Below, one piece after another: positions 1 through 38,138 of a stretch of DNA of 38,138 nt. The position numbers were made by a program, and so were the translations under genes. Source of the stretch: a virus; the IMG/VR virus record IMGVR_UViG_3300035660_000035, positions 1 to 38,138 of that record. One strand, written 5' to 3'. A model generated the notes under the pieces. The model searched no databases. It saw only the letters and a program-made list of their open reading frames with translations, and was not told the origin of the DNA. Within the stretch, counting starts at the first letter, position 1, and the number at the start of each line of letters is the position of its first letter.

Positions 1-191
1 TTTGTGATAACCCGTCTCGCAGAAACATATTGTCTTTTTGTAGAAACATTCTACAACTTTAATACCAATTTGTCAATAGGCAGAAACATATATGATAACC
101 ACAAGAAACGTATTTCGTGACAAAATGTTTATTATGAAAAACTTTGCCCCCTTTTCTTTTCCGCGCGGTCTTTCAATTGGCGATTGGTTGC
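1..191. repeat. Left copy of terminal direct repeat
   Basis: These 191 bases recur at 37948-38138. The only difference I find is A at 64 against G at 38011. The repeat covers the repressor/early-promoter control region and the first codons of the repressor gene. It fits a circular genome read past its origin, or a true short terminal redundancy. The single mismatch is seen directly; its cause (population variant or sequencing error) is unknown. Confidence 0.9.
21..118. promoter_or_regulatory. Operator array of the repressor/early-gene switch
   Basis: The octamer AGAAACAT occurs at 21-28, 42-49 and 82-89, and a variant AGAAACGT at 104-111. The start-to-start spacings are 21, 40 and 22 bp, close to multiples of two helical turns. 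The second copy lies inside a near-perfect inverted repeat at 40-54, GTAGAA-ACA-TTCTAC. The fourth lies in GAAA-CGTA-TTTC (105-116). The array sits between the divergent repressor and leftward early genes, where a CI/Cro-type protein would bind. A likely rightward promoter is TTGTCA at 70-75 with TATGAT at 91-96 (15-bp spacer, so weak). Operator function is inferred. Confidence 0.6.
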
Positions 192-547
192 GCGTCGAAC
201 GCGAAAAACGCGGTTGGTCGCAATCAGATCTCGGTCGAGCCACAGGTCTCGGAAGATCATTAATAAATAAACTAGAGAATGCCGATCAGAATACAACTCT
301 TTATAATTGCATAAATATTGCCCGTGCCTTTGACATGCCGCCTGAAGATTTGATGAGAATTGCTGGCATTCTCCCCCAAAAGCCAAATGATAATCCACTG
401 GAAAATAAGATCAAATATTTGATTTCGAAACTACCAACTGAAGAAGATAAGGAGGACGTCCTCGCCTATGTGGAACTTCGCCATCGCAGGGCCGAAGATC
501 GGGTGAGATATGAAACCGGAAAAGGATCTAAATCTACAAGGACTTAG
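92..547 (+). CDS. XRE-family HTH repressor (CI-like)
   Basis: Likely lysogeny repressor. Residues about 27-83 form an XRE helix-turn-helix domain: WLRVEREKRGWSQSDLG, then the recognition segment GLGRSLINKLENA, then a helix ending in PPEDLMRIAG. The C-terminal half is charged and helical (KYLISKLPTEEDKEDVLAYVELRH), resembling short repressors without a LexA-type peptidase, so control by RecA-stimulated self-cleavage is not expected. It is the first gene of the + strand lysogeny cluster and diverges from all early genes across an operator array. The start is uncertain: ATG at 92 has only a weak AGG 11 nt upstream, while ATGs at 125 and 134 lie nearer the domain but have no ribosome site; a leaderless start is possible. 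The family call is firm; the role is inferred from position. Confidence 0.85.
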   Translation: MITTRNVFRDKMFIMKNFAPFSFPRGLSIGDWLRVEREKRGWSQSDLGRATGLGRSLINKLENADQNTTLYNCINIARAFDMPPEDLMRIAGILPQKPNDNPLENKIKYLISKLPTEEDKEDVLAYVELRHRRAEDRVRYETGKGSKSTRT

Positions 548-770
548 CTGCTGGGATAGATATTTGATCTTGTTTTATATTCTCTGGGTCCGCCTGCGCC
601 GGCCGGCTCTGCCCAGGCCGGTGCATTTTGCCTTGGTTGCCAGCCTATTCATGTTCGCCTTACTACCTATCATGCCCCGCCATTCAATCGCCATACCCAT
701 AGTGATCGGCGCGGGAATCTCGTTCGCCCTACTTCTACAAGGAGGAAATAGGCAATGTCTAATATCGTGA
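510..770 (+). CDS. Small two-helix membrane protein of unknown function
   Basis: An 86-residue protein with two probable membrane helices (about residues 43-56 and 59-76, rich in V, I, L, A and F) after a basic N-terminal part with several Arg. It overlaps the repressor 3' end by 38 nt, and its own 3' end contains the strong ribosome site of the next gene, so it sits tightly in a repressor-led operon. GGGTGA lies just ahead of the ATG at very short spacing. Small membrane proteins between repressor and integrase are often expressed in lysogens, for example as superinfection-exclusion factors; that role is only a guess. No family is recognised. Confidence 0.55.
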   Translation: MKPEKDLNLQGLSCWDRYLILFYILWVRLRRPALPRPVHFALVASLFMFALLPIMPRHSIAIPIVIGAGISFALLLQGGNRQCLIS

Positions 771-1474
771 AGTTTCAATCTTCCTACCTCGAGCCCTATC
801 CGCTTCAGGTGCAAGGGGAATCATTTTATAAGAAAAACATCGAGGGTGTCTCGAACTATATGGGAGATGATGAGGGTGTGAATGTTGATGACTTAATCGG
901 CCAACTGGTTCTCGACGATGCGAATATCTATGATACCGGAAATGCGGTCCGTGTGGAGATTGATGGGAAGATCGTCGGCTATCTTGCCAAGCCAGTAGCA
1001 AAACTTTATCGCCAAAAATTGGCTGAGCTTGGCATTCCCAAAGTGATAGGCCAATGCTATGCAAGCATTCGAGGGGGATTCATCAAAAAGGATGGAGAAC
1101 AGGCCGATTTTGGCGTGCGGCTCGATCTTGATTTGAACAATTTGATAATTGAACCTGAACGACGACCGCCTGCCCAAGCCGCCCCCCTCCAATCTCAACC
1201 GCCGACTGCGTCATCGCCTTCTGTTCCCATCAAATCGAGTTCAAGGAAAAAAATAAGATGCCCAAAATGCGGCAGTGAGAACGTATCGGTTCAAGCTGTG
1301 ACCGATATCAAAACGAAGCACCGTAGTTGTTTAGGATGGTGCTGGTGGCTTTTGCTGGCCATTTGTACCCTTGGCCTAATCCTGATCATCCCGATCTTGA
1401 CCAACAGTAAAACCAAGTCGAAAACTCACACGGAGGCGCTATGCCAGGATTGCGGCCATCGCTGGAAGGTATAA
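755..1474 (+). CDS. HIRAN-like domain protein with membrane-split zinc ribbon
   Basis: Residues about 18-130 resemble a HIRAN domain: GESFYKK near the start, then LVLDDANIYDTGNAVRVEID and GKIVGYLAK. The family is known from SNF2-type helicases, where it binds 3' ends of single-stranded DNA, and as a stand-alone bacterial domain. A Pro/Ser/Gln-rich linker (136-165) leads to CPKC (169-172), a hydrophobic helix with three Trp (about 192-216), and CQDC (230-233). The four cysteines would form one zinc ribbon whose two halves are separated by a transmembrane hairpin. The start is well supported by AAGGAGG 10 nt upstream. It sits between repressor and integrase, in the position of lysogenic-conversion genes. 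Domain recognition is by eye; a nucleic-acid sensing or defence role is speculation. Confidence 0.75.
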   Translation: MSNIVKFQSSYLEPYPLQVQGESFYKKNIEGVSNYMGDDEGVNVDDLIGQLVLDDANIYDTGNAVRVEIDGKIVGYLAKPVAKLYRQKLAELGIPKVIGQCYASIRGGFIKKDGEQADFGVRLDLDLNNLIIEPERRPPAQAAPLQSQPPTASSPSVPIKSSSRKKIRCPKCGSENVSVQAVTDIKTKHRSCLGWCWWLLLAICTLGLILIIPILTNSKTKSKTHTEALCQDCGHRWKV

Positions 1475-1490
1475 CCTAAAGACATCCAAG

Positions 1491-3146
1491 ATGACCACCC
1501 CCCCTTTCCCCCCCGGCGACCAGGTGGCCGGCTACTTCCGAGATTCCGGCGGCGACGAGCAGGATCTCTCGGTCGAGCGCCAGGTGGCCGAGTTCCGCCG
1601 CTGGCTGGGCGAGAACGGCCTGCACGAAGGCCAGCTCTTCACTGACGCCGCCCGCCCGGGATCCACGGTCGTTGGCCGGGCCGGCTTCCAGGCCATGCTG
1701 CGCCACTTCCGCGCCGGCGACGCCGCCGAGAGCGGCCTGATCGTCTGGCGCTCCAACCGTTTCGGTAGAAACACCAACGAATCCCAGTTCTACAAAGCCG
1801 ACATCCGCCGCCGCGGCTACATCATCTACTCCCTGACCGACAAGATCCCCCCCGATCGCTACGGTCAGGTTATCGAATACCTGCTCGATTGGAAGGACCA
1901 GGAGTTCCTCGAGACTCTCAGCGAAGACGTCGCCTCCGGCCTGCGCCATATCGTCGAGACCTACGGCGCCATGCCCGGCACCCCACCGCGCGGTTTCCTG
2001 CGCCAACCGATCACCGTCGGCACGCGCCGCAGCGGCCAGCCCCACGTCCTGCACCGCTGGGTTCCCGACGAGACCCTGCTCCCGCTCGTCCGCCGCGCCT
2101 ACCAGATGCTCCTGGATGGCGCATCATTGATAAAAATCCAGACCGTCACCGGCCTGTATGGCTCGCTCAACTCCTGGGCCACCTTCTTCCGCAACCCGCT
2201 CTATAAAGGCGTCTTGCACTTCAAAGACCTGGTCATCGAGAACTATTGCGAGCCGGTCGTGGATCCCGTTACCTGGGAGCAGGCGCAGCGCATCCTGGAC
2301 CTGCGCGCCGGTCGCCGCCATCTCAACGCGGATGACCCGTCCCTCGACGCAGCCGAGCAGGCCCGCCGCATTGCCCAGCATCCCCGTCGCATGGCCAGCC
2401 CCTGGCTGCTCTCCGGCCTGGCCCGCTGCGCCCGCTGTGGGGCGCCGCTCAACGGCCACGTCATCCTCGATCACACCTACTACGAGTGCAGCCGCTCCGT
2501 CCGCCGCAAGGACTGCAGCGCCACCAAGATCCCCTCCGTCCCGCTCGAAGCCGCCGTGCTCGAGCAGATCCGCAAGTTGCTGGCCAGTCCTGAAGTCCTG
2601 CAGGCCTATGAGACCGATCACCTGGCCGATTACGAGCGCACCATCGGCGAATTCCCCGCCCGCCGGCAGGAGCTGGCCGCCCGCTTGGGAAATTTGCGCC
2701 GACAGATCAGCCGGCTCACCAATGCCATTATGGATCATGGCCACTCCCCCGCCCTGCTCGACAAACTCACCGCCCTCGAAACACAGGAGTATGAACTCAA
2801 TGATGAACTTGCCCAGCTCGATATCCTCCTCCGGGCCAAGCCCGAACCGCTCAGCCCTCGCCGTATCCAGCGCTTGGCTGAACATTTCGAAGTTATCCTA
2901 TACAAGGGCAGCCCGGAAGAACAGCGCAAGGCCCTGGCCGGCTGGATCCTCAAGCTGCTCGTCGAGCGCCAGGATAAACACAGCATTTTGGTCTACATGG
3001 AAGTCTACGTGCCGCCTCTCCCCGGCCCAGATCCACCCGGAGGCCATCGAAAACTAACGCAACATCCCCCCTCCGCTTGGGGGCACCTGCTCGTTGCGTT
3101 AGAATTTTCAATCCCCATCATCCGCAAGCAAAGCAACCGGCGCTAA
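1491..3146 (+). CDS. int: Large serine recombinase (phage integrase)
   Basis: Site-specific integrase of the large serine recombinase family, expected to recombine attP with a host attB. The N-terminal resolvase domain shows GYFRDSGGDEQ, with likely nucleophile Ser19, and WRSNRFGRN (86-94) as the conserved arginine motif. A recombinase domain follows (about 155-270, including NSWATFFRNPLYKG). The zinc ribbon has C313-x2-C316 and C333/C342, and a coiled coil spans about 385-450. Its DNA is visibly richer in G and C than the three genes before it, suggesting a separate origin. The last 30 residues are unlike the family and are encoded by a candidate attP (3054-3102), so the protein tail may change on integration. 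The stop codon lies in a terminator loop. No good ribosome site precedes the ATG. No excisionase is recognised in the window. Confidence 0.95.
   Translation: MTTPPFPPGDQVAGYFRDSGGDEQDLSVERQVAEFRRWLGENGLHEGQLFTDAARPGSTVVGRAGFQAMLRHFRAGDAAESGLIVWRSNRFGRNTNESQFYKADIRRRGYIIYSLTDKIPPDRYGQVIEYLLDWKDQEFLETLSEDVASGLRHIVETYGAMPGTPPRGFLRQPITVGTRRSGQPHVLHRWVPDETLLPLVRRAYQMLLDGASLIKIQTVTGLYGSLNSWATFFRNPLYKGVLHFKDLVIENYCEPVVDPVTWEQAQRILDLRAGRRHLNADDPSLDAAEQARRIAQHPRRMASPWLLSGLARCARCGAPLNGHVILDHTYYECSRSVRRKDCSATKIPSVPLEAAVLEQIRKLLASPEVLQAYETDHLADYERTIGEFPARRQELAARLGNLRRQISRLTNAIMDHGHSPALLDKLTALETQEYELNDELAQLDILLRAKPEPLSPRRIQRLAEHFEVILYKGSPEEQRKALAGWILKLLVERQDKHSILVYMEVYVPPLPGPDPPGGHRKLTQHPPSAWGHLLVALEFSIPIIRKQSNRR
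3054..3102. other. Candidate attP core with inverted repeats, inside int 3' end
   Basis: CTAACGCAAC (3054-3063) and GTTGCGTTAG (3093-3102) are perfect 10-bp inverted arms 29 bp apart. Between them CCCCC (3066-3070) and GGGGG (3079-3083) form a smaller nested stem. The 49-bp span matches the usual size of serine-integrase attP sites, which lie beside int and contain imperfect inverted repeats. A plain RNA stem-loop is the main alternative. Site function is inferred. Confidence 0.4.
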
Positions 3147-3156
3147 AACGCCGGTT
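3135..3156. terminator. Bidirectional intrinsic terminator between int and late operon
   Basis: AACCGGCG (3135-3142), loop CTAAAA, CGCCGGTT (3149-3156): a perfect 8-bp stem followed on the + strand by TCTATCTTTT. It lies between the convergent integrase and late operon ends. The integrase stop codon TAA lies in the loop. On the - strand it would end the 20-kb late transcript, though the T-tract there is poor. Confidence 0.8.
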
Positions 3157-3189
3157 TCTATCTTTTACGGCCAAATCTGCCCACAATTC

Positions 3190-3618
3190 CTATTCATCAC
3201 CGATTGGCGGTTTTTCCGCCTCGTCGTCCAAAAGCATCCAATCAAGGTCGATCAAAATAGAGGGAGGAATCCTGTATTTGTCTTGCGGATACTTTGGGTC
3301 CGGGGCAAAATCAAAAAGTGACAGAGGGATCGGTTGGACATTCACTTCAATTTCATCTTTAAGAATGTCCTTATTCTCGTCGCTATAAGCCGTATTGTTT
3401 TCAGGTAGCAGTTCCCATTTGCCGCAACCTTTTGGTTCTTTTTCCGCGCCAAACTTCTGATAGAGTATGAGGTTCTCGGCAGCATATCTGTCGAACTCAG
3501 GTTGTATTTTCCTGATATTCTTTCTTATTCTCCAGCCCAGCTTCAGGGGCAGCTTTTCACTGCATAACACCTGCATTGCCAATTGTGATTCTATAATGGT
3601 TGATAGTTTGACCTTCAT
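3190..3618 (-). CDS. DUF1617-like phage protein
   Basis: A 142-residue protein. The N-terminus, MKVKLSTIIESQLAMQVLCS followed by a KLPLKLGWRIRKNIRKIQPEF segment and YAAENLILYQKFG, matches my memory of the DUF1617 family found downstream of tail fibre genes in Gram-positive phages. The second half ends in an acidic LDWMLLDDEAEKPPIGDE. It is the last gene of the late operon, 13 nt after the fibre gene, with AGGAGAGATGAG ahead of the ATG. It is probably virion- or assembly-associated; the function of the family is not established. The family call is from memory and needs a profile search. Confidence 0.7.
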   Translation of the reverse strand: MKVKLSTIIESQLAMQVLCSEKLPLKLGWRIRKNIRKIQPEFDRYAAENLILYQKFGAEKEPKGCGKWELLPENNTAYSDENKDILKDEIEVNVQPIPLSLFDFAPDPKYPQDKYRIPPSILIDLDWMLLDDEAEKPPIGDE

Positions 3619-3631
3619 CTCATCTCTCCTT

Positions 3632-5734
3632 TTACAGTTTCTCCACTACAATGTGGAGGTTGTAGGCCATCGGCGTGCCACCGACGCTCGTATACCCAAA
3701 CAGGAATTGCAGATTCGTGCTTGCCTTACAATACGCGACAAGTACGCCGCTAATGCTGGTGGCGGTGGCGTTAGTTGCACTGATCTCCGGGGTGGTTGGG
3801 TTGGTCGTTTTCACTACCGAGTCGTCAGCATCGGTATATTTGAGCTGGAAACCTGTCGATCCACCCAACACACAGGAGGTGGTCGCGGCGGTGGTGATGG
3901 TCGCAACCCAGGACACCCGGTACATCCCTACACCAGCAGCCGGAACTGCATAAAGGGTAGTGGCTGAAATAGTTGCAACCTGCGCGGTCAGATCCAACAA
4001 CGCATGCTCGGCCGGTATTCCGCCTCCAACAGTGGCAATATTGTTGTAGGTGGTTATCTTGCCAACCATAAACACGTTGGTATCATTGCCAACGTAGAAG
4101 GCCCGCGTCCCGGCCGCATTACTGGCGCTCAACGACCCACACGGAGTGACGGTGATCACCCATTGGTCGGTCAGGTTGTGCCCGGTAGTGGCGGCGAAGG
4201 TGATTGTGACGCCATCGGTCAGGGTTTGGGCATTCCCAGTGATGGCAACACCCGTTGTCCATGACCCGGTACCTTTTTGCCATTTGAAGGTGTCCGGCGC
4301 TCCCGTCCCATCGATGACGACAGTGTATGTAGTCGTTCCTAGATCGAAACCTGTATAGGTGATCCCGGATGTGGCGTCGTTCAGGCCTGTACCAGTAAAA
4401 ACCGGAACGCTGACCTCGCCCAAACCTTTGACATCCATCCTGTAGATGGGAGCGCCTGCCGTCCCAACGCTGATACACAGGTTGTCATTGATCCACATCG
4501 CTATGGTTGGATAGGCGGAGATTGACCTATTCTGATTCACCCGGAAAAAAAGCCGGCCGGCATAAGAAGTTGGTGAGAGTGTTGTCCCTGCGTTGGCCTG
4601 AATACGCGCCATCAGGCGAAACGCCCCATTTTGCCAGCCACAAAATTCCCAGGCGCCAAGTGTATCTCCCGCCACAGCATCTGCGGCAGTTTCAATTGTG
4701 GTTCCGCGCGCAAACCTGAAATTGATAAAAGGCCCGCCGGTGGCGTTTTCTTGGTAGACGGATAATCGCATGCCGCAAGCACTACCTTCCCGCCATGCCT
4801 CGAACGGATAACCTGTGTCTCTGACATTCAGCGGCCCCTTAAATAGCGACGCAGCGATGAAATCCGAATAAATCGGATATACCGTTGTGATTCCTGTGTA
4901 TGGACTGGATTTCAGGTAAACTGCTGCAGCTGTATCTACCGTCCCACCATCGGAGCAGGTAGGAATGTGGGCCTCGATGCCTGACGCCCAGGTTATGACA
5001 CTTCCTGCCCCATACACATAAGCTCCGCCTGTCTCAACCCCCTTCCATTTGGGTAAGGTAAATCCACCTCCGCCCCATGTTGGTCCATGATAGAGGCAAG
5101 TATAAACCCCTCCTGCTTCAGCAACGATTGTTTCCCCGGTCACAGTGTAGACCCTCGTGAATATGTTCCCCCACTGTGTGCCATCGCCATCATACGCGTA
5201 CATGTCAAAAAAGTTGGCGGCCCCCATTCCAACAGCGGTGGTGACATTTGCGGTATGCACCACCTTGCCTGTAACTTTCAATGCAAGGGTGGCTGGGTTA
5301 GTCCGGGTAATATCAACCTCGTTCGGTGTCGTAATAGTTCCGGAATTCTCGATCTGCAGGCGGGTCACTCCTCGAGTTTGAAGGGCGATCACACCCACCC
5401 CGTCTTCATCCGAATCGGCTCCAATGGTTGTGGAGCCCGTATTGATAACTCCTCCGGTACCTGTGCCAATTCCTGTCAGGCCGGATCCATCCCCCACAAA
5501 AGCCACCGCATTGACAATTCCCGCCACAGTTACAGCTCCCCCCACACTCCCACCGGCGAGAAGGAATGCGTCTACTTCGTTGATCGCTTCCACCGTGCTG
5601 TCTTTCGCCGTGGTGGTCAGACTGTCTAAATTACCAATGGCTGTATCAAGTTCTGCCAGCGGAGCATTGATAGTCGCACCAGTAGCAGGGATGGGAGTTA
5701 TTTCTTCAAGAGGTGTATGGTTGTAAGTTGTCAT
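3632..5734 (-). CDS. Tail fibre / receptor-binding protein
   Basis: A 700-residue protein with the composition of a trimeric fibre: Gly-, Thr- and Ala-rich and low in Lys. The N-terminus carries LEEITPIPATGATINAPLAE and LDTAIGNLDSL, a common virion-attachment style, followed by a glycine-rich turn region (VAFVGDGSGLTGIGTGTGG) typical of fibre heads. Near residues 440-540 is a module TYTGFDLGTTTYTVVIDGTG ... FKWQKGTGSWTTG ... HNLTDQWVITVTP that I know as a recurring beta domain in phage and environmental surface proteins. The C-terminal part looks like a beta-sandwich, as in receptor-binding tips. GGAGAA lies 7 nt upstream of the ATG. It follows the tail-tip protein and probably binds the host surface. 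Host specificity cannot be read from the sequence. Confidence 0.8.
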   Translation of the reverse strand: MTTYNHTPLEEITPIPATGATINAPLAELDTAIGNLDSLTTTAKDSTVEAINEVDAFLLAGGSVGGAVTVAGIVNAVAFVGDGSGLTGIGTGTGGVINTGSTTIGADSDEDGVGVIALQTRGVTRLQIENSGTITTPNEVDITRTNPATLALKVTGKVVHTANVTTAVGMGAANFFDMYAYDGDGTQWGNIFTRVYTVTGETIVAEAGGVYTCLYHGPTWGGGGFTLPKWKGVETGGAYVYGAGSVITWASGIEAHIPTCSDGGTVDTAAAVYLKSSPYTGITTVYPIYSDFIAASLFKGPLNVRDTGYPFEAWREGSACGMRLSVYQENATGGPFINFRFARGTTIETAADAVAGDTLGAWEFCGWQNGAFRLMARIQANAGTTLSPTSYAGRLFFRVNQNRSISAYPTIAMWINDNLCISVGTAGAPIYRMDVKGLGEVSVPVFTGTGLNDATSGITYTGFDLGTTTYTVVIDGTGAPDTFKWQKGTGSWTTGVAITGNAQTLTDGVTITFAATTGHNLTDQWVITVTPCGSLSASNAAGTRAFYVGNDTNVFMVGKITTYNNIATVGGGIPAEHALLDLTAQVATISATTLYAVPAAGVGMYRVSWVATITTAATTSCVLGGSTGFQLKYTDADDSVVKTTNPTTPEISATNATATSISGVLVAYCKASTNLQFLFGYTSVGGTPMAYNLHIVVEKL

Positions 5735-5743
5735 CGGATTCTC

Positions 5744-8700
5744 CTATTCGTAGTAAACCGCCTGCACCACGGCCCGGATGGTCAACTGCGCTTCGAGCCG
5801 GGCGGTCTTGACGGTGGCGGTTGAAATCTCGATCATGTTGTTTTCCTGCGCCGGCCGGAAGACCACATCCGTCAGCTCGTCGGTGATGTCCAACTCATAC
5901 CAGCCATTGCCAATGTCGGTCACCAGCGAGTTTAGGTCGCTGCTGCCATTGAGCTTGATCACCAGGTTCGCCAACACCAGGGTGTTGCCTCCAGTTTCCT
6001 CGAAAATGCCATAAACTGTCGTGATGACCGGTGTCACAGTGTGCGTGTGATTTGGGATGTCCACGCTATGGGTATGTGCAGGTATAGACACACTGTGGGT
6101 GTGCGCCGGATCGTCGTGTTGAGTTGGAAAGAACACGCCAGGATTACTAACCCCTGCATAGGGATCACCATCGGCAGTGACATATACCGGATAAGCAGCT
6201 GTCCCATTATGGATCCAAATTTCATGCGTATGTGCGCTACTCTCGGACGTGGGTGAAGATGACCCACCAGACGCAGACGTCAGCGTAGCAGATCCACCGC
6301 CGGATGTGGTGGCGGATGCTGATCCCACCGATTTCACCGTCGAGCGCAGCGGCTTGATCTGGAACCTGAACAGCGCCCGCGGAATGGAGGTGTATTCATC
6401 CCCCAACCAGAAACGGAAATTGGCGGCATGGTCAGCATCCATTTCGTCTCGCCAGGTCAGGGTATCCACGCTCGCCCCCAACTGCTGGTGCACCGATAGG
6501 ATCCGGCTTTCCTGCACCTGGCCTGCCAGGAAGGCATTGTCCGATACGGGCAGCCGGTCTATCGTCGAGATGATGATTCCGGTAGTATGCAAACCGATAG
6601 CATCGATGCGATTTTTCGACGTGACGATGATGAAATCATCATTCAGATCATACACAACCGCTCCATCCAGCAGCTCACGATAGACCACATGGATGGTCGT
6701 TCCAGGGAGCAGCATCTGGTTTACGTGGCCCAGGGAGAGATCGTAAAACTTTTGAGGGGCACAATTTCCCCGCAAATATTCTACTGAAGCCGTGAGCAGC
6801 ATATTAGCCGCCGCCTGGATATCCAGCGTGGAATTCGAGAGCGGCCCAATCTCCTTGAAATTGACCGGACGCTCGATCCGTCCATAAGCAGCCTCGGCCG
6901 CATTGTGTCTCAAATAATTCCAGGCAGCATTGAGGGTGTATCCGTCAGGCGGTGCGTCTGTGCAAAACTCCAGGGTCGTAACCGCTCCACCGTTCCCCGA
7001 GCCGCGTGGGATTACCCATGTGATCAGATCGGCCGCGTCGCTCTCCTCTTTCAGACTGCTGATCACCACAATTTCATCGGCTGCCTCGATGGCAACCACA
7101 TCGTTGATATGCTGCACGGCGCGTAACCCTGAAGCCGAGAAAGTGCTGGCCGGGCCGAGCCATTGCACCACCCGTCCCGCCTCGATGCGCCAATGCTCAC
7201 CAATGGCCTTGCCCACCCGCGTCAGGGCATTCAAAACGCTTTCGCCATCGAAACCAGCGTAAATCGGCGTCGAAGTAATTCCATCCTCGATCGTCCATTC
7301 AGATGTTTCCTGACTGGTCATCACCCGATTGTCCGTCCCTGAATATGCCACGGCGCAGAACAGCGAGAGATCTGGAGACCAACAGACGGATCGCCAGTAA
7401 TTATCCGCGGCACTCGTCCGGATCGTCCAGGTGATCCCATCCGGGCTGGTCATCACCCGGTTGGCTGTCCCCGAATTTGCCACGGCGCAGAATAGCGAGA
7501 GCTCCGGAGACCAGCAGACGGAGTACCAATTATTTTCCGCAGGGCTCTTCCGGATCGTCCAGGTGATCCCATCCGGGCTGGTCATCACCCGGTTACCTGT
7601 TCCCGTAATCGCCACGGCGCAGAACAGTGAAAGTCCCGGAGACCAACAGACGGAACGCCAGTCATTGTCCGCAGCGCTCGTCCGGATCGTCCAGGTGATC
7701 CCATTCGGGCTGGTCATCACCCGGTTGTCTGTCCCCGAACCCGCCACGGCGCAGAACAGCAAGAGCTCCGGAGACCAGCAGACGGAACGCCAGTCATTGT
7801 TCGCAGCGCTCGTCCGGATCGTCCAGGTGATCCCATTCGGGCTGGTCATCACCCGGTTGTTTGTCCCTGAATATGCCACGGCGCAGAACAGCGAGAGCTC
7901 CGGAGACCAGCAGACGGATAACCAATTATTATTCGCAGCGCTCGTCTGGATCGTCCAAGTGATCCCGTCCGGGCTGGTCATCACCCGGTTACCTGTTCCC
8001 GTAATCGCCACGGCGCAGAACAGCGAGAGATCCGGAGACCAGCAGACGGAGTACCAATTATTATTCGCAGCGCTCGTCCGTATCGTCCAGGTGATCCCAT
8101 CCGGGCTGGTCATCACCCGGTTGTTCGTCCCCGAACCCGCCACGGCGCAGAACAGCGAGAGATCCGGAGACCAACAGACGGAATGCCAGTCATTGTCCTC
8201 AGCGCTCGTCCGGATCGTCCAAATAATCTCACCTGGAGCTAGGGCCATGATCATTTTTGGCCCATCGAAAATTCCCACGCCGTTCGCCGTGACGATTACT
8301 TGTGCATTTCCGGCTGTCGTAATGGTCCCCACAACGGTCGCTGTCTCCACTTGATAAGTAACTCCCCAATCTCCGGGAGTAGTATCGGCAGACATGGCGG
8401 CCAGGGTAATTCCAACACAAGTATCATCAGAAATTCTAATATTCAAGGTGGGATCATTGGCGTCCTTATTTTTCTTGGTCAGAATAATATCTGTTTCGGC
8501 GCCAGTGACATCATAGATATCTGTTATCGGGACGTTGGCTAATAGAGCAGTTCTGATTTTTCCGGCGATCAAGGTGGCCGTATCGTAAAGAGCTACAGCA
8601 ACTAAAAGGGTTATAGGAGACCCTGCAATCCCTTCCACCTTTTGGAGTTTCAACTGCCCCACCGACCTATAGTTCAGTTCCCTCCCCAGGTCGTTTCCGG

Positions 8701-8998
8701 AAACTGCCACGATTGTTGAGCCATCGCCGGAGATCGTCGTCACGATCTTGTCAATGATTCCGCCGCCAAAAACCTGCAGGACGCCATCCCGATCCACATA
8801 GCGGCAGATGGCCACCAGTTTCTCGGCCAGGACGCTCTGGTTGGGGTCCGCCGCACTCACCTCGAACGAAAACTCGCCGCTCGCAGAAAGCAGGCTGGAG
8901 ATATCGAAAAAGCTGGCGCACAATGGCCCGGCGCCCAATCGAACGCCGGAGGCATTCTCAATATCAACCCAGAAATTGTGTATCTCCATGCGCAGCAC
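5744..8998 (-). CDS. Tail-tip (Tal/Gp37-like) protein with inserted 7-repeat predicted beta-propeller
   Basis: A 1084-residue baseplate protein encoded directly after Dit. The N-terminal ~250 residues (MEIHNFWVDIENASGVRLGA, SFFDISSLLSASGEFSFEV) and the part after residue 568 (DGESVLNALTRVGKAIGEHW, RIEAGRVVQWLGP, NHVNQMLLPGT-like segments) look like a siphovirus tail-associated protein of the Gp37 type, forming the tail-tip hub. Residues 261-568 are seven tandem 44-residue repeats (consensus TIRTSAANNNWYSVCWSPEL, SLFCAVAGSGTNNRVMTSPD, GITW), the count and size of a seven-bladed propeller. Near the C-terminus lie three HTH/HTHSV motifs (AHTHSVSIP, AHTHSVDIP, NHTHTV), as in metal-binding fibre shafts. 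AGGTG precedes the ATG. The hub role is inferred from order; the fold is inferred from the repeats. Confidence 0.8.
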   Translation of the reverse strand: MLRMEIHNFWVDIENASGVRLGAGPLCASFFDISSLLSASGEFSFEVSAADPNQSVLAEKLVAICRYVDRDGVLQVFGGGIIDKIVTTISGDGSTIVAVSGNDLGRELNYRSVGQLKLQKVEGIAGSPITLLVAVALYDTATLIAGKIRTALLANVPITDIYDVTGAETDIILTKKNKDANDPTLNIRISDDTCVGITLAAMSADTTPGDWGVTYQVETATVVGTITTAGNAQVIVTANGVGIFDGPKMIMALAPGEIIWTIRTSAEDNDWHSVCWSPDLSLFCAVAGSGTNNRVMTSPDGITWTIRTSAANNNWYSVCWSPDLSLFCAVAITGTGNRVMTSPDGITWTIQTSAANNNWLSVCWSPELSLFCAVAYSGTNNRVMTSPNGITWTIRTSAANNDWRSVCWSPELLLFCAVAGSGTDNRVMTSPNGITWTIRTSAADNDWRSVCWSPGLSLFCAVAITGTGNRVMTSPDGITWTIRKSPAENNWYSVCWSPELSLFCAVANSGTANRVMTSPDGITWTIRTSAADNYWRSVCWSPDLSLFCAVAYSGTDNRVMTSQETSEWTIEDGITSTPIYAGFDGESVLNALTRVGKAIGEHWRIEAGRVVQWLGPASTFSASGLRAVQHINDVVAIEAADEIVVISSLKEESDAADLITWVIPRGSGNGGAVTTLEFCTDAPPDGYTLNAAWNYLRHNAAEAAYGRIERPVNFKEIGPLSNSTLDIQAAANMLLTASVEYLRGNCAPQKFYDLSLGHVNQMLLPGTTIHVVYRELLDGAVVYDLNDDFIIVTSKNRIDAIGLHTTGIIISTIDRLPVSDNAFLAGQVQESRILSVHQQLGASVDTLTWRDEMDADHAANFRFWLGDEYTSIPRALFRFQIKPLRSTVKSVGSASATTSGGGSATLTSASGGSSSPTSESSAHTHEIWIHNGTAAYPVYVTADGDPYAGVSNPGVFFPTQHDDPAHTHSVSIPAHTHSVDIPNHTHTVTPVITTVYGIFEETGGNTLVLANLVIKLNGSSDLNSLVTDIGNGWYELDITDELTDVVFRPAQENNMIEISTATVKTARLEAQLTIRAVVQAVYYE
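7295..8218 (-). repeat. Seven tandem 132-bp coding repeats (propeller blades)
   Basis: Seven in-frame units of 132 bp (44 codons) in the tail-tip gene, differing at few positions. The segment CATCACCCGGTT of the + strand returns every 132 bp between about 7320 and 8125. Variation is concentrated at residues after SAA (NNNWY, NDWRS, DNYWR) and after CAVA (GSGTN, ITGTG, YSGTD), probably loops. The last unit degenerates after RVMTSQ. High nucleotide identity suggests recent duplication or ongoing recombination between units. Confidence 0.95.
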
Positions 8999-9019
8999 CT
9001 ATGCACAGCACCTATTCGG
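8995..9019 (-). repeat. Tandem TAGGTGCTG element at tail-tip gene start
   Basis: Read on the - strand, TAGGTGCTGTGCA is followed at once by TAGGTGCTGCGCA, which runs into the ATG of the tail-tip gene. The second copy shares 13 bases with the dispersed elements at 29813, 35053 and 35971. Here the AGGTG of the second copy also serves as the ribosome site. Confidence 0.6.
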
Positions 9020-9024
9020 CTCGG

Positions 9025-9885
9025 TTAGTACCATGCCTCGTAATATTCGAAAGTGATGGTCGCATCAACACCGCCACCGGTGCGGATGACGGTGATCTCG
9101 TTAGGACCCGGCTGGAGTGTGAACCAGGCTGCCATATCCGCCGTGGGGGCAAAGGTAAGTTCAGAATAAGCCTCTACTTCATTGTTCATCACCCGCAGGA
9201 TGCCGGTATCGATCACCAGGCTCTTCCCCGCAGCCAGTGATCCGGCCCAGGTCAGCGCTTCGCCGCCGGTGCGGGCGATGCTGAGCGTTGTCAATTCGGT
9301 GTCACCTGCACTGATGGTGATCGTAATTGCCCGCACCGGAGCTCGGCCGGCATCACTGGCAGAGCCGAGCGTAATGGTGAATGTTTGTGTGGATAAGAGC
9401 AAAGTAAATATCGGATGGTCGTTGAGCATTTGCCCATCGTTGAAATAAAAACCTGTATTCAGATACCAATAACCGGGTAACCCGCGCCAGGTAGGTTCCT
9501 GGGTGCTGAAGCGCAGATCTACATCCTGGATGACCTTGAATTGCGTCATTTCATAATTGCGCTGTGCCACCAGTTCCACCAACCGGGCATACTGCCAGTG
9601 GACATCCCCGTTGACCATGCGCCTGGCCAGCGCTCCCCGTTTGCCGCGCAGCGCCATCAGGCCAAAATACAAGGCGCTCAGCTCTGCTTCTGTATTCGCC
9701 CGCAGCCGGAACGACTTGACACGCTCCACCGCTCCGGGGGCTTTCTGCTGGCCGCCGAACGCATCCAGGGCGCCGCCATCGATGAGCGGCAGGTAGGCAG
9801 TGGGTGTGGCGCCGCTACCAATGGATTCCACCTGGTTGTAGTGCTCGAGGTTTACGTCGCAAAAGCTGATCAGTCGGTACATCAT
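9025..9885 (-). CDS. Distal tail protein (Dit-like)
   Basis: A 286-residue protein encoded between tape measure and tail-tip hub, the standard position of Dit, which forms the hexameric ring joining tail tube to baseplate. The N-terminal half has the siphovirus tail-component pattern (MMYRLISFCDVNLEHYNQVE, LRANTEAELSALYFGLMALR, GKRGALARRM). The C-terminal beta domain ends GPNEITVIRTGGGVDATITF followed by EYYEAWY, the usual ending of Dit-type galectin-like domains. It shares 4 nt (ATGA) with the tape-measure stop, so translation is coupled. A typical length for the family. Confidence 0.8.
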   Translation of the reverse strand: MMYRLISFCDVNLEHYNQVESIGSGATPTAYLPLIDGGALDAFGGQQKAPGAVERVKSFRLRANTEAELSALYFGLMALRGKRGALARRMVNGDVHWQYARLVELVAQRNYEMTQFKVIQDVDLRFSTQEPTWRGLPGYWYLNTGFYFNDGQMLNDHPIFTLLLSTQTFTITLGSASDAGRAPVRAITITISAGDTELTTLSIARTGGEALTWAGSLAAGKSLVIDTGILRVMNNEVEAYSELTFAPTADMAAWFTLQPGPNEITVIRTGGGVDATITFEYYEAWY

Positions 9886-12446
9886 GCAGCTCCCGCAGCC
9901 CGCAAGGCGCGCAGTACACCCTGCTCAGCCGCCCGTCCCACTTCGATCGGGCTGGCGTCTTTGCCAATCTGGATGATGATGTCGCCAACTTGGATGGTCA
10001 CCCCTGCCATAGTCGTAGGCGCTCCTCCTGCCCCGGCGGCACCGGCCATCTGACCATTCACCGCTATGTTATAGCTCCCGGTCAGCCCGCGCATGGCTGC
10101 CGTCAATTGTCTCTCCAAATCTGGTAATCCCCTGGCAATCCCCAGTCCAATTCCTGCTGGGATCATGGCGCCAACGGTCTCGGCGAACAATTTCGATGGT
10201 GATTCAATTCCCAGCGCGTCCTTGATCGTACCCCAGATCTGATTTGCAAAGTTCTTCAATTGCCCATAAAACCAGGGCAATTGCGCCGCAATGCCATCCC
10301 AGATACCCGTCAGGATGTCTGCCCCGGCTTGCAGGATTGCCGGTAACATCTCAGTAAATACCGTGATGATCGTCTGGATGATCTGCGGAATGGCTGCGGC
10401 CAGCGCCGGCAGCGCCCCGATGATGCCAGAGATAATCGCTATAACAATTTGCGGAGCCATCGCTACCAAATCAGGGAGTAGATCGGTCAGCACCTTGATA
10501 ATAGCTATGATGATCTCGGGGACGGCTGCATAGAGGAGGGGGAACGCCACAAAGATACCGGTAAGCAACGACGTAATTATTTGCGGCGCCATCGCTATCA
10601 ACAAACCTAATAGACTGATCAGCGTCGAGATAATGGTCTCGATGATCTGCGGAATGGCCTCGACCAGGATAGGTAGCGCGCCGAGGATACCGGTGATGAG
10701 AGTAAGGATGATCTTCGGCGCCATTTCTAGCAGCATCGGCAGCATCGTGGTCAGCGCAGTGACGAGAGCAATCAGAATCTGCGGCACGGCCGCGATCAGG
10801 ATCGGCAGCGCCGCCATCAGACCCTGCACAAGCCCAAGGATCAATTGCAAGGCAGCCTGGAGCAGCATCGGCAAGTTTTGGATCAATGTCTTTACAATCG
10901 TGATCAACATCTGCACTATGGCCGGGATGAGCGTCGGGAGGGCCGCCGCGATCCCCTGTACCAGGGTGATGATCATTCGAAAAGCCGCCCCGATCAACGA
11001 TGGCAGCGCCCCGATAATGGCATTGACCAGCGCCATCACAATCTGGATGGCCGCATCCATCAACATTGGCAAATTTTGCACCAGGAAACCTACCAGGGTG
11101 GTGATTATCCCCACCGCCGCAGTGATCAAAGTCGGAAGCGCGCCGATCAATGCCGTCAGGATGGATTGTACAATCCCCAGCGCGGCGCTGGCAAGATCAG
11201 GAAGTTTCGCCACCAGATCCGTGGCTATTTTGCCTAGCCAATCCCCAATACCGCTGGCCATCTTCCCGATATCACCATCAGCTCCCTGAACAATGCCCAC
11301 CAGGTCCTTGAGGTAGCCCTGGGCCGTCCCGGCCAACCCGGAAAGCATTGGCATGAATGCCACGCCAATCTGATTTACTACACCCTGAAAGCCCATCTTC
11401 AGGCCGTCCAGCATGTCCTGCAGTTTCGACCCTGCGGCTACATCTTCTTCGCTCATCACCGCCCCCATGTTGTGCGCTTCGGCGGCCAGATTCGCCAAGC
11501 CAGCCGCGCCGGCGTCGATCAATGGGTTGAGTTCCTGCGCCGATTTGCCAAAGAGCTGCATGGCCAGCGCATCCCGCTCGGTCGGATTCTGGATGGCCTT
11601 CAACCGGTCGAGCACGTCTCCAAAAACTACCTGGCTATCACGCAGCTTGCCATTCGAGTCGACAATGCTCACTCCCAGTGCTGCAAATGCCTTGGCTTGC
11701 TCGCCTGTCCCATCCTGGGCGCTGTACATCGAGCGGATCAACCTGGCATTTGCTCCAGTGATTGTATCCAGATCAGTCCCCAGGATCTTACCGGCATAGC
11801 CCAGTTCCTGCAGGCGGGTTGTACTGATCCCGGTCTTGACCGATATATCCGCCAGTTCATCGGCAGTTTTGGCGGCATTGAGCGCCAGGCCAGCCATCGC
11901 GACCACGGCCGCAATCGCAGCGGTTCCCACCGCCGCAAGACCTATCACGGCCGCCTTGGCCACCGTCCCCACACCCCCTAGGATCGTCTTGAATGTCTCG
12001 GCCTTCTTACCGCTCTTCTCGATATCCTCCCCCATCTCCTCCGCCGAATCGCCCGTCTGTTCCTCTGCGGATTTCATCTCCTCCAGCGCCGTCTCGGTAT
12101 TGCCTAGCTCTACCGTCATCTTCCCCAATCGCTCAGTTTCCTTATTCAGTTTTTCTTCGGCATTTTTGGCTGAAATGCTCGTTTCCCCATTGGCATCTGC
12201 CAGGCGTTTATGTTCCTCCCGCAGCGCATCCACTTTCAATTTCTGGATTTCGATTTGGCTGGTCAGCGATTTCTGGCGCGTTTCCAGTCCGGTGACGGAT
12301 TTACCCCAATCCTGCAGCGTGGAAACCGAGGCACGAAAACCCGATTCGAGGACGCGCAACTCGCGATCCGCTTCCCGAAGGCCCGTCTTAAAATCTGACG
12401 TGTCCAGACCCAAGCGCGATCTAAGGGATTCTGATGATTCGCTCAT
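9882..12446 (-). CDS. Tape measure protein
   Basis: Sets tail length and is expelled with the DNA. At 854 residues it would correspond to a tail of roughly 125-130 nm by the usual 0.15 nm per residue. Residues 25-150 are a long coiled coil (LETRQKSLTSQIEIQKLKVD, LREEHKRLADANGE, AEEKLNKETERLGKM). Residues 155-192 are an Ala/Gly/Val hydrophobic segment. Residues 415-722 are fourteen hydrophobic 22-residue repeats of the form LPxLIxAxPQIIxxLLxGIxGA. A typical IESPSKLF motif follows near residue 770. Its 3' end overlaps Dit by 4 nt. It follows the G/T chaperone gene, as in most siphoviruses. Confidence 0.93.
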   Translation of the reverse strand: MSESSESLRSRLGLDTSDFKTGLREADRELRVLESGFRASVSTLQDWGKSVTGLETRQKSLTSQIEIQKLKVDALREEHKRLADANGETSISAKNAEEKLNKETERLGKMTVELGNTETALEEMKSAEEQTGDSAEEMGEDIEKSGKKAETFKTILGGVGTVAKAAVIGLAAVGTAAIAAVVAMAGLALNAAKTADELADISVKTGISTTRLQELGYAGKILGTDLDTITGANARLIRSMYSAQDGTGEQAKAFAALGVSIVDSNGKLRDSQVVFGDVLDRLKAIQNPTERDALAMQLFGKSAQELNPLIDAGAAGLANLAAEAHNMGAVMSEEDVAAGSKLQDMLDGLKMGFQGVVNQIGVAFMPMLSGLAGTAQGYLKDLVGIVQGADGDIGKMASGIGDWLGKIATDLVAKLPDLASAALGIVQSILTALIGALPTLITAAVGIITTLVGFLVQNLPMLMDAAIQIVMALVNAIIGALPSLIGAAFRMIITLVQGIAAALPTLIPAIVQMLITIVKTLIQNLPMLLQAALQLILGLVQGLMAALPILIAAVPQILIALVTALTTMLPMLLEMAPKIILTLITGILGALPILVEAIPQIIETIISTLISLLGLLIAMAPQIITSLLTGIFVAFPLLYAAVPEIIIAIIKVLTDLLPDLVAMAPQIVIAIISGIIGALPALAAAIPQIIQTIITVFTEMLPAILQAGADILTGIWDGIAAQLPWFYGQLKNFANQIWGTIKDALGIESPSKLFAETVGAMIPAGIGLGIARGLPDLERQLTAAMRGLTGSYNIAVNGQMAGAAGAGGAPTTMAGVTIQVGDIIIQIGKDASPIEVGRAAEQGVLRALRAAGAA

Positions 12447-12470
12447 AAGCTCCCATTTCTACTGAAACGA

Positions 12471-13036
12471 TCAAAGCCAATCAATTTGGTCGGCATAAAC
12501 CAGTTTTTCTTGTGACTTTCGTTCCGCAAGCCCTTTCCAATATGGAAAATATAGGATCAATGGCAAAATAATATCTATGTCCGATTTCGCAAGATCGCTC
12601 GGCGACCAGTGAAAATTCTCCAACAGCCAGCACTGCATCGCCAAAAACCAGTTCCCGCCGTCATCTACCGGGGTTTTTTCGGCAGCGGCGGTCTGGTAGG
12701 GTTTGCCGAAACGATCCTCCCAGAACGGGAAATGATGGAGGTCAGCACGATCATCACCTCGCTGACATCCGCTCCGCTGCGCAGATCCTCGACCGTAAAC
12801 TGGTTGCCGAAAAATTCAACCACCAGCTCGAGCAGGGCATTGATCTGCGCGGCTTCCTTTTTTATCGTCTTCTGCCACCACCAACGGCGTTTCTTCTCCG
12901 GGATGTCCGAAAGCGCTTCCTGCAGCTGCACGGCGCCCAGCAACATGCCAAACGTGATCACGCGCTGTGTATATTCGCGCTTCGGCTCCTGCGTCACCGG
13001 ATCGTACAATGTAATCTTGATCGGTTCGAGCAGCAT
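12471..13036 (-). CDS. Tail assembly chaperone G-T fusion made by -1 frameshift
   Basis: Predicted longer chaperone: the product of the gene at 12665-13036 read to PPLPKK, then, after a -1 slip on six A residues (12674-12679 on the - strand), continued for 67 residues to a TGA at 12471. I translated the -1 frame by hand: TPVDDGGNWFLAMQCWLLEN, FHWSPSDLAKSDIDIILPLI, LYFPYWKGLAERKSQEKLVY, ADQIDWL, with no stop. In lambda-like phages the G and GT products are needed in a fixed ratio to load the tape measure, and this pair sits directly before the tape measure gene. The slip site is an uninterrupted A6 four codons before the G stop. The reading frame is seen; the frameshift itself is inferred. Confidence 0.75.
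12665..13036 (-). CDS. Tail assembly chaperone (gpG-like)
   Basis: A 123-residue protein from the internal ATG at 13036: MLLEPIKITLYDPVTQEPKR, then TFGMLLGAVQLQEALSDIPE, then an acidic/hydrophobic helical C-terminus (LLELVVEFFGNQFTVEDL). This is the pattern of Gram-positive-type tail assembly chaperones that coat the tape measure during tail growth. The reading frame extends upstream to a GTG at 13153, but the extra 39 residues are low-complexity and contain a 14-bp hairpin (13059-13094), so I prefer the internal ATG with AAAGGA about 9 nt ahead. It lies between major tail protein and tape measure, the invariant place of this gene. Confidence 0.8.
   Translation of the reverse strand: MLLEPIKITLYDPVTQEPKREYTQRVITFGMLLGAVQLQEALSDIPEKKRRWWWQKTIKKEAAQINALLELVVEFFGNQFTVEDLRSGADVSEVMIVLTSIISRSGRIVSANPTRPPLPKKPR
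12674..12679 (-). promoter_or_regulatory. Slippery A6 site for -1 frameshift
   Basis: On the - strand CCG AAA AAA CCC CGG TAG: two Lys codons in a run of six A, three codons before the stop. A -1 slip keeps full tRNA-Lys pairing on the second codon and opens a 67-codon frame. No clear downstream pseudoknot was identified by eye. Confidence 0.65.
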
Positions 13037-13058
13037 AATAGACAATCCTTTCCCTTTT

Positions 13059-13094
13059 CCCCTCTCCAAATGGCTTTTTTCATTTGGGGAGGGG
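13059..13094 (-). promoter_or_regulatory. 14-bp hairpin upstream of tail chaperone gene
   Basis: CCCCTCTCCAAATG (13059-13072) and CATTTGGGGAGGGG (13081-13094) pair with a single mismatch that is a G-U wobble in one of the two RNAs, around an 8-nt loop of GC plus six T. It lies between the major tail protein stop and the chaperone ATG. There is no T-tract after it on the - strand, so it looks more like an mRNA processing or stability element than a full terminator. Confidence 0.6.
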
Positions 13095-13168
13095 TCGGGG
13101 CTGGCCGAGGCGGCTTCGAAACCGCCATCGGCCGTGTCGGCAACATGAGTCACCGATGGTAGGGCAGC

Positions 13169-14077
13169 TTATGCCGTGGCAAAATCGTAGACGGTGTCGG
13201 CCAGGACCTGGCCGTACATATCCGTCACGCCAGCCAGGACGATGTTGTAGGTCTTTGCGGCAGTCAGGTTGGCATGGCCCAGGGTCAATACCGTGCGGGC
13301 CGCATTGAGTGACCGGGTAAGGGTTATCGCCGAACTATTATCCTGGCGCACCAACGCCACGCCGTTCTCGACGTTCCCGGCCAGCGGGTTGCTGAAGGTC
13401 AGCACGATCGCCACGCTGACGGCCTGATTGGTAGCTCCATCTACGGGGCTGGGCGTGCAGGTGAACGCAGCCGGAGAACCGGCCACCGGCACCTGGACCG
13501 CATCGAACCAGGTCGAGCCATCGAAGCCAGCGGCATCCTCGTCGCCAACTACGCGCTTCACGCCTTCGGTCACGCCGTCCAATTCGAACTCGTGGGTGGT
13601 CTTGATTGCCGTGAAGGAGATCTTGATCGTTTTTGGCTCCGGGCTGTCGGTTTTGGTGGCTTGCTCTTCCTCGGGCGTGGAGAACTTGCCCTTCAGATAC
13701 TGGAAGTATTTATAGCTCCCGTTGCTCTTGATCGAGCGGAACGAGAGCGCCACGTCCGGCGGCATACCGACGTTGTCGAACATGCGCCCGGTGGCGGCAT
13801 CAAACTCCTTGCCCAGCACCAAGGCCAGCATATCCAGCGGGATGGCCGTGACCTCCAGCGCGATCTCAGTCTCACCCTCGGCCATCATCACGTCGAACAC
13901 TCCATCATCGGCATACTGGGTCTTGGAACTGCTGGTTGGCTTATGGCTGGCGTTCACCGCCGGTGCGAACGCCTGCGGGGAATCGGCTGCGTAAGCGTCG
14001 GCATCATCCTGGGTTACCAGGGCGATATATAGATCACGCAGGCCAATTACAGATTTCTTCTCAGCTGGTGTAGACAT
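13169..14077 (-). CDS. Major tail protein with C-terminal Ig-like domain
   Basis: Tail-tube subunit. The N-terminal ~190 residues have the major tail protein character: VIGLRDLYIALVTQDDADAY, then TEIALEVTAIPLDMLALVLG, then KTIKISFTAIKTTHEFELDG. Residues about 208-302 form an added bacterial Ig-like (SbsA/Big_5-type) domain: TPSPVDGATNQAVSVAIVLT and a C-terminal VTDMYGQVLADTVYDFATA. Such domains decorate the outside of siphovirus tails and may bind glycans. It lies between tail terminator and tail chaperone, fitting the assignment. AGGAGG is present about 9 nt before the ATG. Confidence 0.85.
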   Translation of the reverse strand: MSTPAEKKSVIGLRDLYIALVTQDDADAYAADSPQAFAPAVNASHKPTSSSKTQYADDGVFDVMMAEGETEIALEVTAIPLDMLALVLGKEFDAATGRMFDNVGMPPDVALSFRSIKSNGSYKYFQYLKGKFSTPEEEQATKTDSPEPKTIKISFTAIKTTHEFELDGVTEGVKRVVGDEDAAGFDGSTWFDAVQVPVAGSPAAFTCTPSPVDGATNQAVSVAIVLTFSNPLAGNVENGVALVRQDNSSAITLTRSLNAARTVLTLGHANLTAAKTYNIVLAGVTDMYGQVLADTVYDFATA

Positions 14078-14089
14078 AATAGGAACCTC

Positions 14090-14425
14090 CTAACTCAAAC
14101 TGAAATAGTCTTTAGCCAGGCCATAATGGCCCGACTCATCGTCACGCGGCAGCTGCCGCTCCGGGCCTTTTTCGAAGCCCGCAGCCAGCATGGCCGCGTC
14201 CACGTCGGGCAGGTCCGCCAGCCCGTTACGATCGAAGATCGAGACCTGCACCCGGTGGCTGCGCTGGGTCTCGGCATCATCGGCATGCTGTGCAGGCACG
14301 CCGCTGACCAGGGTATAGGTCATATACTGGTCGGGCAGCTTGCCATCACACAGGTAGGTGCCCATGCCGTACGGCACGCTGAGCGTGTCCAGAGCATCCG
14401 CCGCCTGTTCGAAGATGGTCGTCAT
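14090..14425 (-). CDS. Tail terminator / minor tail protein
   Basis: A 111-residue protein in the gpU-like place before the major tail protein. MTYTLVSGVPAQHADDAETQ followed by RSHRVQVSIFDRNGLADLP is the strand pattern of tail-terminator (DUF3168/gp17-like) proteins, which cap the tail tube and join it to the head. It overlaps the gp10-like gene by 4 nt (ATGA). The length is slightly short for the family. The call rests on order plus pattern. Confidence 0.75.
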   Translation of the reverse strand: MTTIFEQAADALDTLSVPYGMGTYLCDGKLPDQYMTYTLVSGVPAQHADDAETQRSHRVQVSIFDRNGLADLPDVDAAMLAAGFEKGPERQLPRDDESGHYGLAKDYFSLS

Positions 14426-14853
14426 GCCATGCCTTCCTCTTGCAGAACTTTCTTGAGAGCCCGCCGCGCGGCGGCCTTCTTCTCGTCGACGCCCTTGCGG
14501 ATGTAAGATTGGGGCGGGTACTGCTTCCCACCGCGTCCATAACCATATTCCTGGGCATTGCCATAGCGGGCCACGTCGGCCGGCGCATCCATCGGCATTC
14601 CGATGATCACGAACGTGTAGTTCCCGTCCAGCATGGGTTCGGTGCGCTTCAACGTGTGCATCAACTGGCCCGGGTGCGGGTCGCCCTTGGCGGCGTCGCC
14701 CACCGGCACGTTGCCCAACATCCCATCCAGGATCTCTTCGCCGCCGGCCGTCACTGCCTTGGCTGCCGCCGCATCCACATTCAAGCCTTTCCGGACAATC
14801 ATTTCGAGCAGATCCTCGATGCCCTTCATACTGGAAGTTACCCGGCAGACCAT
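14422..14853 (-). CDS. HK97 gp10-like neck protein
   Basis: A 143-residue protein. Features are an amphipathic N-terminal helix (GIEDLLEMIVRKGLNVDAAA, AKAVTAGGEEILDGML), a central NVPVGDAAKGDPHPGQLMHT segment, and a C-terminal PQSYIRKGVDEKKAAARRAL. The NVPV...TGxL...S-type centre and PxPFxxxA-type end are the gp10/DUF646 pattern of head-tail joining proteins. Its 3' end overlaps the tail terminator start by 4 nt. AAGGAG-like purines are weak before the ATG. An alternative start is the Met at residue 9 (MKGIEDLL). Confidence 0.75.
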   Translation of the reverse strand: MVCRVTSSMKGIEDLLEMIVRKGLNVDAAAAKAVTAGGEEILDGMLGNVPVGDAAKGDPHPGQLMHTLKRTEPMLDGNYTFVIIGMPMDAPADVARYGNAQEYGYGRGGKQYPPQSYIRKGVDEKKAAARRALKKVLQEEGMA

Positions 14854-14854
14854 C

Positions 14855-15220
14855 TCACACGCTCCCGGTCACTCTCTTGACCTTGATCTCTAAATATTCA
14901 TCGCGCTCCTGGATATTGTCCAGGGAAATAATCTCCCAGCGCTCGCCGCCCTTCAGGATCGAGCAACGGGGGGTCACATCGGCCCGGTAGCGGATCGTCA
15001 CCGTTGCGGCGGAAACGGCCTTCCCGGCCCGGTCCACCGCCCAGGCCTCCATCCCATGCACGTTCACCCATTTCGCCAGCACGATTGCCCCGCCGAAGAC
15101 GTCCAGGTCATCCCAATCGGGCCGCTGTGCCCCGCCTGCATCGGTTTCGAGGGTCGGAGCCTGCAGCGTGATCGGCACGCGCAGCTCGCCAGGATTGCTG
15201 GGTTTGCCGGTCAGGTTCAT
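14855..15220 (-). CDS. Head-tail adaptor / head closure protein
   Basis: A 121-residue protein with the phage head-tail joining (SPP1 gp16-like) pattern: GELRVPITLQAPTLETDAGG, then a DDLDVFGGAIVLAKWVNVHG turn and AVSAATVTIRYRADVTPRCS, ending GERWEIISLDNIQERDEYLE. The order of a 'LRxRITIQ' start, an 'AxVxPxSG' middle and a 'TIRYRxDI' strand is the family signature. It closes the portal-connector channel. It overlaps the upstream gene by 4 nt. Confidence 0.8.
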   Translation of the reverse strand: MNLTGKPSNPGELRVPITLQAPTLETDAGGAQRPDWDDLDVFGGAIVLAKWVNVHGMEAWAVDRAGKAVSAATVTIRYRADVTPRCSILKGGERWEIISLDNIQERDEYLEIKVKRVTGSV

Positions 15221-15552
15221 TTGCGCACTCCGACACGTTTATACATGGCCTGGACCGCCTCTTGAGTAAAGAGGTCATGTTTTTCGCCCATTGCCTGCAG
15301 TTGTTCCAGGCGTAAACTGACGGTTGCATAGACGATTGCCATTTGTTGCACAGCCTCCGAGATTTTCTCCGTCGCAGCGATGGATCGCTCTTCGCCGCGT
15401 ACGCGCCGTTCTTCCTCCTGCAGGCTGGCCTGGTACTTCATCGGCCAGACCTTTTTCTTGAACCAGGGCCACACTTCACGCATGAAAAAATAGATCAGGA
15501 GAACCAACCAGCCAAATTCTCGATAGACAGCGGTGAATACGTCTACATTCAT
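15217..15552 (-). CDS. Membrane-anchored coiled-coil protein, unknown
   Basis: A 111-residue protein with one N-terminal membrane helix (FGWLVLLIYFFMREVWPWF), a basic stretch (KKKVWP) and a long charged coiled coil (EEERRVRGEERSIAATEKIS, EAVQQMAIVYATVSLRLEQL). It lies between connector genes, an unusual place for a membrane protein. It resembles holin-like or antiholin proteins with one membrane segment only in general shape. AAGGAG lies about 12 nt upstream of the ATG. Function unknown. Confidence 0.7.
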   Translation of the reverse strand: MNVDVFTAVYREFGWLVLLIYFFMREVWPWFKKKVWPMKYQASLQEEERRVRGEERSIAATEKISEAVQQMAIVYATVSLRLEQLQAMGEKHDLFTQEAVQAMYKRVGVRK

Positions 15553-15571
15553 GTCGTTATCATTCTCCTTT

Positions 15572-16123
15572 TCATGGATCCCGGGCGTCAGCCGCCTTCA
15601 ACTTGGCCAGGTAGAGATTCGCCGAAAGATCGCTGCCGGAGGTTTGCTGGAGGCAGCCATCCACCGAAACGGTCGCCTCGAAGGAGCTGGAAGCGTCCCC
15701 ACTGGCGATGTAGATCCCGATCAGCGATTCGACTATGTCGCCCACGGCTGCGCCGGTCAATGCAATGGCGCCGGCGCCATTCCGCCCATAGAACTTGTAC
15801 CGGCGGTAACGCAGAGCGATCGCTTCCAATTGCATCAGCGCCGCGTTGAGACCGAACTCCAACACGCCGACTGTGCCAATCACAGCCGGGTTTTCATGCC
15901 ACATCACCAGCAGCATCCGGGCTGCGCTCTTGGCGTCCTCCCGGATAGGCGAATTCTGCCGCCAATCATACCCAGTGGCGTTAATGATGTAACGGTCCAC
16001 CAGCGGTAGGAGCGCCAACATATCCGCGTCATCTTCCGCCATGCGCAGTACCGCCGCCGCTTCCGCAGCCGTCAGTATGTAGATGTTGCTGATCGCTGTA
16101 ATGGTTCCATTACCGATGCTCAT
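15572..16123 (-). CDS. Head-tail connector (gp6-like)
   Basis: A 183-residue protein. Residues 15-110 have the gp6/gp15-like all-helical pattern: ILTAAEAAAVLRMAEDDADM, LALLPLVDRYIINATGYDW, then EDAKSAARMLLVMWHENPAV and GLNAALMQLEAIALRYRRYK. This family forms the dodecameric ring below the portal. The C-terminal ~70 residues (AGAIALTGAAVGDIVESLIG onward) are an extra beta-rich extension not usual for gp6. It overlaps the upstream gene by 4 nt. Confidence 0.78.
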   Translation of the reverse strand: MSIGNGTITAISNIYILTAAEAAAVLRMAEDDADMLALLPLVDRYIINATGYDWRQNSPIREDAKSAARMLLVMWHENPAVIGTVGVLEFGLNAALMQLEAIALRYRRYKFYGRNGAGAIALTGAAVGDIVESLIGIYIASGDASSSFEATVSVDGCLQQTSGSDLSANLYLAKLKAADARDP

Positions 16124-16758
16124 GCAACCACTTCCGTATCAGTCGTTGTTGTAAATCCAGCTTTCGAGATCCGTAAGTAATAGATGCCCGCGATGAGATT
16201 CTCGAATCGGACCTCGCCATTTATATCGGTGATCTGTTCATCGATGACAATACCATCCATGTCTTCATCGGCAAACAATTTGATGGTTGCTCCTTCGACC
16301 GGTAGATGCGTGTTGGAATTCGTGAGCGTATATTCCAGCGACTTGTCGCCGCCGTTCCCGCCTCCCCAGCGCCCAGATCCATGCACTGCTGATAGCTGTG
16401 TATCGATATTGACCGCGCTTTCCATATCGTCAGAGTCCGTGTCGAATAAACGAATAATGATTGCTTGATCCTCCCACTCCTCCCCTATTGCATCGCAACC
16501 TGTAATGATGACAGGATATTTCTGATCGTCCGATATTAACTCGGCGGCCGTCAGGGGGAGTTCATACAAGCCTGTCGTACCAATTTCCATAGGGATGGCC
16601 GTGGCGGGATTGCTGATGGTCCATTCCCCGCCGGTATGCCGACCGATCTTGAAATCGCCAGCCGACAGGGTCGCACCCGACTTTCGATCTCCACTGCCCG
16701 CTACGATCAACGGGAAGACAATGGATACGGCTACTCCCTGTTTCAAAAAGATTTCCAT
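16120..16758 (-). CDS. Virion accessory protein with C-terminal Ig/prealbumin-like domain
   Basis: A 212-residue protein. The N-terminal half (FKIGRHTGGEWTISNPATAI, PMEIGTTGLYELPLTAAELI) is a beta domain that I associate with BppU-like or structural proteins of phage heads and baseplates. After a Gly/Ser linker (GSGRWGGGNGGDKS) the C-terminus (SLEYTLTNSNTHLPVEGATI, DINGEVRFENLIAGIYYLRI) has the carboxypeptidase-regulatory-like beta-sandwich pattern (VxGxV...TDxxGxYxFxxLxxGxY). Its start codon overlaps the previous stop (TAATG), with GAGAGGAG ahead. It is likely displayed on the virion; no precise role is claimed. Confidence 0.6.
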   Translation of the reverse strand: MEIFLKQGVAVSIVFPLIVAGSGDRKSGATLSAGDFKIGRHTGGEWTISNPATAIPMEIGTTGLYELPLTAAELISDDQKYPVIITGCDAIGEEWEDQAIIIRLFDTDSDDMESAVNIDTQLSAVHGSGRWGGGNGGDKSLEYTLTNSNTHLPVEGATIKLFADEDMDGIVIDEQITDINGEVRFENLIAGIYYLRISKAGFTTTTDTEVVA

Positions 16759-18347
16759 TACATAACTCCTCTCCCGACACCTTCAGCAATACCCGCACCA
16801 ACAGAATGCATTGGCACACCTACGCCACCGAAAACTGCATCTTGGATTGCGAGTGCGGTTGCCACTTCGACCCGTGCCGCAAACATGGTTTTCAACGCTA
16901 CGGGAGTTTCACCAGCCTTACCAGCTTCAACAATGCCTGCAAGGGTAGTCCGCAATCCATTCGATAAGCTCGTGGCAGAAGCTATTTCAATGATACCTGC
17001 AAGAGTAATCAGGAATCGGTTTGAAACGTCTAAGATAGTGCAAGGTTCGATAATGCCGGCAAATGTAGTACGAAGTCCATTCGAGACATCTACAGCATTA
17101 GCCGCTTCCGTAATGCTGGCTCCTAACGGACCTCCAACTAGCTGGCCTTCAACTGTCTCTACCGCATATGCCGTTTCAGTGATGCCAGCATATGTAGTAC
17201 GGAGTCCATTAGCAACAACTACAGCGTTTGCTGCTTCTACAATACCGGCAAGAGTAGTCCGCAGTCCGTTCTGTGTAGCTGCGGCAGAAGCGGTTTCAGT
17301 TATTGAACTGGCTGTAGTTCGCAGCCCGTTTGCAGCAGCGATAACTGTACATGCTTCAGTAATTGCGGCTGCACGAGTTTGAGCCGCCCCTGCAGAGGCA
17401 ATAGCAGAAGCCGCTTCTATAATGCTCGCGGCTCTCATCAAGACAGCACTTTGGGTGGCAGCCGCCGTTGCGGCTTCAGTGATACCGACGGAGACGATGC
17501 GAGACCTATCCTGCACAGTCGTCGCATTAGCGGCCTCTGTAATACTGCTGGCGGTGGTTCGTAGCCCGTTAGCTGCTTCCGCAGCGGACGCTGCTTCTGT
17601 TCTCGCTGCTGCACGTTTTTGTACAGCCGATTGCCCAGTTGTAGCGGAAGCCTCTTCAGTAACACTATCAGTTAGGAGCGGTGCCAAGGCAACATGAACA
17701 GAACGCCACTGTTCTGATGTCGCAATCGTTACTGTGCTGTCTCCAGTTGCACCTGCGGTTGCCTTAATACCTGCTGCTACACCAAAACCACCACCTGCAC
17801 CTGTATTGCTTGTATTATCAACCCCAGTGAGTTCAGCGAACCCAGTTATATTTGCGTTTGTCCAGGCCGAGAATTGCGTGTTGGTAGTATTGGTGTCACG
17901 TGTAGAGCAGCAAATTGCCACAACCAAGCAATTCGGTACCGCAGTGCTAAGTCCGGTCATCGTCCCATTGCCGCTTGCCGCGCCGTTCCCCGCTCCAACC
18001 TGCCACGCGGCTGTACTTGGTCGGCAACCAGAGAAGACGAGCATTTGAGCAGAGCAGTGGTTGAGAACCCCGTCAACCGTTACATTGCCTTCACTCGCCC
18101 CCGCTAGTTTGCCAAATACGGTCAGGGTGGTAACGTAAAGGGCACCAGCGCCTTGCGTCTCCTCGAATATCTTCGTCCAGCCGCTGGGGGTGTTTGGGGT
18201 TCCCGCGAGCGTTGTAGAGTCTGAAGACTCAACGACAATCAGTAAAATGTCGTTAAGTTGAGGAGCATTACCACCAGTTGGAGCAGCAGCGACACAACTA
18301 GTAGTACCCGCAGCCCACGCACCAGCAGAACGAAAGGCGGCACCCAC
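16758..18347 (-). CDS. Virion protein with N-terminal lectin-like domain and 20-residue repeats
   Basis: A 529-residue protein. Residues 1-225 form a beta-rich domain (TLAGTPNTPSGWTKIFEETQ, HCSAQMLVFSGCRP, EQWRSVHVALAPL) like domains found in phage fibre and capsid-decoration proteins. From about residue 232 to 510 lie roughly thirteen repeats of 20 residues (60 bp), pattern ITEAANAxxVxNGLRTTxAG, with one longer unit (ITETAYAVETVEGQLVGGPL). The repeats may form a trimeric stalk or solenoid. The start is GTG with AGGAG 8 nt upstream. It lies among head genes downstream of the coat gene, suggesting a head fibre. Confidence 0.65.
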   Translation of the reverse strand: MGAAFRSAGAWAAGTTSCVAAAPTGGNAPQLNDILLIVVESSDSTTLAGTPNTPSGWTKIFEETQGAGALYVTTLTVFGKLAGASEGNVTVDGVLNHCSAQMLVFSGCRPSTAAWQVGAGNGAASGNGTMTGLSTAVPNCLVVAICCSTRDTNTTNTQFSAWTNANITGFAELTGVDNTSNTGAGGGFGVAAGIKATAGATGDSTVTIATSEQWRSVHVALAPLLTDSVTEEASATTGQSAVQKRAAARTEAASAAEAANGLRTTASSITEAANATTVQDRSRIVSVGITEAATAAATQSAVLMRAASIIEAASAIASAGAAQTRAAAITEACTVIAAANGLRTTASSITETASAAATQNGLRTTLAGIVEAANAVVVANGLRTTYAGITETAYAVETVEGQLVGGPLGASITEAANAVDVSNGLRTTFAGIIEPCTILDVSNRFLITLAGIIEIASATSLSNGLRTTLAGIVEAGKAGETPVALKTMFAARVEVATALAIQDAVFGGVGVPMHSVGAGIAEGVGRGVM

Positions 18348-18362
18348 CCAAATAGCTCCTGT

Positions 18363-18953
18363 TTACAGGCTTGCGGTGTAGCTCACGTTCAGCGTGTCAG
18401 TGTCAACGACTACTTTGTCGCCGCCGGTGAACACGCCGGCAGAGTAAAGCGTTCCAGCCGTGTTGTCGATGGTGCTGACTGCGCCGGTGAAGTAGACCAG
18501 GAAGCATCCTTTGACTGTACCCGCACCGGTGAAGACAAATGACAACGCAGCGGATAGAGCCTTGGAACCGGAGGCGGCCCCAGACCATGCGCAGGTCTTA
18601 CGTGGAGCGGTGTAAGTCGGAGCGTTGGTGGCTCCGGCCTCTTTCCAGGTCCCGTGGGAGGTCATTGTGTCGCCCACCACGGGAACTCCCGTGTAGTCCA
18701 CCGAGCTGATCAGCCCCATGAAGGGGCCAACAACCGTGTAGGCGGCCCCAGCCAGATAGGCGTCCAGCGCCACGTTCTTGCCGACAGTCGCGACTACGTT
18801 TTTGATGGTGTCGCGCCATTTCAGGTTGCCGTCCTTGTCACGGCACTCGACTTCGAAGACGCCTTTGAGCATCAATGCTTCCAGGATTTCGGCCCGACGT
18901 ACAAGATTGGCATCCACAGCGTCTTTTGCATTTGCTTTTTCGTTGGGTAACAT
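18363..18953 (-). CDS. Putative virion structural protein, unknown family
   Basis: A 196-residue protein. The N-terminus (EILEALMLKGVFEVECRDKD, GNLKWRDTIKNVVATVGKNV, ALDAYLAG) resembles a domain I have seen in uncharacterised phage structural genes. The rest is a Thr/Gly/Ala-rich beta region with alternating hydrophobics (ALSAALSFVFTGAGTVKGCF, LVYFTGAVSTIDNTAGTLYS). GAGGAG lies 7 nt before the ATG. It sits between coat protein and the repeat-containing protein, consistent with a head-decoration or head-fibre base. Function not established. Confidence 0.65.
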   Translation of the reverse strand: MLPNEKANAKDAVDANLVRRAEILEALMLKGVFEVECRDKDGNLKWRDTIKNVVATVGKNVALDAYLAGAAYTVVGPFMGLISSVDYTGVPVVGDTMTSHGTWKEAGATNAPTYTAPRKTCAWSGAASGSKALSAALSFVFTGAGTVKGCFLVYFTGAVSTIDNTAGTLYSAGVFTGGDKVVVDTDTLNVSYTASL

Positions 18954-18969
18954 TTCATTACTCCTCTTC

Positions 18970-19077
18970 TTATAGATACATCCACCAACCGCCTTTGAAA
19001 TGAGACATTGGTTCCGGCGCGCCAGGCTGAATTCCTGCCGCCATCAAGAAAGATTCGATGACGGCAGGGGAACTCAC
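18970..19077 (-). CDS. Small protein, 35 residues
   Basis: A short reading frame filling an otherwise empty gap. It runs from a GTG four bases after the previous stop to a TAA beside the next gene's ribosome site. Translation: MSSPAVIESFLMAAGIQPGA, PEPMSHFKGGWWMYL. The helical start and aromatic end look protein-like, but there is no good ribosome site and no recognised family. Coupled translation is possible. Confidence 0.4.
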   Translation of the reverse strand: MSSPAVIESFLMAAGIQPGAPEPMSHFKGGWWMYL

Positions 19078-19080
19078 GGG

Positions 19081-19281
19081 TTATTTGCCCTTGCCCTTGC
19101 CCTTCAGGATGGCAAGCGCAGGTGCGACAGGCGCAGGTGTGGCAGGTTTCTCCTCCGGCTCTTCTTTTTGCGGCTTGCGACTGAACTCTTTCCAGCCCGC
19201 GGCAAGATATTCCTGCACCTTCTCGCCAGGCACATTCATCCGGTCGAAGCCGCATTCCATCAGTACTAATTCAGTAGCCAT
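19081..19281 (-). CDS. Small basic-tailed head-region protein
   Basis: A 66-residue protein: MATELVLMECGFDRMNVPGE, KVQEYLAAGWKEFSRKPQKE, then an acidic/Pro-Ala linker and a Lys/Gly tail (ILKGKGKGK). The ATG at 19281 has GGGAGG 5 nt upstream, which decides this start over an upstream one at 19314 inside the coat gene. Small proteins of this shape (a 'V...YLAAGWKEF' helix plus a low-complexity tail) occur just after coat genes in many siphoviruses. The role is unknown, perhaps DNA binding within the head. Confidence 0.7.
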   Translation of the reverse strand: MATELVLMECGFDRMNVPGEKVQEYLAAGWKEFSRKPQKEEPEEKPATPAPVAPALAILKGKGKGK

Positions 19282-19294
19282 GTCAACCTCCCGG

Positions 19295-20446
19295 TTAACC
19301 AAGCAGGATGGCAATGTGCTCTGGCTTGATCACCTTGACGCCCCACGCAACGGACACGTGGTAGACGATCATGCGGAATCCAGGATATGCGGCAAAGTCG
19401 AAGCTCATGCCGCTGACCGGATCTTCGATCACCATGTGATCGATCGCCAGGTCGCCTTCCTTTGGGACGGCGGGCAGGCGGGTGGCCAGCAGGATGGCGT
19501 TGCGTGAGAAACCTACGTTGGCTACATGGGTGGCGATAAAGGTGATGGCCACGTCATTCGCCAAGGCTTTTCTTAACCCCGGCGCGCCTAGCACGATATC
19601 GCCATCGCCATCCCCGGCAAAGCCGGTGGAGACGACGTATTGGTTCGTGTCACCTGCAAAGGTGATCACGTCGCCTGCCAGGAACGTCCCTGTGCCCACT
19701 TCCACGTGGATGGTCGTATCGCCGATGGCGTATCCCGCGATCAGGTCCACGTTATAGTTGGCGCCGGTGCCCTTGGTAAAGGTCTTGACCTGGGCGGATT
19801 CCCGAATGGCAAAGTTGTGCAGGTCGAGCAGGGTGCCACGCCGCAGGAGCGACGTGTCGCCAGCCTCGTTGGCCTTGGTCAACTGCGCCAGGGTGCGCAA
19901 TGCCGCCCCGGCCGTGGTGTTGATGATCAAATGGCGGTCCGAAGCAGGCGTGCCGTTATCATCCAGGATCTTCTTGATGTTAGCAGGATCTACCAGGTTG
20001 GTCGCGAACGGGGTCGTGGTAGCCGCCCCATAGGCACGCGATGCGCCTTTGTGAGCTGCATCGGCCAGATCGGACTCGATCTCGTTGACGGCTGCGCGGA
20101 TCGCCTGGGCGATCTGGTCCTGTTGGATCGTCAGGAAACCGGGCCCGTAATTCATCGCCTTCTGCTCTTCCCCGCTCCAAGAGAACGGGAAATAGCGTGA
20201 TTTGCTGATGGTCACGTCTTTATTCGTAATCGTTTGATCAGCGGCGGACGGCAGAGCCATCGCAGGCGTGACGTTACCTCCCGCAGCATTCGCGGGGGCT
20301 ACTGGGCCGCGCAGGGTCTGACCCATAGCCACCTGGTCGGCTTTGGAATCGCGCGCCACTGCGGGGATGAACCCGACCAGTTCGCGGCTGACAACGTCCA
20401 GCGCTGCGTAGATGTCGGGGATTAGGTTGGTAAGGGAGTTAGCCAT
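19295..20446 (-). CDS. Major capsid protein, P22 coat-like
   Basis: A 383-residue coat protein. The N-terminus (MANSLTNLIPDIYAALDVVS, RELVGFIPAVARD) and central SKSRYFPFSWSGEEQKAMNY resemble the P22 coat (gp5) family. ALRTLAQLTKANEAGDTSLL and GTLLDLHNFAIRESAQVKTF are the family's conserved A-domain-like segments. Residues about 232-290 (LIAGYAIGDTTIHVEVGTGT, FLAGDVITFAGDTNQYVVST) form an inserted beta domain, as P22-type coats have. It ends in FRMIVYHVSVAWGVKVIKPE. It lies directly after the scaffold-like gene. It should assemble an icosahedral HK97-fold shell. Confidence 0.88.
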   Translation of the reverse strand: MANSLTNLIPDIYAALDVVSRELVGFIPAVARDSKADQVAMGQTLRGPVAPANAAGGNVTPAMALPSAADQTITNKDVTISKSRYFPFSWSGEEQKAMNYGPGFLTIQQDQIAQAIRAAVNEIESDLADAAHKGASRAYGAATTTPFATNLVDPANIKKILDDNGTPASDRHLIINTTAGAALRTLAQLTKANEAGDTSLLRRGTLLDLHNFAIRESAQVKTFTKGTGANYNVDLIAGYAIGDTTIHVEVGTGTFLAGDVITFAGDTNQYVVSTGFAGDGDGDIVLGAPGLRKALANDVAITFIATHVANVGFSRNAILLATRLPAVPKEGDLAIDHMVIEDPVSGMSFDFAAYPGFRMIVYHVSVAWGVKVIKPEHIAILLG

Positions 20447-20484
20447 TTTGATTTACCTCGCTTTTTATTAGATTGTCGTTGTTG

Positions 20485-20850
20485 TTAGTCAACGACTTTG
20501 CCGCCGGAAAGAGCGAATTTCCTCTTTTCGACAGCATTGAGCACCTCGAAATCGGTGCGCTTCATCACCCCCTTGGGCTGATCGCTTTCGGGAGTGAGGG
20601 GGGTATCGGAAACGGGGACGAAGTTCCTGGCCACGTCGCTGGGTTGAGCCGCCTTTTTCATCGAATCATACAGCTTCAGGGCTTCGTCGGCCTTGTTCTG
20701 AGCCTCGTCCAGCGCGGGGCGCAGAGCAAGCGCCTTCTCTTTGCTTTCTGCCGTTCCCTCTTGGAAGTGCGCATCGCATTCATTCGCAATGCGCTTGACT
20801 TCCGCATCCGTCATAAGGACGGCGTCGTGATAGGGTTTTAGGTCAAGCAT
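20485..20850 (-). CDS. Scaffold-like coiled-coil protein
   Basis: A 121-residue, highly charged helical protein (DAEVKRIANECDAHFQEGTA, ESKEKALALRPALDEAQNKA, DEALKLYDSMKKAAQ) with a short C-terminal segment (RTDFEVLNAVEKRKFALSGG) that could contact the coat. It lies between the ClpP-like protease and the coat gene, the usual scaffold position, and overlaps the protease gene by 8 nt. It is small for a scaffold, so it may act as a delta-domain-like helper. Assigned by position and composition only. Confidence 0.6.
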   Translation of the reverse strand: MLDLKPYHDAVLMTDAEVKRIANECDAHFQEGTAESKEKALALRPALDEAQNKADEALKLYDSMKKAAQPSDVARNFVPVSDTPLTPESDQPKGVMKRTDFEVLNAVEKRKFALSGGKVVD

Positions 20851-21919
20851 GGGAATTCTCCTTTTCTAAGATTTGATTGACTCGTTCACGCAGGGTCTGC
20901 GCCTCGCGTTCGTTGTCATCCGTCCACGTGCTGCTGCGCAGCGCTGGAGCTTGCGCAGCAAATTGCTCGAGCAGCGCGGGCGGGACATTTGCATAATTTC
21001 GCAGGGTATTGACGAAGGCAACATTGCTCACGTTGGACTTCTGGCCGCCCTGGATAACCTCGTCGGCAAAACCAAAATCAACCGCCTGCCGCGCGCTCAT
21101 CCAGGTTTCATCCGCCATCATGCGGGAGAGCTTGTCTTCGCTTAAACCTGTTTTGGCGGCATACACCGGCAGGATGCCATCCTTGATATTCTTGAGGTCG
21201 TCGTGATACTTGCCGAGCGTCTCGATATCGAGAACGGCGAAGAAAAACACCACGGCCGGATCGTGGATCATCATGTAGGCCGTATCCATGATCATCACGG
21301 TCTTGGCAGCCATCGTGACCACTACCGCCGCGCTGGCAGCCATGCCATCGACTTGCGCCGTGATCTCGCCCGGGTACTCGGTCATGGTGGCGCGCATCAC
21401 GCTGGCGGCAATGATGTCCCCGCCGGGTGAATTGATCTTGATCAGCACCGGCCCGCCTTTGCCGATGGCGTACAGGTCATCCTTGAACTTCTTCGGTGTG
21501 ATGTCGTCCTCGCACCAGGAATATTCCGAGATCACGCCATACAGTTCCAGTTCTGCCTGGCCGCTCTCGCTTTCGGCGGCGTTCATGAACCGCCAGAATG
21601 GCTCGTAGGGTTGGGCAGTCCCATCGAAACAGCGGAACGGAACTCGGTTGGATTTGTTTTCCGTGGCCGGCTCGAAGAGCTTGCCGTCATGCGCTTTGCA
21701 ATGCTTGCGCGCCTGGGCCTCGGTCCAGATTGTTTTGTCATACCGATGGGCCTGCGTATCCGATGAATCATCATCGCGGTAACCGATGATCAGGTCGTAT
21801 GGTTTACCCGTGGCCTTATAGCCATCCTTATCGTTCTCGTCTTTTACGTGTTTGGTGAAAAAACGAACAAACTGGTCCGGGTCCAACAATCGGCACGAGT
21901 GTTCATTTGGGTATGGCAT
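20843..21919 (-). CDS. ClpP-like prohead protease with N-terminal extra domain
   Basis: A 358-residue head maturation protease. Residues about 120-290 form a ClpP/crotonase-fold serine protease: PVLIKINSPGGDIIAASVM (oxyanion region), Ser196 in GMAASAAVV, His219 in MMIHDPA and probably Asp270 in MADETWMSA. Residues 1-100 form a separate module (MPYPNEHSCRLLDPDQFVRF, then a YDLIIGYRDDDSSDTQAHRY segment and WTEAQARKHCKAHDGKLFEP) that I know as a conserved domain near protease or portal genes in other phages; here it is fused. The ATG at 21919 has AGGAGG 6 nt upstream, deciding against an upstream start at 21952. It overlaps the portal 3' end. Confidence 0.9.
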   Translation of the reverse strand: MPYPNEHSCRLLDPDQFVRFFTKHVKDENDKDGYKATGKPYDLIIGYRDDDSSDTQAHRYDKTIWTEAQARKHCKAHDGKLFEPATENKSNRVPFRCFDGTAQPYEPFWRFMNAAESESGQAELELYGVISEYSWCEDDITPKKFKDDLYAIGKGGPVLIKINSPGGDIIAASVMRATMTEYPGEITAQVDGMAASAAVVVTMAAKTVMIMDTAYMMIHDPAVVFFFAVLDIETLGKYHDDLKNIKDGILPVYAAKTGLSEDKLSRMMADETWMSARQAVDFGFADEVIQGGQKSNVSNVAFVNTLRNYANVPPALLEQFAAQAPALRSSTWTDDNEREAQTLRERVNQILEKENSHA

Positions 21920-23135
21920 TATTTGCCTCCTGGTCCGTTCCGATCGGTGCAAAATTCTTGGTCATATAATGCAAATCGCCTTCCGGATATCCGGATACGT
22001 CATCTTTCTCGATGCACTGGTTGGGCGTCCGCTGCGCGCTGCGGATCAAAATTTCATTTGCCTCCGCCCGTTCCTTGGCCTTCATGCGCAAGAGCGACTC
22101 CCGGATGAACTTGAAGTAAGTATTGCCTTGCTCGGCCTGGCTCAGCCAGCGGATCCGCGCCGCTTCCTCGAAAGGTACCAGGTAAGCATCCAGCGTGCCT
22201 TGCAGATATTCGATGTACTTTTGCTCGTTCGAGTTGTAGGATTCTTTGCCCCGGTTGAGCATGTGCTCGGGCAGCCCGAAGAAGTTGCAGATGTCCCGGT
22301 CCGTCGCGTCGATCGATTCCAGGAACTGCGCGTCCGCGGGCTTCATCGAGACCGGCTCGAATTTGGTCACGCGGCTGTCGAATACAGCCAGGCGAAAAGC
22401 GTTGTCTGTACCGCCGATCGCATCCCCGTAACTCTTGCGGTATGCCTTGCGCCCCTCTTCATCAGTCTGGCCCGTGATCTGGATGTAAGCCGCCGGGTTC
22501 AGCCCCTGCGAGTAGAAATTGCTTTGTGTCTTTCGCGCCGCCAGTTGGCAACCAAAGGTCTCGCGCGCGAACGCGATAACGCCTTTACCCATGAAGCCGG
22601 TGCTGTCTGGGTTGATCAGTAGGTGCAGGATCTCCACCGCCGGAATATATTCGGACTTGCCATTGCTGAAAGTATGATGGTACCAGAGGCCGCCTTCCAG
22701 ATCGAACACCGGCCTGGTGCGGTCCGCGGGTAGAATCAGCAGTTGCCGGGGTCCCACCATCGGCTGCCAGACGTAGGAATTGCCATAGAAGAGCAGCCAT
22801 TCTATAAATGCTTTTTTAAATTGGAACGGCGTCCACCCCCATTCGTTCGGACTGACCTGCAGCAGGTAAGCCATGTTCCGAGTCACCGCGTCCGGCTGGA
22901 CCTGCTCGATTTGCCCACCTATTCGCCTCATCATCTGGAAGGGCATTTTCGCCACGTCGTCCGAGATGACATTCTTGCAGCGATAAGCTGTCGCGAGCGC
23001 CAGCGAACCCTCCACCGTGACCCGCTCGCCGGACTTCGACTCATAGCCGTACCTCGAGCCGTAATCCGGCCGCGGTGAGGCCTGGGTGTCTTCCTTGATT
23101 TTGGGATTGGCACTCAATAAATTACTTAGCAACAT
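21903..23135 (-). CDS. Portal protein, HK97 family
   Basis: A 410-residue protein that forms the dodecameric DNA channel at the capsid vertex. Family marks are ALATAYRCKNVISDDVAKMP near the start, then LLFYGNSYVWQPMVGPRQLL, LLINPDSTGFMGKGVIAFAR, and FLESIDATDRDICNFFGLPE with HMLNRGKESYNSNEQKYIEY, the conserved 'I...FGVP..LL......YSN.EQ....' helix. Length is normal. The ATG at 23135 begins MLLSNLL; an upstream start at 23156 lacks a better ribosome site. It overlaps the small membrane protein gene upstream and the protease gene downstream. Confidence 0.92.
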   Translation of the reverse strand: MLLSNLLSANPKIKEDTQASPRPDYGSRYGYESKSGERVTVEGSLALATAYRCKNVISDDVAKMPFQMMRRIGGQIEQVQPDAVTRNMAYLLQVSPNEWGWTPFQFKKAFIEWLLFYGNSYVWQPMVGPRQLLILPADRTRPVFDLEGGLWYHHTFSNGKSEYIPAVEILHLLINPDSTGFMGKGVIAFARETFGCQLAARKTQSNFYSQGLNPAAYIQITGQTDEEGRKAYRKSYGDAIGGTDNAFRLAVFDSRVTKFEPVSMKPADAQFLESIDATDRDICNFFGLPEHMLNRGKESYNSNEQKYIEYLQGTLDAYLVPFEEAARIRWLSQAEQGNTYFKFIRESLLRMKAKERAEANEILIRSAQRTPNQCIEKDDVSGYPEGDLHYMTKNFAPIGTDQEANNAIPK

Positions 23136-23310
23136 GGTCTGCCTTCGCCTTCCCAATCAGCGCGCCGACCAGCATCCCGGCCACGATGCAAAATGCACCG
23201 GCCACGAACCACGTGGCCGCGGGGCACAGCGCATACGTGCCAATGCAGATCAGCAAGGCGCCGAGCAGGAACAGAAGATCGTCGAGGTAACGGGATAAAA
23301 GACTTTTCAC
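23122..23310 (-). CDS. Small membrane protein at head of late operon
   Basis: A 62-residue protein from a GTG at 23310: MKSLLSRYLDDLLFLLGALL, ICIGTYALCPAATWFVAGAF, CIVAGMLVGALIGKAKADHV. It has two membrane helices with a short loop. Small proteins of this pattern (RYLxDLLxLxG...G...L.PAAxW...G) precede portal genes in other phages; I do not know their job. The frame is open further upstream to 23385, but that part would be encoded by the intrinsic terminator at 23336-23362, so the later start is preferred. It is the first gene of the 20-kb late operon. Confidence 0.65.
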   Translation of the reverse strand: MKSLLSRYLDDLLFLLGALLICIGTYALCPAATWFVAGAFCIVAGMLVGALIGKAKADHVAK

Positions 23311-23335
23311 ACTTTTGGCCCATAAAAAGCAAAAA

Positions 23336-23362
23336 CGCCAACGGGAAGTTTTCCCGTTGGCG
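23336..23362 (-). terminator. Intrinsic terminator inside late-operon leader
   Basis: CGCCAACGGGAA (23336-23347), loop GTT, TTCCCGTTGGCG (23351-23362): a perfect 12-bp stem followed on the - strand by TTTTTGCTTTTTA. It lies between the late promoter and the first late gene, so late transcription requires read-through. It begins exactly 15 nt after the conserved hairpin element at 23378-23395. Confidence 0.85.
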
Positions 23363-23377
23363 CTCGTCTCCAACCAT

Positions 23378-23395
23378 AACCGCACAAGAGCGGTC
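23378..23395 (-). promoter_or_regulatory. Late leader element, copy B (antitermination-like)
   Basis: On the - strand GACCGCTCTTGTGCGGTT can fold as a 6-bp stem with a TCTTGT loop. It differs from the copy at 28147-28164 at two positions (T for G in the loop, T for C at the end). The 15 nt that follow (ATGGTTGGAGACGAG) also partly match copy A. Sequence conservation here, against unrelated terminator stems, suggests this is the recognised part. Confidence 0.65.
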
Positions 23396-23410
23396 AGCTC
23401 AATTGCAAAT

Positions 23411-23439
23411 AGTTTAGCACGTAATTTCTAAAAAAGCAA
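23411..23439 (-). promoter_or_regulatory. Promoter of head/tail late operon
   Basis: On the - strand TTGCTT (23434-23439), 17 bp, TAAACT (23411-23416), with TG one base ahead of the -10 (TGC-TAAACT, extended -10). The expected start of transcription is near 23404, about 9 nt before the leader hairpin. Confidence 0.6.
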
Positions 23440-23474
23440 TAGCTTTTTCCTTGCAAACCAGAATTCTTCAACCC

Positions 23475-23503
23475 TTGACATACCTTCATTCTGAAGTTAT
23501 AAT
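23475..23503 (+). promoter_or_regulatory. Consensus sigma-70 promoter with internal operator
   Basis: TTGACA (23475-23480), 17-bp spacer, TATAAT (23498-23503): a perfect match to the vegetative consensus. The spacer contains the inverted repeat CTTCA-TTC-TGAAG (23484-23496), a plausible operator for the ribbon-helix-helix protein encoded next. The expected start site (about 23510) coincides with the A of the ATG, so the transcript is likely leaderless. Confidence 0.8.
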
Positions 23504-23509
23504 GCAGCC

Positions 23510-23668
23510 ATGAAAAATTTTACACTCAGGATCTTTGAAGCTCTCCATGAAGCACTTATAAAATGCGCAGCGAGAAATCGCCGGAGTTTGAACGGTGAAA
23601 TAATTCATGCCTTGATAGAATATGTGCGAAACGAGGGTTTCAATGTCAAAGAAGAAAAAGAAGTCTGA
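23510..23668 (+). CDS. Ribbon-helix-helix (Arc/MetJ-type) DNA-binding protein
   Basis: A 52-residue protein: MKNFTLRIFEALHEALIKCA, ARNRRSLNGEIIHALIEYVR, NEGFNVKEEKEV. Residues 3-8 (NFTLRI) would be the DNA-contacting beta strand, followed by two helices joined by RRSLNGE, the classic Arc turn (SLNxEI). It probably acts as a dimer on the inverted repeat inside its own promoter, giving autorepression. It heads a + strand island set within - strand late genes. It is a regulator, or alternatively the antitoxin of a pair, but the next gene does not look like a known toxin. The fold call is strong; the target is inferred. Confidence 0.85.
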   Translation: MKNFTLRIFEALHEALIKCAARNRRSLNGEIIHALIEYVRNEGFNVKEEKEV

Positions 23669-23679
23669 TTTAACGCATC

Positions 23680-23714
23680 GAGCCTAGAAAGCGTTATTAG
23701 CGCTTCCTAGGCTC
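23680..23714 (+). terminator. Long hairpin after RHH gene
   Basis: GAGCCTAGAAAGCG (23680-23693) pairs with CGCTTCCTAGGCTC (23701-23714), 13 of 14 positions, around a 7-nt loop. It lies 11 nt after the RHH stop. No T-tract follows, so termination would be partial or factor-dependent; it may instead be an mRNA-protecting stem. Confidence 0.5.
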
Positions 23715-23720
23715 TAGCCA

Positions 23721-23803
23721 CCGCCGTGAGATAGCCACGACGCAGGCTGTGATGAATTTTATCACACACACGGCGGACCAACCCCAAGAGGAGGCTCGCC
23801 GTG
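23721..23803 (+). promoter_or_regulatory. Possible RNA switch controlling the 23801 gene
   Basis: CACGGCGG (23769-23776) can pair with CCGCCGTG upstream (23721-23728), enclosing a second stem TGTGAT/ATCACA (23748-23753, 23761-23766). Alternatively its first seven bases can pair with CGCCGTG at 23797-23803, which includes the GTG start codon and loops out the ribosome site AGAGGAGG (23788-23795). The two folds are mutually exclusive: one leaves the start free, the other hides it. A thermosensor, ligand switch or protein-binding leader would look like this. The pairing is seen; regulation is inferred. Confidence 0.45.
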
Positions 23804-24157
23804 TTGGATTTAAATGCCCTGTTCGACCTGAATTCATTGCCGCTCGCGCCAGAGTTCGCTGAAACCCTGGCCGAGAACGCCACCGAGACCGCCGCGGCTG
23901 CGCTCGAAGCCCTGCATGTACCCGAAAATCTCATCCTGCTGGTCAGGAACATCCACGAGCTGGGCTACTATCTCGAAGAGTGCTACCGCTCTCCAAATCC
24001 CTTGCTGCATGAGCGCCGCAACCGCTTCGATATCGAGGCCGTCGCCGTCGAAACCATCAACGCCATCGCCCAATCCGGCGGCGTGTTTCATGGCCCCGTT
24101 GGCGATACCCTCCCGCGCGAGACCCCTACGCCCGTGCAGTTCGAGCAGCCAGCATGA
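23801..24157 (+). CDS. Unknown protein of moron island
   Basis: A 118-residue acidic protein (MLDLNALFDLNSLPLAPEFA, ETLAENATETAAAALEALHV, PENLILLVRNIHELGYYLEE). It is probably helical through residue 95 with a Pro-rich, disordered end (LPRETPTPVQFEQPA). No cysteines suggest zinc binding and no membrane segment is evident. The start is GTG with AGAGGAGG 6 nt upstream, inside a foldable leader. It overlaps the HNH gene by 4 nt (ATGA). I do not recognise the family. Its acidic surface would suit an inhibitor or protein partner, but that is only a guess. Confidence 0.65.
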   Translation: MLDLNALFDLNSLPLAPEFAETLAENATETAAAALEALHVPENLILLVRNIHELGYYLEECYRSPNPLLHERRNRFDIEAVAVETINAIAQSGGVFHGPVGDTLPRETPTPVQFEQPA

Positions 24158-24624
24158 AGGAGATCCCACTTACCCAGGGCCAGGTCGCCCTGGTGGATGA
24201 CGAAGATTTCGAGCGCGTCAATGCCTTCAAATGGTATGCGCGTTGGCTTACTCAAACTAAATCGTTTTATGCTGCTCGAAATACAGGGCCTAGACGTAAT
24301 CGTAAAATGATTCTCATGGCCCGTTTTATCATGAACACACCAAAGGGTATGGAATGCGATCACATCCAGCATAATACTTTGGATAATCGTAAAAACAACC
24401 TGCGTAATTGCACGCGATCTCAAAACTCGATGAATAAACGCTTGCGCTCTGACAACACGACTGGCTTCAAGGATATATCGAAAAATAATGGCTCTTACCT
24501 GACTCAAGTCTGGGCTAATGGAAGGTATGTTTATTGCAAATGTTTTCCGACCCTTGAAGAAGCCATAGCCGCACGTGACGAAGCGGTCAAGAAATATCAC
24601 GGCGAGTTTGCCTGTACAGAGTAG
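24154..24624 (+). CDS. HNH endonuclease with AP2 domain (homing type)
   Basis: A 156-residue free-standing endonuclease. The N-terminal segment KEIPLTQGQVALVDDEDFER and NAFKWYA is the usual entry of HNH_3 proteins. CDHIQHNTLDNRKNNLRNCT carries the HNH residues (His in DHI, Asn in LDNRKNNLR). The AP2 DNA-binding part follows (FKDISKNNGSYLTQVWANGR, ending ARDEAVKKYHGEFA). The DNA is visibly richer in A and T than its neighbours, suggesting transfer. It is translationally coupled to the 23801 gene by ATGA. Such genes are selfish and may have carried the island into place. Confidence 0.9.
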   Translation: MKEIPLTQGQVALVDDEDFERVNAFKWYARWLTQTKSFYAARNTGPRRNRKMILMARFIMNTPKGMECDHIQHNTLDNRKNNLRNCTRSQNSMNKRLRSDNTTGFKDISKNNGSYLTQVWANGRYVYCKCFPTLEEAIAARDEAVKKYHGEFACTE

Positions 24625-24632
24625 GGTTGGCT

Positions 24633-24723
24633 TAAAGCACACCGTCCCCTTGCGGGGACGGGGCGGCGGGCGGGGTTCACTCGCACTTTTGCTTTAGGTT
24701 TAGCTCAAGAAGAGCTGCCTGCT
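24633..24723 (-). ncRNA. Candidate small structured RNA
   Basis: A strong - strand promoter (24730-24758) reads into about 90 nt with no gene. The RNA would have a 5' hairpin AGCTC/GAGCT (24712-24716 and 24702-24706), then a closing stem TAAAGCA/TGCTTTA (24690-24696 with 24633-24639) around a perfect 8-bp GC-rich hairpin CCGTCCCC/GGGGACGG (24642-24661). No U-tract follows, so the 3' end is uncertain and longer transcripts would run antisense into the HNH gene. Expression is inferred. Confidence 0.4.
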
Positions 24724-24729
24724 AGACAT

Positions 24730-24758
24730 ACTATAGCACTATTATCCTGAAATTTCAA
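24730..24758 (-). promoter_or_regulatory. Extended -10 promoter downstream of tRNA
   Basis: On the - strand TTGAAA (24753-24758), 17 bp, TATAGT (24730-24735), with TGC directly ahead (TGC-TATAGT). It has the same GTGCTA context as the head/tail late promoter (GTGCTAAACT). It reads leftward away from the tRNA, toward the candidate small RNA and the moron island's 3' end. Confidence 0.6.
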
Positions 24759-24782
24759 GAGGCAAATAAATCATGGCAAGTG

Positions 24783-24856
24783 CGCCCCGGATGAGACTTG
24801 AACTCACAACCTAAAGCTTAGCAGGCTTTCGCTCTTTCCTTTTGAGCTACCGAGGC
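24783..24856 (-). tRNA. tRNA with anticodon GCU (Ser) but short variable loop
   Basis: Cloverleaf read on the - strand: acceptor GCCTCGG/CCGGGGC (7 bp, one G-U), T8 A9, D-stem GCTC/GAGC with GG in the loop, anticodon stem AAAGC/GCTTT with loop CTGCTAA, 5-nt variable loop AGGTT, T-arm GTGAG/CTCAT with loop TTCAAGT, discriminator G73. Anticodon GCU reads AGC/AGU Ser codons. Bacterial tRNA-Ser normally has a long variable arm, absent here, so charging identity is doubtful. CCA is not encoded. It lies downstream of TerL and is probably co-transcribed with it. Confidence 0.8.
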
Positions 24857-24913
24857 ACGCAGATATTGTAGCAAGAATCCTATTTATAAACAAGTAGGCT
24901 GTGCATTCCTAAC

Positions 24914-24953
24914 AGCCAGCCGCCAGCCGCCAACCGCCAATAGCCAATAGCCA
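24914..24953. repeat. Tandem degenerate heptamer repeat
   Basis: Five consecutive 7-mers, AGCCGCC (twice), AACCGCC, AATAGCC (twice), preceded by AGCC, ending at the TerL stop codon. It may be a mutational hot spot or a slippage product; nothing functional is evident. Confidence 0.7.
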
Positions 24954-26654
24954 CTAAAACCCGAACCCGGTCATATCCGTCTTGCGCAGCTCATCCAATT
25001 GCCGCATGGCGTCAATGATGGCTGCCAGCAGGTCGATCCGCCGCGTGTCGCCCGCCTTGCGCTTCGAGAGCATGATATTCTCTTTGCTGTCCACGATCTG
25101 CCGCGCATTTCCAACGCTCCATTTCAGCAGCGGCGATCCGTCGTGCACCAGCTTCCCGGCCGCCACCAAGTCCCGGAAGAGTTTGGTTGGTTCGCTCAAG
25201 TTCGCCATCGTCTGGCGGATCTCGACCGTCACGTATCCGCCATCCGCCAGTTCTGTGGCGAAGTGCGTTGCTTGATAAGGGTCATAGCAGAGCTGGTGCA
25301 CCTGCCAGCCATACTCAGTCTTGCATTTTTCGATGTGCTCCCGGATGCGCCCATAGTCGGTCACATCTCCCTCGGTGGCGGTGATCCATTTTTTCCGCAC
25401 CCATTCGGAATATGGGATTTTATCGGTTTTTTGATGTCGCTTGATCGCCTCTTCCGGGATGAACCCGTGCGCGCAAACAGCGACTCGCTCAGCATCCAAT
25501 ACAAATACAAACCCGACGGCGGTCAGGTCTATCTTCTTCGACAGGTCCACGCCCACCAGGCACAGCATCCCCTTCGTCATTTCGCCGAACTTCTTTTTGG
25601 AGACTCCCAGCGCATCCCACTGGTGGTCCATCAGATCGCTCATGAACGTATCTTCGTTACCGTGTTGCCAGATGTTTAGGTTCTTGATTCGGAACGTTCT
25701 TATTTTGGCCGGGTCTTTGCTCCCAAACGCCTCATCATGCTGCTCCTGCAGCTCCTCCAGGCTGCGCGGGAGTAGCACGCGCAGCGGATTGCTTTTGATC
25801 CACACGGCCGGATTGTGCTCGTCGTCCTCCGGGTCCAATTCCCGGATCATCACGAAATAGCGCTCGTTGAGTGATGGGTCTTCCAGGATCAGCCTGCAAT
25901 ATTCATATTCATGATGGCAAGGGCTTTCCAGGTCCATCCCTGCTGTAGTGATGATCGCCATGAAAGGCTGCTTGCGGTGGCCGCCCTTGGCCGAGGAAAG
26001 CAGGTCGTAGATCTCGCTGGTCGTGTGTTGTGCATATTCGTCCACGATGGCCCCCGAGGGATGCAGGCCGTCTTTATTCCTGGTCTCCTTCGAGAGCGGC
26101 GCCAGAACCCCCCCTCGTTTCACGTGCGTGATCTTATAATCGCGCACGATCAATCGCTTAGCGATATCTGGGGAGTTCTCAGCCATGCTCTTGGCGCCAT
26201 CATACATCAGCCGCGCCTGGCCCCGATCCACTGCCGCGCAGAAGACCCTCGGGCTGATCTCCCCATCCCCCACCATCAAGTAAAGTACCACGGTAGCCAG
26301 CAGCGTGGTCTTTGCGTTTTTGCGCGCCATTTGGATATAAGCCTTTTTGAACCGCCGTTCGCCGCTATCCCGGTGCACCCACCCGAACATTACTCCCACA
26401 TCGAATTTCTGAAACGCCACCAGTAGGATCGGCTGGCCAGCCAGGTCCCCCTCTACGTGATGGCAATAACTGATGAACTCGTAAACCCGGTCCGCCCGAT
26501 CTTTATCGAACACCCACGGGAACTCGTCCGAACCCTGGCGATCGAGATCATCGAGGTGACGCTTGCACGCCAAATATTCGCTGTGCCCCACAACCCGGCG
26601 CCCCTCGACGACTTCGAGCGCATATTGAGTACAAGTGTGTATCATGGCTAACAT
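24954..26654 (-). CDS. terL: Terminase large subunit
   Basis: The 566-residue packaging motor and headful/cos nuclease. The ATPase domain has Walker A RKNAKTT (111-117), Walker B IVDEYAQ (with D205 and E206) and the coupling segment AFMAIITTAGMDLESP-like (FMAIITTAGMDLESPCHHEY). The nuclease domain starts at LCLVGVDLSKKIDLTAVGFV, whose Asp begins the RNase H-type metal site, with DPYQATHFATEL later. The Terminase_1 family and length are normal. It is encoded 2 nt after TerS, without its own clear ribosome site, so it is coupled. Packaging type (cos or pac) cannot be told from this. Confidence 0.95.
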   Translation of the reverse strand: MLAMIHTCTQYALEVVEGRRVVGHSEYLACKRHLDDLDRQGSDEFPWVFDKDRADRVYEFISYCHHVEGDLAGQPILLVAFQKFDVGVMFGWVHRDSGERRFKKAYIQMARKNAKTTLLATVVLYLMVGDGEISPRVFCAAVDRGQARLMYDGAKSMAENSPDIAKRLIVRDYKITHVKRGGVLAPLSKETRNKDGLHPSGAIVDEYAQHTTSEIYDLLSSAKGGHRKQPFMAIITTAGMDLESPCHHEYEYCRLILEDPSLNERYFVMIRELDPEDDEHNPAVWIKSNPLRVLLPRSLEELQEQHDEAFGSKDPAKIRTFRIKNLNIWQHGNEDTFMSDLMDHQWDALGVSKKKFGEMTKGMLCLVGVDLSKKIDLTAVGFVFVLDAERVAVCAHGFIPEEAIKRHQKTDKIPYSEWVRKKWITATEGDVTDYGRIREHIEKCKTEYGWQVHQLCYDPYQATHFATELADGGYVTVEIRQTMANLSEPTKLFRDLVAAGKLVHDGSPLLKWSVGNARQIVDSKENIMLSKRKAGDTRRIDLLAAIIDAMRQLDELRKTDMTGFGF

Positions 26655-26656
26655 GG

Positions 26657-27103
26657 CTAATCGAATTGATCCCCAAACTGGTCGAGCTTCTTATCGGCCT
26701 TTTTCTTGATCAGCCGCGCCCGCGCCGAGGGGTTGAGGCCCAGCTTATCACTTAATTGGGAGATGCTACGCGCCCAGGCCTGCTGCTCCTTGATCCTATC
26801 CACGCTCCTGCGCTTCAGCCTCGCACATTTTTCATGCTCTACCACCGCATTGCAATATACCGCCAGTGTTTCCCGGTCGAGATTGTCGAATAAAGCCAGA
26901 CCCTTGGCCTGTTCCAGGATCGTACGCCAGATCTCGAGCTCGTGATCGTTCAACCAGCGCGGTGGTTCCAGGATGACCGGCCCATCCCGTTGCATCTCCG
27001 CGGCGGCCGCCTTGCGCGCAGCTATTTCCCTCTTTGTCCAATGCTTGCCTCCGCCCTTCTTCCCCACCTCCATCGTTTCCACAGCAACGGTTTTTGTTGG
27101 CAT
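26657..27103 (-). CDS. terS: Terminase small subunit, P27 family
   Basis: A 148-residue DNA-recognition subunit of the packaging complex. The N-terminus is basic and Lys/Gly-rich (GKKGGGKHWTKREIAARKAA). Family segments are PPRWLNDHELEIWRTILEQA, LFDNLDRETLAVYCNAVVEH and SDKLGLNPSARARLIKKKAD, the 'LGLTPSSRARL' pattern of P27-type small terminases. It directly precedes TerL. About 130 nt ahead of it hold no convincing gene: a 29-codon frame (27104-27200 region) lacks a ribosome site. Confidence 0.9.
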   Translation of the reverse strand: MPTKTVAVETMEVGKKGGGKHWTKREIAARKAAAAEMQRDGPVILEPPRWLNDHELEIWRTILEQAKGLALFDNLDRETLAVYCNAVVEHEKCARLKRRSVDRIKEQQAWARSISQLSDKLGLNPSARARLIKKKADKKLDQFGDQFD

Positions 27104-27232
27104 TCCACATCATAACTCCACGCGCAGCGTCCGGCCCGCCGGCCAAATGCTACCCAACGCCAAGGTTGGTACTGAAAACATAAAACTTCCGGCGACCATC
27201 AGGGATTCTTTCTTGTAGATGTACCCTAACCG

Positions 27233-27613
27233 CTATGCAATCCCCAAGCAAATGTTTTTCGATGGGGGGGTGTTAGTCCATCCTGCCTCATACGCAGTCC
27301 ACGCAGAATGGCAATCATGGCATAGAGATTCGAGTGGACCGTTATAAAACTTCTCTGGGTCACCCTGGTGGCGCTCCAGGTGATGTACATCCGTGGCTGG
27401 GACATAAACACCCTGCCGCACTCCGTTCTCGCACCACGGATGCGCTGCAAGGTGGGCAGCTCTGATCTTTCGCCAGCGCCTGTCATATAACCGCTGGCGT
27501 GCCGGGTCCCGCCGCTCTGCTTGATGATCTAACGGATGGGCAGGGCACCGGCCCCTAGTTACCAGCGTGGTGCAACCTGGATACGAACACGGACGAAGCG
27601 AGCCTTTAGGCAT
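27233..27613 (-). CDS. HNH endonuclease next to terminase
   Basis: A 126-residue protein from the ATG at 27613. A zinc knuckle (RPCSYPGCTTLVTRGRCPAH) is followed by RLYDRRWRKIRAAHLAAHPW and the HNH core DVHHLERHQGDPEKFYNGPL with ESLCHDCHSAWTA. HNH proteins encoded beside the terminase genes take part in genome packaging in HK97-like phages, probably in cutting DNA. It overlaps the membrane protein gene upstream; a TTG at 27634 is an alternative start. The role follows from family and order. Confidence 0.9.
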   Translation of the reverse strand: MPKGSLRPCSYPGCTTLVTRGRCPAHPLDHQAERRDPARQRLYDRRWRKIRAAHLAAHPWCENGVRQGVYVPATDVHHLERHQGDPEKFYNGPLESLCHDCHSAWTAYEAGWTNTPPSKNICLGIA

Positions 27614-28076
27614 CCTTACTGTAGGATTTGCCAATCAATGGCACACTAGCGGCGCTGAGAGCATCATGCGCAGGCTTCGAGCCAGTAATTTGCATGATGA
27701 ACCCGAGCACGAATAGGATGACCATTGCAATCTGTCCAGCATATCCATTCAAGATGTTCGTTGCCAGGTCGGGACGGAAGACGCCAAAGGCCACCAGAGC
27801 AATGAACGCAGCCAGGTTCAGACCCGCTGCCCACTTGTCGGCCGTATTGTCCTTAACGAGTTGACATACCTTTAGGACATTGACAAGCGCAGCGATCAGC
27901 TTCGAGACGCCGACAAGCGATGCAAATCCAAGCATGATGGTGACCACCACATTCAACACATCAGCCGGGAGCAGAACAGCAGCAGGCGAAGCCGCGTGAA
28001 CGATTGCCGGCATGAAAGCCAGCATCGTAACTGCCAGGATTGCGAGAACGAGAAAAAACTTGTGGAACGTTTTCAT
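27606..28076 (-). CDS. Holin-like membrane protein with signal sequence
   Basis: A 156-residue protein. A classical signal or membrane-anchor sequence (MKTFHKFFLVLAILAVTMLA, FMPAIVHAA) precedes three further hydrophobic helices at about 40-68, 86-102 and 112-132, and a polar C-terminus. It is the first gene after the second late leader, heading the packaging operon. AAAGGAG lies 6 nt before the ATG. Pore formation (holin) is one option; no holin family is recognised, and the separate location from the endolysin (30762) leaves this open. Confidence 0.7.
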   Translation of the reverse strand: MKTFHKFFLVLAILAVTMLAFMPAIVHAASPAAVLLPADVLNVVVTIMLGFASLVGVSKLIAALVNVLKVCQLVKDNTADKWAAGLNLAAFIALVAFGVFRPDLATNILNGYAGQIAMVILFVLGFIMQITGSKPAHDALSAASVPLIGKSYSKDA

Positions 28077-28104
28077 GGTTTGCTCCTTTCAAGCAATAAA
28101 AAAA

Positions 28105-28131
28105 CACCCGACGCCAAAACGGCATCGGGTG
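28105..28131 (-). terminator. Intrinsic terminator inside packaging-operon leader
   Basis: CACCCGACGCC (28105-28115) and GGCATCGGGTG (28121-28131) form an 11-position stem with one wobble, followed on the - strand by TTTTTTTATTG. It stands between the promoter and the first gene, as at 23336-23362, and starts exactly 15 nt after the conserved hairpin element. The stem sequence is unrelated to the other terminator. Confidence 0.85.
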
Positions 28132-28146
28132 CCACATCCGATCATT

Positions 28147-28164
28147 GACCGCACACGAGCGGTC
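28147..28164 (-). promoter_or_regulatory. Late leader element, copy A (antitermination-like)
   Basis: On the - strand GACCGCTCGTGTGCGGTC, a perfect 6-bp stem with a TCGTGT loop, followed by AATGATCGGATGTGG and then the terminator. It matches copy B (23378-23395) at 16 of 18 positions, with identical spacing to its terminator. Confidence 0.65.
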
Positions 28165-28174
28165 GCACCTGCAG

Positions 28175-28180
28175 ATTATA
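28175..28180 (-). promoter_or_regulatory. -10 box of packaging-operon promoter
   Basis: A perfect TATAAT on the - strand, placed so that transcription would start a few nt before leader element A. No good -35 is found (CCGTTA at 17-bp spacing), as expected of a promoter needing an activator or other help. The stop of the upstream gene lies within it. Confidence 0.5.
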
Positions 28181-28196
28181 TTACATTCTAGCGATT

Positions 28197-28574
28197 CTAA
28201 CGGTCTTGCATCAGCCTCCTAAATTTCTTCACGGCCTCCTCGCCTCGAACCCTGCGGATCAGGTCCACCAGTTCTTCCTCGTTTGGATACCACTCCTGCA
28301 AGGATCCACAGTCATCGCATCCGACCGTCGCATTGCCGGCCAAGCCGCGCACCCGCCACATAGACTGAGGGCTAATTGCCCGCCCTTGACGCTCCGTTTC
28401 GGCGCTGGCGATGATCTCCGCATCGGTTGGCTGATAGCGCAAATCCTTCTTCTGCACGCGCAGCACCCATAGCCGGCGTATACGGTTAGCATCCCGCAGG
28501 ACAAAGCCCAGGAGCGCGCCGCATTCTTCGCAGCGCCAGGGACGGGGTTGATAGGTTAAATCTATGCTGATCAT
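28197..28574 (-). CDS. Zinc-ribbon protein upstream of late promoter
   Basis: A 125-residue protein from the ATG at 28574 (GGAG 5 nt upstream; a longer frame to 28676 lacks one). Two Cys pairs, CEEC (RPWRCEECGALLGFVLRDAN) and CDDC (ATVGCDDCGSLQEWYPNEEE), would bind one zinc. A basic middle (NRIRRLWVLRVQKKDLRYQP) and a C-terminal helix (LVDLIRRVRGEEAVKKFRRL) follow. It is the last early gene before a late promoter with a leader terminator, the place where lambdoid phages keep their late antiterminator (Q-like proteins also carry zinc motifs). The link is by position only; no family is recognised. Confidence 0.7.
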   Translation of the reverse strand: MISIDLTYQPRPWRCEECGALLGFVLRDANRIRRLWVLRVQKKDLRYQPTDAEIIASAETERQGRAISPQSMWRVRGLAGNATVGCDDCGSLQEWYPNEEELVDLIRRVRGEEAVKKFRRLMQDR

Positions 28575-28918
28575 GTCTGCTCCGTTTCTGCGGAAACGAT
28601 AAATGGGATTGAACATTTCTGCCAATAAACACGATCCAACCAGTTCCCAATCAGTTCTTCGACGGATTCCCTGCATGAGCCGCCAATTTCCCGCAGCATG
28701 ATCGCCCAGATCTCGTTGATCTGCGGAAAGAACTTACATTCCCGCTTGCACCGCTTGATCACCCACTCCAGCAATCCCTGCGGTACAATGTCCAGCGCCT
28801 TCGAATACTCCTGGATCCTATCTGCCTCAGGAGTCTTCCCGAATGCTATCCAAAGCGATGCCAGCGCATCCGACCATTCCTGGAGCGCTGCCATTCTCGC
28901 GTCATTTTCCGAAGACAT
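28571..28918 (-). CDS. Helicase-loader-like replication protein
   Basis: A 115-residue helical protein from the ATG at 28918. ALQEWSDALASLWIAFGKTP and YSKALDIVPQGLLEWVIKRC followed by KRECKFFPQINEIWAIM show the '..YxxxLxDxPxxxLxxAxxxxxxxxxFFPxxxEI' pattern of phage loader/inhibitor and gp39-like replication proteins. It follows the DnaD-like gene, overlapping its 3' end by 17 nt, and overlaps the next gene by 4 nt. It likely helps to bring host replicative helicase to the phage origin; inferred. Confidence 0.65.
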   Translation of the reverse strand: MSSENDARMAALQEWSDALASLWIAFGKTPEADRIQEYSKALDIVPQGLLEWVIKRCKRECKFFPQINEIWAIMLREIGGSCRESVEELIGNWLDRVYWQKCSIPFIVSAETEQT

Positions 28919-29768
28919 CCAGCACCACCTCTCTCCCAATTTCTTTCGCGGATTTTTCACGTCCCGGAGATTTATCCAATTTGCTCTTTGGCGACATAAA
29001 CCCTTCTACCGCCCAGCGTTTCAGGATCGCCTCGACATATTTCAAATTCCGGGCATTTGCCCTGACCGCCTCCCCTAAGGCCGCCGCAATCCACCCCGTC
29101 GGGTACTCTGTCTCCGCTGCCTTGAGCGCATCCGCGATCATCGGTGTCAAAATTCCTATATTCTGCTCGTAAAGTTCGAAAATGTTGGGCCCACCAGTAG
29201 AATCTGGTTCTCTCTGGTTAATCTGGTTAAGCACTTTTAAAGCGGCAGGATCAAAAGCAGTTTGCTTTTTTTTAGAGGCAGTTTGTGTATTTTCAGAGGC
29301 AGTTTCATCAACTGCCTCTGTTTTGGAGGCAGTTTTATTAGTGGCAGATATATAGTCGGGCAATTCATAAATGTTATATTTTCTGTCTTCGCGGTTGACG
29401 GATAAAAGCCCCATCTTTTCAAGTTTTTTGATCTCCTCGATCGCTTTGTTTTGTCCCATTCCGCAGGCGGTGGCAATTGTACGGACGCCGGGATGTGCTT
29501 GACCGGTGTTTCGGTTTATTGATAATGCGATGTACAGCCAGACTTTTAGAGCTCCACCATCAATTATTGCAAGCTCTGCTTTGAAGCCGGTGGATATTTT
29601 TACAAAGGCAGGGACGACCTCCTCTGTCATCTTCCAGCCCTTGCGCCGGATCACTGTTGTTTGGGGATGGATTTCCAGCGATGAATGTTCATGCCCTTTA
29701 CCGAGCATTTCCATCGCATCGTCCACTCCTGGATTGCCTGTTTTGTATTTGCCCTTTTCTTCGCTCAT
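28902..29768 (-). CDS. DnaD-like replication initiation protein
   Basis: A 288-residue protein from the ATG at 29768 (GAGG 8 nt upstream; a longer frame to 29954 overlaps the previous gene and is rejected). Residues about 60-130 form a winged helix-turn-helix (GALKVWLYIALSINRNTGQA, HPGVRTIATACGMGQNKAIE, EIKKLEKMGLLSVN). A Thr/Lys-rich linker (residues 140-175) follows, then a DnaB_2/DnaD C-terminal domain (FELYEQNIGILTPMIADALK, GWIAAALGEAVRANARNLKY, EAILKRWAVEGF). Such proteins bind the phage origin and recruit helicase in Gram-positive-type phages. It is encoded just before the loader-like gene, supporting a replication module. Confidence 0.88.
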   Translation of the reverse strand: MSEEKGKYKTGNPGVDDAMEMLGKGHEHSSLEIHPQTTVIRRKGWKMTEEVVPAFVKISTGFKAELAIIDGGALKVWLYIALSINRNTGQAHPGVRTIATACGMGQNKAIEEIKKLEKMGLLSVNREDRKYNIYELPDYISATNKTASKTEAVDETASENTQTASKKKQTAFDPAALKVLNQINQREPDSTGGPNIFELYEQNIGILTPMIADALKAAETEYPTGWIAAALGEAVRANARNLKYVEAILKRWAVEGFMSPKSKLDKSPGREKSAKEIGREVVLDVFGK

Positions 29769-30169
29769 GCTTGCACCCTCGCCACTTTTGCCCGCTTCCC
29801 GCCGCGCCCATACGCAGCACCTAATCGGTAAACCCGGATCCTGTCCGGCGCTGGATTGGCAGCAGCCTCCAGCCGGCGCAGGTTCTTGACGGCTTCCGTC
29901 AGCCAGGCTGGGAGGTGGCGTGCATACTTGACCTTCTGCCCGCAAGAAATACAAATCGGCGGTAGACCTAACCGTTCACGGGTTTCGCTTCGGGCTGGTT
30001 TATAACCCTGCAGCGCGATCCGTTCGGCAAGTCCTGGATTTGGCCGGCCATCCTCCGTGAGCACGCCGCAGGCCACTGATGTCTGCAGCCAGGAGCTCAA
30101 TTCGATGTGCTTTTCCCGCAATTCCTGGACTAGCTGTACTAGCATACGCTTTTTGACTTTTTCCGTCAC
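29765..30169 (-). CDS. Unknown basic protein
   Basis: A 134-residue protein with an amphipathic start (MTEKVKKRMLVQLVQELREK), a single CxxC (ICISCGQKVKYARHLP) and a strongly basic tail (YGRGGKRAKVARVQA). It overlaps the DnaD-like gene by 4 nt. A copy of a dispersed DNA element lies in its coding sequence (29813-29829), read here as YRLGAAY. The single CxxC could pair with another subunit. No family is recognised; nucleic-acid binding is likely from charge alone. Confidence 0.7.
   Translation of the reverse strand: MTEKVKKRMLVQLVQELREKHIELSSWLQTSVACGVLTEDGRPNPGLAERIALQGYKPARSETRERLGLPPICISCGQKVKYARHLPAWLTEAVKNLRRLEAAANPAPDRIRVYRLGAAYGRGGKRAKVARVQA
29813..29829 (+). repeat. Dispersed element, 17-bp copy
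   Basis: CGCAGCACCTAATCGGT on the + strand, identical to 17 bases of the copies at 35971-35991 (same strand) and 35053-35073 (opposite strand). Confidence 0.85.
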
Positions 30170-30206
30170 TACATCGCTCCTGAATGCCTTTACAAGGCGT
30201 AAAGGG

Positions 30207-30446
30207 CTATGCTTTGGCTGGTTGCGCGACCACTTCCTTCACGATAAAAGCGCTCTTCGTCCCCGGCCAGTAATAGACCTTTTCGGCGCCATAAAAGGCT
30301 GCCCAGGCCTGCGCCTCATCCTGCTCGATGGGCGACTTCTGGATTAGACTACCCTTGGGCAGCCGATTGAGACGATCCAGGATGATCAATTCCGTTGCTG
30401 CCTTTTTCGGTTGGCTTACCTGGCACTCATGGCTATTCTCTTTCAT
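30207..30446 (-). CDS. Unknown small protein
   Basis: A 79-residue protein from the ATG at 30446: MKENSHECQVSQPKKAATEL, IILDRLNRLPKGSLIQKSPI, EQDEAQAWAAFYGAEKVYYW, ending in a short beta-like segment (GTKSAFIVKEVV). A mixed alpha/beta pattern; no motif is recognised. The ribosome site is poor, and a longer start at 30488 would overlap the upstream gene. Confidence 0.6.
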   Translation of the reverse strand: MKENSHECQVSQPKKAATELIILDRLNRLPKGSLIQKSPIEQDEAQAWAAFYGAEKVYYWPGTKSAFIVKEVVAQPAKA

Positions 30447-30463
30447 TGCCGGTGGTGTTAGGC

Positions 30464-30718
30464 TCAAGAACGCACAAAAAGAGAACAACCCGAATTTTCA
30501 CAGAAATGATTTATTAGTGGATGTCTACACACCTGGCAGACATCCACTTGAGTCCGTTTTGGGCGGCTTTCATTTGCCAGCCGAACCAACTCACCCAATT
30601 CGGCAATTTCTCCGAGGCCAGCCGTATAAAGGCCAGAAAGGGGTTCGATATCTTTGCCGTCCTTTCTGATAGTCGCAAAAGTCGCAAAACCTTTCTTTGT
30701 TATTGTCAATGTATACAC
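30464..30718 (-). CDS. Small zinc-finger protein
   Basis: An 84-residue protein with a beta-rich start (MYTLTITKKGFATFATIRKD) and a C-terminal Cys/His cluster, CQVCRHPLINHFCENSGC, which could bind one zinc. The start is GTG with GAGGAAAC just ahead. The coding sequence contains a perfect 11-bp inverted repeat (30516-30548) over the zinc motif. Function unknown. Confidence 0.7.
   Translation of the reverse strand: MYTLTITKKGFATFATIRKDGKDIEPLSGLYTAGLGEIAELGELVRLANESRPKRTQVDVCQVCRHPLINHFCENSGCSLFVRS
30516..30548. repeat. Perfect 11-bp inverted repeat inside a coding region
   Basis: AGTGGATGTCT (30516-30526) and AGACATCCACT (30538-30548) with an 11-bp centre. This is long enough to be a protein-binding site or an mRNA hairpin, and it overlaps the codons of the CxxC motif. 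Confidence 0.7.
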
Positions 30719-30761
30719 GTTTCCTCGTTTCTGTTGGTATCATTCATGGCTGTCTAGATCT

Positions 30762-31526
30762 TCACACAATCCAGCCGGCCCCGCGTACCGCCCGTTCCAG
30801 GTTTGCCACTCTCTCCTCGAGCGTTAGTTGTGCAGGCGGATGGACAACCGGCGTATCGTCATAACCCAACCAAGTCTTCAGATCCGCCACCGTGCCGGGG
30901 AAAAGATTGATGTCCATCGCCCGGCTCGATCCCGGTAGGATGATCCGGTCGCCACTGCACTGCCACATTTGTACCGGCCCAGGCGCTTTTTTTGCATTGA
31001 TCGGCGGCCATTTCAACGCAATGATCTTCATCCGCAGCTCGTCCCAGCCAATCGTGATACGGTTCGTTGGATACATGGCATACGGGTACTGCGCCCACCA
31101 GATGTCCGCTTTTGGCCACGGCGAAACCTCCGTCAGAAACCACTCACCGGTGTAGATTTGCGCCTTCCATGTCTGTTGGACCAGCTGCATGAAATAGGTG
31201 AGTTGCGCCCCATATTCGGTTGCCGAATAACCGCTTTTGTACACCTCCACGTCGATAGCAACCGCCGGGCAGTACCTTGGCATGTTCGCCGCCAGCCAAT
31301 CGTAGTTCTTCATGCCGGTGACCCACGGGTTGTAGACGAAATACGGCCAGCGCACGAACGCCTCCGCCTCCGCCCATTGTTTGGTAAAACCCTTGTCAAT
31401 GTGGTGCCCTCCGCTTATCTGGTTCAGCCGGATCACCAGTCCGCTCACGCCCCCTGCGAACAGCGCCGCCTCGTCTATGTCGAGCTGCCCTTCCCAGATA
31501 TCCAGCACCAGCGTATAAATGTTCAT
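30762..31526 (-). CDS. Endolysin, GH25 lysozyme family
   Basis: A 254-residue muramidase that cleaves host peptidoglycan for release. The GH25 barrel shows LDIWEGQLD (Asp9) and AVAIDVEVYKS (Asp92 and Glu94, the DxE catalytic pair), then the strands YTGEWFLTEVSPWPKADIWW and VQMWQCSGDRIILPG ending MDINLF. The C-terminal ~30 residues form a short coiled coil (LTLEERVANLERAVRGAG) rather than a known wall-binding domain. The ATG at 31526 has AGGAGGAGG 8 nt upstream. It overlaps the nuclease gene by 4 nt, so a lysis gene sits among early DNA-metabolism genes, an uncommon place. Confidence 0.9.
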   Translation of the reverse strand: MNIYTLVLDIWEGQLDIDEAALFAGGVSGLVIRLNQISGGHHIDKGFTKQWAEAEAFVRWPYFVYNPWVTGMKNYDWLAANMPRYCPAVAIDVEVYKSGYSATEYGAQLTYFMQLVQQTWKAQIYTGEWFLTEVSPWPKADIWWAQYPYAMYPTNRITIGWDELRMKIIALKWPPINAKKAPGPVQMWQCSGDRIILPGSSRAMDINLFPGTVADLKTWLGYDDTPVVHPPAQLTLEERVANLERAVRGAGWIV

Positions 31527-32149
31527 TGAGGAACCTCCTCCTTCGACTGGAAGCATCGCCCACAGGTGCAGGCCGGCTGTGCGCCGCCATCAATGGCCGC
31601 CAGGATATAACGTGCTTTCGCTTCCAGGATCTCCTGGCGGGAAGCATCGGGGTGGACATCCAGGAAGAACTCCCGGAACGTCTCAGTATCGACGTAGGCC
31701 AACACGGCATGTTTATATTCGCCATAGCGGAGGTACATCTGCACCTGGTCGTAATGTTCTGGCAGCGCCCGGCGATTACGCATCACCAGGTTGAAGTCCT
31801 CGTTGTTGATGCTCTTGATCTCCAGTAAGTCGCCGTCTGGCGTCTCCCCATCGGTATGGCCGCGGAAGCGGTTGTCGAAATCCGCCACGACCTCCTTCTG
31901 GGACCCGGGCTTGTAGACCCCGGCCTCTGCTAGGCGAATATGAGCGTCCTGCTCGAAGAGATAGCCCCGGTAGCAGCGCCGGGCGGTCTGTTCACCCATT
32001 TCAGTCCGGCGACCGAGCAGGCATTCCCGGTACAGGCGCAGCGGGCATTTGCCGATCCCACTCATGCCCAGGTATTTCCGGTCCGGCTCGAAGCCGGAGT
32101 GCTGCATCAGCCAGGCAATGGATTGGCGTTTGGCGATGATGGCATCCAT
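31523..32149 (-). CDS. Cas4/RecB-like PD-(D/E)XK exonuclease
   Basis: A 208-residue nuclease from the ATG at 32149. Motifs: LGMSGIGKCPLRLYRECLLG (entry Cys and basic helix), a RGYLFEQDAHIRL helix, the catalytic GHTDGETPDGDLLEIKSI (Asp and E-x-K), then HYDQVQMYLRYGEYKHAVLA (the QxxxY motif). A C-terminal CTCGRCF provides further Cys for an Fe-S or zinc site as in Cas4/AddB-type enzymes. It likely processes DNA ends in phage recombination or replication. It follows the ParB-like gene. No recombinase (annealing protein) is recognised next to it. Confidence 0.85.
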   Translation of the reverse strand: MDAIIAKRQSIAWLMQHSGFEPDRKYLGMSGIGKCPLRLYRECLLGRRTEMGEQTARRCYRGYLFEQDAHIRLAEAGVYKPGSQKEVVADFDNRFRGHTDGETPDGDLLEIKSINNEDFNLVMRNRRALPEHYDQVQMYLRYGEYKHAVLAYVDTETFREFFLDVHPDASRQEILEAKARYILAAIDGGAQPACTCGRCFQSKEEVPQ

Positions 32150-32150
32150 G

Positions 32151-33959
32151 TCAGCCCGCCTTCGTTTCTTTTGAAACGACCACGGTCTTCCCATCCAGGC
32201 CTTTGTACTCCTTCAGGCCTTTCAGGAAGGGCTGAGCCAGGTCCAACCAGTTGTCCGGGAGCTTGACGCCCCAGGTTTTCGCCACGCCCTGCAGATGCTT
32301 CGCCGTGGCCAACGGGCCATTTTTTTTCATCGGGAAATCTACAACGTAATCCAGCGCCTGGCCGGCTATCTTCTGCCTCAGCATCTCGAGCTTCTTCCCT
32401 TTGCCGGCCTTCTCGAATTCCTTATCCGGCTTTATCCGGAGCAGCGCCAGCAACGGCTCGACCTTGTCCATGCCGGCGAAGACCGGTGCAAAGATCGGCA
32501 CGGCCACCTTCTCGATGAAACTGACGCTGAGCTTCCGGTTCTCCCATTCGATATTGCTAAGCCGTTCCTGTTCTGCATCCCTGCTTTTCGTGGCGCTGCG
32601 ATCGTTCGCCTTCTTACGCTGCTCGATCAGCTTGTGGGCCGTCTTTCCGACAGCGATCGCCTGCACTGTGCAGCTATCGGTGAAGTCGTGCTTATTGCCA
32701 TACATGGAGGTTTTGTATTTCGCCTGCAGGCAGACCTCGCTACGTGCATCGAATAGCTTTTGGGCCCCGTTCTCATCCCTCCATTCCTTCTCGAGCGCAT
32801 AGGTTTCCTTCCCGTGCTCCTTTGGATCGTAGACCGTGATACTGAGTTCTTTCGATAGCCGCCGGAGCTCGGCCTGGCTCCAGGCCTTGACCTTGCGCTT
32901 GTGGCAGGCTGCGAAGGCGCAATAGTGCTGCTTGTCCATCCGGGCATAGAACGGGCAGGCCGTGCAGGCCGGCGGGTCGATCAAATGCATCAAGCGCTCG
33001 ACGTCGTTCTCTGGAGCGCCATCGGCAATCAGTTTCTGCGCAAGATCTGGCTTCCTGAGACAAAGTGCCTCGTTCCACTTCCTTAGTTTGGCACGTAACT
33101 CAGCCGTGAATTCCTGGCCGAGCGCCTTGGCTTCCTCGGCTTCACTGATCACGGGCAGCAGATCGTTCGGGAAGTTTTCTTTGCTGGTGGCCAGCGGCCA
33201 GAGCCCGACCCCTGCCTGCGGTGATTCTTGGTCTTTCCAGGAGGCCCACATCTCGACGCCTTCCGTGTTTCTTTTCAATTGGCTGTTGACGACCTCTTCG
33301 ATATCCGCATTCGGCTTGGAGAGCTGACTGGTCATCTCCTTCGCCGCTGCCTCGCCCGCCGCTCGCTGGACGGTGAGCAGCTTGCGCGCCGTCCCAACCG
33401 TCATCTCGCCGGCAGCCAATTTCTCCTGGGCCACCGGCGGCAGATCCAGCAAGCGCACCGTGCCGCGCACCGTGGCATCGTTTACGCCGAAGAATTCCCC
33501 GGCTTCTTTGGAGTTCTTGCCGAATTCATCCATGTAACGTTTCATCGCCGCAGCCTGCTCGACCGGGTTGAGGTCCTTGCGCTGAAAATTCTCGCTGATC
33601 GCCATCTCGAACATCTGCAGGTCGGTCAAATCCTGCACGTCGAGCGGCATTTCGAAGAATTTGCGGCCAGCAGCCAGCGCCTTGCGGACTGGCTCTATCA
33701 GCACCGGATGATTACCATCCAGTCCATGCTCATTCCCGATCTGGACATCTGCCAGCATCCTGAAAGCTTCCAGCCTTCGATGCCCGATGGATAACTGAAA
33801 CTTACCATCTACATTAGGGATGGGACGCCCGACCGGCACCTGCAAAAGCCCATCCCGTGCAATCGAGAACGCCAACTCCTCGATGCCGGCCGGATCATCA
33901 CTTTGGCGCGGCTGCCAGGGATTGGGCTCGATCTGATCGAGCTTGATGTTTTCGATCAT
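32151..33959 (-). CDS. ParB/Spo0J-like protein
   Basis: A 602-residue protein. The N-terminus is the ParB nucleotide-binding domain: IEPNPWQPRQ, GIEELAFSIARDGLLQVPVG, IGHRRLEAF (GHRR at 59-62, the CTP-binding motif) and ENFQRKDLNPVEQAAAMKRY. A helix-turn-helix follows (KEAGEFFGVNDATVRGTVRL). The remaining 400 residues are unlike chromosomal ParB and include a Cys/His cluster near 330-355 (ACTACPFYARMDKQHYCAFA, CHKRKVKAW). No ParA partner is seen, so simple plasmid-type partition is doubtful. Phage ParB-like proteins may act in replication or transcription. ATGA overlap with the gene upstream. Confidence 0.88.
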   Translation of the reverse strand: MIENIKLDQIEPNPWQPRQSDDPAGIEELAFSIARDGLLQVPVGRPIPNVDGKFQLSIGHRRLEAFRMLADVQIGNEHGLDGNHPVLIEPVRKALAAGRKFFEMPLDVQDLTDLQMFEMAISENFQRKDLNPVEQAAAMKRYMDEFGKNSKEAGEFFGVNDATVRGTVRLLDLPPVAQEKLAAGEMTVGTARKLLTVQRAAGEAAAKEMTSQLSKPNADIEEVVNSQLKRNTEGVEMWASWKDQESPQAGVGLWPLATSKENFPNDLLPVISEAEEAKALGQEFTAELRAKLRKWNEALCLRKPDLAQKLIADGAPENDVERLMHLIDPPACTACPFYARMDKQHYCAFAACHKRKVKAWSQAELRRLSKELSITVYDPKEHGKETYALEKEWRDENGAQKLFDARSEVCLQAKYKTSMYGNKHDFTDSCTVQAIAVGKTAHKLIEQRKKANDRSATKSRDAEQERLSNIEWENRKLSVSFIEKVAVPIFAPVFAGMDKVEPLLALLRIKPDKEFEKAGKGKKLEMLRQKIAGQALDYVVDFPMKKNGPLATAKHLQGVAKTWGVKLPDNWLDLAQPFLKGLKEYKGLDGKTVVVSKETKAG

Positions 33960-34435
33960 GCCGGCACCGCCTGTCGATCAGATGCTACGCATAATGAGTA
34001 TTTACCCAATCCATCTTCGATTACGATATATTCACCATTAATTGGATGGCTCAGGCGTGTGCCGGGCTCAATTTTGCCGGCTTTCAACATGCCGCCCAGC
34101 GCGCCGCCAGTAATTTGCTGATTTTCCCGCTCACCGGTCAGGAACGTGTAATATATGCACTTCCGCTCGATTTTTAGCTCCTTTTTTTCGGTTGGGTATT
34201 TTCGCTGAATTTGTTTAATTTTCTTCACTTTTTGTCCTTCTTCAACCAGAGAAGACTCATTACCGCCGAATAGCGCTTCCAGAGCTGCGGCCTGGCGTTC
34301 GTTCGTGACAACCAGGTCAAACGCCTCCGAGATTTCGATGCGGATCCCGCCGCAGGCCACCTCGAGGCCTGTGATCACCGCGTCCAGGTCATCTCGACTG
34401 ATCGGCGACTTGATGTGGATCGTTTTCTTGTTCAT
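33956..34435 (-). CDS. Unknown protein
   Basis: A 159-residue protein, alpha/beta in pattern: N-terminal KKTIHIKSPISRDDLDAVIT and GLEVACGGIRIEISEAFDLV, a basic centre (GQKVKKIKQIQRKYPTEKKE), then GERENQQITGGALGGMLKAG and GEYIVIEDGLGKYSLCVASD, a small beta barrel-like end. GGAAGG lies 7 nt before the ATG. It is coupled to the ParB-like gene by ATGA. No family recognised. Confidence 0.75.
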   Translation of the reverse strand: MNKKTIHIKSPISRDDLDAVITGLEVACGGIRIEISEAFDLVVTNERQAAALEALFGGNESSLVEEGQKVKKIKQIQRKYPTEKKELKIERKCIYYTFLTGERENQQITGGALGGMLKAGKIEPGTRLSHPINGEYIVIEDGLGKYSLCVASDRQAVPA

Positions 34436-34454
34436 GGTTTCCTTCCTTTTTTCC

Positions 34455-34841
34455 TTATGGTATCAGCGCAATTTGTGGACCGAACCGCTCTGTCCCACGC
34501 CGGCGCAGGTCTCTCGCCTTTTGTTCCATCAGCCTCGAGCGGCTCACGTATTCCCGGACAACGACCTCGATGTCCTCCATGCAGTCCGCCAGCCAGTAAC
34601 CGCCGCCTGTGCTGGAGCTGCAAACCAGGTCTGTTTCACGGATCGACTCGATGGCCTTGCGCAACGCCCGATCGTAGCGATTATTATTCGTCCGCCGCAA
34701 AGGCTCCGCCGCCTGGTAACCGAATACCCGGCTCACCAGGTCCCAGCGCCCGATCTTGTTGGCCATTCCCACGTGGCGCAGCAGGAGAATGCGCACCCGG
34801 CGGATGACCTCCTCCTGTGGATAGATGATCGTATCCATCAT
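34455..34841 (-). CDS. Winged-helix-like phage protein
   Basis: A 128-residue protein. EEVIRRVRILLLRHVGMANK and IGRWDLVSRVFGYQ form a helical start. DRALRKAIESIRETDLVCSS followed by STGGGYWLADCMEDIEVVVR is a pattern I know from phage proteins where a winged helix ends in 'S.xGGYxxAxxxED'. It is likely a DNA-binding early protein. AAGGAG is placed for the second of two adjacent ATGs (34838). Confidence 0.7.
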   Translation of the reverse strand: MMDTIIYPQEEVIRRVRILLLRHVGMANKIGRWDLVSRVFGYQAAEPLRRTNNNRYDRALRKAIESIRETDLVCSSSTGGGYWLADCMEDIEVVVREYVSRSRLMEQKARDLRRRGTERFGPQIALIP

Positions 34842-34881
34842 TTCTCCTTCTTCCTTCTGGCTCGAATGGACTTGCTTTAGG

Positions 34882-34954
34882 TAGCGGGAGGCAGATTCGA
34901 ACTGCCGACCTCCGGGTTATGGGCCCAGTGAGCTGACCTCTGCTCTATCCCGCA
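34882..34954 (-). tRNA. tRNA-Met (CAU), initiator type
   Basis: Cloverleaf on the - strand: acceptor TGCGGGA/TCCCGCT, in which positions 2-7 pair and 1-72 is a T-T mismatch. D-arm GAGC/GCTC gives an A11-U24 pair. The anticodon stem CTGGG/CCCGG has three successive G-C pairs next to loop CCCATAA. T-arm GGCAG/CTGCC with loop TTCGAAT, then A73 CC (the third base is T, not A). The unpaired 1-72, the GGG/CCC stem and A11-U24 are the classic marks of bacterial initiator tRNA, and most positions agree with E. coli tRNA-fMet as I remember it. It lies between early genes on the same strand. Confidence 0.9.
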
Positions 34955-34958
34955 TCGT

Positions 34959-35168
34959 TTACTTTCCCTTGATGCGCTCGATCTGTTTTGGGTTCAGGTC
35001 AAGATGGGGCGGCTGATAGTCGCCTCTTTGGTGGATCTCCGCGCCTGTCTTTCGACCGATTAGGTGCTGCGCACAGATTTGCTCTAATTCATGCAGTGTG
35101 TCCGCCGTCACGATAAACCAAACCTTTGTGCCGCTTTGTTTTGGGGAGGAGATGTGAATTGGCGTCAT
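34959..35168 (-). CDS. Unknown small protein
   Basis: A 69-residue protein: MTPIHISSPKQSGTKVWFIV, TADTLHELEQICAQHLIGRK, then a polar tail (DLNPKQIERIKGK). One copy of the dispersed DNA element (35053-35073) encodes its CAQHLIGR stretch. AAGG lies 10 nt before the ATG. No family recognised. Confidence 0.65.
   Translation of the reverse strand: MTPIHISSPKQSGTKVWFIVTADTLHELEQICAQHLIGRKTGAEIHQRGDYQPPHLDLNPKQIERIKGK
35053..35073 (-). repeat. Dispersed element, 21-bp copy (inverted)
   Basis: Exact reverse complement of 35971-35991 over 21 bp, and of 29813-29829 over 17 bp. It lies inside the 69-residue gene, read as QHLIG. Confidence 0.85.
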
Positions 35169-35173
35169 AGCTT

Positions 35174-35491
35174 TTATACCTTCATCCCTTTCGGCCTCGG
35201 CCCGGCCGGCGCATCCGCATCGCCAAAGGGATCTTCCCGTACTGCGAATAGGATCTTCATGGCCTGTTCCAGCCGTAATTGGTCTGCATCCAAGTTCATC
35301 TTGATATCCAGGATGACAGCCAGGGCGTTCAGCAGGTTATTCTCGGCGTTCTGCGGCAGCCGCTTCTTACCGGCTTCTAACTCTCTGCGCAGTTCCGCAT
35401 TCTCCTTGAGCAAATTACACACGCCGAAGTAAGCCGCGGTCAATAGAGCGCCGGCGATCATTCCAACGAGAAGAACCAGGAGTGTATCCAT
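35174..35491 (-). CDS. Membrane-anchored coiled-coil protein
   Basis: A 105-residue protein with an N-terminal membrane helix (MDTLLVLLVGMIAGALLTAA), a coiled coil (LLKENAELRRELEAGKKRLP) and a helical, acidic C-terminal part. The one-helix-plus-coil shape resembles spanin or Rz-like proteins in outline only, and there is no lipoprotein partner. Its ATG overlaps the stop of a 29-residue membrane peptide by one base. Confidence 0.65.
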   Translation of the reverse strand: MDTLLVLLVGMIAGALLTAAYFGVCNLLKENAELRRELEAGKKRLPQNAENNLLNALAVILDIKMNLDADQLRLEQAMKILFAVREDPFGDADAPAGPRPKGMKV

Positions 35492-35580
35492 CAGGGTTTC
35501 AACGCCAGGACCACCAAAATAATGATGCAGATGGCAAGCAGGATAAAAATAACTGTATAAAAAGCTGATTTTCTAGACAT
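35491..35580 (-). CDS. 29-residue single-helix membrane peptide
   Basis: MSRKSAFYTVIFILLAICII followed by ILVVLALKP: a basic start, one membrane helix and a short end. It overlaps the 3' end of the previous gene and its TGA overlaps the next ATG (TGATG), so it fits the operon closely. The ribosome site is weak. Function unknown. Confidence 0.5.
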   Translation of the reverse strand: MSRKSAFYTVIFILLAICIIILVVLALKP

Positions 35581-35785
35581 TTCGTGCTACTCTTAAATTA
35601 TGCCATCCGATTTGATGACCAGCCATTACCGGCGCTTCCTGCTCTTCGTATCTTTTCAAGAGCCTGAGCAGCATGATCGCGCCTGCGTCCCAGCACTCGA
35701 GCGCTGCGGCAGCCTTCGCAGGATCGGTGAATATGACTTGCCGGACCATCACATGCACGCCTGGCGTCTGCGTCTTATATCTCAC
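35573..35785 (-). CDS. Unknown small protein
   Basis: A 70-residue protein, here started at a GTG two bases after the previous stop: MRYKTQTPGVHVMVRQVIFT, DPAKAAAALECWDAGAIMLL, RLLKRYEEQEAPVMAGHQIG. It is mostly helical. The internal Met at residue 13 is an alternative start. No ribosome site is clear; reinitiation is likely. No family recognised. Confidence 0.55.
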   Translation of the reverse strand: MRYKTQTPGVHVMVRQVIFTDPAKAAAALECWDAGAIMLLRLLKRYEEQEAPVMAGHQIGWHNLRVARNV

Positions 35786-35787
35786 GG

Positions 35788-36204
35788 CTACTGGCCTTTA
35801 CCATGCACCGGGCAAAATGAGCAGTCGCCGATCTTCTCCAGGCAGCAGCATTGGGTGTCATCGGGATCGGGTGTAAGTGAATTGGGCTCTGGCCAGGCTA
35901 TCACCGGCGAGATAGCCGTAGGTCGAAGAGTCTCGGCCGGCTCATGCAAAGCTGCGTCGTCCTGAGCCTTTGCGCAGCACCTAATCGGTCGAAGGATTTC
36001 GCCCTTCTCGGCAACCGCATGGCCGGACGGATCGAAGCGCACCACTGCCTGGAAGTAATGGATTTCCTTTACTCTGACAAAATATTCGGCTTCCGCCACA
36101 AAAGGATTGCCCCATAGATCCCAGCCCTCGGCCAGATGTCGCGTCACCGCATCGTTCAGGCCTTCGTTGAAAGCGCATTCCAGGAGTTTATATTGATGTG
36201 CCAT
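35788..36204 (-). CDS. DUF1737-like protein with repeat-containing insert
   Basis: A 138-residue protein from the ATG at 36204 (AGGAGG 6 nt upstream). Residues 1-50 (MAHQYKLLECAFNEGLNDAV, TRHLAEGWDLWGNPFVAEAE) show the 'L..EL...V...L..GW...G.P' pattern of the DUF1737 family, usually a short stand-alone domain. Residues about 72-110 (EKGEILRPIRCCAKAQDDAA, LHEPAETLRPTAI) are encoded by a stretch holding a dispersed DNA element and look inserted. The Cys-rich end (DDTQCCCLEKIGDCSFCPVH) could bind metal. Confidence 0.65.
   Translation of the reverse strand: MAHQYKLLECAFNEGLNDAVTRHLAEGWDLWGNPFVAEAEYFVRVKEIHYFQAVVRFDPSGHAVAEKGEILRPIRCCAKAQDDAALHEPAETLRPTAISPVIAWPEPNSLTPDPDDTQCCCLEKIGDCSFCPVHGKGQ
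35971..35991 (+). repeat. Dispersed element, 21-bp copy
   Basis: TGCGCAGCACCTAATCGG with three further bases matching 35053-35073 in inverse orientation. It is flanked here by CCTGAGC on one side and TCGAAGGA on the other, which resembles the ends of a repeat common in some bacterial chromosomes (see findings). In the gene it encodes PIRCCAK. Confidence 0.8.
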
Positions 36205-36214
36205 CTTGTTCCTC

Positions 36215-36352
36215 CTATGACCCCATCCGCATGGCCAGCCAGAAGGCAAAGGCGCAACTGCCGATACATCCGGCCGCCAGGAGCGCCAGCACAAAATAGA
36301 TCACGCCCCAAGCCAATCGATTCTCTTGCTTATCTTCTGTGGTCAGTGCCAT
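36215..36352 (-). CDS. 45-residue membrane peptide
   Basis: MALTTEDKQENRLAWGVIYF, VLALLAAGCIGSCAFAFWLA, MRMGS: an acidic/polar start and one or two closely packed membrane helices. GGAG lies 7 nt before the ATG, and the stop overlaps the ribosome site of the next gene. Function unknown; it is a good operon member by spacing. Confidence 0.65.
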   Translation of the reverse strand: MALTTEDKQENRLAWGVIYFVLALLAAGCIGSCAFAFWLAMRMGS

Positions 36353-36365
36353 GAGAATTCTCCTT

Positions 36366-36488
36366 CTATCTTCCAATCAAGCAAATCAGCGCGTAGATCA
36401 ACAAAATGATTATTCCCCACAAACCCAACGATAGCGGCAAAGAATAGAAAAAGCATCTGCGGAGGTCTTTGTTCAAAAATAGTTTCAT
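36366..36488 (-). CDS. 40-residue membrane peptide
   Basis: MKLFLNKDLRRCFFYSLPLS, LGLWGIIILLIYALICLIGR: a basic start followed by one long hydrophobic helix. GGAGACATAAAC gives a good ribosome site at 8 nt. It is followed 13 nt on by the 45-residue membrane peptide gene. Function unknown. Confidence 0.65.
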   Translation of the reverse strand: MKLFLNKDLRRCFFYSLPLSLGLWGIIILLIYALICLIGR

Positions 36489-36505
36489 GTTTATGTCTCC
36501 TTCTC

Positions 36506-36838
36506 CTATCGCCACCAGGCTCTGGGGTGCTTGTTGGCTTTATAGGCTGATACCTGTCTTTTTCTTCTCGCCTCTTTTCGCATGGCTGGTGGTTGGATAC
36601 TGATAATATGAAAAATGCCTTTATTCCGCTTTGCCGCCCTGGTTGTGACATGGATATGCCGGCGCAGTCCTCTTTCCCCGGTATGCCCTGGCAAACTTCG
36701 CGCATCGAGATCCGCTGCTGGTCCATCCGGGGCCGCATGATCCTCTCGCGGGGAATGCCGGAAACCTCGCAGCAGCTTCTTAAAGAACCGGATCATCTTT
36801 GCCCATTGCGTCTTTATCATTGCGCCGATAATGTTCAT
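36506..36838 (-). CDS. Unknown basic protein
   Basis: A 110-residue protein beginning MNIIGAMIKTQWAKMIRFFK, KLLRGFRHSPRED, with GGAG 7 nt before the ATG and ATGA overlap with the nucleotidyltransferase gene. The remainder is Arg/His/Lys-rich (GLRRHIHVTTRAAKRNKGIF, ARRKRQVSAYKANK) and may be disordered. A second frame in the same stretch (from an ATG at 36738, AGAGG ahead: MRPRMDQQRISMREVCQGIP, GKEDCAGISMSQPGRQ) also looks protein-like, so either the two overlap or only one is real. Confidence 0.5.
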   Translation of the reverse strand: MNIIGAMIKTQWAKMIRFFKKLLRGFRHSPREDHAAPDGPAADLDARSLPGHTGERGLRRHIHVTTRAAKRNKGIFHIISIQPPAMRKEARRKRQVSAYKANKHPRAWWR

Positions 36839-37377
36839 TTGGGTCTCCAGCCGGTATGTAGAGATCTCCAAGTCGGCGGGACTTTTGCCCCGCGTTCGGC
36901 CGGGGTCACGCCTTCCAGATCCAATAGCCACAGGAAGTCCTCTTCTTCCGGCATGGGCAGCGAGAACCCATATCGGAAGACCTGCCCATCCTGCACCCGG
37001 CAATTCGAAGGCAATCGGCCCCCAAAACAACGCCTCGTCACGATCCAGTGCGAGAAATCCGCCGGGCCGGTGCGGATGGTGAACAGCACACCCCACTGCG
37101 CCGGCGGGCGCACCAGGAACAGGTCCAGGTTGATTCCTCCGCTTTCGGGAGGCAAGGCGATCTGCTTGTATCGGGAACCGTTTTTGATGAACTTGGCGCC
37201 AGGCAGCAATGTAGGCAATATCGCATCCGCGAACTCGCCCGGGACGGCGACAATCTCGATGTCGCCCACCTCGGGCTCCCCGCGGCGGATGCTGCCGGCG
37301 ATCTCGATCCGTACGCACTGCGGAGCCAGCAGTTCCATTACCTTCCCGGCAATCTGGCGAGCTTGCTCAAGTTTCAT
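36835..37377 (-). CDS. DNA polymerase X-like nucleotidyltransferase
   Basis: A 180-residue protein with a Pol beta/X palm. MELLAPQCVRIEIAGSIRRG carries the GS...RRG motif (Gly28-Ser29), GDIEIVAV supplies the first acidic pair (Asp39, Glu41) and GGINLDLFLVRPPAQWG the third (Asp85). TIRTGPADFSHWIVTR follows, as in phage and archaeal members. The helix-hairpin-helix and N-terminal lyase parts of full-length PolX are missing. It could add nucleotides to DNA ends or to small acceptors; the substrate is not evident. The ATG at 37377 is chosen because the fold begins there; the frame is open to 37575. Confidence 0.8.
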   Translation of the reverse strand: MKLEQARQIAGKVMELLAPQCVRIEIAGSIRRGEPEVGDIEIVAVPGEFADAILPTLLPGAKFIKNGSRYKQIALPPESGGINLDLFLVRPPAQWGVLFTIRTGPADFSHWIVTRRCFGGRLPSNCRVQDGQVFRYGFSLPMPEEEDFLWLLDLEGVTPAERGAKVPPTWRSLHTGWRPK

Positions 37378-37630
37378 ATTGATCGTCCCATTCATCATCG
37401 GTCTCAGATGTTCCATCGGGGTTGATCTCCAATTTGCCCCGGCAATCCGGGAACCGATTACAGCCCCAGAACGGTTCCCAATCTTTCCCCGGCGGAGCTC
37501 TGCGGAGCACCATTTTCGCCCCGCAATCAGGGCATGAAGGTTCGGGTTTTGTGCGAATAATCCTGGATCGGGCATGGATCGCGAAGAGCGCAGCGAGACC
37601 CGGGGAGTAAGGGGCTAAAGATATTGGCAT
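37367..37630 (-). CDS. Topoisomerase-type C4 zinc-finger protein
   Basis: An 87-residue protein with a single zinc finger of the topoisomerase I C-terminal kind: CPDCGAKMVLRRAPPGKDWE, PFWGCNRFPDCRGKL. This module binds single-stranded DNA in larger enzymes; here it stands alone with a polar acidic tail (SETDDEWDDQYET). GGAGG lies 10 nt upstream. It is encoded between the first early gene and the nucleotidyltransferase, overlapping the latter by 11 nt. Confidence 0.8.
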   Translation of the reverse strand: MPISLAPYSPGLAALFAIHARSRIIRTKPEPSCPDCGAKMVLRRAPPGKDWEPFWGCNRFPDCRGKLEINPDGTSETDDEWDDQYET

Positions 37631-37632
37631 GA

Positions 37633-37926
37633 TTACTTTTCCTCCCCCGCTACATAGACCAACGGCACCGCCTGTGCTCCTTCCGGCATCGGCAGAGCAT
37701 CGGGGTACCCAGCCAGTCGCATCAGCTCCTGGCCAGCCAGGATGCCGTATGCCAGGATAAAGCGACCGAAAACCTTCACCGAGAAAATGCCTCTGCCGCG
37801 CAGCAGATCCCAGGAGTAGGCATAGGTATAGCCCATCGTCCGTTGGAAGCCAGCAATCACGATCTTATTCTTCTTCGCCCAGAGCCGAAGCCCGGTCTTT
37901 AGCTTTTCGTTGTCGAATTCAGCCAT
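37633..37926 (-). CDS. First leftward early protein, possibly Cro-like
   Basis: A 97-residue protein from the ATG at 37926 with AGGGAG 6 nt upstream. Residues 10-55 (LKTGLRLWAKKNKIVIAGFQ, RTMGYTYAYSWDLLRGRGIF) can be read as a helix-turn-helix: KNKIVIAGFQRTMGY, turn, TYAYSWDLLRGR. A helical stretch follows (FGRFILAYGILAGQELMRLA). Being the first gene across from the repressor, it holds the place of Cro. The fold is a tentative reading; otherwise unknown. Confidence 0.65.
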   Translation of the reverse strand: MAEFDNEKLKTGLRLWAKKNKIVIAGFQRTMGYTYAYSWDLLRGRGIFSVKVFGRFILAYGILAGQELMRLAGYPDALPMPEGAQAVPLVYVAGEEK

Positions 37927-37994
37927 TTGATGCTCCCTGCAAGGCGATTTGTGATAACCCGTCTCGCAGAAACATATTGTCTTTTTGTAGAAAC

Positions 37995-38023
37995 ATTCTA
38001 CAACTTTAATGCCAATTTGTCAA
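37995..38023 (-). promoter_or_regulatory. Leftward early promoter (also at 48-76)
   Basis: On the - strand TTGACA (38018-38023), 17-bp spacer, TAGAAT (37995-38000). The -10 is wholly inside the inverted repeat GTAGAA-ACA-TTCTAC (37987-38001), so a repressor on that site would block polymerase. The one mismatch between the terminal copies (38011 against 64) falls in the spacer. It leads into the gene at 37926 with a ~60-nt leader. Confidence 0.8.
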
Positions 38024-38038
38024 TAGGCAGAAACATAT

Positions 38039-38138
38039 ATGATAACCACAAGAAACGTATTTCGTGACAAAATGTTTATTATGAAAAACTTTGCCCCCTT
38101 TTCTTTTCCGCGCGGTCTTTCAATTGGCGATTGGTTGC
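38039..38138 (+). CDS. Partial repeat copy of the repressor gene start
   Basis: The first 33 codons of the repressor gene repeated by the end overlap and cut by the window end. Not a separate gene. Confidence 0.7.
   Translation, partial: MITTRNVFRDKMFIMKNFAPFSFPRGLSIGDWL

Follow-up and report, generated by a model that had tools for sequence, protein, structure and literature searches.

Paired hairpin-terminator leaders before the late operons of an uncultured tailed phage suggest an antitermination switch read by a zinc-ribbon protein

Introduction

The lambda-type N/nut system pairs a phage-specific hairpin, present in two copies per genome, with a matching phage protein, and its specificity varies between related phages. 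In the lambda-type Q system, the gene for the factor ends the early block and is followed by the late promoter and then by a terminator that precedes the late genes. Antiterminators of the BglG/SacY/LicT group hold an RNA stem (RAT) that includes the 5' arm of a terminator and excludes formation of the latter.

Both nut and N are treated in PMC9378689, as is the put element of HK022, in which two stem-loops stand side by side in the nascent RNA; it is found at two sites per genome and involves no phage protein. Loading of Q (PMC7171158) takes place at a sigma-dependent pause and relies on a DNA element. For the LoaP/dfn system of Bacillus velezensis, a small leader hairpin followed by an intrinsic terminator is found at two operons, and a specialised protein brings about read-through (PMC12691694). 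The conAn system of plasmid pLS20 is bipartite, with an RNA and a protein acting at operon starts of a mobile element (PMC8955417).

Here we describe two leaders from an IMG/VR virus record of 38,138 bases (the window, meaning the whole stretch analysed) whose terminase and portal proteins are of the typical tailed-phage type. Each leader comprises a hairpin (P1), a spacer and an intrinsic terminator (P3), and part of the spacer pairs with the terminator to give an alternative stem (P2). By analogy, the best reading of the locus is that its placement is that of lambda Q and its logic that of LoaP/dfn, with the proteins of neither. We place it in neither the Q nor the LoaP family, as neither the proteins nor the recognition elements of these families were detected. 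Hairpin-gated antitermination is a known kind of regulation; the protein, the hairpins and the covarying switch stem are new. Comparison of sequences gives the architecture, the covariation in P1 and P2, the incompatibility of P2 with the terminator, a single hairpin class per genome, and the linkage and cosegregation of a protein. On this basis, the two leaders are probably paired late-transcription gates opened by a phage-encoded, hairpin-specific antiterminator. We also lean, by less, towards a new family of late antitermination with no relationship to the N, Q, put or NusG-type systems, in which a fast-diversifying zinc-ribbon protein would read a phage-specific hairpin, a covarying spacer stem would hold the terminator arm and two operons would be opened.

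Organization of the two leaders

The features of both leaders are listed in Table 1. A preliminary description of this DNA had reported, at two places on the minus strand, a promoter followed by a hairpin, 15 nt and a terminator. The hairpin, the 15-nt distance and the terminator are present at both places, 28.16 and 23.40 kb, and the two hairpins agree at 16 of 18 bases, as it had stated. The promoters proved to be weak matches, none passing a 9-of-12 sigma-70 scan at either window leader. Clear -10 boxes are frequent in the leaders of relatives. The spacer is itself structured, five of its bases being paired to the terminator 5' arm; this alternative stem was absent from the preliminary description. 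In the operon behind leader 2, the portal gene comes next after the small membrane protein.

Table 1. Positions of the leader elements and neighbouring genes in the window.
Feature	Position	Strand	Description	Basis
P1, leader 1	28164-28147	-	GACCGCTCGTGTGCGGTC = GACCGC-TCGTGT-GCGGTC	sequence, fold, relatives
Spacer, leader 1		-	AATGATCGGATGTGG, 15 nt, directly 3' of P1	sequence
P2 5' strand, leader 1	28138..28142	-	ATCGG, within spacer	pairs with 28124-28128; covariation across leaders
P2 3' strand, leader 1	28124..28128	-	CCGAT, within terminator 5' arm	pairing, covariation
P3 intrinsic terminator, leader 1	28103..28133	-	stem CACCCGATGCC..GGCGTCGGGTG, then T run	
-10 box, leader 1	28175..28180	-	TATAAT, perfect; -35 not clear	sequence; absent from promoter scan list
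P1, leader 2	23395-23378	-	GACCGCTCTTGTGCGGTT = GACCGC-TCTTGT-GCGGTT	sequence, fold
Spacer, leader 2		-	ATGGTTGGAGACGAG, 15 nt, directly 3' of P1	sequence
P2 5' strand, leader 2	23370..23374	-	GTTGG, within spacer	pairs with 23356-23360
P2 3' strand, leader 2	23356..23360	-	CCAAC, within terminator 5' arm	pairing, covariation
P3 intrinsic terminator, leader 2	23333..23365	-	stem CGCCAACGGG..CCCGTTGGCG, then T run	
Weak promoter-like sequence, leader 2	23411..23439	-	TTGCTT-17-TAAACT	sequence; under scan threshold
First gene behind leader 1	27606..28076	-	156-aa membrane protein	
Next genes, leader 1 operon	27233-27634; 26657-27103; 24954-26654	-	HNH-like; TerS; TerL	
First gene behind leader 2	23122..23310	-	small membrane protein, start GTG 23310	start from comparison with G001
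Zinc-ribbon gene, candidate trans-acting factor	28197..28574	-	125 aa; two CxxC motifs (residues 15-18, 86-89)	

The window holds two exact matches to GACCGCTCNTGTGCGGT, which are the P1 hairpins of the two leaders, against a mean of 0.32 matches in dinucleotide shuffles when up to three mismatches are allowed. The hairpin-gap-terminator architecture occurs twice in the window and in none of five shuffled (Markov) windows. RNA folding z-scores of the window leaders are -3.6 and -6.2.

Recurrence in related phages

A search for the element plus a terminator in related phages, suggested in the preliminary description, revealed the same layout in IMG/VR phage contigs, where the number of distinct leaders exceeds 40. 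Records with enough sequence typically carry two leaders per genome, as detected with the covariance models R1 and R2; one precedes the genes for a membrane protein, an HNH-like protein, TerS and TerL, and the other those for a small membrane protein and the portal. Scanning IMG/VR for exact copies of the class-1 hairpin, found in the window, returned ten contigs, with the promoter-hairpin-spacer-terminator layout present in L003, L004, L005, L010 and L011/L012, the last two being one phage twice. Five of the ten (L006-L009 and similar) lack the layout and were set aside as chance matches or duplicates. L013, which was reached via its terminase (62% identical), also has the layout. Second copies with altered stems that still pair are found in L003 (GGCCGC/GCGGCC) and L005 (GCTCGC/GCGGGC).

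A second hairpin class is found in phages very close to the window. IMGVR_UViG_3300032046_000110 (G010), whose capsid, portal and TerL proteins are 92%, 75% and 61% identical to those of the window, keeps leaders in both places, with a class-2 hairpin (GCA-GTCCTGGT..ACCGGGAC) that is common to both. Relatives retaining the terminators without the hairpin, which the preliminary description had named as evidence against its proposal, are thus not what is observed: the nearest relatives, which do not have the window hairpin sequence, carry another hairpin in the same place in both leaders, and the hairpin has therefore been replaced, not lost. Scanning with the class-2 hairpin gave 29 stretches, mostly complete leaders. 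A scan on the P2 region alone, blind to P1, gave further leaders, all of them class-2 variants; their altered stems include CCCTTGGT..ACCGAGGG and CTTTTGGT..ACCGAAAG. Each of the 17 records with two leaders contains a single hairpin class (4 class 1, 13 class 2), and the window obeys this rule although its portal is nearest to those of class-2 phages.

In 84,980 genomes, the exact class-1 element had 11 matches, with no terminator behind any, and these were judged to be due to chance. The class-2 covariance model had two weak matches in 400 Chloroflexota genomes, both plain terminators without P1. Rfam covariance models gave no credible match at either window leader or at a class-2 leader, and no description of such a system was found in the literature searched. 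BLAST searches of 50,697 deposited phage records with the leaders and the protein found nothing convincing at the sensitivity used; as yet, all examples of the system come from uncultured phages.

A covarying stem overlaps the terminator

Every one of the 42 distinct leaders examined has P2, formed by the spacer and the terminator 5' arm, and in 39 the stem has at least 5 bp, related leaders being taken as separate, which overstates their independence; seven pair combinations were seen (GUCGG:CCGAC, GUUGG:CCAAC, AUCGG:CCGAU, UUCGG:CCGAA, GACGG:CCGUC, GAUGG:CCAUC and GUCAG:CUGGC). When the arms were re-dealt among the leaders in 1000 trials, pairing of at least 5 bp arose in 24.2 leaders on average and in 31 at most, compared with the 39 observed. 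P2 and the terminator are mutually exclusive, since P2 uses the terminator 5' arm and since cut and complete RNAs fold differently: transcripts that end before the terminator 3' arm fold into P1 and P2 in 30 of 32 cases, and the full-length RNA forms the terminator. P2 is short and far less stable than the terminator, and would thus need help to matter.

On the coding strands of the window and of G005, G010, G022 and G034, the two gates are the only strong intrinsic terminators. The proposal that the terminator acts as a gate thereby receives comparative support, this being the sole kind of strong coding-strand terminator in these five related records. Processive action is not demanded by such an arrangement, and a local switch would suffice.

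A promoter, a structured RNA and a terminator are also the anatomy of a small RNA gene. Each site might then produce a regulatory RNA of roughly 70 nt, with the downstream genes reached by ordinary read-through. We consider this the least probable of the readings weighed here, given that the same two operons always follow, their first gene starting a few tens of bases past the terminator, that P2 competes with the terminator, that another promoter for the two operons is not evident, and that few parts of the RNA are single-stranded.

P1 has the features of an RNA hairpin

Among 30 distinct class-2 hairpins, compensatory changes are found at pairs 1, 2, 3, 4, 7 and 8, and pair 5 is U.G in 29 of them. 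Their loops vary from 3 to 7 nt and are mostly GUAG/AUAG or 5-7 nt long. In class 1, the loop is almost constant (UCUUGU and single changes thereof; UCKUGU) and the outer stem varies. P1 lies at variable distances from the -10 box, between about 7 and over 25 nt. P1 might be conceived as a DNA operator for a dimeric regulator, namely a zinc-ribbon repressor or activator, with the terminator serving as an insulator against upstream transcription. P1 is indeed palindromic, zinc-ribbon proteins are able to bind DNA, and a terminator between early and late genes is sensible alone. This reading is nevertheless very improbable, as it gives no role to the covariation of P2, and the compensatory pairs, the kept U.G, the variable loop and the variable distance to the -10 box together are more readily explained by an RNA hairpin bound by protein than by a DNA operator. 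The comparison supports the initial view of the upstream hairpin as a recognition element, in the form of a phage-specific hairpin.

Two other elements were considered and rejected. The boxA-like CGCUCUU is found in class-1 loops only; it is replaced by CGCUCG in window leader 1 and is missing from class 2, so a boxA (NusB/S10) reading of the class-1 loop does not hold for these leaders. An antiterminator formed by CGCUC of P1 and a pre-terminator GAGCG is not conserved in window leader 1 or in L013.

A zinc-ribbon gene linked to the hairpin class

The gene upstream of leader 1 encodes a zinc-ribbon protein that had been put forward as the likely factor, and synteny, a reciprocal search and cosegregation, all comparative, argue in its favor. 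Homologues lie 5' of leader 1 in 12 of the 12 records that hold this region, window included. The window, G001 and G005 carry class-1 proteins, and G010, G016, G019, G020, G022, G024, G027, G033 and G034 carry class-2 proteins; the genes of G001 and G016 are reading frames found by eye, both of which a simple gene caller had missed. The gene usually adjoins leader 1, with intervening genes in G020, G022 and G027. Beyond it, the records share no gene family in the region 5' of leader 1. We performed a search of IMG/VR using the class-2 protein profile alone, which revealed 12 loci. Eleven have a leader 34-2562 nt downstream, and the contig of the twelfth ends 765 nt downstream. Six of the 12 loci are new records, and a leader is found in all six. 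The class-1 profile retrieved known records only, and an alignment combining both classes was too divergent as a search query.

With hhalign (E 1.6e-4, probability 50), class-1 and class-2 proteins are alike only in their C-terminal ribbon. AlphaFold2 with the class-2 alignment (pLDDT 65) predicts, with modest confidence, that the class-2 protein comprises a beta-rich domain and a C-terminal helix, and this predicted fold has no convincing match among solved structures. The AlphaFold2 model of the window protein alone (pLDDT 48) was of no use.

The window and G034 share 73% identity in the gene immediately preceding the zinc ribbon, 75% in the portal and 92% in the capsid, whereas their zinc ribbons are about 22% identical and their P1 hairpins differ. 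For the window and G005, identity is 62-65% in the portal and 47-51% in TerL; their zinc ribbons are 37% identical and they have the same P1. With portal and TerL regressed out of the zinc-ribbon similarity, the true class labels ranked best of the 220 choices of three proteins from twelve, 1/220 being the strongest outcome possible with three class-1 proteins. In these sequences, zinc-ribbon similarity goes with the hairpin class rather than with how closely the phages are related.

Many proteins contain a zinc ribbon, linkage is no proof of contact and the gene does not always adjoin leader 1, so it might be a bystander, the leaders being read by another phage factor or by a host factor. We regard this as unlikely, though worth keeping in mind, as hairpin class and zinc-ribbon type appear to have been exchanged together between otherwise similar genomes and the region offers no other shared gene family.

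The same exchange bears on a put-like RNA acting without a factor, as the preliminary description had also envisaged. P1 and P2 would then bind host RNA polymerase directly and render it terminator-resistant. The leaders resemble HK022 put in having two sites and, in the predicted folds of cut transcripts, two adjacent hairpins, and HK022 has two copies, each with two stem-loops, that need no phage protein (PMC9378689). The HK022 putRNA, of about 70 nt, has a second stem without an overlapping terminator, whereas the second stem here competes with the terminator. Phages whose capsids are 92% identical moreover carry different hairpin classes, in step with a linked gene, while an element read by the host should be alike in phages of one host. 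A put-like reading is for these reasons improbable.

A related prophage in a Chloroflexota genome (portal 69% identical) has neither the leaders nor a recognisable zinc-ribbon gene. No other relative examined lacks them, and this co-absence carries little weight because the gene order of the prophage also differs.

Possible mechanism and comparison with known systems

In the hairpin-specific antiterminator reading that we prefer, a polymerase coming from just upstream would make P1 and then P2, with the spacer bases holding the terminator 5' arm. By default, the emerging 3' arm would displace P2, the terminator would form and transcription would stop after roughly 70 nt. The zinc-ribbon protein, once made, might bind P1 in the nascent RNA and stabilise P2 and/or modify RNA polymerase, causing the terminator to fail. 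The polymerase would then enter the terminase and portal operons together, both the read-through and its timing being presumed. The effect could be local, with P2 locked, or processive.

Like LoaP/dfn, the window leaders place a small hairpin and an intrinsic terminator before their target operons and use the same hairpin twice. Unlike LoaP, a NusG paralogue associated with a UNCG-type loop, the candidate is a zinc-ribbon protein, and unlike in dfn the covarying stem overlaps the terminator. No zinc-ribbon protein and no window protein scanned with Pfam matched the NusG family (NGN/KOW), and the UNCG-type loop is absent from the class-1 and class-2 loops described above. The leaders share with N/nut a phage-specific hairpin, a candidate phage-specific protein, two copies per genome and a presumed specificity that varies among relatives. 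They differ from it in serving late rather than early operons, in having the terminator directly behind the hairpin and in having no consistent boxA. No N-like protein was matched by Pfam or PHROGs among the proteins scanned, N proteins being short and fast to diverge. As with lambda Q, the candidate factor gene lies directly before a late promoter and a terminator; unlike in Q, recognition falls to a covarying RNA hairpin that is present twice, and the zinc-ribbon proteins have no match to the Q family in Pfam or PHROGs. P2 resembles RAT in taking the terminator 5' arm and excluding the terminator, and a protein would be expected to hold it. Unlike in RAT, specificity would be carried by a separate hairpin, P1, and no PRD/co-antiterminator domain was recognised among the window proteins scanned. 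Like conAn, the leaders combine an RNA element and a candidate protein at operon starts of a mobile element. conAn serves more than 20 internal terminators in one long operon, and strong internal terminators were not found in the five records considered here.

If true, this mechanism would extend the small number of known antitermination systems by a late protein-RNA switch. It would provide many natural hairpin-protein pairs, with RNA specificity switched between close relatives, so that the evolution of RNA recognition might be tested by swaps. The compact gate, of about 70 nt, may also serve as a signature for assigning metagenomic phages. As to the host, the related prophage from a Chloroflexota genome offers a hint.

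Conserved elements upstream of leader 2

Many contigs whose P1 recognition hairpin is of class 2, and one class-1 contig (L036), have another conserved hairpin between the gene of the terminase protein TerL and leader 2, the leader of the portal operon; none was seen in the window. The loop of this second hairpin is rich in C and reads YCCCCCT, and its arms, which end in GGGTG and CACCC, vary and form a stem of up to 17 bp. In these contigs, the hairpin is often immediately preceded by TTCTAAAAT. It could constitute a further RNA signal or a DNA site. The DNA upstream of the leader 2 promoter, GGGCGACTTGCCCCCCTCAAGCCGCTCGCC..TATAAT, is common to IMG/VR contigs L059, L071-L074 and L045 (from phage record G005), with GGGCGACTTGCCCCCCTCAAGCCGCTCGCC lying a short way 5' of the -10 box, and precedes leaders of both classes. 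It may represent an activator site or a short version of the C-rich hairpin.

Neighboring genes and other features

The Arc-like gene, on the strand opposite to leader 2, is driven by a sigma-70 promoter that matches the consensus perfectly (TTGACA-17-TATAAT). Between leader 1, which precedes the terminase operon, and TerL, class-2 phages frequently harbor an extra ORF of cluster c10 (about 280-430 aa, one or two copies) and, also frequently, a second TerS-like gene. Within the tail-region protein, a unit of roughly 40 aa (SWSPDLSLFCAVA...GNRVMTSPDGITWTIRTSA) recurs about eight times in near-identical form.

Features of the window and carriers of conserved elements in related IMG/VR contigs (L) and phage records (G)
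Feature	Position	Strand	Location	Carriers
tRNA-Ser (anticodon GCT)	24782-24856	-	between TerL and leader 2	window
tRNA-Met (anticodon CAT)	34880-34954	-	early region	window
Arc-like ribbon-helix-helix gene with its promoter, 52 aa	23475-23668	+	adjoins leader 2	window
Tail-region protein, 1084 aa	5744-8998	-		window
C-rich hairpin			upstream of leader 2	L087, L088, L090-L092, L098, L099, L101, L108, L127, L143, L176, L178, L182, L187, L196, L197, L036
Extra genes (c10 ORF, second TerS-like)			between leader 1 and TerL	G016, G017, G020, G022, G023, G024, G027, G033

Follow-up and report, generated by a model that had tools for sequence, protein, structure and literature searches.

Introduction

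It has long been asked why phages carry tRNAs, and several described systems bear on the question. In tRNA-dependent lysogeny, a known phage strategy, a temperate phage carries a tRNA gene of its own (PMC10865867). Other phage tRNAs have been connected with nucleases that cut tRNA. Cleavage of tRNA-fMet by VapC is described for enteric bacteria, where it falls between positions 38 and 39, and for a leptospiral VapC (PMC4105405). In phage tRNAs, changes in the anticodon loop tend to coincide with the targets of nucleases, and phages are reported to do without a tRNA-fMet gene, as a rule, where the anticodon of this tRNA is a VapC target (PMC10264068). Complete initiator-type genes are present in Pseudomonas phage D3 (as tRNA-Met), Stenotrophomonas phage QDWS359 (tRNA-fMet) and Mycobacterium phage Roots515 (tRNA-Met).

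Here we describe a likewise complete initiator-type gene in an IMG/VR virus record of 38,138 nucleotides (IMGVR_UViG_3300035660_000035; analysed over its whole length and referred to as the window). The tRNA has C at position 33 of the anticodon loop, as does that of phage D3. The other cultured phages with initiator genes differ from this one in phage and in host, which here is probably a member of the Chloroflexota, and most of those parsed have the usual loop, some having U32.

Results

The phage genome and its sisters

A 191-nt direct repeat at the two ends of the window (positions 1-191 and again 37948-38138; 99% identical) marks the window as a complete phage genome, circularly permuted and ~38 kb long. 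The genes include those for a terminase, a portal, a ParB-like protein (32151-33959, minus strand), a Cas4-like exonuclease, a DnaD-like protein, a large serine integrase (1491-3146, plus strand; phrog_95, E 4e-60) and an HTH (Cro/C1-type) repressor-like protein (92-547, plus strand). Judged by this gene set, including the integrase and the repressor, the virus is a temperate tailed phage. Three sister contigs share the ParB-like protein as a synteny marker (70% identical in two, 76% in one) and are collinear with the window where they overlap it; the integrase is 89% identical in one of them, G003. Defence genes searched for with PADLOC among the neighbours tested were absent, except for weak matches of the HTH protein.

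The genome has several other features. A second tRNA gene, with anticodon GCU and called tRNA-Ser, lies at 24782-24856 on the minus strand; it is 75 nt long and is without the long variable arm that bacterial serine tRNAs have, and sister G002 contains a diverged copy. The motif CAGCACCTA(A/C/T)TCGG occurs four times (0 expected), at 9006-9019, 29815-29828, 35056-35069 and 35975-35988. In a sister (L359), one copy is part of an insertion that directly follows the fMet gene and a second has been inserted close to the start of the ParB-like gene; on account of these inserted copies the motif gives the impression of being mobile or of spreading, and it may be a binding site. A tandem repeat at 7310-8273 comprises 6-7 copies of a 132-nt (44-codon) unit within a 1084-aa ORF (5744-8998, minus strand).

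The tRNA gene is of the initiator type

ARAGORN finds a tRNA-Met (CAT) gene at 34880-34954 on the minus strand, and Rfam RF00005 matches 34882-34954 with 57 bits (E 7e-10). The original prediction had described the gene, with no mention of its strand, as an initiator tRNA on the basis of T-T at 1-72, three G-C pairs in the anticodon stem and A11-U24. All three marks are present in the parsed cloverleaf, which reads TGCGGGA-TA-GAGC-AGAGGTCA-GCTC-A-CTGGG-CCCATAA-CCCGG in its 5' half and AGGTC-GGCAG-TTCGAAT-CTGCC-TCCCGCT-A-CC in its 3' half. The acceptor end has T1xT72 (U1xU72), and hence no Watson-Crick pair at 1-72, followed by G2-C71, C3-G70 and G4-C69; the D-stem carries A11-T24 (A11-U24), and positions 29-31/39-41 form three G-C pairs (GGG/CCC). 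The discriminator is A73 and CCA is not encoded (ACCT). The cloverleaf is complete, with every structural and initiator mark intact.

A survey of 9,917 CAU tRNA genes, comprising 4438 initiators and 5479 elongator Met or Ile-CAU genes, recorded A11-U24 in 4430/4438 initiators and 0/5479 other CAU tRNAs, and U1xU72 in 207/4438 and 2/5479, respectively (PMC5143459). Compared with these counts, the sequence of the gene at 34882-34954 makes its identity as a bacterial-type initiator tRNA (CAU) secure, in strong support of the assignment made originally. Gene finders label it merely tRNA-Met, which would also suit an elongator Met tRNA or a lysidine-modified Ile-CAU tRNA; we give that identity almost no credence, since it is ruled out by A11-U24, U1xU72 and GGG/CCC, marks almost exclusive to initiators.

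Gene neighbourhood and conservation

Upstream of the tRNA gene is a 69-aa ORF (34959-35168, minus strand) and downstream, starting ~40 nt after the tRNA, a 128-aa ORF (34455-34841, minus strand; phrog_2113, function not assigned). The co-directional 69-aa ORF ends in a stop codon just 4 nt ahead of the tRNA gene, a spacing that makes co-transcription probable, the tRNA then being cut out. Scans for promoters and terminators around the tRNA gene gave nothing above chance.

Sister G003 has an identical 75-nt tRNA-fMet gene in the same place. The flanks outside the tRNA are ~74% identical between the window and G003, and at that rate a crude site-independent model gives a chance of about 1e-10 for 75 identical nucleotides. 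The gene is absent at the corresponding place in sister G002, so that, as far as these genomes indicate, it is not essential to the phage group.

Shine-Dalgarno matches of 4 nt or longer were found for 25 of the 39 minus-strand genes of the window, a count that covers phage genes alone. The proposal that weak ribosome sites or leaderless mRNAs were the reason for carrying the gene finds no support in this number, which gives no sign of unusual initiation, and we rejected it.

Integration site and host lineage

At the left end of sister prophage G002, the integrase gene runs at its 3' end into a host tRNA-Glu(CTC) gene, and the junction sequence is also found inside the 3' end of the window integrase. 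The G002 tRNA-Glu and upstream host flank align with the Chloroflexota genome G391 (97% over the tRNA), and in G985, another genome of the taxonomic order to which G391 belongs, a related integrase gene adjoins tRNA-Glu(CTC). The predicted attP core of the window, TCCGCTTGGGGGCACCTGCTC (3072-3092, plus strand), lies in the 3'-terminal part of the integrase gene and, as far as ..GCAC, corresponds to the 3' end of the host tRNA-Glu(CTC). These sequences indicate that the phage very probably integrates at the 3' end of host tRNA-Glu(CTC), and its integrase appears to rebuild the host tRNA-Glu on integration. The host flank of G002 points to Chloroflexota as the host, an assignment to lineage and not to species.

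Because the predicted attP falls within the 3'-terminal part of the integrase ORF, integration would change the integrase C-terminus. Related integrases in the same taxonomic order are found near tRNA-Glu, tRNA-Arg and tRNA-Gly genes. In genome G096 (L399) the tRNA-Glu 3' end TTCGAGTCCGCTTGGGGGCACAG is tandemly repeated after the tRNA gene, as if earlier elements had integrated there. A degenerate tRNA-Leu-like sequence lies just upstream of the integrase in G003 (L375, G003:C1:23089-23156), and the start of the integrase gene is partly duplicated close by.

The presence of an integrase in a temperate phage, and the precedent of tRNA-dependent lysogeny (PMC10865867), raise the possibility that the fMet gene is a relic of an attachment site, or that it complements a host initiator broken by the prophage. 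The present integrase, however, targets tRNA-Glu and not a phage-encoded tRNA (the G002 junction, the G391 alignment and G985 agree on this), and the fMet gene, which is complete, lies ~4.7 kb away from the integrase gene when the genome is read as a circle. With attB in tRNA-Glu, the fMet gene would be neither a copy of the attachment site, the truncated form of which had been named as an outcome adverse to the original prediction, nor a rescue of a broken host initiator. We rejected both versions as very improbable.

C33 sets the phage tRNA apart from the host class

The anticodon loop of the phage tRNA (positions 32-38; 34917-34923, minus strand) is CCCATAA in place of the bacterial norm CTCATAA. 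C33 (window base 34922) thus replaces U33, a usual but non-defining feature of initiators. It is the oddest feature of the gene and had been overlooked.

We scanned 396 genomes of the class of G391 with an initiator pattern in which position 33 could be C or U, and 255 of them matched. Nearly all matching genomes have one match, and the host initiator is apparently single-copy. Position 33, counted by hand, is U in 150/150 host-class initiator genes among the matches listed, for an upper 95% bound of ~2% on C33 in the class; inheritance of C33 from the host receives no support from these 150 genes. U1xU72 is present in 30 of 40 parsed host-class genes. Since the host class has mostly U1xU72 together with U33, the phage tRNA appears to resemble it at the acceptor end and to differ from it in the loop, the comparison being with the host class and not the host species. 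The copies found in host relatives are 80-83% identical to the phage gene.

C33 in other phages and in chromosomes

C33 is not unique to the present phage; the pattern was found in 117 stretches of viral contigs. Among the rows listed from a mixed scan of viral initiator genes in IMG/VR, 5 of 80 have C33 (6%, interval 2-14%) and the other 75 keep U33. Phage initiator tRNA genes are not rare but fairly common, a frequency understated by the expectation that phages usually carry elongators. The initiator is the sole tRNA of its stretch in 46/73 C33 loci. Among cultured phages, the initiators of Pseudomonas phages D3 and BUCT566 and Janthinobacterium phage Donnerlittchen have C33, those of Stenotrophomonas phage QDWS359 and Variovorax phage VBv52 have U32 instead (loop TTCATAA), and the remainder of those parsed have the usual loop.

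Chromosomal initiators with C33 occur in Leuconostocaceae, Erysipelotrichaceae, Phycisphaerae and Patescibacteria, and in the archaeal groups DPANN and Thermoplasmata; C33 is therefore compatible with initiator function. The Leuconostocaceae, Erysipelotrichaceae, Phycisphaerae, DPANN and Thermoplasmata genes combine C33 with the GGG/CCC stem, in common with the phage gene, but they belong to other lineages and none is among the host-class genes listed.

Discussion

The reading we favour, which we hold tentatively and at somewhat less than even confidence, is that the gene encodes a functional initiator tRNA and that the phage copy stays usable when a VapC-type PIN nuclease cuts the host initiator. 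Judging from the sequence marks, conservation and placement of the gene, the tRNA would be transcribed with the other genes of its minus-strand operon; host RNase P would release it and a host enzyme would add CCA, after which it would receive methionine, be formylated and serve in translation start. The phage would keep its own initiator supply for infection or lysogeny and back up the apparently single-copy host initiator, and its C33 copy would remain usable while the host initiator was being cut in the anticodon arm. Nuclease survival is the likeliest specific benefit because there is one host initiator, the host class has U33 among the genes listed, and the phage C33 is conserved in a sister. 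PIN-domain genes number 4-22 in each of eight host relatives, with 22 in the closest, G391. The phage tRNA belongs to a VapC-cut class and has a loop base unlike that of its host, like the nuclease-evading phage tRNAs described previously (PMC10264068), and by this analogy C33 may confer resistance to initiator-specific anticodon nucleases such as VapC. The present phage departs from the trend, reported in the same study, of avoiding tRNA-fMet: it encodes one, with C33. The earlier suggestion that the gene could help to survive host tRNA cleavage thus gains indirect support from C33, while the resistance step itself is one that we infer.

The recurrence of C33 in the initiators of unrelated phages (D3, Donnerlittchen) counts for this reading, as does the finding that in many C33 loci no other tRNA accompanies the initiator. 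Against it count the chromosomal lineages that tolerate C33 with no link to defence, the absence of the gene from G002, and the retention of U33 by most of the phage initiators listed. The broader proposition, that C33 is a recurrent adaptive change in the present phage, D3 and Donnerlittchen that sustains initiation when initiator-specific nucleases destroy the host initiator, seems to us rather unlikely.

The main alternative is one of dosage, in which the tRNA simply adds to the initiator supply, a replicating phage providing many more copies than one host gene, and C33 is neutral, tolerated because an initiator acts in the P site alone. The single initiator gene of nearly all matching host-class genomes favours it, as do C33 in the chromosomal initiators of several lineages and the frequency with which an initiator is the only tRNA in its stretch of phage DNA. 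Dosage does not, however, account for C33 in unrelated phages, nor for a base found in 0/150 of the host-class genes listed yet in both gene-carrying phages of the group; we consider it somewhat less probable than nuclease survival. The gene might instead be a passenger, a host initiator gene captured and drifting under weak selection, as the sister without it and the 80-83% identity to the copies found in host relatives would allow. Weak selection accords poorly with intact structural and initiator marks throughout and with 75 nt identical between two phages that differ at roughly one in four sites of the flanks, although that identity could also stem from recent exchange between the two phages. 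We regard the passenger explanation as improbable.

An initiator tRNA is no means of codon compensation as ordinarily understood, and for that reason it isolates, within the wider question of why phages carry tRNAs, the remaining hypotheses of dosage and of escape from tRNA-cutting defences. The kind of gene is ordinary; its loop base is unusual, conserved and not that of the host class, and this yields a specific, testable hypothesis. Because the base that differs from the host class lies in the anticodon loop and the cultured phage D3 shares it, the escape idea becomes a one-base bench test.
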